Shown: piece by piece, positions 1-46,256 of the stretch
Numbering within the stretch: the first letter of the stretch is position 1
How the letters are laid out: the number at the start of each line of letters is the position of its first letter
Origin: Acidimicrobiaceae bacterium
GTDB taxonomy: Bacteria > Actinomycetota > Acidimicrobiia > Acidimicrobiales > UBA8592
Assembly: GCA_002709645.1 (NCBI GenBank)
Contig: PAQG01000042.1
Span: 1 to 46,256, forward strand
Reading direction: 5' to 3'
Length of the DNA: 46,256 bases
Program-made: the position numbers and the translations under genes
The notes under the pieces: model-generated
Database searches by the model: none
What the model was told of the DNA's origin: nothing
What the model saw: the letters and a program-made list of their open reading frames with translations, nothing else

Positions 1-65
1 CCAGCTAAGTATCGAGTAAGGTCAAGAATCTGTACTCCTTCTAACCATCTATTTGATGATGACAT
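1..65 (-). CDS. CaiB/BaiF family CoA-transferase (family III), 5' fragment
   Basis: Only the first 21 codons are in the window; the gene runs off the left edge. The N-terminus reads MSSSNRWLEG then VQILDLTRYLA, matching the LEGVxVLDLTRxLAGP opening of family III CoA-transferases, which move CoA between acyl-CoA and free acids. The ATG at 63-65 is preceded by a strong Shine-Dalgarno (AAGGAG, in about 67-78 on the minus strand). It lies 31 bases downstream of the SDR that ends at 97, so it is probably the next gene of the same minus-strand operon. The opening motif is short but characteristic; the substrate is unknown. Confidence 0.72.
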   Translation of the reverse strand, partial: MSSSNRWLEGVQILDLTRYLA

Positions 66-96
66 TTTCTCCTTCCAATCCGCTACCTATTTTAGC

Positions 97-873
97 TCAG
101 GCGTACAACCAGCCGCCATCAACAGGGATCATTGCCCCATTGATTTGCTCAGAACGTTCACTAACTAGAAACGCGACAATATCTCCAAGACTTTCTGGAC
201 TTGATAAGCGTTCAGTTAAAGATGGCATAAATTTGGTTGCGGCCCAATGCTCTAACTTCTCCCAATCTCCTGTTATACCATGTTTTTCAGCACGTTTAGC
301 GATTAGGTCTTTAACCTCTTCAGTAGCGATCATTCCGGGGTTCAATACGTTCACCGTCACCCCACTACCTTTTAGCTCAATCGCCAGGCTTTTTGCAATT
401 GGCTCTAATGCAGCTTTAGAACCGTAGTATCCAGGACTATGCGAAGATGGATTATAAATCCCGGCTGTACCCACGAAAAGAATTCTCCCCCATTTTTTTG
501 CCTGCATTCCCCTAATCACAGTTTGTGATAAAGAAACAGCGATCAAAACATTCTCAGCCCATTCTGCTTCCCAAGAGGCAGGTGATTCCCAATTAGATGA
601 TTTCGGAGCGCCGTAATTATTGACAAGAATGTCAATATCTGGAATTTTATTTTGCAATTCTTTGAAATCAATATTATGCAGATCCAACTCAAGCGACGAA
701 GCCTGATTGCCGGCACTTTTTATTTGCTCAACTACTTCTGCAGTTTGCCCTTCTTCAAAACCATGGACAATAACATGAGCTCCTTCATGAGCTAAACGAG
801 CCGCTATCCCTGCCCCAGTCCCGCGGTAACTACCGGTAACTAAAGCTACTTTTCTCTCTATTCCGAGATCCAT
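97..873 (-). CDS. Short-chain dehydrogenase/reductase (SDR)
   Basis: Classical 258-residue SDR: NAD(P)-binding TGxxxGxG at residues 13-20 (TGSYRGTG), NNYG in place of NNAG near 85-88, catalytic Tyr149 and Lys153 (YYGSK), and a C-terminal MIPVDGGW. The position that usually holds the catalytic Ser, 13 residues before Tyr, is Thr136, a small departure. It would oxidise a hydroxyl or reduce a carbonyl, probably on a CoA-bound or free catabolic intermediate. It directly abuts the acyl-CoA dehydrogenase stop at 874, so the two are co-transcribed. The family is certain and the substrate is not. Confidence 0.9.
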   Translation of the reverse strand: MDLGIERKVALVTGSYRGTGAGIAARLAHEGAHVIVHGFEEGQTAEVVEQIKSAGNQASSLELDLHNIDFKELQNKIPDIDILVNNYGAPKSSNWESPASWEAEWAENVLIAVSLSQTVIRGMQAKKWGRILFVGTAGIYNPSSHSPGYYGSKAALEPIAKSLAIELKGSGVTVNVLNPGMIATEEVKDLIAKRAEKHGITGDWEKLEHWAATKFMPSLTERLSSPESLGDIVAFLVSERSEQINGAMIPVDGGWLYA

Positions 874-1989
874 CTATACCCTTGGTTCTCTAGGCAGTCC
901 CAATACACGCTCACCAAGTATATTTCTCATAACGTCTGAGGTCCCTCCTTGGATCGTATATGCAGGAGCATATGCAATACTCGTTTCCAGTGTGGTACCT
1001 GCAACGGACGATATGCCTAACGTTCGTGCAGCAAAATTAGCAACCCTCTGTTCATGCTCAGTGCAGAAGCATTTAGTAGCAGCGCTAAAGCCAGCCATTG
1101 ACTGACCTAAAGCACCCTTATATACAAGAATTCTTCCTATTCGGTAACCAGTTTCAAGTTGAGCTATTTCTTGCCGAATCAGGGGATTTTTTGTGTCAGC
1201 CGCATCACAGGCCTTTCGGAATAAAAGCCAATTTGACATTAAGCGATCTATTCCACCTCTTTCGTTTTCTAATTGGGACATAGTTTGTGCGAATGCTTTA
1301 TTTTCTTCACCTACAAGATTCTCTATAGGAATCTCTACGTCAGAGAAAAAAATCTCACAGAAATGCTCATTTCTAACAGAATCAACTATTGTCCGAACTT
1401 CAATTCCTTTTAAATCCATAGGAACAATTAGTTCACTAAGCCCTCGATGAGGTGGTCCATCGTGTGAAGTTCTAACTATCAGGTAACAAAATTCCGAAAT
1501 AGCAGCAATACTTGTCCAAATTTTTTGACCATTTACAATGTAGGAATCCCCTTCCCTTCTCGCGAATGTTTGCAAAGAAGCTAAATCCGAACCAGAGTCA
1601 GGTTCACTCATTCCGATGCACCATGTGGATTCACCCGAAAGCATGCCAGGGAGGAATCTATCTCTTTGGTCTTGTGTTCCATAAGCGCATATTGATGGGC
1701 CCATCTGTCGATCAGCTATCCAACTCGCAGCGATTGGAGCCCCAACCTTTAGCATTTCCTCAGCGACTATTATTCTTTCGATACCAGGTCTTCCCCCTCC
1801 ACCGTACTCAACAGGCCAGGTCATCCCTATCCATCCTTCATCAGCCAAGACTCTAGAGAACTCCTTTGAATAACCATTTATCCAAGAGTCATCGAAGCTC
1901 CCATATTTCTTGACACCCGCTTCTGCCACGGATTGAGCTCGCAGTCTTAATTCTGTTAAGTCAGTGGGAAGAGAAAAGTCTAAAGTCAT
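874..1989 (-). CDS. Acyl-CoA dehydrogenase
   Basis: FAD-dependent acyl-CoA dehydrogenase of about 372 residues, introducing an alpha,beta double bond into an acyl-CoA. The central flavin/substrate block CIGMSEPDSGSDL is followed by VNGQKIWTS, and the C-terminal signature GGTSDVMRNI then LGERVLGLPREP resembles actinobacterial FadE proteins that often work as heteromers. I prefer the start at 1989 (MTLDFSLPTD, preceded by AGGA on the minus strand) over an ATG at 2052, because the latter would overlap the upstream amidohydrolase by 56 bases and adds an unrelated tail. It is in line with the SDR at 97-873 and the amidohydrolase at 1997-2998. Confidence 0.9.
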   Translation of the reverse strand: MTLDFSLPTDLTELRLRAQSVAEAGVKKYGSFDDSWINGYSKEFSRVLADEGWIGMTWPVEYGGGGRPGIERIIVAEEMLKVGAPIAASWIADRQMGPSICAYGTQDQRDRFLPGMLSGESTWCIGMSEPDSGSDLASLQTFARREGDSYIVNGQKIWTSIAAISEFCYLIVRTSHDGPPHRGLSELIVPMDLKGIEVRTIVDSVRNEHFCEIFFSDVEIPIENLVGEENKAFAQTMSQLENERGGIDRLMSNWLLFRKACDAADTKNPLIRQEIAQLETGYRIGRILVYKGALGQSMAGFSAATKCFCTEHEQRVANFAARTLGISSVAGTTLETSIAYAPAYTIQGGTSDVMRNILGERVLGLPREPRV

Positions 1990-1996
1990 GGATTTC

Positions 1997-2998
1997 CTAT
2001 GGGATTCTGTAAACGGTACAGGCAGTAGATGAGAAGAGGTCTGATTTTTCACTTTCTGTGAAAGAGTCCGTTACTTTCTGGAAGCAATTCCAGATAACAG
2101 AATATGGAAGTGTCTGCCTGTCAACCGGATAGTTGGATTCGAACATGCATCTATGTGTGCCGAATAGTTCAATGCACCAAAGGATTTTCTCTTTCCAGAC
2201 TGATGCAACTTCGTCAGAAGTAGGGGGTTTAGTTTGGTTCACCCAATCATTAGCGAAATAATTATCCATTCCAATACCACCAATTTTTAAGTATACGTTT
2301 TCACAGTTCGCGAGCTCTTGTAGATTTGATCGCCAGATTTCATCCACTTCTTGAGGGGTTTCCGCCCATTTACCGATCTTCAATGGAGCAGCTAGATGAT
2401 TGATAACAATATTCGTCTCTGGAGTTACCCTTGCGAGGTAAAGCAATTCGGGCAATTGATTAAAATACAGCCAAGCATCAAATGAGAAGTCAAATTCAGA
2501 AAGTTTAGATACCCCTTTTAGAAATAGCTTTGATCCCATTACCCCTTTAGTAGGTTTCGTATGCGCTATAGATATTTCCGGATCGTCACTCCATGCCGTC
2601 GCATGCCGCACACCACGCATAAGGCCATAAGAGCTACGATCATGCGCTACAAGAACTTCTTCAAGTTCCTCTCCGAGTCCCAGATCCACAAAACCGACAA
2701 TTCCTGAAATTTTTGTTTCACTAAATTCTTCAAGTCTTTCTGCTTCTTTAACGACAAATTCTGTTTCACCTAAAGATCGAAACCTCTCTTGGCTATTGCG
2801 TCGGTATTCCGCCTTGCATTCTATAAAAACTGTGTTAGTGACGTTATGCCCTTTAGAAGTATCTTCGTGCAATTCTTCTGCCAAGTAGCGACTCCCTCCT
2901 CTATCCCATAGATGATGATGAGGGTCAACGATTCTTAGATTCGCATCTACCGGAGTTTCTTCCCCTAACTGTATCCAGTCCAATCGATCTAATTTCAT
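1997..2998 (-). CDS. Amidohydrolase family 2 (TIM-barrel metal-dependent hydrolase)
   Basis: 333-residue protein with the N-terminal metal-binding signature VDPHHHLWD at about residues 24-32, an INHLAAP block in the middle and a C-terminal MFESNYPVD motif, typical of the amidohydro_2 family of lactonases, decarboxylases and related hydrolases. It is first in a minus-strand operon with the acyl-CoA dehydrogenase and SDR. No Shine-Dalgarno precedes the ATG at 2998. A four-codon mini-ORF (ATG at 3011-3013, stop at 2999-3001) ends directly against it, so translational coupling to a leader peptide is possible but unproven. The actual substrate cannot be told. Confidence 0.85.
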   Translation of the reverse strand: MKLDRLDWIQLGEETPVDANLRIVDPHHHLWDRGGSRYLAEELHEDTSKGHNVTNTVFIECKAEYRRNSQERFRSLGETEFVVKEAERLEEFSETKISGIVGFVDLGLGEELEEVLVAHDRSSYGLMRGVRHATAWSDDPEISIAHTKPTKGVMGSKLFLKGVSKLSEFDFSFDAWLYFNQLPELLYLARVTPETNIVINHLAAPLKIGKWAETPQEVDEIWRSNLQELANCENVYLKIGGIGMDNYFANDWVNQTKPPTSDEVASVWKEKILWCIELFGTHRCMFESNYPVDRQTLPYSVIWNCFQKVTDSFTESEKSDLFSSTACTVYRIP

Positions 2999-3032
2999 TT
3001 ATACGCCAATCATTTTTTAGAAAATAACAGTA

Positions 3033-3038
3033 ATTATA
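3033..3038 (-). promoter_or_regulatory. Probable -10 box for the 97-2998 operon
   Basis: On the minus strand this reads TATAAT, a perfect sigma70-type -10, 34 bases before the ATG at 2998, in the 131-base gap between divergent genes. The only -35-like element nearby (TTGAAC, 3053-3058) is 14 bases away, shorter than usual, so the -35 assignment is weak. Confidence 0.4.
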
Positions 3039-3129
3039 AAGTACCTCATTTCGTTCAAGTCCCGACAACGTTAGAACTGTTTCAGGAAGGATTTTCTAGT
3101 ATTGTTGTGTTGAAAGTAGTAGAGGTTAG

Positions 3130-4122
3130 ATGGCTGGATTTATAGATGTCCACGGGCACGTTGTCCTAGAAGAAAGTCTGGGAGCTGCAGGCCCAACTTG
3201 TGGACCGGAACTAGGATCATACGATGATGGCACACCTTGGTTTCGTGTCGGAGACTGGAGGCTTGATGGAGTTCCGTATCGAGAATCCCTTTTTATGCAA
3301 GCCCAATTGCGGTTGGAAGCTATGGATAAAGCAGGAATCTCCCTTCAAGCTTTGTCGCCAAATCCGTTAACTTACTTACATTGGATTGAAAGCGCAGACG
3401 CTGTTAATTATTGCAGAGTTCACAATGATGCCATGGCTAATCTAGTGCGGGCACATAAGGAGCGTTTCGTTGGATTTGCTTCATTACCGATGCAAGATAT
3501 TGATGCGGCGGCAAAGGAGTTAGAGCGCTGCATCAATTCTCTCGGTCTACTCGGAGGATACATTGGAACAGATTTTGGAACAGATTTTGATGATCCGGCC
3601 ATGGATACACTTTATGCTGCCTGCTGTGAACTAGATGTTCCGCTTTTCCTGCATCCAGCGCCATCCGGCCTTGATGGATCACTACGAGATAAACGCATGC
3701 GGAAATATGATCTTGATTTAGTTATTGAGTTTTCATATGAGGAGTTAGTAGCAACCTCAATGATTATTTTTGGTGGCGTAACTGAAAGATTTCCTGATTT
3801 AGATATTTGTATTTCCCATGGTGGTGGATCAACTATGCTTCACCGGTCAAAACTTCGTTTACTCGCTGAGCGACGCCCTTCATCACCAGAGTGGATTCGA
3901 GAACCAGGTGCATTTGACAAAGCTTTAAATCGTTTGTGGTTTGATTGCCACGTCTCCGGAAAGGCTGAATTTGATTTCGCTATCAGCCAGATCGGGACAG
4001 AACGACTTGTCTTCGGGACAAACTTTGGTGGATGGGATTCTGGTTCAGCCCATTATCCCGAAAGCTTAATTGACGAGTTTAACGGCAACGCTGAAAAACT
4101 TTTACGCCTACACCGACAATGA
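3130..4122 (+). CDS. Amidohydrolase family 2 (ACMSD-like decarboxylase/hydrolase)
   Basis: 330-residue amidohydrolase resembling aminocarboxymuconate-semialdehyde decarboxylase and gamma-resorcylate decarboxylase relatives. The N-terminal metal motif FIDVHGHVV is at residues 4-12, FLHPAPSG near 174-181, CISHGGG near 225-231, and a C-terminal acidic region follows NFGGWDSG. Family members use a divalent metal to decarboxylate or hydrolyse ring-derived acids. It is divergent from the amidohydrolase at 1997-2998 and preceded by GAGG seven bases before the ATG. It stops 12 bases before the convergent SDR. Assignment below family level is inference. Confidence 0.85.
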   Translation: MAGFIDVHGHVVLEESLGAAGPTCGPELGSYDDGTPWFRVGDWRLDGVPYRESLFMQAQLRLEAMDKAGISLQALSPNPLTYLHWIESADAVNYCRVHNDAMANLVRAHKERFVGFASLPMQDIDAAAKELERCINSLGLLGGYIGTDFGTDFDDPAMDTLYAACCELDVPLFLHPAPSGLDGSLRDKRMRKYDLDLVIEFSYEELVATSMIIFGGVTERFPDLDICISHGGGSTMLHRSKLRLLAERRPSSPEWIREPGAFDKALNRLWFDCHVSGKAEFDFAISQIGTERLVFGTNFGGWDSGSAHYPESLIDEFNGNAEKLLRLHRQ

Positions 4123-4134
4123 TTTGTGAGCTTA

Positions 4135-4896
4135 TTACTCGTGGGTAACCCCTAAACCCAATCCACCATCAATAGTCAAGACATTTCCAGTAGCCCATTC
4201 AGCGTTAACCAAATATTCAAAAGCTTCTGCTACTTCCAATGGAGTTCCTGGTCGTCCCAATGCATGAAGATTTCCCATACTCTCAATACGAGAATCAGAT
4301 TCTTCCTGTGTCGATAGTCCTGCACGAACATTTATTTGAGTTGGCACTCCACCCGGACGAACACATCCAACTCGTATTCCATCTTTTCCAAGTTCTGCTG
4401 CTAAAACACCTGTCAGGGATTCAAGTGCCCCCTTTGTCGCTGCATAAGGCGATGCATTAGGAAATGCTCTCTGCGTATGAACTGACCCAACAAACAACAC
4501 GCACCCCTTTGAGTCTTTCAAGGCAGAAAATCCTTCCTTGACAAGCATCATCCCGCCTATGACATTTGAGTGAAATATTTCAATCAGTTTTTCTTCTTCA
4601 AAATCTTGAACGTCACACCTATACATATTTCCAGCATTACTTATTAATGCATCTAGCGAACCACCATGGCTGATTGTTTTTTCTATCATTTCCTTACGAG
4701 AATCACCCGAAGTAACATCTCCAACGACATATGAACCCTGAGGGCCCAAGTCCTTGACCACTTCTATCAAATTCTGCTCTCGTCGACCCGTGATAACGAC
4801 GTACGCCCCCTGGTCAGCAAAGTGTCTGGCAATTCCCTCTCCAATACCAGATCCACCCCCTGTTATTAATACCGATTTATTAGTTAATGCGTTCAT
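4135..4896 (-). CDS. Short-chain dehydrogenase/reductase (SDR)
   Basis: 253-residue classical SDR with TGGGSGIG at 12-19, SNAG near 86-89, Ser138, Tyr151 and Lys155 (YAATK), and a C-terminal LTIDGGLG. A good Shine-Dalgarno (AGGAGA) lies before the ATG at 4896. It is transcribed divergently from the SDR at 4922 with only 25 bases between the start codons, so their promoters must overlap or lie within coding sequence. It is a reductase/dehydrogenase of unknown substrate, placed among acyl-CoA catabolic genes. Confidence 0.9.
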   Translation of the reverse strand: MNALTNKSVLITGGGSGIGEGIARHFADQGAYVVITGRREQNLIEVVKDLGPQGSYVVGDVTSGDSRKEMIEKTISHGGSLDALISNAGNMYRCDVQDFEEEKLIEIFHSNVIGGMMLVKEGFSALKDSKGCVLFVGSVHTQRAFPNASPYAATKGALESLTGVLAAELGKDGIRVGCVRPGGVPTQINVRAGLSTQEESDSRIESMGNLHALGRPGTPLEVAEAFEYLVNAEWATGNVLTIDGGLGLGVTHE

Positions 4897-4921
4897 GAGT
4901 ATTTTCTCCTAATCTAAATAT

Positions 4922-5644
4922 ATGGGAAAGAAAGCAGTTGTCACAGGTGGAAGCCAAGGGATTGGCTCAGCGATCGTACAAAAATTGGAAACAAAGGGTT
5001 TTGAAGTTTTCCCACTCGACATCGCACAAAGAGACGAAGCTTTATTTTGTGACGTCTCCGATAGCGCTTCCGTAGAAAAGTGCGCTAAAGAAATCGGAGC
5101 AATTGACGTTTTGGTTAATAACGCTGGTATTTGGAAATTCTCACCACTAGAAGATGTAGATGAAGATGATTTTTCTAAGGTACTTGACGTCAATTTGCTC
5201 GGGTCTTTTCTGTGTATGAAGTATTTTGGCAAATCTATGCTCACTAAAGGTAGCGGTTCAATAATAAATATAGTTTCAATTGCTGGTGCACACGCTAACC
5301 CTTCAGTAGGTTCATATGGACCTTCGAAAGCAGCTCTTATCTCCCTTACGCAGCAAGCAGCTTTGGAATGGGGGCCACGGGGTATTCGTTGCAATGCAAT
5401 AGGCCCTGGTTTAGTCCCGACACCCGGCACAGGAAATGTATACGATGATGAAAATACAAGAGAAGCGCGTTCGCAAGCTGTGCCTTTGAAACGATTAGGT
5501 AAACCTGAAGATATCGCTGACGCTGTAGCTTTCTTAGCTTCAGATGAATCTGCCTACATCAATGGGCAGACAATCTTCGTCGATGGTGGTTTATCCAAAG
5601 GACTGATGCCCCTATTACAAAGACCTGATGATCTCCCTAATTAA
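4922..5644 (+). CDS. Short-chain dehydrogenase/reductase (SDR), paralog of the one at 41990
   Basis: 240 residues: TGGSQGIG at 8-15, NNAG 66-69, Ser119, Tyr132 and Lys136 (YGPSK), and IFVDGGL near the end. The tail after the VDGG motif (LLQRPDD) resembles that of the SDR at 41990-42763 (LPRPSS), and the two share EWGxxGIRxNA, so they are likely paralogs. No Shine-Dalgarno is visible. TAATCT (4910-4915) sits exactly at -12 to -7 from the ATG, which would fit a leaderless transcript, though it matches TATAAT at only three positions. The 3' end overlaps the convergent ligase by 8 bases. Confidence 0.9.
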   Translation: MGKKAVVTGGSQGIGSAIVQKLETKGFEVFPLDIAQRDEALFCDVSDSASVEKCAKEIGAIDVLVNNAGIWKFSPLEDVDEDDFSKVLDVNLLGSFLCMKYFGKSMLTKGSGSIINIVSIAGAHANPSVGSYGPSKAALISLTQQAALEWGPRGIRCNAIGPGLVPTPGTGNVYDDENTREARSQAVPLKRLGKPEDIADAVAFLASDESAYINGQTIFVDGGLSKGLMPLLQRPDDLPN

Positions 5645-7262
5645 GGCTGAGCCCTAATTCTTCATGGATACGATCACGTAGTTCGTATTTTAGAATCTTC
5701 GTCGCCCCCATAGGCCATTCGTCAACAAATCGCACATGTCGAGGAATTTTAAACGATGCTATTTCCCCTATACAAAAATCAATTACTTCTTTTTCGCTTA
5801 ATTCCGCATTATTTATCGTTTCAATAAATGCAACAGGGACTTCCCCGAGTTTTTCGTCAAACAACCCCACCAAAGCCACTACTTTAACCAAGGGATGAGT
5901 TAATAAATAACCTTCCACTTCCACAGATGCAACGTTTTCACCTCCAACTTTCAACATATCTTTTAATCGGCCTAGGAAAATAACTTCACCATTCTCGGTC
6001 ATTTGACCTAAGTCACCAGTATGGAACCACCCTCCAGCGTCGATAGTTTCAGCATTTTTTTCTGGAGAATTGTGGTAGCCGTCAAATACACCTACACCCC
6101 TTGCAACAATCTCGCCTGCTGTATGGTGAGGCAATGTCTCATTTGTTTCTGGGTCTCTGATTTCAATTTCGTTTCCTGGCAATGCTTTACCAGAGCTTTC
6201 AGTGCGTTCAACTTCTGGCAATTCTCGATTGCCCATGCATACTGATCCCCCCGTTTCTGTCATGCCGAATACCGTTATTTGCCTAGTATGGGGCATTTTT
6301 TCTTGTAACCGCATTAAAACGTCTTGAGGGCCAACATTCACAATTGTTCTAACGCTTTCAAAGGAATCGGTTGTGTATTGAGGATGCAATAGAATTTCAT
6401 TTGTAATTTGGAAAAAAGCAGGAAACATAATGGAAGGTCGCTCTTTGACAATCATTCTAAGAGCCAAATCTGGGTCAAAACGTGGCATTGACAGCAGTGT
6501 CCCACCGACGTGCAAAACACCAGATAGCGGCTGGGAGAAGGCAGTATGAAACATAGGCAGTGGAGCAAAAAATTTATCTCCTTCTTTGATGCCAAGTCGT
6601 TCTATTCCGCCGATAACGCCAGCATGCTGTAAAACAATATGCGAGAGAGCGCATCCTTTAGGCATGGCCGTTGTTCCAGAGGTATAAAACATCCACGCTT
6701 CATCATCAGGACTTATTGAAGAAAGAGCCATAGTTACTTCGCTATTTGAGACTGAAGAGCCGAAATCAAAAAAAGTTTCTTGGGTTATGAACCCACTCAT
6801 TACTTTTTCGCCAAACATTACAGCAGCTTTGAGGTTCGGATTGTTACTACTGATAGAGCGATCCTTTCCGAACTCGTATTCTTCTAAACCCGGTAAGGCA
6901 CTGTGCAATAATTCACCGTAATCGGTATGTTCATCAATTTGATCACTTGTGATAATGACCTTGATATCTGCGTCAGAGGTTACGTGAGCTATTTCTCTCG
7001 CTTTAAAGCGCCCATTATACAAAACAGGTATCGCTCCCAAATATGAGATTCCAAAGAGAATACCAACGTATTCAAATGAGTTTGCCATGAGTATGCCTAC
7101 ACGGTCAGAGCTTCGAACACCCATTGCACACAATGACTTCGCTACACGTAAAGCGATCTCATCAACCTCAGCGTATGTCATGCGGTTGTCAGGGAAAACA
7201 ATAAAATCACGATCAGGGCATTTCTCTACATTTTTTCGGAATTTAGTCGTAATTGATTCCAT
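5637..7262 (-). CDS. AMP-dependent acyl-CoA synthetase/ligase
   Basis: 541-residue ANL-superfamily ligase that adenylates a carboxylic acid and transfers it to CoA. The P-loop FYTSGTTAMPKG is at about 192-203, the adenine-binding VFGMTETGG and the hinge motif GWFHTGDLG follow, and the C-terminal catalytic Lys lies in GATKILK near 522-525. It is closely related along its length to the 540-residue ligase at 25622-27244 (both have GRFKARE/ARYKAKE and EWPMxATKI), so the window carries a duplicated ligase. It lies three bases downstream of the FAD enzyme. The acid activated is unknown. Confidence 0.93.
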   Translation of the reverse strand: MESITTKFRKNVEKCPDRDFIVFPDNRMTYAEVDEIALRVAKSLCAMGVRSSDRVGILMANSFEYVGILFGISYLGAIPVLYNGRFKAREIAHVTSDADIKVIITSDQIDEHTDYGELLHSALPGLEEYEFGKDRSISSNNPNLKAAVMFGEKVMSGFITQETFFDFGSSVSNSEVTMALSSISPDDEAWMFYTSGTTAMPKGCALSHIVLQHAGVIGGIERLGIKEGDKFFAPLPMFHTAFSQPLSGVLHVGGTLLSMPRFDPDLALRMIVKERPSIMFPAFFQITNEILLHPQYTTDSFESVRTIVNVGPQDVLMRLQEKMPHTRQITVFGMTETGGSVCMGNRELPEVERTESSGKALPGNEIEIRDPETNETLPHHTAGEIVARGVGVFDGYHNSPEKNAETIDAGGWFHTGDLGQMTENGEVIFLGRLKDMLKVGGENVASVEVEGYLLTHPLVKVVALVGLFDEKLGEVPVAFIETINNAELSEKEVIDFCIGEIASFKIPRHVRFVDEWPMGATKILKYELRDRIHEELGLSLN

Positions 7263-7265
7263 GAT

Positions 7266-8666
7266 CTATGCGTCTACGACTGGAATTTTCATCTTGTTTG
7301 CAGGAATCCTGTCAGCATTTTCTAAAGTCTGCTTTTGCGATACTTGGTCTGTAGCAATATTCCTACCTACCACACGCCCTAGTGTTAACGCAGGTGTGAT
7401 ACGCATACCACCCATTCCTATTACTGGGCCTAAACCACCTACGCAATCACCGACAGCAAATAAATGTGAGATCGGTTCACCGTAAACATTTAATACTTGA
7501 AGATCGGTATTCACGCGAAAACCGCCTGCTGGGAAATTAATTCCAATTACCATTTTTGAAGCAAAGAATGGTGATTCGGTTATTCCAATTCTGGGGTTAG
7601 GAAAAATTACTCTGCCAAATAATGGGTCGTTTAAAACATCAGTTGTAAGGAACTCATTCCAAGTATTAACTGTTTTTTTCAAGTGAATGGGGTCTATACC
7701 AACTTCTTCAGCTAAGCCATTCAAAGATTCCGCTTTATGAGGTTCTTCAGGCATTTCGTGAATCAGCTGACTCTTCCGTTTGAAAGTTTGATTGTCAAAT
7801 ATGTACCAAGCTTGCTGATCCGGTTGTTTTTTTAATTCGTTAACTCGATAATCGTAGGGGCCTGCTTCATCATGGAATCTTTCACCGTCACGATTAACAG
7901 CAATGGATTCTTCTACTAGAGCTGAACCAACCATTATCAAAGGTGGAATCATCGTCATGTTAATCAAGTCGCCACCCACTTCTTGGCCCATTAAGTGTCC
8001 ATCACCTATATCGTGTTCGGTCCCTAAATATGGCGAGGAAGCCATGCTCTCCGGTTGATATCTTTGACGCAAGGCCTTATTTGCTTGATACCCTCCTGCT
8101 GCTAGTACGACTCCTTTGTTCGCATAGAATTCTCCTTTGCTAGTTGCGATTCCAATGATTTGAGAATTCTCCATTATTAGTCGCTCTACACGAGTTGAAG
8201 TAAGAATTCGAACACCGCTTTCTTCGAGTGCTGTTTCAAACAAAGTTGTAAACATGGTCGTGTCCTTAACATCAACCATTCGATTAACTGAATGCTGAAG
8301 TGGCCGCGGTAAGAAGCGATTAAATTCAAAGCCAAGTTCACACAGCCACGAATACGTTTCTGATGATTCTTTAGCAAAGATCTTTGCTAAATCCTCATCG
8401 AAAATTATTCCATATTTTTCTTTTTGCCTTTCTATTTCGGCAATCATGTCATCAAAAAATATCTCCGGACTATCCGTAAGGTCTTCATCGCTCTGCATAT
8501 CAAAATCTTGGAAGGCTAAGTACCCAGTTGATCTTGAGGCATTACCACCAATAACTTCATCGACTTCGAACAGAATTACCGAAGCGTCATTTCTGGAAGC
8601 TTCTAGAGCTGTAGCCATTCCACCTGGGCCTGCCCCCACGACAAGTAAATCAGCAGTGTTGCTCAA
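7266..8666 (-). CDS. FAD-dependent oxidoreductase (fumarate reductase / 3-ketosteroid dehydrogenase type)
   Basis: 466-residue FAD_binding_2-type flavoprotein. The N-terminal Rossmann motif VVGAGPGGMA is at about 9-18 with a downstream acidic residue (LFEVDE), and GGNASRSTGY follows. Near the C-terminus come FAVGDCVGG and a glycine-rich GMGGMRITPA, the typical FAD-closing motif. Members include urocanate and fumarate reductases and 3-ketosteroid delta-1-dehydrogenases, which move a hydride across a C=C next to a carbonyl. It overlaps the VOC gene by 4 bases and sits in an operon with ligases, which fits ring or enoyl-CoA chemistry. The exact activity is not decidable. Confidence 0.85.
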   Translation of the reverse strand: MSNTADLLVVGAGPGGMATALEASRNDASVILFEVDEVIGGNASRSTGYLAFQDFDMQSDEDLTDSPEIFFDDMIAEIERQKEKYGIIFDEDLAKIFAKESSETYSWLCELGFEFNRFLPRPLQHSVNRMVDVKDTTMFTTLFETALEESGVRILTSTRVERLIMENSQIIGIATSKGEFYANKGVVLAAGGYQANKALRQRYQPESMASSPYLGTEHDIGDGHLMGQEVGGDLINMTMIPPLIMVGSALVEESIAVNRDGERFHDEAGPYDYRVNELKKQPDQQAWYIFDNQTFKRKSQLIHEMPEEPHKAESLNGLAEEVGIDPIHLKKTVNTWNEFLTTDVLNDPLFGRVIFPNPRIGITESPFFASKMVIGINFPAGGFRVNTDLQVLNVYGEPISHLFAVGDCVGGLGPVIGMGGMRITPALTLGRVVGRNIATDQVSQKQTLENADRIPANKMKIPVVDA

Positions 8667-9160
8667 TTTTGCATTCCTCCAGGGTCCATTGCAGAGGGAA
8701 ATTCGCCACCAGCCATCCAGTTATCAAATGCTGGTTTCCTAGCGAGATCTACAAGCTCCACTCGTATTCCTGTCTCTTTTAGAGTGTGATAGGTGAATCC
8801 GTATGGCCCTTCGGTATCTGGGTTCCGATATGTTGATTCCCAAACATAACCGGCATCTGTAAGTCGTTTGTGATCTTCTTGGAGATTTTCGGTCCAGTAG
8901 CCAAGGTGGTGAACGCCCTGATCTGCTTGCCCCCAAACGGTTCCTGGTGCTACTCGTATCACTTCAAAGTGAGGAGGGCCAGTAGTTGAATAAACTACCT
9001 TCATATCTGCTGTGACAATACCGTTTGGTTGTTCACACTCAATTTCAAATTCCGTAACGCTAGCCCATTCAATCCCAAGATTATTGCTTAACTCTTCAAT
9101 GGATTTATCGAAATCACTAACGACAATTCCAAAATGATAGAAACCTGATAATGGAAACAT
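8663..9160 (-). CDS. VOC/glyoxalase-fold protein
   Basis: About 166 residues with two beta-alpha-beta-beta-beta half-modules. The first has FYHFGIVVSDFDKS with the metal-ligand His; the second has VHHLGYWTENL, and GIRVELVDL supplies the C-terminal Glu ligand. VOC proteins include glyoxalase I, methylmalonyl-CoA epimerase and extradiol dioxygenases. The start at 9160 is chosen because a GGAG precedes it by six bases and it lies just past the SDR stop; an ATG at 9196 would overlap the SDR. The 4-base overlap with the flavoprotein suggests translational coupling. Confidence 0.85.
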   Translation of the reverse strand: MFPLSGFYHFGIVVSDFDKSIEELSNNLGIEWASVTEFEIECEQPNGIVTADMKVVYSTTGPPHFEVIRVAPGTVWGQADQGVHHLGYWTENLQEDHKRLTDAGYVWESTYRNPDTEGPYGFTYHTLKETGIRVELVDLARKPAFDNWMAGGEFPSAMDPGGMQN

Positions 9161-9161
9161 G

Positions 9162-9845
9162 TCACACTCCGTTCGCTGTCCATCCACCATCCGCAAAGAT
9201 AGTAGTTCCTGTTATATAACTAGATTCTTTAGATAAAAGAAATTCCGCAACAGATGCAATTTCTTCTGCTTCACCAACTCTACCTTGCGGGACTCTCCCT
9301 TCGAGCCATGCCACCTGATCCGGGTCAATTAGACGCTCTTCTGTCATGGGGGTACGAATTGCTCCGGGAGCTATTGCATTTACCCTTATCCCCATAGGCG
9401 CGCCTTCAATAGCTGCTGCTTTCGTCAAAGAGGCAACCCCACCTTTTGTGGCAACATAATGTGCTTGACCCGGCACTGCTATAACAGCGTTCACTGATGC
9501 GATGTTCACAATGGAAGCCAACTCCCCTTCAGGGTGATTTCGAAATAAGGTCCTAATCCCTAGCCATGTTCCAGTTAAATTGACTTTAAGATGCCGCTCA
9601 AATTCTTCTATAGTTGTATCAACAATAAGATTCCTAGTTCGTATCCCCGCACAGTTAACAAGGCCACCCACTGGCCCAATCGTGTTAAATAATGAATTCC
9701 ATGAGTTCTCATCGCTCACGTCAAGTGCCTCATCTCCATCACCAGGTTTATTATCAACACCAATTACGTCATAGGATCGATCACGCAATGTCTGACTAAT
9801 TGATTTACCGATTCCTGATCCTGATCCTGTAACAATAATTTTCAT
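9162..9845 (-). CDS. Short-chain dehydrogenase/reductase (SDR)
   Basis: Compact 227-residue SDR with TGSGSGIG at 6-13, NCAG (instead of NNAG) at 64-67, Ser117, Tyr130 and Lys134 (YVATK), and IFADGGW near the C-terminus. It is part of a minus-strand run ligase - SDR - VOC - flavoprotein - ligase (11420 down to 5637) with very short gaps, so it probably acts on the same CoA-activated substrate. Confidence 0.9.
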   Translation of the reverse strand: MKIIVTGSGSGIGKSISQTLRDRSYDVIGVDNKPGDGDEALDVSDENSWNSLFNTIGPVGGLVNCAGIRTRNLIVDTTIEEFERHLKVNLTGTWLGIRTLFRNHPEGELASIVNIASVNAVIAVPGQAHYVATKGGVASLTKAAAIEGAPMGIRVNAIAPGAIRTPMTEERLIDPDQVAWLEGRVPQGRVGEAEEIASVAEFLLSKESSYITGTTIFADGGWTANGV

Positions 9846-9863
9846 CTCAACTCCAATCTTTCT

Positions 9864-11420
9864 TTAAACTAGTTTACCCAACTCGCCTTTAGCGACTTTC
9901 CCACCCGAAGACAATGGCAACTTATCAAGCACAATTAGAGTTTCAGGCCACCAATCAATGGTTACACCATTGTCTCTAAGGAAACTCTTAAGTTCCTCCA
10001 AAGAAAGTGACTCCCCATCATGCAATTGGACACAGGCAACGGCTGTTTCACCTAATTTAGGATGCGGCTTTGAGACTACCGCTACCAACGAAACTTTAGG
10101 ATGTGCTTCAACTTCGCGTTCTACAGCTACAGAAGAAATATTCTTCCCACCTCGAATAATAAAGTCGGAGGTTCGTCCCACAACTTTTAGCCACCCTTTG
10201 TCATCGATTTCTACCAGGTCTCCCATTAGAAACCATCCATCTTCGGTTATTAGTTCCTTATTCGCTTTTGAATCTTTCCAATAGCCGAGTGATAGAGCTG
10301 GGCCTTTGCATGCAGGCTGTCCCACACCCACATTTTCTAACCGGTCACCTGTTTTTGGGTCATAAAGCCTAACTTCCATTTCTGGAATGATTTGGCCACC
10401 AGTTGTATACCTTCTATTTGGTGGGTCGTATACCGTTGTTCCGCTCAAAGTTCCTGTTTCATTTGATCCATAGAAATTAAGCACTTTACAGCCTGATTTA
10501 TTTTCAAGATCCGCTGCTCGCTGCGGAGAAATTGCTTCTCCGCCAGTAAAAACAACTTTTAAAGATGATAGATCAACTTCGTCAGATTCATCTAAGATCA
10601 TTACGAATTGAGAAGAAACTGCACAAAGTACGGTGACAGAATGTTTTTCTATTAATTGAGCCGCTTTTCGTGCATTGAATTTTTGCTGAACCACACAGGG
10701 AACTCCTAGAAGAGTTGGAGTGACATGCGCCGTCCATAGCCCAAACCCAAATGGAGCTGGTACTACACTCATCCAGATTTCTTTAGTGGTCAGATTCCCG
10801 AAATCCACTGCTTTCTTATGGAAATAGAACCATCGATTTTGCGTTTGCATTACGCATTTAGGTAAGCCTGTGGTTCCAGATGTTGAATTAATGAACCAGA
10901 GGTCCGATGGCCCAATCACAGTAGATGAAATAGAAGCATTTCGAAAAAGTTCTGCAGCATCATCGGTTGGTTCGTCCACGATTATGTAACCCATTTGAAG
11001 TCTCTGCGCTATTTCATCTATCTGGCCCAACGGAGTTTGACTAATTGATAAGAGAAGTTGAGCGCCCGTTACCTGTGCGAGATGTGACAATTCTTTCATC
11101 CCCGCTCTCCAACCAACGCCGACCGCTACTATCCCTGATCGTTCGCAACCAAGATAGGAGGCGTGCACTCCCCCGCTATCTGGCATCCAAACAAGAACCC
11201 TGTCGCCAACCTCGGTGATTTTCGATAACTCCTTAGAGATAGCCGAAGCCCAACAGTGGTAGGAATCCCAATTTAAGCTTCCGTCAGCGCTTATATATGC
11301 GAGCCCATTAGGGTTATTTTCTGCATTATGACTAACAATGCTTGAAAGGCTCTTTGACTTTTCCCACCACCCAGACTCAACGTATTTCTTGATATCAGTC
11401 GTTGAGGTCACTGAGTTCAT
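9864..11420 (-). CDS. AMP-dependent acyl-CoA ligase (cyclohexanecarboxylate/benzoate-CoA ligase-like)
   Basis: 518-residue ANL ligase: WxxxxxTSGTTGLPK near 168-180, FYGSNETGT for adenine binding, GWFLMGDL hinge, GRTSDFIIRGGKNIS and a C-terminal catalytic Lys in GGKVAKGEL near 511. The N-terminus (WWEKSKSLSSIV) and overall layout resemble ligases acting on cyclic acids such as AliA or aminobenzoate-CoA ligases; this subfamily call is from memory of sequence style. It is preceded by the dioxygenase at 11430-12194 in the same direction with a 9-base gap. Confidence 0.88.
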   Translation of the reverse strand: MNSVTSTTDIKKYVESGWWEKSKSLSSIVSHNAENNPNGLAYISADGSLNWDSYHCWASAISKELSKITEVGDRVLVWMPDSGGVHASYLGCERSGIVAVGVGWRAGMKELSHLAQVTGAQLLLSISQTPLGQIDEIAQRLQMGYIIVDEPTDDAAELFRNASISSTVIGPSDLWFINSTSGTTGLPKCVMQTQNRWFYFHKKAVDFGNLTTKEIWMSVVPAPFGFGLWTAHVTPTLLGVPCVVQQKFNARKAAQLIEKHSVTVLCAVSSQFVMILDESDEVDLSSLKVVFTGGEAISPQRAADLENKSGCKVLNFYGSNETGTLSGTTVYDPPNRRYTTGGQIIPEMEVRLYDPKTGDRLENVGVGQPACKGPALSLGYWKDSKANKELITEDGWFLMGDLVEIDDKGWLKVVGRTSDFIIRGGKNISSVAVEREVEAHPKVSLVAVVSKPHPKLGETAVACVQLHDGESLSLEELKSFLRDNGVTIDWWPETLIVLDKLPLSSGGKVAKGELGKLV

Positions 11421-11429
11421 GACATTATC

Positions 11430-12194
11430 CTATTTGTCTTCTCTAAAGAGATCCATCGGGTCGTCGCCCCGAACGTACCCTAGAAATGGTTTTCGCATAG
11501 AATAACCAAGTAACGCTTGCAGTCTTGAATCTAGTTCTCTAGCTTCAGGGACTTGCACAGATATTAAATGCGTGTCCTGTGGACGCAACCAACTTTCCAC
11601 GTATTGGAGAATAATAGCTAAACGCGTAGAGTCAGATCGATTTGCTCCTCCAGCATGCCAAAGTGAACCTGAATATATTAAAGCAGAGCCTTTAGGCATG
11701 ATGATGATTTCTCTGTCATAAGATTTTTCCGGACTTTCTATATCACGTTTCTGATGACTATTGGGAATTACCACAGTCGCTCCGTTATCAACTGTAAAGT
11801 CGTCCAGAGCCCAGATTACGCCAAGATTAACGTCACGAAAGTCAGAAGGAAGTGGATAGATTCCATCATCAAAATGAAAAGCTTGCTCGGTTTCCCCAGG
11901 ATGAATCTGACATGCAACTGAAGCTCCGAGAAGAACATCTCCACAGTATTCGTTCACAACTTCTAGAATTATCTCATTTATAGCAATCTCATCAACTGAT
12001 CTGGTTTCTCCAAAAAGCGAATAGAGCCTCTTAGTTTTTGTTCCTACAAAGTTATTGTCACCGAAAGGAACCTTAGTTAATCGCTTTGATATATCCATTT
12101 CAACTTTTTTCACAATCGCGTTTGAAATGAGATTCTCAACCAAGGAGTAGCCCTTAACTTCAAGTTCAGAAATTATTTCTTGAATATCCTTCAT
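11430..12194 (-). CDS. Phytanoyl-CoA dioxygenase (PhyH) family oxygenase
   Basis: 254-residue non-haem Fe(II)/2-oxoglutarate oxygenase. The facial-triad HxD is in AFHFDDGIYP, and the distal His in LWHAGGANRS is followed by the 2-oxoglutarate-binding Arg in TRLAI. The conserved NGATVVIPNSHQ strand lies between them. Members hydroxylate at or near an activated carbon, including acyl-CoA substrates. It starts one base from the EamA transporter stop, so the two are co-transcribed, and precedes a ligase. Family confident, substrate unknown. Confidence 0.88.
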   Translation of the reverse strand: MKDIQEIISELEVKGYSLVENLISNAIVKKVEMDISKRLTKVPFGDNNFVGTKTKRLYSLFGETRSVDEIAINEIILEVVNEYCGDVLLGASVACQIHPGETEQAFHFDDGIYPLPSDFRDVNLGVIWALDDFTVDNGATVVIPNSHQKRDIESPEKSYDREIIIMPKGSALIYSGSLWHAGGANRSDSTRLAIILQYVESWLRPQDTHLISVQVPEARELDSRLQALLGYSMRKPFLGYVRGDDPMDLFREDK

Positions 12195-12195
12195 T

Positions 12196-13095
12196 TCATG
12201 ATTCCACCTTTGGGTTAATGGATGACTTCTGAGTCAGATACACGCCGAAAATGAGAATGACGCCTCCAAAGGCCGCCCAAGGAACAGGAAGATCTCCCAT
12301 TATTGCCCATGCCCATAACAATGCTGAGAATGGAATCGCATAGTTATATGCCATAGTTTTATTTGCCTCAAGTCGCTGCAAAGCCCAATACCAAAGATAA
12401 TAGGAAAAGATTGTCCCCCCAAGAACAGAGTAAATCATCCAACCCCATTGTGATGCTGAAAGTTTGTCTAAACTTCGGGCCGCCTGCGGGTAAAAGGGAA
12501 GCATTGCAATCGCTCCGATAATCAAACAGACTCCGATGGTGCTAAATGGCTCCAAGTCTCCAAGTTCACGTTTATAAATCACATTAAAAATCGCCCAAAC
12601 AAATGGTGAGAGAAGGCAAAGAGCAGCTCCCCATGGGTTATCTACTGCTAGCTCGCCTGTACCCGATCCAGCAATGATTACTAAGAAAGCTCCCGCAAAA
12701 GCAACAATGAAACCACCGATCTGGACTGTACGAAGCCTTTCCCGAAGAAGCCAAGCTGAAAATATAGCGGCAAATGCCGGTGACGTTGTTACCAGAACAG
12801 AAGCCAGTGAGGGTGAAAGATAATTTTGGGCATGGATAGCGGGCAGTTGCGAACCCGGTATACCTAACACTCCCAAGACCAATAGGACTTTATATTTCTC
12901 TTTGGGTATTCTCGGCCTTAATCCTTTAACGAAAGCAAAAACTACAAGAAATGAGACAGACACCAGCACAAAACGAATAGCAATTATCTCGGTTGCGCTA
13001 ACTGAAGACAGCATGTATGCATACGAAACAAACATCCCTCCCCATAAAAAAATAGTCACTACAAGAGCGATGTTGATTCTTGTAGTGCCAGTCAC
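12196..13095 (-). CDS. EamA/DMT-family membrane transporter
   Basis: 299 residues of predominantly hydrophobic sequence that can form about ten transmembrane helices in two EamA repeats, with positively charged loops such as KGLRPRIPKEKYK. The SPxFAAIFSAWLLRERL motif in the first repeat is typical of the DMT superfamily. The start codon is GTG at 13093-13095 with a strong GGGGAGGA just upstream; the nearby ATG is out of frame. It is probably an exporter or importer of a small organic metabolite, first in the minus-strand operon that continues into the oxygenase and ligase. Confidence 0.88.
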   Translation of the reverse strand: MTGTTRINIALVVTIFLWGGMFVSYAYMLSSVSATEIIAIRFVLVSVSFLVVFAFVKGLRPRIPKEKYKVLLVLGVLGIPGSQLPAIHAQNYLSPSLASVLVTTSPAFAAIFSAWLLRERLRTVQIGGFIVAFAGAFLVIIAGSGTGELAVDNPWGAALCLLSPFVWAIFNVIYKRELGDLEPFSTIGVCLIIGAIAMLPFYPQAARSLDKLSASQWGWMIYSVLGGTIFSYYLWYWALQRLEANKTMAYNYAIPFSALLWAWAIMGDLPVPWAAFGGVILIFGVYLTQKSSINPKVES

Positions 13096-13214
13096 ATATC
13101 CTCCCCACTCTTATCAAAGATAAATCATTATTAAATCCATCTTCGTATGAGTTTTACAAGAAAGAAAATAATTAATAGATTTCGTGTGAAGCAAATAACT
13201 TATGGAGGTAGACA

Positions 13215-13985
13215 ATGGAAGATATTTTGGTTGATAGACGTGGAGAAGTTCTCTGGATTACTTTGAATCGCCCAGAACGTTTAAATTCGTATGGCCGCCA
13301 AACCGTTGATGAGATTATTCTGGCATTACGAGAAAACATGGATGCACGAGTAGGTGTTATTACTGGTGAAGGTAGAGCTTTCTGCGCAGGTGGATATTTA
13401 GGAAATCTCGCTGAAGCGGATTTTTGGAATGTGCGATCTATGTTCACGGGAAGTTTAGAGTTATTTGATGCTATAAGAAATGCCCCTTTCCCTATTATTG
13501 CCGCAGTCAATGGAGGAGCATTTGGCGGAGGAAATGAACTCGTTGTTATGTGCGACCTAGCTATCGCTGCAGAAAGTGCCCAACTTGGACAGACAGGGGT
13601 CAAAGTAGGTAGCGCGCCAGTCTTAGGTGGAACCAATTTACTAGCAATGACAATCGGGGAAAAAAGAGCCAAAGAAGTGTCATTCTTATGTAGAAAATAT
13701 TCAGCGCAGGAAGCATTTGAACTTGGTTGGATCAATAAAGTAGTTCCGGATGAAGACCTCAATAATGAAGTTGATATTTGGTGTCAAGAAATCATACAAA
13801 TGAGTGCACGTTATTTAGAAGTGGCGAAAGCTAGCTCTAACGTTATGTACCACCAAATGAGAGACAACATGGTCAATAGTCTCGGTGCTTTAATCCAAGC
13901 AATTGGGTCTCCAGACATGCTTGAAGGCGCCAATGCCTTCATGGAAAAGAGGAAACCTCAATTTCCTCGACGTGATGAACGCTAG
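13215..13985 (+). CDS. Enoyl-CoA hydratase/crotonase family, BadI/MenB-like hydrolase
   Basis: 256-residue crotonase. Oxyanion-hole segments are GRAFCAGGYLG near 54-64 and AVNGGAFGGGNEL near 96-108. The later block GSAPVLGGTNLL, then GEKRAKEVSFLCR and YSAQEAFELGW, and the tail EGANAFMEKRKPQFP are, as I recall the family, closer to MenB and the 2-ketocyclohexanecarboxyl-CoA hydrolase BadI than to ordinary enoyl-CoA hydratases. If so it would open an alicyclic ring by retro-Claisen hydrolysis. GGAGG precedes the ATG. It leads a plus-strand operon with a ligase and an unknown duplicated protein. Confidence 0.85.
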   Translation: MEDILVDRRGEVLWITLNRPERLNSYGRQTVDEIILALRENMDARVGVITGEGRAFCAGGYLGNLAEADFWNVRSMFTGSLELFDAIRNAPFPIIAAVNGGAFGGGNELVVMCDLAIAAESAQLGQTGVKVGSAPVLGGTNLLAMTIGEKRAKEVSFLCRKYSAQEAFELGWINKVVPDEDLNNEVDIWCQEIIQMSARYLEVAKASSNVMYHQMRDNMVNSLGALIQAIGSPDMLEGANAFMEKRKPQFPRRDER

Positions 13986-13991
13986 GTTCAA

Positions 13992-15656
13992 ATGACCAAG
14001 TTCTATGATGAATATGACCCGACATTCCCATCAAGGTTAGACTGGAGTTCACCGACGGTTCTCCGCGAAAGAGTTCGCAGACACCCCGAAAAGGCCTACT
14101 TAGAAGTGCCCTGGGCAAATGAATCATATACATATGCTGAAACACTTGACTTAGCAGAACGAGTTGGTTCAGGAATGCTAACTGCTGGAGCATCAGCGGG
14201 AGATCGAGTCCTAATAATGATCCCCAACTGTTCAGCTTACATTTTTGCATGGCTGGGAAGTTCAATAGCTGGGCTTGTTGAAGTTCCGATAAACACTGCA
14301 TACCGCGGTGCCTTTCTCGCACACCAAGTCTCAACAACAACACCTTCTATAGCTGTTATCTCTCCAGAGTACGTGGAAAGAATCCTTGACGTCTCTGACT
14401 CATTCGAAACGGTGAAACATTTCTTTCTAGTAGGCAATGACGATGATATTGAAAATGCATTATCAGTCTTACATGATCACAATAAAGCAGCTTCAAGGTG
14501 GAACGACCTGCTCACTTCCGAAAGGATCGCCCTACCTGATGTAATGCATTCAGACTTAGGATCCATTTTCTTTACTTCAGGAACTACTGGCCTTTCCAAA
14601 GGAGTGATGATGCCTCATGCGCATATGTATTTGTTCGCTGATGAGACTGTTTCGCTTACAAGACTTACGGAAAATGATACTTATATGTCATGCGGGCCTT
14701 TATTTCATGGAAATTCACAGTTTCTCGCTGCGTACCCAGCATTAATAGCAGGGTCAAGATATGTCTTGCAGGAACGCTTCAGTGCTTCAGAATGGATAAA
14801 CCAAATCCGCTCTTGCAAAGCCACAGTCACTAATTTTATTGGAGTAATGATGGACTTTGTCTGGCAACAAGAGCCAAAACCTGAAGATTCCGATAACGAC
14901 CTTCGTTGTGTTTTTGCCGCTCCAACAGCAAGTTCAATACTTGAGGACTATAAGCAACGATTCGGAATTGAAGCTTTTGTGGAGGTATTTGGGTTAACAG
15001 AAACATGCATGCCGATATTAACTCCATATGGCATTGACCGACCCGCTGGGGCCGCTGGATTACTTAATAAGGAATGGTTTGATATTCGACTGGTAAACCC
15101 TGAAACGGATGAAGAAGTTGAGATAGGCGAAGTTGGGGAACTTGTGGTTCGCGCCAATTACCCATTTACTTCTTGCCAAGGATATTTTGATATGCCGGAG
15201 AAAACAGTTGAAGCATTTCGTAATCTCTGGTTTCATACCGGAGATGGACTCAAACGAGATGAAGATGGCTGGTATTATTTTGTAGACCGCCTCAAAGATG
15301 CACTCCGCAGAAGGGGGGAGAATATAAGCTCCTATGAAGTTGAGCAAGCTCTTTCCTCGCATCCGTTAATTGGTGAAGTCGCCGCTATCGGGGTTCCTGC
15401 TGATCAGGAAGCAGGAGAAGACGAAGTTATGGTCTTCATAGTCCCAGAAGAAGGCGCGCAAATCTCTCCCGACGAGGTTTGGGAATATTCCCAAAAACAA
15501 CTTCCTGATTTTGCTATCCCGAGATACATCCATTTCCTTCAAGAGTTACCGAAAACCCCTTCAGAAAAAGTACGGAAGATTGAGCTACGCGAAATGGGAG
15601 TTGCCTCTGACACAAATGATCGAGGTCCTCAGCGCAGAAAGAATAGGGAGAAATGA
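13992..15656 (+). CDS. AMP-dependent acyl-CoA ligase (CaiC-like)
   Basis: 554-residue ANL ligase: P-loop FFTSGTTGLSKG near 192-203, VFGLTETCMP for adenine binding, WFHTGDGL hinge, and DALRRRGENISSYEVE, which marks the carnitine/crotonobetaine-CoA ligase-like branch. The C-terminal Lys region is PSEKVRKIEL. It follows the BadI-like hydrolase by six bases and its TGA overlaps the ATG of the duplicated unknown protein (ATGA at 15653-15656). It presumably supplies the CoA ester used by the flanking enzymes. Confidence 0.92.
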   Translation: MTKFYDEYDPTFPSRLDWSSPTVLRERVRRHPEKAYLEVPWANESYTYAETLDLAERVGSGMLTAGASAGDRVLIMIPNCSAYIFAWLGSSIAGLVEVPINTAYRGAFLAHQVSTTTPSIAVISPEYVERILDVSDSFETVKHFFLVGNDDDIENALSVLHDHNKAASRWNDLLTSERIALPDVMHSDLGSIFFTSGTTGLSKGVMMPHAHMYLFADETVSLTRLTENDTYMSCGPLFHGNSQFLAAYPALIAGSRYVLQERFSASEWINQIRSCKATVTNFIGVMMDFVWQQEPKPEDSDNDLRCVFAAPTASSILEDYKQRFGIEAFVEVFGLTETCMPILTPYGIDRPAGAAGLLNKEWFDIRLVNPETDEEVEIGEVGELVVRANYPFTSCQGYFDMPEKTVEAFRNLWFHTGDGLKRDEDGWYYFVDRLKDALRRRGENISSYEVEQALSSHPLIGEVAAIGVPADQEAGEDEVMVFIVPEEGAQISPDEVWEYSQKQLPDFAIPRYIHFLQELPKTPSEKVRKIELREMGVASDTNDRGPQRRKNREK

Positions 15657-16498
15657 ACTCCGAAGACAAACAGACTGTTGTATTTCAAGATTCTTCTTGG
15701 ACTGGGTCCATTATCGCAATGGATTCTGCATACGATGTTGATCAAAGGAACACTGAGATTGATGTTTGCGTCAATGCTTCGTACTGTGGCGTTCTCCCAG
15801 CAAGGTTTATTGCCGAGCACGCTCCTCGAGCAGCTATCGGTATGGATTGTGGAATAGGCCCTGAAGGTTCAGCTATTGCAGGATTATGGTATTTAGAAGC
15901 TTTAGCTATTCCCGCTGCAGTAGCCGATGTCATGACAGCCCATCTTGGTAACGGAGTTCATCTCTATGAAAACGGAATCATTAGTTTTGCGAACCAACCT
16001 GCCATTGATTGCGGAGTCGGACCTGGAATGAGCGTCAAAGACGCTGCCCTACTACTTCTAGAGCAGAAACCCCAGCAAGCACGAGCTTCCGAAATAACGA
16101 ATCGCACGGTTATGGAAACTTCCCCAGACGGAAGACACGTAATAGCTACAGATTCAATCGCGTTTGGAACAGATGAAGATACCGACACCAATGTTTTGGT
16201 TACTGCCGGTCACACTGGCAGATCAGCAGTACCTTACCTTCTTAAATGCAAGCCTCGGGGGTTCATTTGTAGCGATGGAGGCCGCGGGATGGACGATTCA
16301 GGAATGGCAGGATTATATATAGTCGAAGAAGAAGGGTTAGCAGGCGCAACTGTTGATGCTACAAAAGCAAGAATGGGTAATGGGCTATCCCATTACCATG
16401 ATGGGATTATTTCCGCCGTGAATTCTCTTGCAGAAAACAAAGGCGTATCGCTAGGTATGACGGCACAGGAAGCAGCTAGTCTTCTGCTGATAAAGTAA
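15653..16498 (+). CDS. Uncharacterised internally duplicated protein (copy 1)
   Basis: 281 residues; I do not recognise a named family. The protein is a tandem repeat of one unit of about 120 residues. Repeat 1 (about 18-138) runs IIAMDS, ASYCGVLPARF, APRAAIGMDCGIGPEGSAIAGLWYLEA, then LGNGVHLYENGIIS and GVGPGMSVKDAALLLL. Repeat 2 (about 161-281) runs VIATDS, AGHTGRSAVPYL, KPRGFICSDGGRGMDDSGMAGL, then MGNGLSHYHDGIISAVN and GVSLGMTAQEAASLLL. Both keep a D/G-rich loop and a GNGxxxYxxGIIS segment. No signal peptide or membrane helix is seen, so it is likely cytoplasmic. Translation is coupled to the ligase upstream. A paralog lies at 36230-37102, also coupled in an operon with a ligase. Function unknown. 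Confidence 0.9.
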   Translation: MNSEDKQTVVFQDSSWTGSIIAMDSAYDVDQRNTEIDVCVNASYCGVLPARFIAEHAPRAAIGMDCGIGPEGSAIAGLWYLEALAIPAAVADVMTAHLGNGVHLYENGIISFANQPAIDCGVGPGMSVKDAALLLLEQKPQQARASEITNRTVMETSPDGRHVIATDSIAFGTDEDTDTNVLVTAGHTGRSAVPYLLKCKPRGFICSDGGRGMDDSGMAGLYIVEEEGLAGATVDATKARMGNGLSHYHDGIISAVNSLAENKGVSLGMTAQEAASLLLIK

Positions 16499-16553
16499 GC
16501 AGCATATAAAAATGTATGTCACCATACAGAAGTCCAAAAATAATAGTTCTGGG

Positions 16554-16582
16554 TTGACCAGACTTGCATTGGCATGTTTAAT
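16554..16582 (+). promoter_or_regulatory. Candidate sigma70-type promoter of the liv operon
   Basis: TTGACC (16554-16559) and TTTAAT (16577-16582) are separated by 17 bases, with a TG just before the -10. They lie 70 bases upstream of the binding-protein ATG in the 153-base gap after the duplicated protein gene. A second TTGACA (16582-16587) lies just downstream without an obvious -10 partner. Confidence 0.5.
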
Positions 16583-16603
16583 TGACACAAATAACAATTT
16601 AAA

Positions 16604-16634
16604 CACTCTCACTCGCCGCTGGTTGGAGAGAGTG
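16604..16634 (+). promoter_or_regulatory. Leader hairpin before the liv binding-protein gene
   Basis: CACTCTC (16604-16610) pairs perfectly with GAGAGTG (16628-16634) around a 17-base loop, placed between the candidate promoter and the Shine-Dalgarno (AGGGG, about 16641-16645). It is not followed by a T run, so it is more likely an mRNA-stabilising or regulatory leader structure, or an operator, than a terminator. Confidence 0.4.
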
Positions 16635-16651
16635 CTTATAGAGGGGAAATA

Positions 16652-17905
16652 ATGAAAAGTAAATTATGGAAATTGCTTGCAATTTTTGCCGTGTTAGGTC
16701 TAGTTGCCGTCGGCTGTGGAGACGATGATGACTCCAGCAGTTCAAGCAGCGAAGCCTCAAGCAGCGAAGAAGCCTCAAGCAGCGAAGCCGCAGAGGAAGA
16801 GTGCGAACTAGGCAGAGGCGTCAGCGATGACAAAATCCTCTTTGGTTCATCTCAGCCAATGACAGGTAACCTCGCAGCTCTTGGTGAACAAGCTGTACTT
16901 GCTATGGAAGTAACAAAAGACCGAATCAACGAAGCTGGTGGAATCAATGGCCGAATGATTGACTTCATTGTCCAAGATGACGCATACAACCCTGAAAAAA
17001 CGGTTGCTAATGCTCAGTACTTCATTGAGCAAGAAAAAGTCTTTGCTATCTGGGCCAGTATCGGTTCAGCTCCATTGAAAGCAGCGCTGCCAATTCACAA
17101 TGAGAATAATACGCTAACGCTGTTCCCTTGGGCACAGGACCTTAGCTTCTACGATGTTGACGTAAATCCGCTGTTCTTCTCAGTGAACCCATCAGCATAC
17201 GCTCAAACATTTGGCTTCGGTAAAGTGCTTGTAGAGACCTACGGTCTTGATGGAATCCAAGTTGGTTTGATGACAATTAACTCAGTTGATGGTCAGCAAA
17301 CAGTTGATGGATTCAAAGACAGTATTGGCGGATCAGCTCTTGTTGATGAGCAAACTTGGGAACGAGATTCCACTACCTACGGACCTCAGATCCTGTCATT
17401 CATTGATTCAGGAGTAACCGATGTATACATTGGAACTGGCGATACCCAATTTGCGCAGTTCCTGCTTGAAGCAGACCAATTAGGTCTAGATGCACGTTTC
17501 TGGGGATCAACCGGAACCATCTCTGCCAACAGTATTGAATTGGCCGGAGATCTTTCTGAAGGCGCCTATGGTGTTAACGTTATTTCTTCAGCTAATGGCG
17601 ACAAGCCAGGTCTGAATGCATACCGTGAAGCTATGTTCGCTGCGGGAGCTACAGAAGCTCAAATTAGTACTGCTAGCTTGCTTGCATATACAGGTGGTCT
17701 AGTACTTGAAGAAGGGCTAAATAGAGCCGGCGAGTGCCTAAACAGCCAGACTCTTTCAGCAGCTTTTGAAAGCATTACTGACTTCTCCACGGGTGGCATT
17801 ATGCGTCCTTTGAACTTCTCAAGTGATAATCACCTTGGGAACAATGACGTAATCATTCTCCAAGTACAAAATGGAGTTTGGGTCGAAGTAGAAAACCTCG
17901 GTTAA
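16652..17905 (+). CDS. livK: ABC transporter substrate-binding lipoprotein, Liv type
   Basis: 417-residue type 1 periplasmic binding protein (Peripla_BP_6 fold). An N-terminal lipoprotein signal peptide ends in a lipobox with Cys22 (GLVAVGC), followed by an Asp run and a Ser/Glu-rich spacer that tethers the domain to the membrane. The mature domain starts near VSDDKILFGSSQPMTG and contains EAGGINGRMI and IVQDDAYNPEKT, typical of branched-chain amino-acid and aromatic-acid binding proteins. It heads the liv operon. In this catabolic setting the ligand may be a carboxylate rather than an amino acid, which is inference. Confidence 0.93.
   Translation: MKSKLWKLLAIFAVLGLVAVGCGDDDDSSSSSSEASSSEEASSSEAAEEECELGRGVSDDKILFGSSQPMTGNLAALGEQAVLAMEVTKDRINEAGGINGRMIDFIVQDDAYNPEKTVANAQYFIEQEKVFAIWASIGSAPLKAALPIHNENNTLTLFPWAQDLSFYDVDVNPLFFSVNPSAYAQTFGFGKVLVETYGLDGIQVGLMTINSVDGQQTVDGFKDSIGGSALVDEQTWERDSTTYGPQILSFIDSGVTDVYIGTGDTQFAQFLLEADQLGLDARFWGSTGTISANSIELAGDLSEGAYGVNVISSANGDKPGLNAYREAMFAAGATEAQISTASLLAYTGGLVLEEGLNRAGECLNSQTLSAAFESITDFSTGGIMRPLNFSSDNHLGNNDVIILQVQNGVWVEVENLG
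16742..16789 (+). repeat. Imperfect tandem repeat encoding the Ser/Glu linker
   Basis: Three consecutive copies of TCAAGCAGCGAAGCC (15, 18 and 15 bases; the middle copy has an extra GAA). They encode the SSSEASSSEE-like spacer after the lipobox cysteine. The unit could vary in copy number by slippage without shifting the frame. Confidence 0.8.
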
Positions 17906-17930
17906 TCTAACCTAGGAGTTCATTCGAACT

Positions 17931-17962
17931 TTATGGGGCCCCAGGCAACTGGGGCCCCATAA
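17931..17962. terminator. Strong intercistronic hairpin between binding protein and permease
   Basis: TTATGGGGCCCCAG (17931-17944) and CTGGGGCCCCATAA (17949-17962) form a perfect 14-bp stem closed by a GCAA tetraloop, 25 bases after the binding-protein stop. It is followed by A residues, not T, so on the plus strand it is not a classical intrinsic terminator. It may act as a partial terminator or 3' stabiliser that keeps binding-protein mRNA in excess over the permease genes, as in many ABC operons. Each arm contains the palindrome GGGGCCCC. Confidence 0.6.
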
Positions 17963-18016
17963 AAAATGAAGTAAAAAAATATTTAGCAACAAAGTCAACA
18001 GAGTATCGGGAGCGAA

Positions 18017-18904
18017 ATGGTTGATTACATCCAAATAGCATGGCAGGGACTTGTATCCGGTTTCGCATATGCTCTTATCGGCCTTGCTCTCGTCATGGTC
18101 TACAAAACAGCGAGAATTCTTAACTTTGCTGCCGGAACTATGGCGGGAATCTCAGGTTTCTTGGCCCATTGGTGGGCCGCAGAGAATGATATGCCTTTTG
18201 CTATAGCAATTATCTTTGCCATGATTATGACCGCAGTCGGGACTTACGTCATAGAACGTCTCACTGTTCGACCACTCATCAAGTTAGGAGACTTTCTCCC
18301 GATAGTTATCATGACATTAGGAGTTGAAGAACTTCTAGCAAACGTCTCTCTTCTTTGGTGGGGAGGAAGCGCACAGAGATACCGTGTCCCTGGTGATATC
18401 GATAGAATAAACTGGCTTATAGGCGATTTTAGATTAAATGCTTGGCACGTCGTCGTCGCTGGCACAACATTTGTTACCCTTTCAATCGTTGGATACGTAA
18501 TTAATCAAACTGAACTTGGCCTAGGAATGAAGGCCTTCGCAGAAGATCAAGACGCTGCGAAATTAATGGGAGTGAAAGAATCCACTGTTTCTATTTGGAC
18601 ATGGGTTCTTTCTGCATTAGTTGGTGGGGTTACCGGAATAGTTTATGCCCCAGTGCTTTTCCTCCAACAGGACTACATGAATATCATCTTTATCAAAGGG
18701 TTTGTCGCAGCTATCCTTGGTGGATTCTTAAGCCTTTCTGGAGGTGTCGCCGGTGGGCTGCTTCTCGGGGAATTGGAAGCATTCACTATCAAATGGGCAC
18801 CTAGAGAATTCGCAGCAGCTCTTCCAGTGGTAATCGTATTTATCGTACTGCTGATTCGGCCACATGGACTCTTCACAAGAGAGAAAGGGCATGAACGAGT
18901 ATGA
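18017..18904 (+). CDS. livH: Branched-chain amino-acid type ABC permease LivH
   Basis: 295-residue integral membrane protein with about eight hydrophobic segments. It opens with IAWQGLVSGFAYALIGLALVMVYK, broken here by family-typical spacing, and then has ILNFAAGTMAG, the conserved LivH motif. The cytoplasmic EAA-like loop is GMKAFAEDQDAAKLMGV near 170-186. GGGAG precedes the ATG. It forms the inner-membrane channel with the LivM part of the next gene, whose ATG overlaps its stop (ATGA at 18901-18904). Confidence 0.93.
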   Translation: MVDYIQIAWQGLVSGFAYALIGLALVMVYKTARILNFAAGTMAGISGFLAHWWAAENDMPFAIAIIFAMIMTAVGTYVIERLTVRPLIKLGDFLPIVIMTLGVEELLANVSLLWWGGSAQRYRVPGDIDRINWLIGDFRLNAWHVVVAGTTFVTLSIVGYVINQTELGLGMKAFAEDQDAAKLMGVKESTVSIWTWVLSALVGGVTGIVYAPVLFLQQDYMNIIFIKGFVAAILGGFLSLSGGVAGGLLLGELEAFTIKWAPREFAAALPVVIVFIVLLIRPHGLFTREKGHERV

Positions 18905-20754
18905 GTACAGATAACCAACAGGCCCAAACCGCTTTAGAGCGGGCCAAAATTCCATTACCAAGATTTCTAAAGAAAAACCACTATTTGGGTTTTCTAGGAA
19001 TACTGCTCGTTTATCTCCTTGCTGGAACTTATTCTGCGTATTCCCTAACGATTATGAGCACCATAATCTTCGCAATTATTGGAGCCAGCCTGATAGTTGT
19101 TTTCGGTATGGCAGGTCAGTTAACACTGGGTCATACAATTTTCGTAGCCGGAGGGGTTTTTCTATCCGCCAACATAACCATGGAATGGAGTCGGGGGTTA
19201 GAAACGGAACTTCCTCTTGCCTTTGGTGTTATGTTCATTCTTGGCCTTATTGTAGGATTTCCCAGTTTACGCGTTAACGAGTTATACCTAGCTTTGGCTA
19301 CGTTCGCCGTAGCCTTTGTCGGTGTGCAAGTCCTTTTTGAATGGGAACAATTTACCGGGGGTGGATCAGGAAAACCCGTAGGTAAGCTTGAATTCTTTGG
19401 TCGTGAATTTAGTCGTGGCCCTACCCTAGTTCGTATCGCTTTAATAATAATGTTGTTCACATTTTGGATTGTCGGCAATTTCCAAGATGGTAGAACTGGA
19501 CGAGCATGGAATGCTTTGAGAACTAGCGAAACTGCCGCAAGGGCCTCTGGTCTTCCTGTAGCTTGGCTGAAGATTCTTTGTTTCGCAATTGGTGGTGGCC
19601 TAGCAGGTCTTGGCGGAGTCCTCTATGCACATACACTTCGATACGCCATTCCGGAAAATTATGGAGTGAACCTTTCAATAATTGTTGTTCTTGCTTTGAT
19701 AATCGGGGGGAAACATCGCCTAATGGGAGCTGTTCTAGGAGCAGTTTATGTTAAATGGCTGCCAGAACTTTCCCGTTCCGTTCAAGAGTACGAAGGTCTC
19801 ATCTATGGTGGAACACTAATTATCTTGACGTTAATAGCCCCTGATGGATTAGTAGGAATGTTTGAATGGGCAGCAGAACGGATAAAGAGTTACAACAACT
19901 CAAAAAATGGTGAAAATTTTAATTCTAAGATTGCAGTTTCAGATATTTCTCCGCTTAGATCTGAATATCTTTCTTCCATAGGGTCGGAAACAACCCGAGG
20001 ACACCTTGTAGTAAAGAATGCAGCTGTTGCGTTTGGCGGTGTAAAGGCAGTTGATGATGTCTCATTTGAGATTCCAGCAGGAGCCGTGACAGGGCTCATT
20101 GGATCAAATGGGGCTGGGAAGACCACTCTCTTTAATGCGATCACCGGACACGTTAAAGGTGCTACAGGTGAGTTTATCCTTGATGGAACTTCTGTTTCAG
20201 GAAAGCCAATTCATGTAAGAGCTCTAACTGGGATAGGCAGAACCTTTCAGAATTTAAATCTTCATGATGACTTAAATGTGCTTGAGCATGCTTTACTTGG
20301 CCTTGATAGAAACACTAATTACAGTCGTATAGCGGAGTCTTTTAGACTGCCCTGGGTTCTTAGAGAAGAGAAGAAGGCGCACTTTGTTGCCGCTGAACTT
20401 CTAGATCACATGGATTTACTGGAATACTGGGATGAAAAAGTTGAAGACCTTCCTTATGGGTTGCAAAAGCGTGTTGATGTCGTTCGAGCCTTAGCGTCTA
20501 ATCCCGGTATATTACTTCTAGATGAACCCGCAGCTGGACTTCCAACTGCAGAGGCTCTGGAAATGATGCAGAAAGTACAAGAATACGCAAAGCATATTTC
20601 AGCCGGAGTACTTATTATTGAGCACAATGTTGAATTAGTAGCTGATGTTAGCGAGCGAATAATTGTCCTAGATGCTGGAAAGACGATCGCGGATGGTACT
20701 CCTGAAGAGGTAACACGAAATGAAGAAGTTATAGCTGCATACTTAGGGACTTGA
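18901..20754 (+). CDS. livM-livG: LivM permease - LivG ATPase fusion
   Basis: 617 residues joining two normally separate subunits. Residues about 30-330 form a LivM-type permease with GMAGQLTLGHTIFVAGGVF and the loop AWNALRTSETAARASGLPV. After a polar linker (about 335-365) comes a LivG-type ATPase: Walker A GSNGAGKTTL near 400-409, Q-loop FQN near 445, signature LPYGLQKRVDVVRAL near 518, Walker B ILLLDEP, and the switch His in IIEHNVEL. The signature deviates from LSGGQ, which is usual for LivG. Overlapping starts on both sides couple it to LivH and LivF. The reading frame is continuous, so the fusion is not a frameshift artefact. Confidence 0.93.
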   Translation: MSTDNQQAQTALERAKIPLPRFLKKNHYLGFLGILLVYLLAGTYSAYSLTIMSTIIFAIIGASLIVVFGMAGQLTLGHTIFVAGGVFLSANITMEWSRGLETELPLAFGVMFILGLIVGFPSLRVNELYLALATFAVAFVGVQVLFEWEQFTGGGSGKPVGKLEFFGREFSRGPTLVRIALIIMLFTFWIVGNFQDGRTGRAWNALRTSETAARASGLPVAWLKILCFAIGGGLAGLGGVLYAHTLRYAIPENYGVNLSIIVVLALIIGGKHRLMGAVLGAVYVKWLPELSRSVQEYEGLIYGGTLIILTLIAPDGLVGMFEWAAERIKSYNNSKNGENFNSKIAVSDISPLRSEYLSSIGSETTRGHLVVKNAAVAFGGVKAVDDVSFEIPAGAVTGLIGSNGAGKTTLFNAITGHVKGATGEFILDGTSVSGKPIHVRALTGIGRTFQNLNLHDDLNVLEHALLGLDRNTNYSRIAESFRLPWVLREEKKAHFVAAELLDHMDLLEYWDEKVEDLPYGLQKRVDVVRALASNPGILLLDEPAAGLPTAEALEMMQKVQEYAKHISAGVLIIEHNVELVADVSERIIVLDAGKTIADGTPEEVTRNEEVIAAYLGT

Positions 20755-21470
20755 TGATGACTGGATTAGAAATTACAAACTTAAAAGTTGGATATAGCCG
20801 TAATGAAGTGATTCATGGCCTTGACCTAAAGGTAAATCCGGGTGAAAAAGTCGCTCTTCTTGGCGCTAATGGTGCTGGAAAGTCTACTGTCCTAAGAACA
20901 ATATCTGGACTATTAACACCCACGGAAGGCTCCATAACATTTAATGGAGAAGAAATTGGGGGATCTAACCCGGCAAATCTTGTTGAGATGGGAGTTATTC
21001 AAGTTCCAGAAGGAAGGCGTGTGTTCCCAGGCCTAAACGTTGAAGATAACTTAAAAGTTGCTAATTATGGAAAGTCTCCAGATCTCCTAGAAGAAGGCCT
21101 TGAAGCTGTCTATAAGAAATTCCCTATACTTCAAGAGCGTCGTAAACAGGCTGCTGGTCTTCTTAGTGGTGGACAACAGCAAATGCTTTCACTCAGTAGA
21201 GCTATTATCGCAAAACCTAAATTACTTTTAATTGATGAAATGTCGCTTGGGCTGGCTCCGTTACTTGTGAAAGATTTTTACGAGCAATTGGCTGATTTGT
21301 TCTCAGAGGATGTAACACTTCTTCTGGTTGAGCAGAATGCAGGGTTAGCCCTCAAATACTGTTCCAGATTCTATGTACTAAGAAACGGTGAACTAGTTCT
21401 TGAAAGCAACTCTGAGGATTACAAAGATAACCCGACTGCATTACAGTCTGCTTACTTGGGTGTTGACTGA
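20754..21470 (+). CDS. livF: Liv-type ABC transporter ATPase LivF
   Basis: About 238 residues. Walker A GANGAGKST is near 35-43, Q-loop VIQVPEGRRVF (the LivF-characteristic PEGRRVFP), signature LLSGGQQQMLSLSRA near 135, Walker B LLLIDEMSLGL and switch-region LLVEQNAGLAL. It dimerises with the LivG part of the preceding fusion to power uptake. The start is ambiguous: ATG at 20754 overlaps the upstream stop (TGATG), a second ATG follows at 20757, and an in-frame TTG lies at 20751. AGGGA at 20744-20748 serves any of them. Confidence 0.93.
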   Translation: MMTGLEITNLKVGYSRNEVIHGLDLKVNPGEKVALLGANGAGKSTVLRTISGLLTPTEGSITFNGEEIGGSNPANLVEMGVIQVPEGRRVFPGLNVEDNLKVANYGKSPDLLEEGLEAVYKKFPILQERRKQAAGLLSGGQQQMLSLSRAIIAKPKLLLIDEMSLGLAPLLVKDFYEQLADLFSEDVTLLLVEQNAGLALKYCSRFYVLRNGELVLESNSEDYKDNPTALQSAYLGVD

Positions 21471-21516
21471 TCCATGCCTTTAACGCACTTGACTATTTGT
21501 CAGGTTTGGAGATTCA

Positions 21517-21999
21517 ATGGCAAGGATTGAGGTTCCAAATGGTGATGACCTTGAACGTCTTCGATTATGGAAAATGGCACCAGCATTTTCTGAAGCGGTA
21601 GATTCCTTCCGAATAGCAGCACATGAAGAAAGCATTCTTTCAGTAAGAGAACGTGAAGTAGCGAGAATGAAAATAGCTGTGATCAATCAATGCCCTATAT
21701 GACTTGACACTCGAACTTCGTCGGGAACGGGTGATCATCTTAAGGAAGAAGAGTATTTACAGATTATTGACGGCAGTATCCCGAAGTCATTAACGCAAAG
21801 AGAGAAATTAGCTATCAATTTCGCTAAAGAATTTTCTATTTCACCTGAGAATCTTAATGAAGGTTTCTTTAGCGATCTAAGAAATAAGTTTACTGGCAGG
21901 GAAATCGTTGAACTTTCTGGATATTGTGCTTTCTGTTTGGGGATCGGACGTGTTTACAAAGTTCTTGATATCGCAAACGAGTGTCCGGTTATTCACTGA
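21517..21999 (+). CDS. Probable selenoprotein: CMD/AhpD-like family, Cys-x-x-Sec
   Basis: Carboxymuconolactone decarboxylase/AhpD-like protein of 160 residues if the in-frame TGA at 21700-21702 is read as selenocysteine 62. The family motif E-x11-C-x2-C-x3-H appears as Glu47, Cys59, Sec62 and Arg66 (INQCPI, Sec, LDTR), so TGA sits exactly where the second redox Cys belongs. The frame stays open for 98 more codons with family-like sequence (LTQREKLAINFAKEF, GREIVELSG, a second CAFC at 137-140, LGIGRVYKVLDI). A SECIS-like hairpin follows at 21705-21737. GGAG precedes the ATG. AhpD-like proteins are thiol-dependent peroxidase or disulfide reductase partners. It follows livF and overlaps the convergent ligase by 11 bases. 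The alternative is a nonsense mutation or base error in a Cys codon. Confidence 0.8.
21705..21737 (+). promoter_or_regulatory. Candidate bacterial SECIS element (CMD/AhpD-like gene)
   Basis: Just downstream of the TGA, TGA plus CACTCG (21705-21713) pairs with CGGGTG and TCA (21728-21733, 21735-21737), with one bulged A and one G-U. Inside, CTT/GGG can form a short upper stem around the loop CGTC. The loop carries G21720-U21721, 17 bases after the TGA. Bacterial SECIS elements need a GU in the apical loop about 16-37 bases after UGA; SelB binds it with Sec-tRNA. The upper stem relies on G-U pairs, so the fold is plausible rather than strong. Confidence 0.55.
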
Positions 22000-23542
22000 G
22001 AGTCTTTTGAATTTGCTTTCTAAGTTCACGTTTCAATATTTTTCCGGTTGGGGCTTTGGGCAACTCAGAAACAAATTCAACGAATTTGGGTTTTTGATAA
22101 CTAGCTAGATTTCGTTTGGCTTCTTTTATGATTTCTCCCTCGGTAATGGAATAACCTGGTTTGAGTACCACGTATGCTTTTACAGATTCGCCCCATTCTT
22201 CATCAGGTACACCTATTACCGCTACTTCGAGCACTGCATCGTTAAGCCCTATTGCTTCTTCCACTTGTATTGAATAGATATTCTCTCCCCCAGAAATAAT
22301 CATGTCCTTTGCTCGGTCAACGATAAAACAATAACCTTCATGATCCCAAGTAGCTATATCTCCGGTCCACATCCAACCATTTTTTATAGTTTTTGCTGTT
22401 AAATCCGGACGCCCGTAATAGCCAACCATGTTGGCATATGATTTGACTATAATTTCTCCCGGAGTTTTATTATCTCTAGGAACCACTTGCCCTTGAGGGT
22501 CTACAATTCGTACTGAAGTTACGAAACCTTCTCTACCGCAGGAACGTAAACGTTCGGGGTGATATCCGTCTTGCACGGCTTTCAAATGATCTTCTTGACT
22601 CAAGAAAGTCATTGTTGTGCCTTCAGTCTGACCGTATCCTTGGATCAAAGTGCAGGGGAAAGAGTCAAGAGCTTCCTTAATAACTCTGGAAGGCATTGGC
22701 CCCCCGCCATATTGTATGTTCCTCAGAGAGGATAGATCATAGGAAGAGAAATTCTCGGCGGCCATCATCCAGTTAAGCATTGTTGTTACTCCAAGAAATG
22801 CAGAAACTCTTTCTATTTCAATAAGGTCTAATGCTAACTTTGGCTCAAAGTTCATAAGCACCAGCGGGCATCCATGTGCATGGTAATTCATTGCTAATAC
22901 AACAGGGATATGAAACATTTGCCCAGTGAGCATATAGACGTCATTTGGTACGATTCTTTCGGCGACAGTTTGATTCTGCATCCCAAACCAAACACTTCTA
23001 TGAGAGTGCAGCGCTCCTTTTGATTCTCCCGTAGTTCCCCCCGTATAGAGAATAAAGAAGCTATCTTCTCCCCCAATTTCTTTACAGACTGAAGGTTCAT
23101 CTTCTCCATGGCTTTCTGTAAGTTTTTCAAAAGAACCATCACCTGATTCTCCGTATTCAAGCCAGTGCCCAACAGTGTCATTGCCTTTTTGCACGTCACA
23201 GATTAGTTCGTTGAAAAATGCTTCTGATATAACAGCACGTGGGCTTCCATTGTTGATGATCTTAATTAGCTCAGTTGCAGATAGTCGCCAATTCATTGGT
23301 TGTGCGATAAGACCTGATCGTCCACAAGCATAAAAAATAGCCAAATGTTCAATTGAGTTACGACTTACGATACCAACACAATCCCCTTTTTTTAGACCTA
23401 GTGATAGTAGACCATTTGCAATTTTATTAACGTACCTATCTAACTCAGCAAAAGTAATACGCTTATCATTCGTTGAGTCAAAAATTGCAGTTTTGTCGGG
23501 CGTTAAATTAGCCCATTTTTGAGCGATTAGACCGATATTCAT
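21989..23542 (-). CDS. AMP-dependent acyl-CoA ligase (long/medium-chain type)
   Basis: About 517 residues. P-loop ILYTGGTTGESKG (with a Gly replacing the usual first Ser), QGYGQTEGTT adenine motif, WMWTGDIATWD hinge, DRAKDMIISGGENIYS and catalytic Lys in APTGKILKREL. I take MNIGLIAQKW at 23542 as the start: it lies 16 bases after the SDR stop, whereas a frame opening at 23689 would overlap the SDR by 131 bases with unrelated sequence. Convergent with the selenoprotein gene. Confidence 0.9.
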   Translation of the reverse strand: MNIGLIAQKWANLTPDKTAIFDSTNDKRITFAELDRYVNKIANGLLSLGLKKGDCVGIVSRNSIEHLAIFYACGRSGLIAQPMNWRLSATELIKIINNGSPRAVISEAFFNELICDVQKGNDTVGHWLEYGESGDGSFEKLTESHGEDEPSVCKEIGGEDSFFILYTGGTTGESKGALHSHRSVWFGMQNQTVAERIVPNDVYMLTGQMFHIPVVLAMNYHAHGCPLVLMNFEPKLALDLIEIERVSAFLGVTTMLNWMMAAENFSSYDLSSLRNIQYGGGPMPSRVIKEALDSFPCTLIQGYGQTEGTTMTFLSQEDHLKAVQDGYHPERLRSCGREGFVTSVRIVDPQGQVVPRDNKTPGEIIVKSYANMVGYYGRPDLTAKTIKNGWMWTGDIATWDHEGYCFIVDRAKDMIISGGENIYSIQVEEAIGLNDAVLEVAVIGVPDEEWGESVKAYVVLKPGYSITEGEIIKEAKRNLASYQKPKFVEFVSELPKAPTGKILKRELRKQIQKTLSE

Positions 23543-23558
23543 ATTGGCATATTTCTCT

Positions 23559-24389
23559 TCACAAACCTGAACGCCCTGCTTCTCTTTGAAATGGCATCGG
23601 TTCAGAGTGTGGTGGATCATTCGGTGTTGACCCTGTCGTAACACCGCCATCAACAACAAGGCAGTGTCCATTTGTATTACCAGACTCATCAGAAGCTAGA
23701 TAGACGGCGGCGTTTGCGACATCTATAGGAAGACCTGGCCTATTGAGGATTGGAGATTTAGCTCTGACAACTTCTGTCACCTGTTCAAGGTCGTTATGGT
23801 CATCCATGTAAGCAGCTGCTACTAACGGTGTCACTGTTGATCCAGGAGCAATACAGTTCACTCTAATTCCTGAACGGCATAGTTCTGCAGCTACATTTTT
23901 TGTTAAACCCACTACCCCATGTTTCGCTGCCGCATACACATGAGGGCCGAGCCCTCCTGTAACTCCAGCAGTGCTAGCGATATTAATAATCGCACCTGAC
24001 TGATTCTGCTTCATATGAATCGCAGCATATTTGATCCCTAAGAAAGTTCCGAATAGAAGAATGTCAAGTGTCGCTTTGAATTCCTCAGATGGGATCGTTG
24101 CTATAGGGCCTCGGTTTCCAACAATGCCAGCATTGTTCATAACAATATCTAGAGTCCCGAATTCTTTAACTGCGTATGCCATAAGCGACTCAACATCTTT
24201 CTCGCTGGTAACGTCGCAATGCTGATAGCATGCATTTGAGCCAAGATTTTCAGCTAGTTTTGCCCCACGTTCATCTTGGATATCTCCGATAACCACTGAA
24301 GCTCCTTCTTCAATGAACCTATGTGCAGTGGCTTCTCCGATACCCGAAGCTGCTCCTGTAATTACGGAAACCTTTCCATCAAGTCGCAT
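23559..24389 (-). CDS. Short-chain dehydrogenase/reductase (SDR)
   Basis: 276-residue SDR with TGAASGIG at 11-18, NNAG 85-88, Ser139, Tyr152 and Lys156 (YAAAK) and CLVVDGGVTTG. The C-terminal extension (NDPPHSEPMPFQREAG) is longer than in the other SDRs here. It lies between an MFS carrier and a ligase on the minus strand, with 14- and 16-base gaps, and is likely co-transcribed with both. Confidence 0.9.
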   Translation of the reverse strand: MRLDGKVSVITGAASGIGEATAHRFIEEGASVVIGDIQDERGAKLAENLGSNACYQHCDVTSEKDVESLMAYAVKEFGTLDIVMNNAGIVGNRGPIATIPSEEFKATLDILLFGTFLGIKYAAIHMKQNQSGAIINIASTAGVTGGLGPHVYAAAKHGVVGLTKNVAAELCRSGIRVNCIAPGSTVTPLVAAAYMDDHNDLEQVTEVVRAKSPILNRPGLPIDVANAAVYLASDESGNTNGHCLVVDGGVTTGSTPNDPPHSEPMPFQREAGRSGL

Positions 24390-24403
24390 TAATCCCCTTT
24401 ATA

Positions 24404-25570
24404 TCAAGTTAATTGGGTTTCTATTTTCCCTGCTTTAAACCAGGCGAATACCGCTGCAAGCAGCAAAATCGCCGTACCTGCCCAAGGATACGCAAAGCTT
24501 CCAGTCCAGTCCACAACGTATCCAAATAATCCAGGCGATGCTAAGGCGCCGAGATAATACCCTGTCATGGTAACTCCTGTAGCTCTACTAACAGAAAAGG
24601 GTGCCTTATCGACGACACAGGCATGCATAGTTCCTATCGCAGCAAGTTGTGCAGTTACTCCAATAATCGCCCCTACTAGAACTATCCAAACTCCAATCAC
24701 AAGACCCAATATTATAAAGCCGACAGCGATCGCTGAAATGGTCAAAAGAGCCATAATAAGCTGTATTCGTTTTTCCGCACCCACTCGGTCTGCATGTAGT
24801 CCGTTCAATATCATTCCGATTACACCGCAAAAACAAGCGATAGATGTGATTGCACCAGCTAAGCCAGATGATACGTCTAAGGAATCTTCTAAATATGAAA
24901 CGATCCAAGAATAAAGAGGTTGCGATCCTGCTATTAAAAGAAATGACGCTATACCAAACCAATAGAACTTAACTGGAAGGGATTTTGCGATAAGGGATTC
25001 TCCTAACTCAAAGTCGTCATCTGGGACGATCATAAGAGCTGCAAGACCAACAACGAGTGCGCAAATACCATTTACCACCAGAATATTCTCCCATTGCCAT
25101 TTTCCTGCCGACCATGGGCCAATTGCCGAAGCTACAGTCGCCATGAATGGAACACCTGCAGTTTTTATGGACATCGCAAGCGTGCGTTGGACTTCAGGGA
25201 TTGCCTTACCTATTGCAGCATTCGTTCCCGTGTTTGTAAGACCGTAAGCTGCTCCTGCTACCAAACTGGAAATTACCCACATTGCATAGTTCCCAAGAAT
25301 AGCTATTAGAAATGAGCATGTTGCTACTGCAAGCATGTCTGCAAAAATTACTTTTCGTGGCCCGTAAAGTTCCGTAATTTTCCCTGCGAGTATGGACCCT
25401 ATTCCGGTAGCACCAAAATAGATTCCCACTATCAGACCAACTTTACCTTTCGAAACGCCGAGGTCTTCGCTAAGTACCGTAGCCAGAAACCCAGGGAAAA
25501 ATCCCAACGACGCACCTACACCAACACTTCCAGCTGAAACTCCTATAAGGGCCCTATCTCTACTTTTCAT
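24404..25570 (-). CDS. Major facilitator superfamily (MFS) transporter
   Basis: 388 residues with about twelve hydrophobic segments. The loop between helices 2 and 3, GKITELYGPRKVIFADML, carries the MFS motif A pattern (G-x3-D/E-R/K-x-G-x-R/K-R/K), and the equivalent in the second half is HADRVGAEKRIQL. There is no signal peptide or extra domain. Its place at the head of an SDR-ligase operon suggests it carries the substrate that the ligase activates or exports a product; both are inference. Confidence 0.9.
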   Translation of the reverse strand: MKSRDRALIGVSAGSVGVGASLGFFPGFLATVLSEDLGVSKGKVGLIVGIYFGATGIGSILAGKITELYGPRKVIFADMLAVATCSFLIAILGNYAMWVISSLVAGAAYGLTNTGTNAAIGKAIPEVQRTLAMSIKTAGVPFMATVASAIGPWSAGKWQWENILVVNGICALVVGLAALMIVPDDDFELGESLIAKSLPVKFYWFGIASFLLIAGSQPLYSWIVSYLEDSLDVSSGLAGAITSIACFCGVIGMILNGLHADRVGAEKRIQLIMALLTISAIAVGFIILGLVIGVWIVLVGAIIGVTAQLAAIGTMHACVVDKAPFSVSRATGVTMTGYYLGALASPGLFGYVVDWTGSFAYPWAGTAILLLAAVFAWFKAGKIETQLT

Positions 25571-25621
25571 ACGGTGGCACGCGAAGTAGTTGTGAATATT
25601 TCTGAATCATCCGGCTCATAT

Positions 25622-27244
25622 TTACAACTCCGCTGCAATTTGCTCCCTAAGTCGTATTTTTTGAATTTTTGTTGCTGACATTGGCCATTCCGTTACAAAT
25701 CGTACATATCGAGGGATCTTGAAACTTGACAATTGTCCTTTACAGAAATCAATTATCTCTTCTTCGGTGGCGCTCATTCCTTCCTTCAGTTGGATGAATG
25801 CTGCAGGTACTTCTATGTATTTATTATCAGGAGCTGACACAACTTGTGCTAATTGGATTGCAGGGTGGTGAGATAGAAATCCTTCTATTTCAACTGCCGC
25901 CACATTTTCACCTCCGACTTTAAGCATGTCCTTTATTCTCCCATGATAAGTTACGCGTCCCTCGTCATCTAATGAGCATAGATCACCCGTTCGGAACCAA
26001 CCATCAGAAGTAAATGCCTCCTCATTTTTTTCTGGAGCATTGTGGTAACCCTCAAAAACGCAATAACCGCGAATGAGTATTTCGCCTTGTTGATCGCTTC
26101 CAAGTATTTCATCAGTTTCTGGATCACGTATCTGCGCTTCTATACCCCGAAATAGTCTTCCAGATGTTTCTGTTCGTTTCTCAAGTGAGTCCTCAACATG
26201 GCCAAACGAAACCACTCCACCGCATTCTGTTAATCCATAAGCACTAATTTGAATCGCTTTCGGCATTCGCTTTTGCATTGATACTAAAAGGTCAGCAGGG
26301 CCGACATTATTAACTATGCGTATTTTTAAAGCCTCAGAATCATAATCCTTGTGATTTAGCAGAGCCTCCATAATCGTTGGAAAACTAGCAAAATTTAATG
26401 TCGCGTTTTCTGATTCCATATAAGCGAGTGCTGAAGCTGGCTCAAAGTATTCCATTGTTAACAATGCTGCTCCTGCATCGATACACCCGATTAGCGGAAG
26501 GACGAAACTCATGTGAAACATTGGAAGCGGATCCCACATGCGGTCATCTGCAGTCATTTTGAATCTTGTTCTTCCTGCTTCCACAGCAGGTCGAACCAAA
26601 GCTTCATGAGTTATAGGGCAACCTTTAGGATTAGCGGTCGTTCCTGATGTGTACATCATCATAGCGATGTCACGGATTTTTAATCTAGAACGATCAATCT
26701 CAATAGTTTCTTCCGGTACTTGTTCTCTAATAGATTCAAAATTCCCTTGGTCAATCATTCCGTCTGGTGATCTTCCACCGAAAAGAACAATAGATTTTAG
26801 ATTTTCTGCTGTAGTTAATGATAGAGATTCAGGGTTTTCTTGATTAATTATGTCAGGGAAAGCTTCTTGTAAAAGCGATACAAAATCAACGTGCTCAACA
26901 ATTCGATCTGTAGTCATAAGAACTTTGAGTTGCGCATCATCAATGACATATGCAAGTTCTTTCGCCTTATATCTAGCATTTATTGGAACAGGTATGGCTC
27001 CTATGAATTGACTTCCTAATAAAAGATCAACGAATTCCTGACAATTAGACATTAGTATTCCCACTGAATCCCCTGAATCTACGCCTAAAGCTTTTAACGA
27101 TCGCGCTGTATTGGTGGCTCTTTGGAAAAGTTGTGAATAGGTGACGCGTTGATTTGGGAACACTACAGCATCTGCATCGGGACTGCGATTTACTGCGCGA
27201 GCCAAAAGGTCTGGAAGAGTATAAACATCTGATACTACTAACAT
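25622..27244 (-). CDS. AMP-dependent acyl-CoA ligase, paralog of the one at 5637
   Basis: 540 residues from the preferred start (MLVVSDVYTL, preceded by AAGGAG). The open frame continues to 27373, but that part overlaps the divergent SnoaL-like gene and does not look like a ligase. Motifs: P-loop MYTSGTTANPKG, adenine motif AYGLTECGG, hinge WFRTGDLC, DMLKVGGENVAA and catalytic Lys region MSATKIQK. Nearly equal length and shared blocks with the 541-residue ligase at 5637-7262 point to a gene duplication, perhaps with different acid specificities. Confidence 0.92.
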   Translation of the reverse strand: MLVVSDVYTLPDLLARAVNRSPDADAVVFPNQRVTYSQLFQRATNTARSLKALGVDSGDSVGILMSNCQEFVDLLLGSQFIGAIPVPINARYKAKELAYVIDDAQLKVLMTTDRIVEHVDFVSLLQEAFPDIINQENPESLSLTTAENLKSIVLFGGRSPDGMIDQGNFESIREQVPEETIEIDRSRLKIRDIAMMMYTSGTTANPKGCPITHEALVRPAVEAGRTRFKMTADDRMWDPLPMFHMSFVLPLIGCIDAGAALLTMEYFEPASALAYMESENATLNFASFPTIMEALLNHKDYDSEALKIRIVNNVGPADLLVSMQKRMPKAIQISAYGLTECGGVVSFGHVEDSLEKRTETSGRLFRGIEAQIRDPETDEILGSDQQGEILIRGYCVFEGYHNAPEKNEEAFTSDGWFRTGDLCSLDDEGRVTYHGRIKDMLKVGGENVAAVEIEGFLSHHPAIQLAQVVSAPDNKYIEVPAAFIQLKEGMSATEEEIIDFCKGQLSSFKIPRYVRFVTEWPMSATKIQKIRLREQIAAEL

Positions 27245-27305
27245 GGATTCTCCTTGCAGATTGACTGTTCTAGGTGGGAAACTACCCCATAGGGGGATTT
27301 CGCCG

Positions 27306-27644
27306 ATGTTGACACCTGAAGAGGTAGCCAAACAACATATTACAGCAGTGCTAGGAGGAGACCCAGTTCTCATGGCTGCTGACTATGCAGATCATGCTGT
27401 TCTTATTAGGAGTGATGAAATTTACAATGGCAAAGATGAAATTCTTGACTATTTCAAAAGCGTGCCTGATCGATTAGGAAATAACAAGCTTGAATTCTTA
27501 AGATTCAGCGTGTGTGAGAATGAGGCAACATTCTCTTGGCAGATTGTCGGCGATACTATCAAGGCTTCCGGTCAAGATGTTCTTGTAATATCTGATGGAC
27601 TGATAGTGAAACAGGAAGTTTTTCTTTCAGATTCTGATTTTTAA
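27306..27644 (+). CDS. SnoaL/NTF2-like small protein
   Basis: 112 residues from ATG 27306 (MLTPEEVAKQHITAVLGGD), preceded by AGGGGGA. The pattern AADYADHAVLIRSDEIYNGK followed by a short beta-rich half is typical of NTF2-like cone folds (SnoaL, ketosteroid isomerase and polyketide cyclase relatives). It is divergent from the ligase with 61 bases between starts, and convergent with the CMD protein 7 bases away. It could isomerise or hydrate a catabolic intermediate; no catalytic residues can be named with confidence. Confidence 0.75.
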   Translation: MLTPEEVAKQHITAVLGGDPVLMAADYADHAVLIRSDEIYNGKDEILDYFKSVPDRLGNNKLEFLRFSVCENEATFSWQIVGDTIKASGQDVLVISDGLIVKQEVFLSDSDF

Positions 27645-27651
27645 AGTGCGC

Positions 27652-28374
27652 TCAGGATCGACCTTCCATAATCCCATCTGCTCCTGGTAACCATGAGGCA
27701 ACTCCTGCAACTGGGATAGCGCAGATTACTGATTCAACAATTTCTGCTTCCGTTGCCCCAGCCTTTCGCGCTCCATTTGCATGGACATTTACGAATCTTG
27801 AAGAGAACTCAGCTGCGTTGACTGTGCAAAGAAGTAGTTCAACATGCTTAGCGTCCAACAAATTTTCGGCAAGACTGAATTCGCGCATTAAGACATAACC
27901 TTCTAACGCTCTCGGTGCTTCATCAGCCATCAACTTGACGTAAGGGGGTATGAATCCAAAGTATCCTTCAAAGTATTCAAGGCAACTTTCTCGATCAACA
28001 GGATAAGCGGGCATTGGGTCATCTGTTATGACTATTTCTTCGTTAAAGATCTCATTGACAGCTGTTGTAAATTTTGTATAAACCTCTTCACCTCTGCTAA
28101 TAAAAACCGTTAATGCTGCACCACGTGCATCGTTCAGAGATAATCCCTTCTCTTTGGACCTCAGCAACTCTCGGAAAAGTAAACCGTCATGTCCCTTAAC
28201 TGCTGCGGCTGAAGCCATATACAGTGCTTTAGCCCAAGCAGGCAGAGCTCCATCCAGGTCTGTAACGTCACGCAATCGGGCGTAACCTTCGGCAAATTTT
28301 TGTGATTTCGCAGCTATTTCCCCCGAGAGGAGTACTTGGCTGCCCAAACTTTCATGATCTGCATTCTCTGACAT
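27652..28374 (-). CDS. Two-domain CMD-family protein lacking the redox cysteines
   Basis: About 240 residues that appear to hold two carboxymuconolactone decarboxylase-like helical domains, the first near 40-100 and the second near 150-230. In the second, the motif E-x11-C-x2-C-x3-H aligns as Glu (HVELLL), then Ser and Phe at the two Cys positions, and a retained His (FVNVHANGA). It is therefore unlikely to be an AhpD-type thiol peroxidase partner and may be a decarboxylase-like or structural homologue. ATG codons at 28377 and 28374 are both possible; AAGGAGA fits the second better. It lies nine bases from the SDR upstream. Confidence 0.78.
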   Translation of the reverse strand: MSENADHESLGSQVLLSGEIAAKSQKFAEGYARLRDVTDLDGALPAWAKALYMASAAAVKGHDGLLFRELLRSKEKGLSLNDARGAALTVFISRGEEVYTKFTTAVNEIFNEEIVITDDPMPAYPVDRESCLEYFEGYFGFIPPYVKLMADEAPRALEGYVLMREFSLAENLLDAKHVELLLCTVNAAEFSSRFVNVHANGARKAGATEAEIVESVICAIPVAGVASWLPGADGIMEGRS

Positions 28375-28383
28375 CATTCTCCT

Positions 28384-29136
28384 TTATAGTTTAGAAACCT
28401 CACCACCATCAATAACGAAACACGATCCAGTAACAAAACCAGATAATGGCGAAACTAAATAAGCAGTCAAAGGCCCGATTTCTTCCGGATCCCCCATCCG
28501 GCGTTGTGGAATTTTTTTAAGTCTAGCGGTAAGGATGTTCTCATTTTCTAGAACTGCAGATTGTGCTGATGTCACAAATGCTCCAGGTGCAATAGCATTA
28601 ACTCTGATACCGTGTCGAGCCCATTCCGCAGCTAACGATTCAGTAAACCGTAATAAAGCACCTTTTGAGGATGAATAAGAAACTAACGAAGCTTTTCCTT
28701 TTAAACCAGATGTCGATGCAATATTTACTATCGAGCCATTAGTATTTTCTGAAATAAAGTAGTTCGCGGCTGCTTTAGCGATGACGGCTGGTGCAATCAG
28801 ATTAACGGAGAGAACCATTTCCATAGTTGCAATATCGCTTTCAAGAAAGTTCTCTGCTGGAGCCATGCCAGCATTGTTCACCACTGCATCTAAGCACTCA
28901 AATTTGTCAATTGCTTTATCAACCAATAATGAAACTTCGTTCTTGTTGGCCATATCACAAACTACAGGATGTACTCGTTCGGGAGAATATTTGGCTAACT
29001 CCTCTAAGTCACTTTTAGATCGAGCTGCTGCTACAACAAAAGCCCCCTCGTCGACAAGATACTTTGAAATAGCATTTCCTAGCCCTCGGCTAGCTCCTGT
29101 AACTAGAACAACTGAATCTTGAATTTTAAGGTCCAT
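28384..29136 (-). CDS. Short-chain dehydrogenase/reductase (SDR)
   Basis: 250-residue SDR: TGASRGLG at 13-20, NNAG 87-90, Ser141, Tyr154 and Lys158 (YSSSK), and CFVIDGGE at the C-terminus. Its start overlaps the acyl-CoA dehydrogenase stop by 11 bases, so the two are translated from one message (dehydrogenase - SDR - CMD protein). In beta-oxidation order it could act as a 3-hydroxyacyl-CoA dehydrogenase, which is inference from context. Confidence 0.9.
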   Translation of the reverse strand: MDLKIQDSVVLVTGASRGLGNAISKYLVDEGAFVVAAARSKSDLEELAKYSPERVHPVVCDMANKNEVSLLVDKAIDKFECLDAVVNNAGMAPAENFLESDIATMEMVLSVNLIAPAVIAKAAANYFISENTNGSIVNIASTSGLKGKASLVSYSSSKGALLRFTESLAAEWARHGIRVNAIAPGAFVTSAQSAVLENENILTARLKKIPQRRMGDPEEIGPLTAYLVSPLSGFVTGSCFVIDGGEVSKL

Positions 29137-30271
29137 TTTGGTATTCCCTGACTAAACGTGCCGCAATTCCCAAGCGCAATACTTCTGATGCCCCTTCATA
29201 CACTCGCATTGGTCGCGCTTGACGATAGTATTTCTCAATTTTTGATCCACGAATCAATCCCCAACGACCCATTGACTGAACGCAGCGATCTACGACTCGT
29301 GTAGCTGCTTCAGTTGCAGCTAATTTCGCTAACGATGAACGATCTAGATTGCCGGCAGGGTCTTCCCCAGCCAAAGATGCGGTTTGGTAAGTTAAGAATC
29401 TTGAAGACTCTAAATCAGCCCAAGAATCAGCCAAAAGGGTCGCAACAGGCCCATGTTTAGCCAAAGGCCTTCCAAACTGTTCACGATTACTAGTATGGAT
29501 TACAGCTTCACGCAGTGCTCCTTCCATCAGCCCCAAAGCCGCTCCAGCTACTGATATACGAAAAACAGATAAAGTCGCTAGCACGTGACGGAACGCAGCG
29601 CCTGGTTCTCCTAAGCGAGAATTCTCCGACAGAACTACTTCATTAAACTCAAGTTCACCTAATACATGTGGCGCTATAATTTCTGGCGACGCCGTAATTT
29701 GCAGCCCTTCACTATCTGCTGGAACAAGAAAAAGTGAGTACCCATCGCCCTCTTTCGCCAAAGTTGTATAAAAAGAAGCTGCTCCAGCATTTGATATAAA
29801 CGACTTTGCGCCTCGCAGAATAAAGTCACTCCCCTTTCTCTCCACTGTCGTTGAAATGCCTTTGAGATCAGATCCAGCAATAGGTTCTGTTAATGCTAAA
29901 GCTGCAAGAGCTTCGGCTTTAGAGACTGCTGGAAGCCATCTTTCTTTTTGCTCATTAGATCCGGCCAAGGAAATTGCGTAACTGCCTATTCCTTGAAGAG
30001 CAAAAAGAGAATCCAAGTGAGAAGAAGTTCTCATTAAGCTCTCACGTGCTAGACATACTGCAAGTGGGTCAATCTCACCGAAACGCCCTCCATAAGCTTC
30101 TGGAACCATTAGCGAAGAAAGGCCGCTATTTCTAAGAGCATCCAGTACAGGCTCATACAATACGCTTGATTCGTCTGCCTCCATTGCAAAAGGTTCAACG
30201 GCTTCGGCCATTTTTTCACAATCATCAATTACTTCCTGATACTTCTGACTAATTTGAAAAATAGAAGACAC
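29126..30271 (-). CDS. Acyl-CoA dehydrogenase
   Basis: 381 residues, standard length. FAD/substrate motif ALTEPIAGSDL is near 126-136, GAKSFISNAG follows, and FGRPLAKHGPV marks the helical C-terminal domain. RVYEGASEVLRL contains the YEGxSE motif in which Glu is the usual catalytic base. AGGAAGGG precedes the ATG. The gene is divergent from the PqqC-like oxidase at 30383, with 111 bases between, and starts the minus-strand operon that continues into the SDR and CMD protein. Confidence 0.92.
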   Translation of the reverse strand: MSSIFQISQKYQEVIDDCEKMAEAVEPFAMEADESSVLYEPVLDALRNSGLSSLMVPEAYGGRFGEIDPLAVCLARESLMRTSSHLDSLFALQGIGSYAISLAGSNEQKERWLPAVSKAEALAALALTEPIAGSDLKGISTTVERKGSDFILRGAKSFISNAGAASFYTTLAKEGDGYSLFLVPADSEGLQITASPEIIAPHVLGELEFNEVVLSENSRLGEPGAAFRHVLATLSVFRISVAGAALGLMEGALREAVIHTSNREQFGRPLAKHGPVATLLADSWADLESSRFLTYQTASLAGEDPAGNLDRSSLAKLAATEAATRVVDRCVQSMGRWGLIRGSKIEKYYRQARPMRVYEGASEVLRLGIAARLVREYQNGP

Positions 30272-30382
30272 ATTAACCCTTCCTAAAGCCTGATAATACT
30301 TTTATCTATCCTAGACTGTTTACACAGATGACAAAAAGAAAACAACAGGATAAAGTTGTGGAAAGATCTATAAGGAGGAGCC

Positions 30383-31111
30383 ATGGCTCTAACCGAAATA
30401 TTTAGGCCAGCTGATGAACTTGCAGAAATGACTCCTGAAGAGTTCGTTGGCATTATTCGTGAAGAATGCATGAAGCCAGAACGAGGAATGCACAACCACC
30501 CATTTGTTCAAGGACTAGAACAGGGAACAGTTACTATTCCCCAACTCCAGATTTTCACTGAGCAATTCTATTTACATATATCCAAAATGCTTCCATGGAT
30601 TGGTGCTATTTATGTTCGCTGCCCACATGAGGAAGTTAGAACAGCTCTGGTAAAGAATCTTGCTGAAGAATGCACTGGATTTGAAAGCAATACTGCAGCA
30701 CACCCTGAACTACTTTTAGAGTTTGCCAAAGCTTTAGATTCTGATGTTGAAGCGATAAGAAACGGAGTTCAGCACCCAGCTGGAAGACGACTTACAGAAT
30801 ATTTTGAATTCATGGGTCTCTGCCGTGAATGGTTTGTTCCCTTGTCTGCAATTGGAATAGGTCTTGAGTCATTTGTACCTGATACGTTCACTCGAATGGT
30901 GAAGGCACTAAAAGAGAATTATGGGATGACTGACGAGCAAGTTATTTTCTGGTCTATGCATATCCTTGCCGATCAAGACCATGGAGATGAAGGAATAGAG
31001 ATGGTTTCTGAATATGCGATAACAGGTGAACAAAGAAAAGCAGTTTTTGACTGCACGATAGAAACAAGCCGTTTATTTTATGACTTGTGGAATCTCTATA
31101 CACTTCGTTGA
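30383..31111 (+). CDS. PqqC/TenA-like haem-oxygenase-fold diiron oxidase
   Basis: 242 residues, all-helical, matching the HDO/PqqC-like group of iron-containing redox enzymes. The early NHPFVQGLEQG and TEQFYLHISKMLPWI segments are followed by LAEECTGFE, and a late ILADQDHGDEG carries the final His/Asp ligands. Such enzymes do O2-dependent oxidative cleavage or hydroxylation of small substrates, and some cleave acyl or amino acid chains. A near-perfect Shine-Dalgarno (AAGGAGGAG) precedes the ATG. It is followed 12 bases later by a cupin protein in the same direction. Substrate unknown. Confidence 0.8.
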   Translation: MALTEIFRPADELAEMTPEEFVGIIREECMKPERGMHNHPFVQGLEQGTVTIPQLQIFTEQFYLHISKMLPWIGAIYVRCPHEEVRTALVKNLAEECTGFESNTAAHPELLLEFAKALDSDVEAIRNGVQHPAGRRLTEYFEFMGLCREWFVPLSAIGIGLESFVPDTFTRMVKALKENYGMTDEQVIFWSMHILADQDHGDEGIEMVSEYAITGEQRKAVFDCTIETSRLFYDLWNLYTLR

Positions 31112-31123
31112 TTAGGCCCACTT

Positions 31124-31603
31124 ATGCCTAATGAAGTTTCTAAAGAAGATCCTATTTCCAGCCAAGAAATCGCAGAGAAGTTGGCTAAGCGCGGACACGT
31201 TGTAACATCCTGGGAAGATCTTCCGCATGTAACTATGGATGAAACAGGGATAGAGACAATCTCCTATCGTATTGGCATGCCAGATGATAATGCTTCTCCG
31301 ACGGTATTTAAGTTGTATTTCCCACCGAACTGTCGAGTTGAAGCCCATACTCATTCTTGCAATTATTCAGAAATAATCTTAGATGGTAGCCAAAAAGTTA
31401 GCGGAAAGTGGCTTTACAAAGGTGACATCCGAGTAGGTCTTGCAAACAAAGGCTATGGCCCATTAATTGCCGGACCAGAAGGAGCATCGATACTAGTGAT
31501 ATTTGCTGACGGTAACTGGCCTGCGATAAGCATTGGTGCTGGAGATGGCAGCACAATCAATACATCAAAACTTCTGGAACAATTTAGTGCTGCCGAAAAT
31601 TGA
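31124..31603 (+). CDS. Cupin-domain protein
   Basis: 159 residues with one conserved beta-barrel cupin. The first cupin motif reads RVEAHTHSCNYSEIILDGS, with two His and a Glu as metal ligands, near 71-89; the second motif is degenerate (GPLIAGPEGASILVIF). It directly follows the diiron oxidase and probably belongs to the same unit. It could be a small metal-dependent dioxygenase or isomerase, or a non-catalytic sensor. It is convergent with the ferredoxin at 31621. Confidence 0.8.
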   Translation: MPNEVSKEDPISSQEIAEKLAKRGHVVTSWEDLPHVTMDETGIETISYRIGMPDDNASPTVFKLYFPPNCRVEAHTHSCNYSEIILDGSQKVSGKWLYKGDIRVGLANKGYGPLIAGPEGASILVIFADGNWPAISIGAGDGSTINTSKLLEQFSAAEN

Positions 31604-31620
31604 TAATTGTATTTAAATCT

Positions 31621-31821
31621 TTAATATGTAATTGCTCTAGTCGGACATAAAGTCGCAGCTTCAAGAATCTTTTCCTCAAATTCTGCTGGCGGGGCATCAT
31701 TAAGCACCTTCGCGTGCAATGAGTCTTCAAGTTCAAATAGTTCAGGTGATATACGAACGCAGTACCCTGTTCCCTGACAAATTTCTCTATCGATTCTCAA
31801 GTTAAAAACTTTACTAGCCAT
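31621..31821 (-). CDS. [3Fe-4S] ferredoxin
   Basis: 66 residues with Cys15, Cys21 and Cys59 in the pattern C-x5-C ... C-P (CQGTGYC and LCPTRAI), the arrangement of actinobacterial [3Fe-4S] ferredoxins that pass electrons to cytochromes P450. It starts six bases after the P450 stop at 31828, so it is almost certainly that enzyme's redox partner. No reductase gene is present in the window. Confidence 0.93.
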   Translation of the reverse strand: MASKVFNLRIDREICQGTGYCVRISPELFELEDSLHAKVLNDAPPAEFEEKILEAATLCPTRAITY

Positions 31822-31827
31822 GAGGAT

Positions 31828-33072
31828 CTATAAATTTGTTAGAAGTATAGGAAACCGCCCATATGCATCATGGTGGCTTAACTCTGTATAAGTTGGGAGA
31901 TCTAATGGGTCTATCTCAATACCTGCTTTATACAATGCAGCTGCAATATTAACTAAAGTTCCATCAGTTCCTTCATCATTATCTGTCCGAGCTGAAAGTC
32001 CAGTGACTAATGTCCGACCTATACAAGTGTGTTCTCCACCGCCAAATGCAAATCCCCATGGCTTAACATTCGGAGTTTCTCGGTAGGGATTAAAGGAACG
32101 TGCATTATCTCCAAAAACAGTCTTATCACGATTTGCTGGAGTAAATAAGCAAGCAACACGCTCATCTTTTTTAATAGTGGTCCCGTTACTGAGAGTGACA
32201 TCTTCCAAAGCTATCCTCAACAAAGCAGGTGACGGCAAATGGAGCCGGATAGCTTCATGGCCAGCTTGCTTAAGGAAATCGCGATCAAATCTTTTCTCAA
32301 AGTCCTCAGGGTGTTCTTCAAACCACTCATGCAGATGAATCATCATGTGCGGTACAGCGTGAGTTGTAGTTTGACTAGAAGCAACTAAATATAAGGTGGC
32401 TTCACGAAGTGGAAGTTCTTCATCCCATTCTTCATTCCAATGGAGATACATCAAAGTGAGCAGATCTCTTGGGAGTTCGTCTTCGCTCAAATCACCATTT
32501 CTGAATTGTTCAATTAGTTTCTTCCTTCGCTCCACTGAGGGGCCATAGAATTCTTGAACGAAACCTTCACGAATTTTGAGAATTCTAGAAATAACCTCAG
32601 AATGGTCTTCAGTAGACCACTCGACTGTTGCACCGGTTCCTAATTGTTCTATATAGGTCCGAAATGCATCAGTTCTCTCTGGAGTATCCACATCATCAAT
32701 CCCAGTAGTAACTGCTGAAATTCTAGCAAGCATTGTGCGAACTAAAGCGCAGAGATCTGTCCGCACAATACCGGTTTCATCTCTATTTTCTTTGCATTCT
32801 TCCAAAGCTTTATCTATAAGCGGGAGAAGTTCTTTATGTTCATAATATTCAAGCGCTTCTTTTCTAAATAATGGAGCCTGCAATCTCCGCCTTTCAAAAT
32901 GGACGTCATGATCGATCGTTAAGAGAGAATCACCAAAAAAAGGCTGGCTTTCTTGATGGGAACCCTGACGAAAATTCTTTGAGCGTAGGATTTCGTCGAC
33001 TAAGGCATAATCAACAAAATGTTTTATCCCCTGAATATGAGGTGGCGGTATAAGATCGCGTATAGTTTCCAT
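31828..33072 (-). CDS. Cytochrome P450 (A)
   Basis: 414-residue soluble bacterial P450. C-helix region HFERRRLQAPLF, K-helix ExxR in HEAIRLH, and haem-binding FGGGEHTCIG with Cys350 as thiolate ligand. The I-helix reads ASSQTTTH: where P450s usually have A/G-G-x-D/E-T, the acidic residue is Gln and the Gly is Ser. It shares a distinctive C-terminal segment after the haem Cys with the P450s at 37151 and 38407, so the three form one subfamily. Paired with the ferredoxin downstream. A monooxygenase of unknown substrate. Confidence 0.92.
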   Translation of the reverse strand: METIRDLIPPPHIQGIKHFVDYALVDEILRSKNFRQGSHQESQPFFGDSLLTIDHDVHFERRRLQAPLFRKEALEYYEHKELLPLIDKALEECKENRDETGIVRTDLCALVRTMLARISAVTTGIDDVDTPERTDAFRTYIEQLGTGATVEWSTEDHSEVISRILKIREGFVQEFYGPSVERRKKLIEQFRNGDLSEDELPRDLLTLMYLHWNEEWDEELPLREATLYLVASSQTTTHAVPHMMIHLHEWFEEHPEDFEKRFDRDFLKQAGHEAIRLHLPSPALLRIALEDVTLSNGTTIKKDERVACLFTPANRDKTVFGDNARSFNPYRETPNVKPWGFAFGGGEHTCIGRTLVTGLSARTDNDEGTDGTLVNIAAALYKAGIEIDPLDLPTYTELSHHDAYGRFPILLTNL

Positions 33073-33151
33073 TTTCTCCCCCCGGAATCACTACCTCTAA
33101 GTTAACAACATCTAGATTACTATTGAGATTATCGTTGAGCGAATTTAGCTG

Positions 33152-34306
33152 TCAGTTCTTAGCCAAAATCGCGGCATTAAAATACTGAGCGCCCGAACCA
33201 GCTCCCGTTACCAAAGCTGTTTCTGCATCATTAACTTGATCCCCAGAAGCAGTCCCACGTAATTGACGAACTGCTTCAATTACTTTTAGATTAGGCCCTC
33301 CCCAACCAGTATGACTAAAGGAAAGCAAACCACCATCCGTATTCGTTGGATATCTCCCATTAACGCTTATCCCATTTTCAAAAAGGAAATCTGTTCCATC
33401 GCCTTCCGAACACAAACCTAATGTTTCAAATTGTCGGACTATTTCCCATGTGTTGATGTCATAAACTTCAAATACGTCAATATCATCCACCGTTAGGTCA
33501 GCGTAATTAAACGCTCTCTCAAATGCATCCTTACCTATCGCACCTACTTCGTCATACCTAGCGGGGTCAACATATTGTTGACGATGCCACTCTGAACCTC
33601 CACCGAGAATACGTACTGGCGTATGAGGACAATCTAATGCTCTTTCAAGTGACGTAATTATCACAGCAGATGCACCTTCAGTAGCAAGACAGAGATCCAG
33701 AAGATGAAAAGGTTCGCAGATGATAGGCGATTCAACGATATCTGAGGGGCGGTAAGGTCCTTTACCGAACATAACAGCTTCAGGATTTCTAGATCCAGCA
33801 TTTCTGATCTCTACAGCAATCTGTGAAAGTTTTAATCTGTCCGGCTGAAACCGAGCGAAATATACTTGAGCCACCATCGCAAAATGTGCTGCAGTAAAGA
33901 GTCCCCATGGGCGAACAAATTCATTATTTGGCTGCGTATACTCTGCTAATTCTGAGCGATTCAAAATACCTGCTTGCCCTCCAAAAACAATTACTGTCTC
34001 GCAAAGGCCAAAAGATACTGCCGCAGCTGCATCTAGGACCCCAGGCACACCCTGAGGATATGTATCCCCAACCCATCGAAATGACTTTCCAAAAACCCCC
34101 GACCAGTCAATAACTCCTGAATCAAACTCAGTCCCTCCTGGACCCGGCCATCTAGCGGATATCCCATCAATATCTTTCATCAACATACCCGCATCAGCAA
34201 GTGCGTTTTTTACCGCTTGGATACAAACTGTTATGTTATTTTCTTGCAGTGATTTTGCCTGTTCAGTTAACCCAATTCCAGCAATAGCAACATTAGAGTT
34301 CTTCAT
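33152..34306 (-). CDS. Thiolase-fold protein without the nucleophilic cysteine (Ltp2/SCP2-thiolase-like)
   Basis: 384 residues with a thiolase layout like that of SCP2/Ltp2-type proteins: VAIAGIGLTEQ at the N-terminus, VYDINTWEIV and the C-terminal GGLLSFSHTGWGGP followed by GAGSGAQYF. The usual N-terminal nucleophile segment reads YPQGVPGVLDAAAAV with no Cys, so a normal thiolysis is unlikely. Such proteins paired with a DUF35 partner include the Ltp2 aldolase of steroid side-chain degradation. The start overlaps the ligase by 4 bases, and DUF35 is encoded one gene further upstream, which fits an aldolase or lyase complex. Confidence 0.82.
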   Translation of the reverse strand: MKNSNVAIAGIGLTEQAKSLQENNITVCIQAVKNALADAGMLMKDIDGISARWPGPGGTEFDSGVIDWSGVFGKSFRWVGDTYPQGVPGVLDAAAAVSFGLCETVIVFGGQAGILNRSELAEYTQPNNEFVRPWGLFTAAHFAMVAQVYFARFQPDRLKLSQIAVEIRNAGSRNPEAVMFGKGPYRPSDIVESPIICEPFHLLDLCLATEGASAVIITSLERALDCPHTPVRILGGGSEWHRQQYVDPARYDEVGAIGKDAFERAFNYADLTVDDIDVFEVYDINTWEIVRQFETLGLCSEGDGTDFLFENGISVNGRYPTNTDGGLLSFSHTGWGGPNLKVIEAVRQLRGTASGDQVNDAETALVTGAGSGAQYFNAAILAKN

Positions 34307-35841
34307 ACCTGTCGTCCCGAACCCCAGAAAACTGACCGGATAGTGTTTTTTTCAATCTTACCAACAGTATTTTTAGGCAATTCATCCCAAATCTCGATTC
34401 TCTCAGGGACTTTTATCGAAGTGAGCTCTGATTCCCCACAATATTCTTTAAGTTGATCGGCTGTTACCTCTATTCCATCTTTCAATGCGACTACTGCAAC
34501 TATGGCTTCTCCCCATTCTGAATCTGGAACTCCAATGACAGCTACTTCGAGAATAGCTTCATGCTTGTAAAGAACATTTTCAATTTCGGTAGGGGCTATA
34601 TTTAAGCCTCCTCTAATAATCAGATTCTTTTTCCGGTCAACTATGTAAATAAAACCATTTTCGTCAATTTCAGCAATATCTCCCGAATGCATCCATCCAT
34701 CTTTCAAAACTTCATTTGTTCTCTCGGAGTCACGAAAATACTCTTTCATAACATGTGTTCCTGCGAAAACCACTTCCCCACGTTCACCTTTTTCGACTTG
34801 ATTACCCTTTTCATTGATTACTTTTACATTGACCCCCATAGATGGTTGGCCACAAGATGCGAGTAATTCTGGGTTTGAAGATAAACCTAAACTATGATCC
34901 TCCTTCCTCAATAATGTCCCAATTGAAGCTATTTCAGCCATTCCGTAAAGTTGATTGAAGATAGATCCGAATCTAGATACAAGCTCCTTTAAACGTTCCG
35001 GCGAAATAGGTGACGATCCGTACCCCAAAGTTATGAGGGAATCCAACTTACCATCCTCTTCCTGGGGCAATTTATCCAATAACCGCATCAACTGGGTCGG
35101 CACGAGAAAGCTATGAGTGACTTTGTCTTCATCCACTTGCTTCGCAAATCCCGTAGGGTCAAAATTCCTGCTGTCTCTGAAACTAAGGGCGGCTCCGATA
35201 GTAATGCAGGGAACTATTGTTATATTGACACTTGAGTTGTGTGGTATTTGGACCAGATAGCGACTGTGACAATTAATTTCGTACTCAATGCAAGCCACTG
35301 TCGCATGTTGAAGTGCTCGACTATGATCAAAAAGGACGCCCTTTGGCTTTCCAGTCGTTCCACTTGTATAGACGATACAGAAATCATCATCGGGCTTAAT
35401 CGTGTCCAAAATCAAAGGGCATTCATCGCCGCAATCATTAAGCTCCTTCTCCCACATTTCAGTATCTATATTAAAAAGCTTCGCGCTCCCAATACCTACT
35501 AAATCTTCTAATTGCACCAAATGCTCGGTGTCGGTAATAACAACAGAAGGTTCACAATTATCAAAGATTTGCTGCATTTCTGTTGGCCCTAATCGAAAGT
35601 TAAGACCGACGTAAACTAACGCCGATTTAGAAATCCCACTGATTAGCTCAAGTACTTCTGACCTATTTGGTAGAAGAACAGCAACCCGATCCCCTCTCGA
35701 TAAATCGTTATTTATCAGTAAGTTTGCGATTCTATTACTTCGTTTATCTAACTCCTGATAAGTCATTGAAGTCTCGCCAAATAATGCCGGCGAATTTGGA
35801 TTTCTTATCGAATTTCTGCGGACTGCTAAACCTAGATTCAT
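34303..35841 (-). CDS. AMP-dependent acyl-CoA ligase
   Basis: 512-residue ANL ligase. P-loop IVYTSGTTGKPKG, LYGMAEIAS adenine motif, WMHSGDIAE hinge, DRKKNLIIRGGLNIAP and C-terminal Lys in NTVGKIEKN. Both ends overlap their neighbours by 4 bases (34303-34306 and 35838-35841), so it is translationally coupled between DUF35 and the thiolase-fold protein. It likely makes the CoA ester consumed by that pair. Confidence 0.92.
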   Translation of the reverse strand: MNLGLAVRRNSIRNPNSPALFGETSMTYQELDKRSNRIANLLINNDLSRGDRVAVLLPNRSEVLELISGISKSALVYVGLNFRLGPTEMQQIFDNCEPSVVITDTEHLVQLEDLVGIGSAKLFNIDTEMWEKELNDCGDECPLILDTIKPDDDFCIVYTSGTTGKPKGVLFDHSRALQHATVACIEYEINCHSRYLVQIPHNSSVNITIVPCITIGAALSFRDSRNFDPTGFAKQVDEDKVTHSFLVPTQLMRLLDKLPQEEDGKLDSLITLGYGSSPISPERLKELVSRFGSIFNQLYGMAEIASIGTLLRKEDHSLGLSSNPELLASCGQPSMGVNVKVINEKGNQVEKGERGEVVFAGTHVMKEYFRDSERTNEVLKDGWMHSGDIAEIDENGFIYIVDRKKNLIIRGGLNIAPTEIENVLYKHEAILEVAVIGVPDSEWGEAIVAVVALKDGIEVTADQLKEYCGESELTSIKVPERIEIWDELPKNTVGKIEKNTIRSVFWGSGRQV

Positions 35842-36233
35842 TTTTTTGCTCTTCTAGGTTGGAAGAAAGGCATAGTTCGTTCAGCATGTTTTTCAAATAT
35901 AACCTCTACTTCTAAACCCACGGAAATCTCATCAATCTCACAATTCAATAATTGAGAGTACATTTTCCACCCTTCTTCTAAATCAACGTCAACGACAATA
36001 TAAGGATTAGGGAAACCATCACCCATCGGCCTATGTATGACGGTGTAACTATAGATTTTTCCATTCCCATTACTTTCCTCATAAATCCAATCAGAGGATT
36101 GACAATCAGGACATACAACTTGTGGAGAAAAGAAATTGTTACCGCATAGGTTGCAAACAGGTCTTACGAGTTTTTTTCTTTCAATATTTTCCCAGAATTC
36201 GCTTGTCAACGTATCTGCATTGTTTTCACTCAC
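35838..36233 (-). CDS. DUF35 OB-fold protein with zinc ribbon
   Basis: 131 residues. The N-terminal rubredoxin-like zinc ribbon has two Cys pairs, CNLCG and CPDCQ, near 27-44, followed by a C-terminal OB-fold (GKIYSYTVIHRPMGDG, EEISVGLEVEVIFE-type strands). These proteins bind thiolase-fold partners and are thought to help CoA-substrate binding. It overlaps the duplicated-protein gene upstream and the ligase downstream by 4 bases each, in the order duplicated protein - DUF35 - ligase - thiolase-fold. Confidence 0.9.
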   Translation of the reverse strand: MSENNADTLTSEFWENIERKKLVRPVCNLCGNNFFSPQVVCPDCQSSDWIYEESNGNGKIYSYTVIHRPMGDGFPNPYIVVDVDLEEGWKMYSQLLNCEIDEISVGLEVEVIFEKHAERTMPFFQPRRAKK

Positions 36234-37102
36234 TCATTAACCTCTTCGAGAAGCTTGAATGCAGCTTCTCGAACTGTCATTCCAATTTCCACGCCACGCT
36301 CCGCAGCAATATCATTGCATGCGCTAATTGTTCCTTCTTCGAATGCCTTAAACGCATCACCAACCGGCGCACTCCAGGCATCACAGCACGCACCAGCTAA
36401 TCCATGCTCTTGAGTTGTTTCTAACCCGGCAATTCCTGCATTATTTTTGCTCATACCTCCATCGGAGCAAATAAATCCATGCGGCGAGACCTCTAATAAA
36501 AATTTTGCACCAGAACGTCCAGTGTGGCCAGCAGTTACAAGAACATTTTTATTGTCTTCAGGTAATGCGAAAACTATTGAATCTGTCACGATTATTTCCC
36601 GCCCTGTATCCGAAATAGCTACGGATTCACGCCGTATTTTTGTTCCAGCTGAAATGTCACCTGGATCATTCTCTAATAAAATCTTCGCAGACTCCGCTAC
36701 AGACATTCCTTCTTCAACTCCCGCTCTTTCAGCGAGAATATTCACCCTTGATATGATCCCTGTCTCATAAAGATCCATACCATTTCCAAGTTCTGCAGAC
36801 ATTCCCGCTGCTGCGGCAGCAGGAATACCTATTGCTTCCAAATACCATAACCCTGCAATACCCGCCCCATCCTTACCTATACAGCCATCATGGGCGATAA
36901 CTGCCCGAGGACGATGCGGAGCCATAAGCCGCGCCGGCAGAACACCCAAGTACGAAGAAGGGACCACCACATCCCTATTCGAATTTCTTCCATCAACATA
37001 CCGCGCCGAATCCATAGCCACAATCCTTCCTTCAGGACTGTTAAATACCACATCGTGAGGGTGGTCTGATTCTTCATTTAATAAAGGGGCTTCTTCAACC
37101 AT
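36230..37102 (-). CDS. Uncharacterised internally duplicated protein (copy 2)
   Basis: 290 residues, paralog of 15653-16498, family not recognised. Repeat 1 has IVAMDS, SSYLGVLPARL, PRAVIAHDGCIGKDGAGIAG, then LWYLEAIGIPAA and LGNGMDLYETGIIS. Repeat 2 has IVTDSIVF, NVLVTAGHTGRSGAKFLL, HGFICSDGGMSKNNAGIAGL, then FEEGTISACN and GVEIGMTVREAAFKLLEE. Blocks shared with copy 1 include NVLVTAGHTGRS, GFICSDGG and AGLWYLEA. GAGGAAAC precedes the ATG. It starts a four-gene run with 4-base overlaps (DUF35, ligase, thiolase-fold protein). It carries an 18-residue acidic N-terminal extension relative to conserved sequence. Function unknown. Confidence 0.9.
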   Translation of the reverse strand: MVEEAPLLNEESDHPHDVVFNSPEGRIVAMDSARYVDGRNSNRDVVVPSSYLGVLPARLMAPHRPRAVIAHDGCIGKDGAGIAGLWYLEAIGIPAAAAAGMSAELGNGMDLYETGIISRVNILAERAGVEEGMSVAESAKILLENDPGDISAGTKIRRESVAISDTGREIIVTDSIVFALPEDNKNVLVTAGHTGRSGAKFLLEVSPHGFICSDGGMSKNNAGIAGLETTQEHGLAGACCDAWSAPVGDAFKAFEEGTISACNDIAAERGVEIGMTVREAAFKLLEEVNE

Positions 37103-37150
37103 GTTTCCTCACTTACGATGTTTAATTTTTCTCTAACCAAGTTTCCCTAT

Positions 37151-38359
37151 CTATGTTTCTCGTTTAAAGACAACAGGATATTTTCCAAAATACGGCCTAG
37201 TAGTTGAATCATCCATTTCTGGAGGATTATCAGGGTCAGGACTGCATCCATTAAGAAATAACGTCTGCACAGCGACCGGGACAAGACCAAATAGGTGATC
37301 CTCTTCCGTAGAGTCAGTATCAAATACAAGACCTGCTGCTAGGTCTTGACCTATACAGGCGTGCATGCCTTGACCAAAACTTAATCCCCAAGGCTGAACT
37401 CCTTGCGGAAGTTCCCGTTTCGGATTGAAATCTTCTGCATCATCACCGAAAGAGGCCTTGTCTCTATTGACAGTCTCTAGGTCAATAATCACTTTGTCAC
37501 CTTTTGAAATTTTTATACCGGATGTAAGTTCTACATCCTCATTTGCCCAACGTGCAGAAGTCGGCGAAGAGGGTTGTAAACGGATTGTTTCATGAGTAGC
37601 TTTTTGGAGAAAAACCTTATCGCTGTAAGCCCTTTCCTCATCTTCAGGATGTTTCTCTAACCATTTGAAAATATTATGAATAACTCGGGTTAAAGCAGTT
37701 GCGGAAGTATGTGCTCCGGCCAGTAAATAAAACGCTATTTCACGACGAAGTGACTCTCTATTCATCGGAACTTTATCTTGATTTCGTAAAAGAACTAGGA
37801 GAACGTCACGGGGCAATTCTTCTTCTTCTATCTCACCTTTCTCAAATCTTTTAAGCATTTCTTCACGAAGAATTATTCCTGGTTCAAGAAATTCTCTATC
37901 GAAAGCTTCAAGTTTTTCCTGCACTTCCTGACGTTTAGCTTCAACATCACCTGTATGAAAAGCCAGCGTGGCACCTTCAATGAAAGTCGTAAGGTAATCA
38001 TAAAGCCTACTCGTCTCTTCATATGTCCCTAGGGGGCGATCAACACCCGCTGTTAGCGCAGCTAGATTCATCATTAATTGATGCCCAAAGTCAACTAGTT
38101 CTGCTCCACCTTTCTCAATATAAGGATCAACCGTCTCCTGAATTATCTCAGGAAACATTTCCCTTTCATATTCGTAAAACGTATCTCGTCGAAATAGTCG
38201 ATTCTCTAAACGGCGCCTTTGACGATGATCATCACCATGAAGATTTATTAAAACATCTTCCATTACAACCTCGCCCGCATCATATAGGGCCTGCCTAAGT
38301 TGTTTGTGCCTGTAGACCTCTCGAGCATCTGCTGGAGTAGTTATTAAAATTTCTGCCAT
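37151..38359 (-). CDS. Cytochrome P450 (B)
   Basis: 402 residues. C-helix HRQRRRLENRLFRR, K-helix HETIRLQ (ExxR) and haem loop FGQGMHACIG with Cys335. I-helix AGAHTSA keeps the Thr but has His in place of the acidic residue. It is closely similar to P450 C just upstream (shared RRRLENRLFRR, REI-FYL-AGAH and C-terminal YPVxF), so the pair arose by tandem duplication. The 47-base gap to each neighbour and common strand suggest one operon with C and the duplicated protein. Confidence 0.92.
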   Translation of the reverse strand: MAEILITTPADAREVYRHKQLRQALYDAGEVVMEDVLINLHGDDHRQRRRLENRLFRRDTFYEYEREMFPEIIQETVDPYIEKGGAELVDFGHQLMMNLAALTAGVDRPLGTYEETSRLYDYLTTFIEGATLAFHTGDVEAKRQEVQEKLEAFDREFLEPGIILREEMLKRFEKGEIEEEELPRDVLLVLLRNQDKVPMNRESLRREIAFYLLAGAHTSATALTRVIHNIFKWLEKHPEDEERAYSDKVFLQKATHETIRLQPSSPTSARWANEDVELTSGIKISKGDKVIIDLETVNRDKASFGDDAEDFNPKRELPQGVQPWGLSFGQGMHACIGQDLAAGLVFDTDSTEEDHLFGLVPVAVQTLFLNGCSPDPDNPPEMDDSTTRPYFGKYPVVFKRET

Positions 38360-38406
38360 TTACTTCCCTTTGTCTGCTATTAGCTTGATAAATAGTGCGA
38401 TGTTTG

Positions 38407-39624
38407 TCAATTCACGAATAACACTGGATAACTACTAAAGTGTTTTCTTTCAGAATTTGGGTCCAACAACGGCGGTCGAGCTGGATCTCTCTGCCCGCCT
38501 GCGGATAGAAACGCATGAACCATTATTGCTACGGTTCCGTATAGTGCCTGTTCGCTCGGCCTATTTTCGTCAATTTCAAGTCCCCCATCTAATTCCGCTC
38601 CAACACATGCGTGGCTTCCTGCACCAAAACTCATTCCCCATCGAGCTATTCCTTCCGATACGTATCGGTGAGGGTCGTATAGTCTGGCGGTCGTACCAAA
38701 TGCAGTTTCATCTTGATTAGCGGCCAAAAGGTCTAATGTCACCTCTGAGCCAGAAGGTAGCAAAGTGCCATCAGATAATTCAATATCAGACAGTGGAGTT
38801 CTCATCGCTACCGGACTCGCTGGGTGAAGTCTAAGCGATTCATGCATGCATCGTTGCACAAATGCAAGGTCACTTCGAGCTAATTCTAAATCTTCTGGGC
38901 TAGTCTCTCCCCAGGCAAAGAGGTCGTCAACTGTGTGTGTAAAAGCATTCGCTGTTGAATGCGCTCCCGCTTGCAGATAGAAACAGATTTCTCTAAAAGT
39001 TACTTCCTCAGGTAGCGCTAAACGGTCGGTATTTCTCAGCAGTGTCGTCAATACGTCTTTCGGTAGATCTTTTTCGTCCAATCTCTCAGAATTAAATTTA
39101 TGAATGAGTTCAATTCTTTTACTCCTACTTGGATTGTAGAAATCTTCCTTAAAGGTATCCATAGCTTCTATAACTTCCTGACGAACTTCATCTTTGTCTC
39201 GAGTTGAATGAAGTAGAGTTGCCCCCTCGCTGAATTTTTTAACTATGGCATACAGGCGTTCTGTTTGATCAGCGTCTCTTGGATCTTGATCAATTCCTGC
39301 AATGGTCGCTGTTAAGTTCATGGCACACCGGTAACCAATTACTGAAAGATCACCTGATCCTTCAGCTATAAATGGCCCCAAGGTAGCATCAATAGTTTTT
39401 CCGAGAATTTCATGCTCCCAATAGCTAAAGATTTCTCGCCTAAATAATCTATTCTCTAACCGCCTTCTTTCCCTATGCTCTATCCCATGAAGGTCTAGCA
39501 ATGTATCTGCCATTACAACTGCGCCTTCGCTGTAACCCGCTTGGCGCAATTCTTTAGAACGAAATGCTTCACGCACGTGCTGCCAACTGGTTAGGCGGAT
39601 TTTTTCTAAATTATCGTTGGCCAT
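38407..39624 (-). CDS. Cytochrome P450 (C)
   Basis: 405 residues from the ATG at 39624, which has GGAGGAAA upstream; an ATG at 39657 lacks this and would leave three bases to the divergent gene. HRERRRLENRLFRR, HESLRLHPASP (ExxR) and FGAGSHACVG with Cys340. I-helix AGAHSTA: His replaces the acidic residue and Ser takes the Thr position. Tandem paralog of P450 B. Divergent from the epoxide-hydrolase-like gene, an arrangement that suits oxidation to an epoxide followed by hydrolysis, though this is inference. Confidence 0.92.
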   Translation of the reverse strand: MANDNLEKIRLTSWQHVREAFRSKELRQAGYSEGAVVMADTLLDLHGIEHRERRRLENRLFRREIFSYWEHEILGKTIDATLGPFIAEGSGDLSVIGYRCAMNLTATIAGIDQDPRDADQTERLYAIVKKFSEGATLLHSTRDKDEVRQEVIEAMDTFKEDFYNPSRSKRIELIHKFNSERLDEKDLPKDVLTTLLRNTDRLALPEEVTFREICFYLQAGAHSTANAFTHTVDDLFAWGETSPEDLELARSDLAFVQRCMHESLRLHPASPVAMRTPLSDIELSDGTLLPSGSEVTLDLLAANQDETAFGTTARLYDPHRYVSEGIARWGMSFGAGSHACVGAELDGGLEIDENRPSEQALYGTVAIMVHAFLSAGGQRDPARPPLLDPNSERKHFSSYPVLFVN

Positions 39625-39660
39625 TTCATTTCCTCCATATTTCAGGATAGGTTCCAATCT

Positions 39661-40047
39661 ATGATCAAACCAGCTGAAATTATTGAGACTTTCTTCAAAG
39701 CTCTTTCTTCACGAGATTTAGAAAAAATTCTTTCATTTTTTGATCACCGTTCAACTTGGCAGAATGTACCCCATCCTCCAGCGAACGGAGTTGAAGAAAT
39801 ATCTGAAATGTTCAGAACCATAGTAGAACGAAGTTCAAAAATTCAATGGGATATAGTCACAGCTGCTTTTGACGATGATCGCGCATGGATAGAAAGAGTC
39901 GACCGTTTCTGGATAGACGAAGTTGAATACGCTGTTCGGTGTCACGGAGTTTTTGATTTTGACACTAAAAATTCAACTATTGTTTCGGTTCGGGATTATG
40001 TAGATCTTGGCGAATGGAGAGAAAGGCTTGGAGGAGCAAACCTATAA
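39661..40047 (+). CDS. Limonene-1,2-epoxide hydrolase-like protein
   Basis: 128 residues, NTF2-like cone fold. Catalytic residues of limonene epoxide hydrolase (Tyr53, Asn55, Arg99, Asp101, Asp132) align here with a constant offset of 20: Trp33, Asn35 (WQNVP), Arg79 and Asp81 (ERVDRF) and Asp112 (RDYVD). All match except the Tyr, which is Trp. Such enzymes add water to an epoxide in one step. Only 36 bases separate its ATG from that of P450 C on the other strand, so regulation is probably shared. Another SnoaL-like activity cannot be ruled out. Confidence 0.8.
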   Translation: MIKPAEIIETFFKALSSRDLEKILSFFDHRSTWQNVPHPPANGVEEISEMFRTIVERSSKIQWDIVTAAFDDDRAWIERVDRFWIDEVEYAVRCHGVFDFDTKNSTIVSVRDYVDLGEWRERLGGANL

Positions 40048-40063
40048 ATTCTTAATTGAATTT

Positions 40064-41416
40064 TCAATCGTACGCTTTATCCCAAGTCAGTATCTCTCCG
40101 GCCCAATTTCCGACTTTCCACCCCGGGATAGAGTTGTGTTCGGGCCATGATTCTTCCGTATTCACTCTTTTGCCTTTGGAAATTATCGACTCTATTTTGG
40201 CCTTGTCGTTAAGGACAGAAATATCATTAATTGGATCTCCATCTACAATCAGAAGATCTGCTAAACGTCCAACTTCAAGTGTTCCGAGTTGATCATCCAT
40301 TTGCATTACCCAAGCCCCATTCTTAGTCGCAGTTTCTATAGCCTCCACAGCGCTTAAGCCAAGAACTTCAACAAACACTTGTAATTCTCTTGCATGCCAG
40401 TGACCGTATGGGGTTAGAGCGAAACCACTTTCTGAGCCGGATACTATTCTCACTCCATTGTCATAGGCCTTACGAATCATTTTTGCTGTCTCTTCAATTT
40501 CTCCCCTAAAGATGTCTTCCATTCCAGGGCTGGCCCCGACTTTTCCGCCAAAATCAGCAAGGTTTGCTAGGAAGGTAAAGGTGGGACAAATTGATGTTCC
40601 ATTTTCTAAAACAGCTTCAAGGCCTTGTTCATCCATAAATGAAGCATGCAATATTAGGTCAACTCCTTCTTCTGCACAGACACGGACACTTTCCGCTCCA
40701 CGACAATGAGCCATTACAGGTATAGAAAGCTCATGTGCTGTTTCACATGCAGCCCTTAGCTCTTCTCTATTCCAAACCAGTAGCTCCCCTGGTTTCCCAG
40801 GGATCGACCCAGTTGCGTGAATCTTAATCCAATCAGCTCCGTACTTTATATGACGCCTAGTCCACTTAACTATTTCATCTTTAGAATTAACTACTTGTGC
40901 ATATCCAACCGTTCCATCGTCAGGAATTAATCGACCAGCTGTTCCGCCGACTGCTGTCAATAAGGCTTGAACTCCTGTTTTCATTCGAGGCCCTTCTATA
41001 ACGTTCGCATTAATTGCATCGCGTAATGCTGGCCCTATTCCATGCGCAGTATCTGGGTCAACAAAAGAGGTTACACCGGAGCGTAATATTTTCTTTAAAT
41101 TCTGTGATGCAACGAGAGCCACCATTATTGGATCACGATGAAAAAAAAGTTCATCATTTGATTGGACGTCATCAAAAGAACAGTGAAGATGTGAGTCAAT
41201 CAAACCAGGCATAACTGATTTACCTTCTGCATTTATTTCAACAAGTTCCTCAAGAGCAATACCTTCCTCCTTACAGAATTCATTTGCTTTTTTATCTGCA
41301 TTCTCGCCCAGAGCTACAATCTCACCGTTGCTAATAAAGATATGGTGATTCGGAATAGGTTCTGAACCAGTTCCATCAATAAGTGTTCCGCCAGAAATCA
41401 GCAAGTTTTCCTTCAT
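40064..41416 (-). CDS. Amidohydrolase (imidazolonepropionase / prolidase-like)
   Basis: 450 residues, composite amidohydrolase fold. The metal motif MPGLIDSHLHCSFDD is near 69-83, the carboxylated Lys lies in WIKIHATGSIPG, further His ligands are in MAHCRG and LHASFMDEQ, and the Asp/Ser position reads VSGSESGF. The C-terminal beta-sandwich ends with LEVGRLADLLIVDGDP. Members hydrolyse cyclic amides, dipeptides or organophosphates. No Shine-Dalgarno is seen before the ATG. Convergent with the epoxide-hydrolase-like gene, divergent from the Dabb gene. Confidence 0.88.
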   Translation of the reverse strand: MKENLLISGGTLIDGTGSEPIPNHHIFISNGEIVALGENADKKANEFCKEEGIALEELVEINAEGKSVMPGLIDSHLHCSFDDVQSNDELFFHRDPIMVALVASQNLKKILRSGVTSFVDPDTAHGIGPALRDAINANVIEGPRMKTGVQALLTAVGGTAGRLIPDDGTVGYAQVVNSKDEIVKWTRRHIKYGADWIKIHATGSIPGKPGELLVWNREELRAACETAHELSIPVMAHCRGAESVRVCAEEGVDLILHASFMDEQGLEAVLENGTSICPTFTFLANLADFGGKVGASPGMEDIFRGEIEETAKMIRKAYDNGVRIVSGSESGFALTPYGHWHARELQVFVEVLGLSAVEAIETATKNGAWVMQMDDQLGTLEVGRLADLLIVDGDPINDISVLNDKAKIESIISKGKRVNTEESWPEHNSIPGWKVGNWAGEILTWDKAYD

Positions 41417-41459
41417 AGGACTAGGTTAGAGGAGAACAAGGGTAAACGGAAGGGATACG

Positions 41460-41753
41460 ATGATACGACATTGTGTTTTGTTAAAATTTTCACCAGAAAC
41501 ATCTGACCAAGAACGAGAGAGTGCAATTCAAGGAATTCGAGAGTTGCCAGAGCATATTCCGGAAATAGCCTCCTACACAGTGGGCTTTGACGCTGATTTA
41601 CGCGATGATAATTTTGACTTAGCTGTTGTCGGCGACTTTAATTCTTCTGAAGATTACCTTATTTATGCTTCTCACCCGAAACATCTGGAGGTAATCTCTA
41701 ATTTACTTGCTCCGTTTTTAGAAAATCGAAGCGCTGTTCAATATTATTTGTGA
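41460..41753 (+). CDS. Dabb (stress-responsive A/B barrel) family protein
   Basis: 97 residues starting MIRHCVLLKFSPET, the typical opening of the dimeric alpha-beta barrel Dabb family, with IASYTVGFDAD and YASHPKHLEVISNLLAPFLENR later. Relatives include olivetolic acid cyclase and small stress proteins; in catabolic clusters they may act as cyclases or isomerases. GAAGGG precedes the ATG. First in a plus-strand run: Dabb - ferredoxin - SDR - F420 enzyme. Confidence 0.88.
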   Translation: MIRHCVLLKFSPETSDQERESAIQGIRELPEHIPEIASYTVGFDADLRDDNFDLAVVGDFNSSEDYLIYASHPKHLEVISNLLAPFLENRSAVQYYL

Positions 41754-41759
41754 GGTTTA

Positions 41760-41975
41760 ATGAGTTTCCGATTAGAAATCGAGAGCGATGATTGCATGAG
41801 CTCAGGTAAGTGTGTTGCAGATTATCCAAATGTTTTTGAATTTGATGACGAGGAATTAGCAAAGCTCACCTCCGAGGCAACGTTATCTGATGACGAAATT
41901 ATTCGAGTTGCTCGAAACTGTCCTAGTCGAGCGATACTGGTCTTTGACGAAAATGGAGATAAAGTCCAAACTTAA
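41760..41975 (+). CDS. [3Fe-4S] ferredoxin
   Basis: 71 residues with Cys12, Cys18 and Cys54 (CMSSGKC, NCPSRAI), the C-x5-C ... C-P arrangement of P450-linked ferredoxins. It is acidic and lies six bases after the Dabb gene. A second ferredoxin for the three P450s in the window is a reasonable reading: it could serve P450 B and C, which have no adjacent ferredoxin of their own. Confidence 0.92.
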   Translation: MSFRLEIESDDCMSSGKCVADYPNVFEFDDEELAKLTSEATLSDDEIIRVARNCPSRAILVFDENGDKVQT

Positions 41976-41989
41976 AATGTGGAGGTGGC

Positions 41990-42763
41990 ATGAAATCTTT
42001 AATCGTTACAGGTGGAGGAGCTGGTTTAGGCAGAACAATTGCTGAACAAGCGAGTACAGTTGGATACCGAGTCGGAATTTTGGATGTAAATGAGGAATTA
42101 GCAGTTAAAGCCTCGAGTTCAATAGAGAACTCTGTACCTTTAGTCGCATCTGTTACCTCTTATGATGAAATCTCGGATGCATTAGCGACATTCGGAGAAT
42201 CTCCAGATGTCTGGATCAACAATGCGGGCATTGTCCGATTTGCTCCACTACTAGATTTGTCAATCGATGATTGGAAAAGTGTTGTAGATGTCAATCTTAC
42301 TGGAACTTTCCTCTGCTCATCTTTGGTTGCAAAAGCAATGATTGATAAAGGCGGCGGTTCTATCGTCAACATAACCTCAATAAATGGAATCTCGGCTGGA
42401 ACAAATTCCGGCGCATACGGTTCTACCAAATCAGCAATATCTCTACTCACACAACAAATGTCGCTTGAATGGGGTCAATACGGTATTCGAGTGAATGCGG
42501 TAGCTCCCGGTTTAATTGATGGCGGAATGTCTGCACCAATATACGCAGACCCTCAATTCAGGAAGTTACGGACAGAGAAAGTCCCAACGGGACGACTCGG
42601 GAGCGAAATAGATGTTGCTAATGCAGTTCTTTTTCTATCGTCTGATGAAGCTAGCTACATTACAGGACACGAACTTGTAGTTGATGGCGGAATTATCAAT
42701 TCAATTATCGCGAATCTTCCAAGGCCTTCTAGCGTTGATACTGTTGGAATTGATGAACACTAA
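41990..42763 (+). CDS. Short-chain dehydrogenase/reductase (SDR), paralog of the one at 4922
   Basis: 257 residues: TGGGAGLG at 7-14, NNAG 77-80, Ser130, Tyr143 and Lys147 (YGSTK) and LVVDGGI. After the VDGG motif is a tail of about 25 residues with NLPRPSS, comparable to LLQRPDD in the SDR at 4922-5644. GGAGGTG precedes the ATG. Its last 11 bases overlap the start of the F420 enzyme. Confidence 0.92.
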   Translation: MKSLIVTGGGAGLGRTIAEQASTVGYRVGILDVNEELAVKASSSIENSVPLVASVTSYDEISDALATFGESPDVWINNAGIVRFAPLLDLSIDDWKSVVDVNLTGTFLCSSLVAKAMIDKGGGSIVNITSINGISAGTNSGAYGSTKSAISLLTQQMSLEWGQYGIRVNAVAPGLIDGGMSAPIYADPQFRKLRTEKVPTGRLGSEIDVANAVLFLSSDEASYITGHELVVDGGIINSIIANLPRPSSVDTVGIDEH

Positions 42764-43610
42764 TTTTGAAATAGGCGTAAAAGTTGCTCCACATCATATC
42801 GATTGGGGGACGTTGCTTTGGGCTGCCGAATATGCTGACAGTTCCCCGATATATTCTGATTTCTGGAATTTTGACCATTTCTACCCAATCTACGGAGACA
42901 CTTCAGGACCATGCCTTGAATCTTGGGTAACACTATCTGCTATCGCTCAAGCAACTTCAAGAATTCGAGTTGGTTGCATGGTAAATGGGGTTCATTACCG
43001 TCATCCTGCGGTTGTAGCTAACATGACTTCAGCGATAGATATTGTCAGTAACGGACGTTTTGAACTTGGATTAGGTGCTGGTTGGAACGAAGAAGAGTCC
43101 AACGCATACGGTATTGAACTAGGAACTTTGACAGAGAGATTTGACCGCTTTGATGAGGCAGTTGAAATCATCCTCTCTCTCACTACCAGTGAAATCACCT
43201 CGTTTAACGGCAATTACTTCACCATTGCAGAAGCTAGAAACAATCCGAAAGGACCGCAGAAAATAATCCCGATTTGCATTGGTGGAATTGGAGAGAAGCG
43301 GACATTACGAACTGTAGCTAAGTTCGCTTCACACTGGAACCTTCCTGCCTTTGATGAAGACGTTTTTAAGCACAAACTTGGCGTCCTCGCTGACCATTGC
43401 TCCAAAGAAGGCAGAAATATCAATGACATAAAGATATCCACCCACGTTTTCGTGACGCCGGAGACAGAACCAGAAACAGTCTTTGAGGAAATAAAGAAAC
43501 AAATTAACACTGGGATAAATCAATCGATTATCTACTTTCAACCTCCAGTCTCAATTGATCAAATAAAAAGAATTACCGAATATCTTTCTACTTCTTTTAA
43601 CCAAGATTAG
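42753..43610 (+). CDS. LLM-class F420-dependent oxidoreductase
   Basis: 285 residues from ATG 42753 (MNTNFEIGVKVAPH). It is a TIM-barrel luciferase-like enzyme with RIRVGCMVNGVHYRHPAVVANM and GRFELGLGAGWNEEE, the usual signature of actinobacterial F420-dependent LLM proteins, which move hydride between F420 and a substrate. An open frame extends to 42681 inside the SDR but that part shows no family similarity. Only a weak GGA precedes the chosen start; coupling to the SDR may help initiation. Confidence 0.9.
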   Translation: MNTNFEIGVKVAPHHIDWGTLLWAAEYADSSPIYSDFWNFDHFYPIYGDTSGPCLESWVTLSAIAQATSRIRVGCMVNGVHYRHPAVVANMTSAIDIVSNGRFELGLGAGWNEEESNAYGIELGTLTERFDRFDEAVEIILSLTTSEITSFNGNYFTIAEARNNPKGPQKIIPICIGGIGEKRTLRTVAKFASHWNLPAFDEDVFKHKLGVLADHCSKEGRNINDIKISTHVFVTPETEPETVFEEIKKQINTGINQSIIYFQPPVSIDQIKRITEYLSTSFNQD

Positions 43611-43629
43611 AAATAAAATATGAACGTAA

Positions 43630-44517
43630 TTATTTTTTAGGGGCTAACGCTTCTAGGGTTTCCCATTCAGGAATTTTATAATTTCCATCATGGCTTATAG
43701 GTTGAATACAAACATGATTGGCTCCTGCTTTTTCATGCTCGCCAATCCTCTTTTCGATCTCTCGGATTGACCCCCAAGCAACTACGGCATCAATGAATTT
43801 CGTAGTTGGTGTATCAATATCATCATCTGTGAAACCCAATCGCTTCCAGTTATTACGATAATTTGGAAGCGGTGTATAAATTCGTAACGCTTTCTTTGCC
43901 GCCACATGTGCAGTTTCCCGATCTTCTGTCAAAACAACTTTTTGTTCAACGCAAAGAAGTTTTTCTTCACCAATAATTTCTCTTGCTATCTGCGTATGCT
44001 CGGGAGTTGTCCAATACGGGTGTGCGCCATCAGATAAGTCAGCTGAAAGTTCAAGCATTCTGGGGCCTAAAGCAGCTACCAAGCATATAGGTTCTCTTTC
44101 GGGTGGAATTGATGAATACGGCGATGACTTCATTGAAGTTAGATAAGAGCGCATAGTTTCGATAGGTTTTTCATATTTCATTTGGCGTAAACCTTCAACA
44201 AGTGGTGCATGAGAAACACCCAAACCTAAAATAAACCGATTATTTGACTGTTCAGCCAATGTGGTGGCTGCTTGCCAAGTAACGCCTGGATGACGATGAT
44301 ATATGTTTGCTATTCCTGTTGCGAAACCTAATTTTAGTGTTTGCGAAGAAAGAAATGCTATGTGGGAAAACGGATCTCTCCCCGTTGTCTCGGGAAGCCA
44401 CAATATGGAATACCCCAATGATTCAATACGTTGTGCAAATTCCGCAGATTCTGTGCTGGTCATAGCATCAGTTGGATGCCAAACTCCACGTCTTCTTATT
44501 TGTTTCGTACTTACCAT
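43630..44517 (-). CDS. LLM-class F420-dependent oxidoreductase (MSMEG_4141-like)
   Basis: 295 residues. FAQRIESLGYSILWLPET, ANIYHRHPGVTWQAATTLAEQS and RFILGLGVSHAPLVE match the mycobacterial subfamily I recall as MSMEG_4141-type F420 enzymes. The Gly/His pattern and barrel are intact. No Shine-Dalgarno precedes the ATG at 44517; TTTAAA ends 8 bases before it, so a leaderless message is possible. It is convergent with the other F420 enzyme, 19 bases away. Confidence 0.88.
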   Translation of the reverse strand: MVSTKQIRRRGVWHPTDAMTSTESAEFAQRIESLGYSILWLPETTGRDPFSHIAFLSSQTLKLGFATGIANIYHRHPGVTWQAATTLAEQSNNRFILGLGVSHAPLVEGLRQMKYEKPIETMRSYLTSMKSSPYSSIPPEREPICLVAALGPRMLELSADLSDGAHPYWTTPEHTQIAREIIGEEKLLCVEQKVVLTEDRETAHVAAKKALRIYTPLPNYRNNWKRLGFTDDDIDTPTTKFIDAVVAWGSIREIEKRIGEHEKAGANHVCIQPISHDGNYKIPEWETLEALAPKK

Positions 44518-44551
44518 GAAAGAAGTTTAAATCTTCTATGTGACATTCTAT

Positions 44552-44579
44552 AAAAAAAAGTTAATCACAAAGAAACCTT
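44552..44579 (-). terminator. Possible weak intrinsic terminator after the SHOCT gene
   Basis: On the minus strand AAGGTT and AACTTT can pair (one G-U) around an 11-base loop, followed by a run of eight T (44552-44559). The stem overlaps the SHOCT stop codon. The stem is short, so the call is tentative. It would separate the SHOCT/cold-shock unit from the F420 enzyme. Confidence 0.35.
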
Positions 44580-44838
44580 ATTGAAGTTCTAGGCCTAATT
44601 GTGTCCAAATTTCTTCTTTTCGGGCTTCAAAGGTTTCTTCGTCAATTTCGCCATTTGCTTTGGCAGCGCTGAGTTCCGCAAACTGTTTGTAGAGTTCTTC
44701 TTCAGGAAGGCCTTCTACTGAAGGCTCATCGTCTGATTGCCTTCTTTCAGCTCTTTCAGCTCTTTTGGCTTCCTGTCGCTCTCTCTTTGTTTGTTCTCGC
44801 TGGCGTTTACCCCAGCTTTCGCGTCCCTTGCTAGCCAT
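44578..44838 (-). CDS. SHOCT-domain small protein
   Basis: 86 residues. The N-terminal half is extremely basic and polar (RESWGKRQREQTKRERQEAK), likely a helical, nucleic-acid- or membrane-binding segment. The C-terminal half (LPEEELYKQFAELSAAKANG, EIDEETFEARKEEIW) matches the SHOCT motif of short C-terminal helical modules. Ten bases separate it from the cold-shock gene, so they are co-transcribed. Role unknown; similar SHOCT proteins are often found beside CspA in actinobacteria, from memory. Confidence 0.8.
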   Translation of the reverse strand: MASKGRESWGKRQREQTKRERQEAKRAERAERRQSDDEPSVEGLPEEELYKQFAELSAAKANGEIDEETFEARKEEIWTQLGLELQ

Positions 44839-44848
44839 AGTAAACTCT

Positions 44849-45049
44849 TTATACCGCTCGAACGTTTAGGGCCTCATCCCCTTTGCGACCGGGGCCGACT
44901 TCAAATTCGACTTCCTGTCCTTCTTCGAGGTTTTTGAACCCATCACCATCAATGTTTGAGTAATGAACAAATACATCGTCGCCATCTTCGCGTTCGATGA
45001 ACCCATATCCTTTTTGTGTGTTAAAGAACTTAACTGTTCCCTTAGTCAT
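44849..45049 (-). CDS. cspA: Cold-shock protein, CspA family
   Basis: 66-residue single cold-shock domain. RNP1-type KGYGFI is at 13-18 and RNP2-type VFVHYS at 26-31, with the N-terminal GTVKFFN and C-terminal [17 protein letters not shown]. It binds single-stranded RNA or DNA as an RNA chaperone. AAGGAAG precedes the ATG. The upstream 112-base gap carries a hairpin (45095-45113), consistent with the structured 5' leaders of csp genes. Confidence 0.95.
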
Positions 45050-45094
45050 ACTTACTTCCTTCTCTTTACAGCGGGGATGCTGCTTGAACCACGT

Positions 45095-45113
45095 TACGGC
45101 ATATCTAGCCGTA
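45095..45113 (-). promoter_or_regulatory. Hairpin in the cspA 5' leader
   Basis: TACGGC and GCCGTA (outer six bases on each side) pair around a 7-base AT-rich loop, 46 bases before the cspA ATG. No T run follows, so it is not a terminator for the phosphatase upstream. Csp leaders are known to fold in temperature-dependent ways; this is a candidate element only. Confidence 0.35.
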
Positions 45114-45161
45114 TTCCTCTCATAGGTCGATTTTCCTTATGATTACTTGCGAGTTGTTTAA

Positions 45162-45902
45162 CTACCCACTGTTTAGCACGTTTAGGACTTCATCTAGGAG
45201 TTCTGAGTGGCAAATTACTAAACCTCGGACTATCGGAGCTTTTTTATTGAATTTAAAGTCGCTTCCATCTAACTGACAGGCAGAAAGTCCGGCTGCTCGA
45301 GCAACTGCAACAGGTGCACAAACATCCCATTCATATAGTCCAGAATTATGAATATACACGTCAGCATCTTCGCCGATTACAAGTGAAGCTTTAATTCCAG
45401 CTGATCCACAACTTGCCAAACGCGCTCCTATAGCTTCGGCCACATAAGCGGCTTGATATGCATTCCACCTGTTAGAGACGACAATTCTTTCTTCTCGAAT
45501 TTGTCGTTCATCGGGGTATCGCATTGCTGTTGAATAATGCCTATTTAGAGATGGGCATGAGACCGCTCCTGCTTTCAGTTCTCCATCTTCTATGAGCGCA
45601 ACATGTACCGCCCATTCATCGCTCCCGTTATAAGGATAATCTTGAGAGCCATCTAGTGGATCGATTATCCAAACACGATCAGCATCAAGCCGTCTCTGGT
45701 CGTCACTCCCCTCTTCAGATAAAACAGCGTCTTGGGGGCGATGTCGCGAAAGTTGTTCTATCAATAAGTTATGGGAAATCAAGTCCCCTTTATCTCGCAA
45801 TACCCAAGAGTTAGTTCCTGATCTGATCCCCTCTTGACGGAAATGTAGTAATTCAGCACCTGCTAATTCAGCCAGGTATCCAGCCAATTCATGGTCATCC
45901 AT
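45162..45902 (-). CDS. Inositol monophosphatase family phosphatase (CysQ-like)
   Basis: 246 residues. Metal-binding motifs are SEEGSDD (first Glu) near 57-63, WIIDPLDGSQDYPY near 74-87 and YEWDVCAPVAVARAAG near 190-205, the three signatures of the Mg-dependent FIG superfamily. The DPLDGS followed by a short loop suits 3'(2'),5'-bisphosphate nucleotidases (CysQ), but inositol-1-phosphatase is also possible. It follows the ArsC-family gene by 11 bases on the same strand. Confidence 0.88.
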   Translation of the reverse strand: MDDHELAGYLAELAGAELLHFRQEGIRSGTNSWVLRDKGDLISHNLLIEQLSRHRPQDAVLSEEGSDDQRRLDADRVWIIDPLDGSQDYPYNGSDEWAVHVALIEDGELKAGAVSCPSLNRHYSTAMRYPDERQIREERIVVSNRWNAYQAAYVAEAIGARLASCGSAGIKASLVIGEDADVYIHNSGLYEWDVCAPVAVARAAGLSACQLDGSDFKFNKKAPIVRGLVICHSELLDEVLNVLNSG

Positions 45903-45913
45903 TAAACTCGCAA

Positions 45914-46256
45914 TCAGGATAGGAAATCTGTTATTCGATCTTTAGGTCTACCAATAATTGCTTTCTTGCCTTTGACAATCACTGGCCTTTGAAGAAGTTG
46001 CTTGTGTTTCACTAAAATTTCCACAACTTTTGTAGGAGCGTTAACGTAGTCATCGGGATTAAGTTCAAGTTTCTTAAACATAGAATCCTTCCTCACCAAG
46101 TCTTCTACTGGGTCTTCTAACCCATTGACAATAGCGTTAAGTATTTTCTCATCTGGTGGTTCTTTGATGTACAACACAACTTCGTAATCTACTCCGATTT
46201 CCTCAGCGACCGCTAAGGCATTTCGTGATGAACCTCAATGAGGGTTGTGATAAATA
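45914..46256 (-). CDS. arsC: Probable selenoprotein: ArsC-family reductase (partial)
   Basis: The gene runs off the right edge; 113 residues are visible, with a family length near 120-140. The visible N-terminus reads IYHNPH, then TGA (46235-46237), then GSSRNALAVAEEIG. This aligns exactly with ITIYHNPAC-GTSRNTL of E. coli ArsC, so TGA replaces the catalytic Cys12 codon and would give selenocysteine. Downstream family features are intact: VVLYIKEPP, VRKD near Arg60, and LLQRPVIVKG with GRP, which hold the Arg residues. A strong SECIS-like hairpin lies at 46201-46218. A TTG at 46175-46177 could be taken as a start but would delete the active site. A Spx/YffB-like thiol reductase is an alternative role. 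Confidence 0.8.
46201..46218 (-). promoter_or_regulatory. Candidate bacterial SECIS element (ArsC-family gene)
   Basis: On the minus strand CCTTAGCGGTCGCTGAGG folds into a 7-bp stem (one U-G) with the apical loop GGUC. The G-U lies 24 bases after the TGA, inside the usual window, and GGUC is also found in the loop region of the E. coli fdhF SECIS. It lies within coding sequence in the ArsC frame, as bacterial SECIS elements do. Confidence 0.7.

Follow-up and report, generated by a model that had tools for sequence, protein, structure and literature searches.

Selenoproteins of the AhpD-like and CMD-domain types, in which a Cys-x-x-Sec (CxxU) motif forms the redox pair, were described from the Sargasso Sea in 2005 (PMC1088965) and from GOS in 2008 (PMC2398784). 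A 2026 review lists such selenoproteins under TIGR01926, PF02627, NF041238, and NF041047 and ties the AhpD-like type to TIGR01926 (PMC13188914), in agreement with the statement of the initial annotation that AhpD-like selenoproteins are reported from marine metagenomes. These proteins share with the gene described here the CMD/AhpD type, Sec as the second member of the redox pair, an origin in marine bacteria, and the existence of Cys homologs. In a sponge metagenome, selA and selB were found in symbiont bins of various phyla (PMC5649159). An open-access full-text search combining Acidimicrobiales, Acidimicrobiia, or Ilumatobacter with selenocysteine or selenoprotein returned no report of such proteins.

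Among proteins of solved structure, the AhpD-like Pseudomonas aeruginosa PA0269 (2o4d, 2ijc) gives the best profile match (E 3.6e-13) and one of the best fold matches. Its peroxidase activity is weak, and a His four residues past the second Cys is reported to be invariant among AhpD-like proteins, including PA0269 and AhpD relatives (PMC3141380). PA0269 differs from the present family in having CxxC instead of CxxU and in carrying His55 at the position of our Arg66. Mycobacterium tuberculosis AhpD shares the Glu-x11-Cys-x2-Cys spacing, with Cys133 at the position of Sec62, but it has His137 in place of Arg66, differs in helix order, and is a weak structural match (E 1.4, to an H137F mutant chain). 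The debrominase Bmp8 (6ohi) has the same fold and is of the CMD type but matches only distantly (E 1.5e-6; 16% identity across the structure).

The window analyzed here is a stretch of 46,256 nucleotides, contig C42 of an Acidimicrobiaceae draft genome of 1.83 Mb with an estimated completeness of 85%. On its forward strand, positions 21517-21999 hold an open frame of 160 residues plus stop, preceded by a probable ribosome-binding site, GGAG, at 21508-21511 (+), 5 bases upstream of the ATG as read directly from the sequence. Translation of 21517-21999 yields 61 codons, a TGA at codon 62 (21700-21702), 98 further codons, and a terminal TGA, and the read-through product runs MARIEVPNGDD...INQCPI-U-LDTR...ANECPVIH. 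The initial annotation had described this arrangement correctly, placing E47, C59, U62, and R66 where we find them, and had recognized that conventional annotation would treat the gene as truncated or as a pseudogene: a standard call would stop at the TGA after 61 residues. From base composition, the chance of a 97-codon open run is approximately 0.004. As evidence for the predicted read-through, the comparative evidence, namely a TGA in the same column in seven same-genus orthologs, outweighs this chance figure. Three other TGA-interrupted frames in the window were set aside: the TGA at 31109 is an ordinary stop separating two adjacent same-frame genes, and the frames at 34053 and 36411 are antisense to longer opposite-strand genes.

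Comparison with relatives demonstrated that the TGA occupies a conserved active-site column. A search of 148 relatives retrieved same-genus orthologs in seven genomes, 60-70% identical to the window protein, each with one TGA in the same column. The order-level set of 50 genes contained 36 with TGA and 14 with TGC or TGT at the position 62 column, and a scan of named genomes yielded 71 relatives, of which 65 had TGA, four TGT, and two TGC. Almost all of these 71 are labeled Acidimicrobiales, Acidimicrobiaceae, Ilumatobacteraceae, or uncultured actinobacteria. TGA and Cys codons thus share one column, in agreement with the earlier placement of the TGA exactly at the second redox Cys, and the homologs with Cys or Sec at position 62 that had been proposed as a check were both found. 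No stop or frameshift appears between the TGA and the gene end in any aligned relative. Between orthologs, the differences after the TGA fall mostly at third positions (in the comparison with L022, for example, 23, 13, and 60 at positions 1, 2, and 3), as do those before it, a pattern indicating that purifying selection persists 3' of the TGA. An initial database scan with the single protein as query gave no matches, and an alignment-based scan of viral contigs found no family members.

These data bear on three ways in which the TGA might be something other than a Sec codon. If it were a real stop, leaving a pseudogene or a truncated 61-residue protein, the conventional reading would be correct as it stands; the same-column TGA in orthologs of 60-70% identity, the lack of any other stop or frameshift, the chiefly third-position changes downstream, and the presence of Sec machinery in the genome make this reading highly improbable. 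A TGC or TGT codon that was misread in sequencing or assembly would be in keeping with the Cys codons that relatives carry at position 62, but such an error is already refuted by the 65 TGA cases, which come from many separate assemblies of sea and fresh water and include the isolate Ilumatobacter nonamiensis YM16-303, and we assign it practically no probability. Suppression of UGA as Trp or another residue would account for the open frame and for nothing more. Against it, relatives without the TGA invariably have Cys at this position and never Trp, TGA also terminates the same gene, the SelD frame of the genome has a Sec-type TGA, and the RNA constraint and tRNA-Sec described below indicate Sec; this reading, too, is very unlikely.

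A paralog in the host genome (L051, G000:C6:52159-52638) is CMD/AhpD-like and 39% identical, with a TGA at the same active-site position, and paralogs of this type are present in most same-genus genomes searched. The hairpin of L051 is much stronger than that of the window gene. Four Ilumatobacteraceae-type genes (L118, L124, L127, and L148) have TGT at the Sec position, a decayed stem, and selA in their genomes, and are apparent Sec to Cys reversions. Three sequences titled Bifidobacterium breve, Euryarchaeota archaeon, and Planctomycetaceae (L113, L092, and L138) are Sec genes of the usual Acidimicrobiales type and are probably mislabeled or derived from mixed bins.

The assembly also contains the selenocysteine machinery. 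On contig C10, selA (379.6 bits) lies next to selB (313.5 bits), a tRNA-Sec gene (66.6 bits, with a TCA anticodon according to ARAGORN) lies on the same contig approximately 12 kb from them, and selD (363.4 bits) is on contig C15; the search of the genome for selA, selB, selC, and selD suggested earlier therefore found the complete set. The selD gene (L020, G000:C15:20762-21682) has an in-frame TGA of its own within GSGUGCK, which we take to be the motif of Sec-containing SelD. SelD of the host is thus probably itself a selenoprotein, so that the selenoprotein genes of this genome would include at least one more, of a well-known kind.

Across the order, each of the 12 genomes that combine the close TGA form with a completeness of 85% or more gave a selA match, compared with 58 of 104 good genomes of the order. 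The TGA form occurs without a selA match in four incomplete genomes (G001, G006, G012, and G018; 67-83% complete), most likely due to absent contigs. The genome of the isolate Ilumatobacter nonamiensis YM16-303, whose TGA gene is L110, has selA as well. selA is also present in the genomes of all five Cys members tested, so that in these members the replacement of Sec by Cys was not a consequence of losing the machinery.

Downstream of the TGA, the Sec members share a constrained RNA element. In the window this bSECIS-like helix lies at 21715-21733 (+), with arms at 21715-21721 and 21727-21733 and the loop CGGGA at 21722-21726, and it is identified by covariation. The Sec members have a helix of at most seven pairs, 13-31 bases past the TGA, with a loop of five bases in which G invariably occupies the second place (alignment column 24). 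The covariation score was 0.416 compared with 0.182 in shuffled alignments, none of 500 shuffles scored as high, and slid controls were far lower. Among 31 distinct sequences, 87% of cells pair, both-side changes occur in six of the seven pairs, and doubly changed cells number 30 compared with 10.6 in shuffles. The mean number of pairs formed, out of seven, was 6.08 in Sec members and 2.07 in Cys members. In four Cys members of the Ilumatobacteraceae group, the peptide AASA is kept while its codons are altered and the stem is reduced to 3-4 pairs; since the peptide survives the loss of the stem, the hairpin is not forced by the peptide.

Synonymous codon identity points in the same direction, reaching 0.94-1.0 over codons +6 to +10 in the family against a background of 0.45. 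Within the window's own clade it is 0.94 over codons +6 to +9 compared with 0.45, and only 2 of 124 windows of codons are as high; this constraint fits an RNA signal that would be read by SelB. The window copy of the conserved helix forms five of the seven pairs, two of them G-U, and in the ensemble predicted for the window sequence alone these conserved pairs come out at near-zero probability. A SECIS hairpin with a loop G near the TGA is therefore found at the level of the family, with the window sequence alone folding weakly: the putative helix of the window clade is a degenerate version, and the RNA evidence there is comparative.

The hairpin with GU in its loop that had been pointed out after the TGA exists as the minimum-energy structure of the single sequence (UUC-GUCG-GGA, -10.9 kcal/mol), but it is not conserved and differs from the conserved helix. 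Its energy does not stand out from that of shuffled sequence (z = -0.99), and this single-sequence fold was dropped as evidence. The proposal to fold the region accordingly had a divided outcome: the downstream RNA is constrained in Sec members only, but the single-sequence fold stays within the range of shuffles. A helix nearer the UGA, obtained with RNAalifold from eight orthologs alone, was also dropped, being without support in the wider family.

The conserved domain extends through the TGA. The PF02627 CMD model matched with a score of 31.2 bits (cut-off 23), covering all 84 model positions and spanning the TGA. Ten positions are invariant in two alignments: Glu47, Arg50, Ala54, Asn57, Cys59, position 62, Arg66, Ala99, Gly144, and Arg145. 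The Cys-x-x-Cys pair with its preceding Glu is thus retained, with E47, C59, and U/C62 invariant and Sec as the second Cys. The His that follows four residues later in AhpD-like proteins (His55 or His137) is absent, and every aligned member has Arg66; the replacement of His by Arg that had been remarked on is real, but it is invariant in the family and not a local oddity. The second CxxC at 137-140, also remarked on, exists but is not a family feature: among the aligned genomes Cys137 occurs only in this one, with Ile or Val in orthologs, and a role for this second motif was rejected on that ground.

The AlphaFold model is all-helical and confident (pLDDT 88.4, pTM 0.84), with low confidence at residues 68-71 past the active site. 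The PDB entries nearest to it are the AhpD-like 2gmy and PA0269 (2ijc), at TM 0.75-0.77. In terms of solved folds, Atu0492 and PA0269 are nearest (TM 0.74-0.77), followed by peroxidase-related proteins and Bmp8.

Every NCBIfam model that matched gave family scores well under its cut-off. The window family lies far under the cut-off of TIGR01926, a peroxidase-related model (32.5 against 81.8 bits), and its likeness to the marine metagenomic AhpD-like type is drawn from published descriptions. The model for YciW-related (seleno)proteins, NF053654, matched all 16 members scanned, but a score of 36.7 bits falls far short of its equivalog cut-off (310), and the window protein is not a member. The CxxU kind is already known from marine metagenomes, and the window family is a new, apparently uncurated member of it, centered on Acidimicrobiales; it is placed within the known kind because the metagenomic proteins were compared by description.

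Taken together, the Sec genes, the Sec and Cys relatives, and the RNA constrained in Sec members only support the Cys-x-x-Sec selenoprotein reading, and we conclude with high confidence, on comparative sequence grounds, that the product of 21517-21999 is a true selenoprotein with the CMD/AhpD fold. Comparison among relatives demonstrates Sec as the predicted decoding of position 62: SelB and Sec-tRNA would insert Sec there, aided by the small mRNA hairpin past the UGA. The product would be an all-helical AhpD-like oxidoreductase with the active site Cys59-Pro-Ile-Sec62 and with Glu47 and Arg66 nearby. Sec62 may act as the nucleophile on a peroxide, a disulfide, or another electrophilic substrate, a role proposed because its position matches that of AhpD Cys133, which belongs to the catalytic cysteine pair and is presumably the peroxide-attacking member. 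Cys59 would then resolve Sec62 as a selenenyl sulfide, which a thiol reductant may recycle. We consider the odds of peroxide or disulfide chemistry to be even. Peroxidase activity is plausible, but with Arg in the place of the proton-relay His, a peroxidase chemistry like that of AhpD is not to be taken for granted.

The genomic context of the gene is conserved. A complete branched-chain-type ABC transporter operon at 16652-21470 (+), with order and strand conserved in seven orthologous loci, comprises livK (16652-17905, from Pfam) and, by homology and operon order, livH (18017-18904), a fused livM-livG (18901-20754), and livF (20751-21470), all on the forward strand. The Sec gene begins 46 bases past livF on the same strand. 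Convergent with it, and overlapping its 3' end by 11 bases, is an AMP-binding gene of the acyl-CoA-ligase type at 21989-23689 (-), with a PF00501 match of 255 bits and a position conserved in orthologous loci. The order enoyl-CoA hydratase, ligase, unknown protein, livK-H-MG-F, and Sec gene, followed on the other strand by ligase, SDR, and MFS, recurs in each of the seven orthologous loci to the limits of the stretches compared. In 27 of 70 other named loci, mostly of Ilumatobacteraceae or freshwater actinobacteria, the Sec/Cys gene lies near different, oppositely oriented liv-type genes, and a more distant Sec homolog (G135) adjoins a close relative, at 76% identity, of the window's ligase at 13992. 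Together with the position of the window gene behind a liv-type transporter and next to acyl-CoA ligase genes, this repeated association hints, short of proof, that the Sec gene may act in the uptake and catabolism of carboxylic acids. Neither ahpC nor a peroxiredoxin gene was found adjoining the Sec gene.

Elsewhere in the window, the gene at 27652-28377 (-) lacks a TGA and also belongs to the CMD family (PF02627, 31 bits); its neighbors include SDR and SnoaL-like genes. Two similar proteins of approximately 280-290 residues, both of which seem to be built from two similar halves and have weak Pfam matches only, are encoded at 15653-16498 (+) and 36230-37102 (-), one of them inside the conserved liv locus.

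In the main competing view of function, the protein is a selenoprotein but not a peroxidase, and would instead work as a thiol-disulfide or reductive dehalogenase-like enzyme on a substrate of the neighboring catabolic genes. The profile match to Bmp8 (structural TM 0.75), the location near catabolic and transport loci in each of two distinct clades, and the Arg where AhpD has His are consistent with it, whereas the closest folds and profiles are those of AhpD-like PA0269 and Atu0492, of which PA0269 is weakly peroxidatic (PMC3141380). We regard this alternative as a serious one, with a probability somewhat short of even. More tentatively, and with the balance leaning against it, the family may represent a distinct Acidimicrobiales selenoenzyme, defined by a Sec-Cys pair and an invariant Arg for the AhpD His, which would carry out a substrate-specific reductive step in carboxylic-acid uptake and catabolism and not general peroxide defense.

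Standard gene calling would cut the window gene and dozens of its relatives at the TGA, recording them as 61-residue proteins or pseudogenes. Selenium-dependent redox chemistry would on this evidence be common in marine and freshwater Acidimicrobiales. The close Sec and Cys versions, with decay of the SECIS element, offer a natural experiment on the retention or loss of Sec, and the named isolate in the family, Ilumatobacter nonamiensis YM16-303, provides a host open to testing.

Follow-up and report, generated by a model that had tools for sequence, protein, structure and literature searches.

The gene cut off by the right end of the analysed DNA encodes, judging from its sequence and that of its relatives, almost certainly a selenoprotein of the glutaredoxin-type ArsC family, in the UxxS form. 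We infer insertion of selenocysteine (Sec) at the ArsC catalytic position because three lines of evidence coincide: the in-frame TGA is conserved, the SECIS hairpin after it covaries, and the genome encodes all parts of the Sec machinery. The gene is a fresh member of the UxxS arsenate-reductase selenoprotein family already catalogued from sea water. In the following, the window refers to the whole stretch of 46,256 nucleotides that was analysed. The features needed for the argument are:

45917..46255, minus strand: coding frame of the ArsC-family selenoprotein, 113 codons visible, the first few lying beyond the contig end
46235..46237, minus strand: in-frame TGA, read as selenocysteine and aligned with the catalytic Cys12 of E. 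coli ArsC
46201..46218, minus strand: SECIS hairpin with a 7-bp stem (CCTTAGC/GCTGAGG) and a GGUC apical loop
45914-45916, minus strand: stop TGA of the ArsC-family frame
45162..45902, minus strand: CysQ-like / inositol monophosphatase-family gene, following the ArsC-family gene at a distance of 11 bp

In the open reading frames of the window, the minus strand reads IYHNPH-TGA-GSSRNALAVAEE..., and with Sec written as U the frame from 46255 to 45917 becomes IYHNPH-U-GSSRNALAVAEEIGVDYEVVLYIKEPPDEK..., continuing to its TGA stop. The only internal stop is the single TGA at the position of the catalytic Cys, and UGSS represents a UxxS motif in a protein of PF03960 (pfam03960). Contig C42, part of a 1.83-Mb genome that is 85% complete, ends at the right end of the window (46256), and therefore the start codon of the gene is absent from the assembly. 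In relatives whose loci are not cut by a contig end, the gene opens with a start codon that lies a few codons ahead of the I.

Assignment to the ArsC family was clear with Pfam ArsC (PF03960; 58.1 bits against a curated cut-off of 24, E 1e-15). The TIGR00014 equivalog scored 98.9 against a cut-off of 106.05, for a query that lacked its true start and had Cys put for Sec. By sequence, the nearest solved structures were arsenate reductases, followed by Spx. The protein belongs to the same family as ArsC of the E. coli plasmid R773 (a glutaredoxin-dependent arsenate reductase, PDB 1I9D), and equivalents of its H8, R60, R94 and R107 are present; nearly every member keeps the three Arg of the E. 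coli arsenate site. The R773 reference sequence used for this residue mapping agrees with the PDB rows of the structure comparison. Different from R773 ArsC, Sec replaces Cys12, the sequence likeness is only distant, and neither an ars operon nor a known arsenite pump was found here. The nucleophile is likely to be of ArsC type; arsenate would be the substrate by default, by homology only.

The neighbouring genes leave room for another physiological role, in which the selenoprotein would not be an arsenate reductase but a thiol oxidoreductase of sulfur metabolism, co-transcribed with the PAP/inositol-phosphate phosphatase (cysQ-like). We give this reading a real, if minority, chance. The tandem of the Sec-ArsC and cysQ-like genes, the second lying a few bases after the first, is kept in 12 close marine relatives (L002-L006, L008-L011, L015, L016 and L026), the comparison covering relatives with sequence beyond the gene; the close relative L007 ends at a contig end. 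No Acr3 or ArsB match was detected in the genome, and the arsenic-detoxification role is thereby weakened, while no ars gene appeared among the 25 commonest neighbour families of the more distant relatives. Against this stand the three Arg of the arsenate site mentioned above, the incompleteness of the genome, and the absence of the cysQ tandem beyond the close relatives. Elsewhere in the genome, a low-molecular-weight phosphatase-family protein is encoded.

The Sec-containing ArsC assignment as such is supported by conservation of the TGA across genomes. A genome scan for relatives returned 34 loci. The TGA was found at the same codon in all 28 of the 28 nearest loci, with protein identities of 64-86% over the full length, which bears out the first-pass claim of an in-frame TGA at the ArsC catalytic Cys. 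Five more distant loci (32-38% identity) carry Cys at this position. Within the order, 39 of 148 genomes have the TGA form and 86 have selA above the cut-off, with all 39 among the 86 (hypergeometric 5e-12 over the 148 genomes; relatedness is ignored, so that the figure is indicative only). On a protein tree with few columns, at least 2 changes between Sec and Cys were required, with a best estimate of 4. One of the loci, L083, looks like a change from Sec to Cys inside the Sec branch, and there the hairpin is absent.

Several side branches were seen in the same survey. Loci labelled Verrucomicrobia (L012, L014, L017-L025 and L028) belong to the same Sec family, at 70-81% identity to the actinobacterial gene, which from the sequences suggests either transfer between phyla or mixed bins. 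A second ArsC-family branch also has an in-frame TGA, mostly in the form NPGU-G... (L092, L094, L102, L104, L107-L109 and L113-L115); its genomes have selA, and the SECIS hairpins there are less clear. Four genomes (G054, G096, G128 and G139) carry both kinds of TGA-containing ArsC-family gene.

The same conservation bears on two further alternatives. A sequencing or assembly error, with TGT or TGC as the true codon at 46235-46237, might be suspected in an incomplete assembly with the gene at a contig end; the presence of TGA at the same place in 28 loci of other assemblies, and in more across the order, refutes it, and we consider its probability negligible. Just as improbable is that the gene is decaying into a pseudogene, or that it is shorter and starts only after the TGA. 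Gene finders blind to Sec would indeed start at 46177, the position of the first in-frame start after the internal TGA. The first-pass annotation had this position right and the codon wrong: it is GTG, and the TTG named there is the next codon, at 46174. However, the relatives conserve the IYHNPH upstream of the TGA and have a start codon ahead of it, the 64-86% protein identity extends across the whole length, and constraint at the codon level acts on loop and stem. A pseudogene or a short gene is thus refuted, since both sides of the TGA are conserved.

The codon-level constraint leads to the SECIS element of the Sec-containing gene. With column numbers starting at the T of the TGA, CCTTAGC-GGTC-GCTGAGG occupies columns 20-37. 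The first-pass annotation had described a strong SECIS-like hairpin. As a single sequence its folding energy is unremarkable (z = -1.43, with 21 of 200 shuffles folding as well), but pairing and covariation across genomes show the hairpin to be real. Among 47 distinct genes, the stem was paired in 99.4% of cells and the covariation was 0.266 compared to 0.140 for shuffles, with three pairs changed on both sides; when the stem was slid by 1-3 columns, pairing was nowhere near as good. The compensatory replacements run from U-A to C-G or G-C, from C-G to U-A and from G-C to A-U, and some replacements in the stem alter amino acids, as in L078, L086 and L087 (GCC GTG GCG GTC GCC ACG). The Ala-Val codons across the loop are GCG in 47/47 and GTC in 47/47 genes, and the rest of the same genes uses these codons at 29% and 36%. 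By its sequence, the hairpin fits a SelB-binding element with a G at the start of the loop, and its small loop with G within the first two bases agrees with what is expected of a bacterial SECIS. An Rfam search of the window at gathering level gave no matches.

In a sister branch (L029, L070, L072, L075, L080, L082, L084, L085 and L090) the usual GGUC hairpin is lost. There, a hairpin CAATGC-CGTG[C/A]-GCATTG lies about 5-6 bases nearer to the TGA (columns 15-31 of alignment A3) and is nearly invariant in the nine genes. Thus, in these Ilumatobacter-like genomes and their relatives the SECIS appears to have been re-established in a different register, as far as the alignment can tell. For two TGA-containing loci, L071 and L081, neither hairpin type was obvious as a strong structure following the TGA.

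The genome also encodes selA, selB, selC and selD, which answers the question of Sec machinery raised in the first-pass annotation. In detail, selB (313 bits) and selA (380 bits) adjoin on contig C10, which also carries a tRNA-Sec (66.6 bits, anticodon TCA), and selD (363 bits) is found on C15 with an in-frame TGA of its own. The latter gene (L054, G000:C15:20762-21682) has this TGA in the N-terminal active-site region (GSGUGCK), and from this reading selD of the host genome is probably a selenoprotein as well. Genome-wide reassignment of TGA, e.g. to Trp or Gly, instead of local recoding found no supporting point and is refuted by the use of TGA as an ordinary stop (it terminates 17 of the 37 ORFs in the window that are at least 200 aa long), with tRNA-Sec and SelA/SelB also speaking against it, making it the least credible of all alternatives.

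For the ArsC-family selenoprotein, the following mechanism can be proposed. Firstly, SelB would bind the hairpin and insert Sec at the internal TGA. Secondly, as the fold family suggests, Sec would attack an oxyanion or an oxidised thiol as nucleophile, with the Arg equivalents of R60, R94 and R107 holding the substrate, and a low-molecular-weight thiol or a redoxin would afterwards regenerate the Sec. The conserved cysQ-like tandem together with the lack of Acr3/ArsB hints at sulfur assimilation. A broader proposal is that the widespread Sec form is a selenium-dependent thiol/oxyanion reductase tied to sulfur assimilation rather than an arsenate reductase, with its SECIS re-registered in one sister branch; we advance it tentatively and hold it to be rather unlikely.

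An arsenate-reductase-like selenoprotein is not new, contrary to what the first-pass annotation implied. A UxxS arsenate reductase selenoprotein with a SECIS was described by Zhang, Fomenko and Gladyshev in 2005 from 14 Sargasso Sea sequences (PMC1088965), and the Global Ocean Sampling (GOS) study of 2008 listed 'ArsC 1' (UxxS, pfam03960) with 77 sequences (PMC2398784). Reviews of 2022 (PMC9312934) and 2026 (PMC13188914) list the UxxS arsenate reductase under COG1393 / TIGR00014, the latter describing biological functions as largely uncharacterised. The gene shares with the Sargasso Sea/GOS family its family membership, the UxxS motif, Sec at the catalytic Cys, a bacterial SECIS immediately downstream and marine origin. 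There is no essential difference, except that here a marine Acidimicrobiales genome, its Sec machinery and the neighbouring genes are given. 'Arsenate reductase 2', or arsenate reductase-like selenoprotein (cd03032, PMC2398784; NF041106, PMC13188914), is likewise an ArsC-like selenoprotein, but it has UxxC whereas the gene described here has UxxS. A literature search on Acidimicrobiales selenoproteins found no paper within the collection searched. The additions made here are small: the host (marine Acidimicrobiales, also Verrucomicrobia), the conserved cysQ-like tandem, the absence of any Acr3 or ArsB match in an incomplete genome, and the register shift of the sister-branch hairpin.

Altogether, a selenoprotein family so far seen chiefly in anonymous ocean reads is given named hosts, Acidimicrobiales and Verrucomicrobia, in which standard annotation would lose the active site of the Sec-ArsC genes. 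For the function of the family, the neighbouring genes suggest a test that does not involve arsenate.
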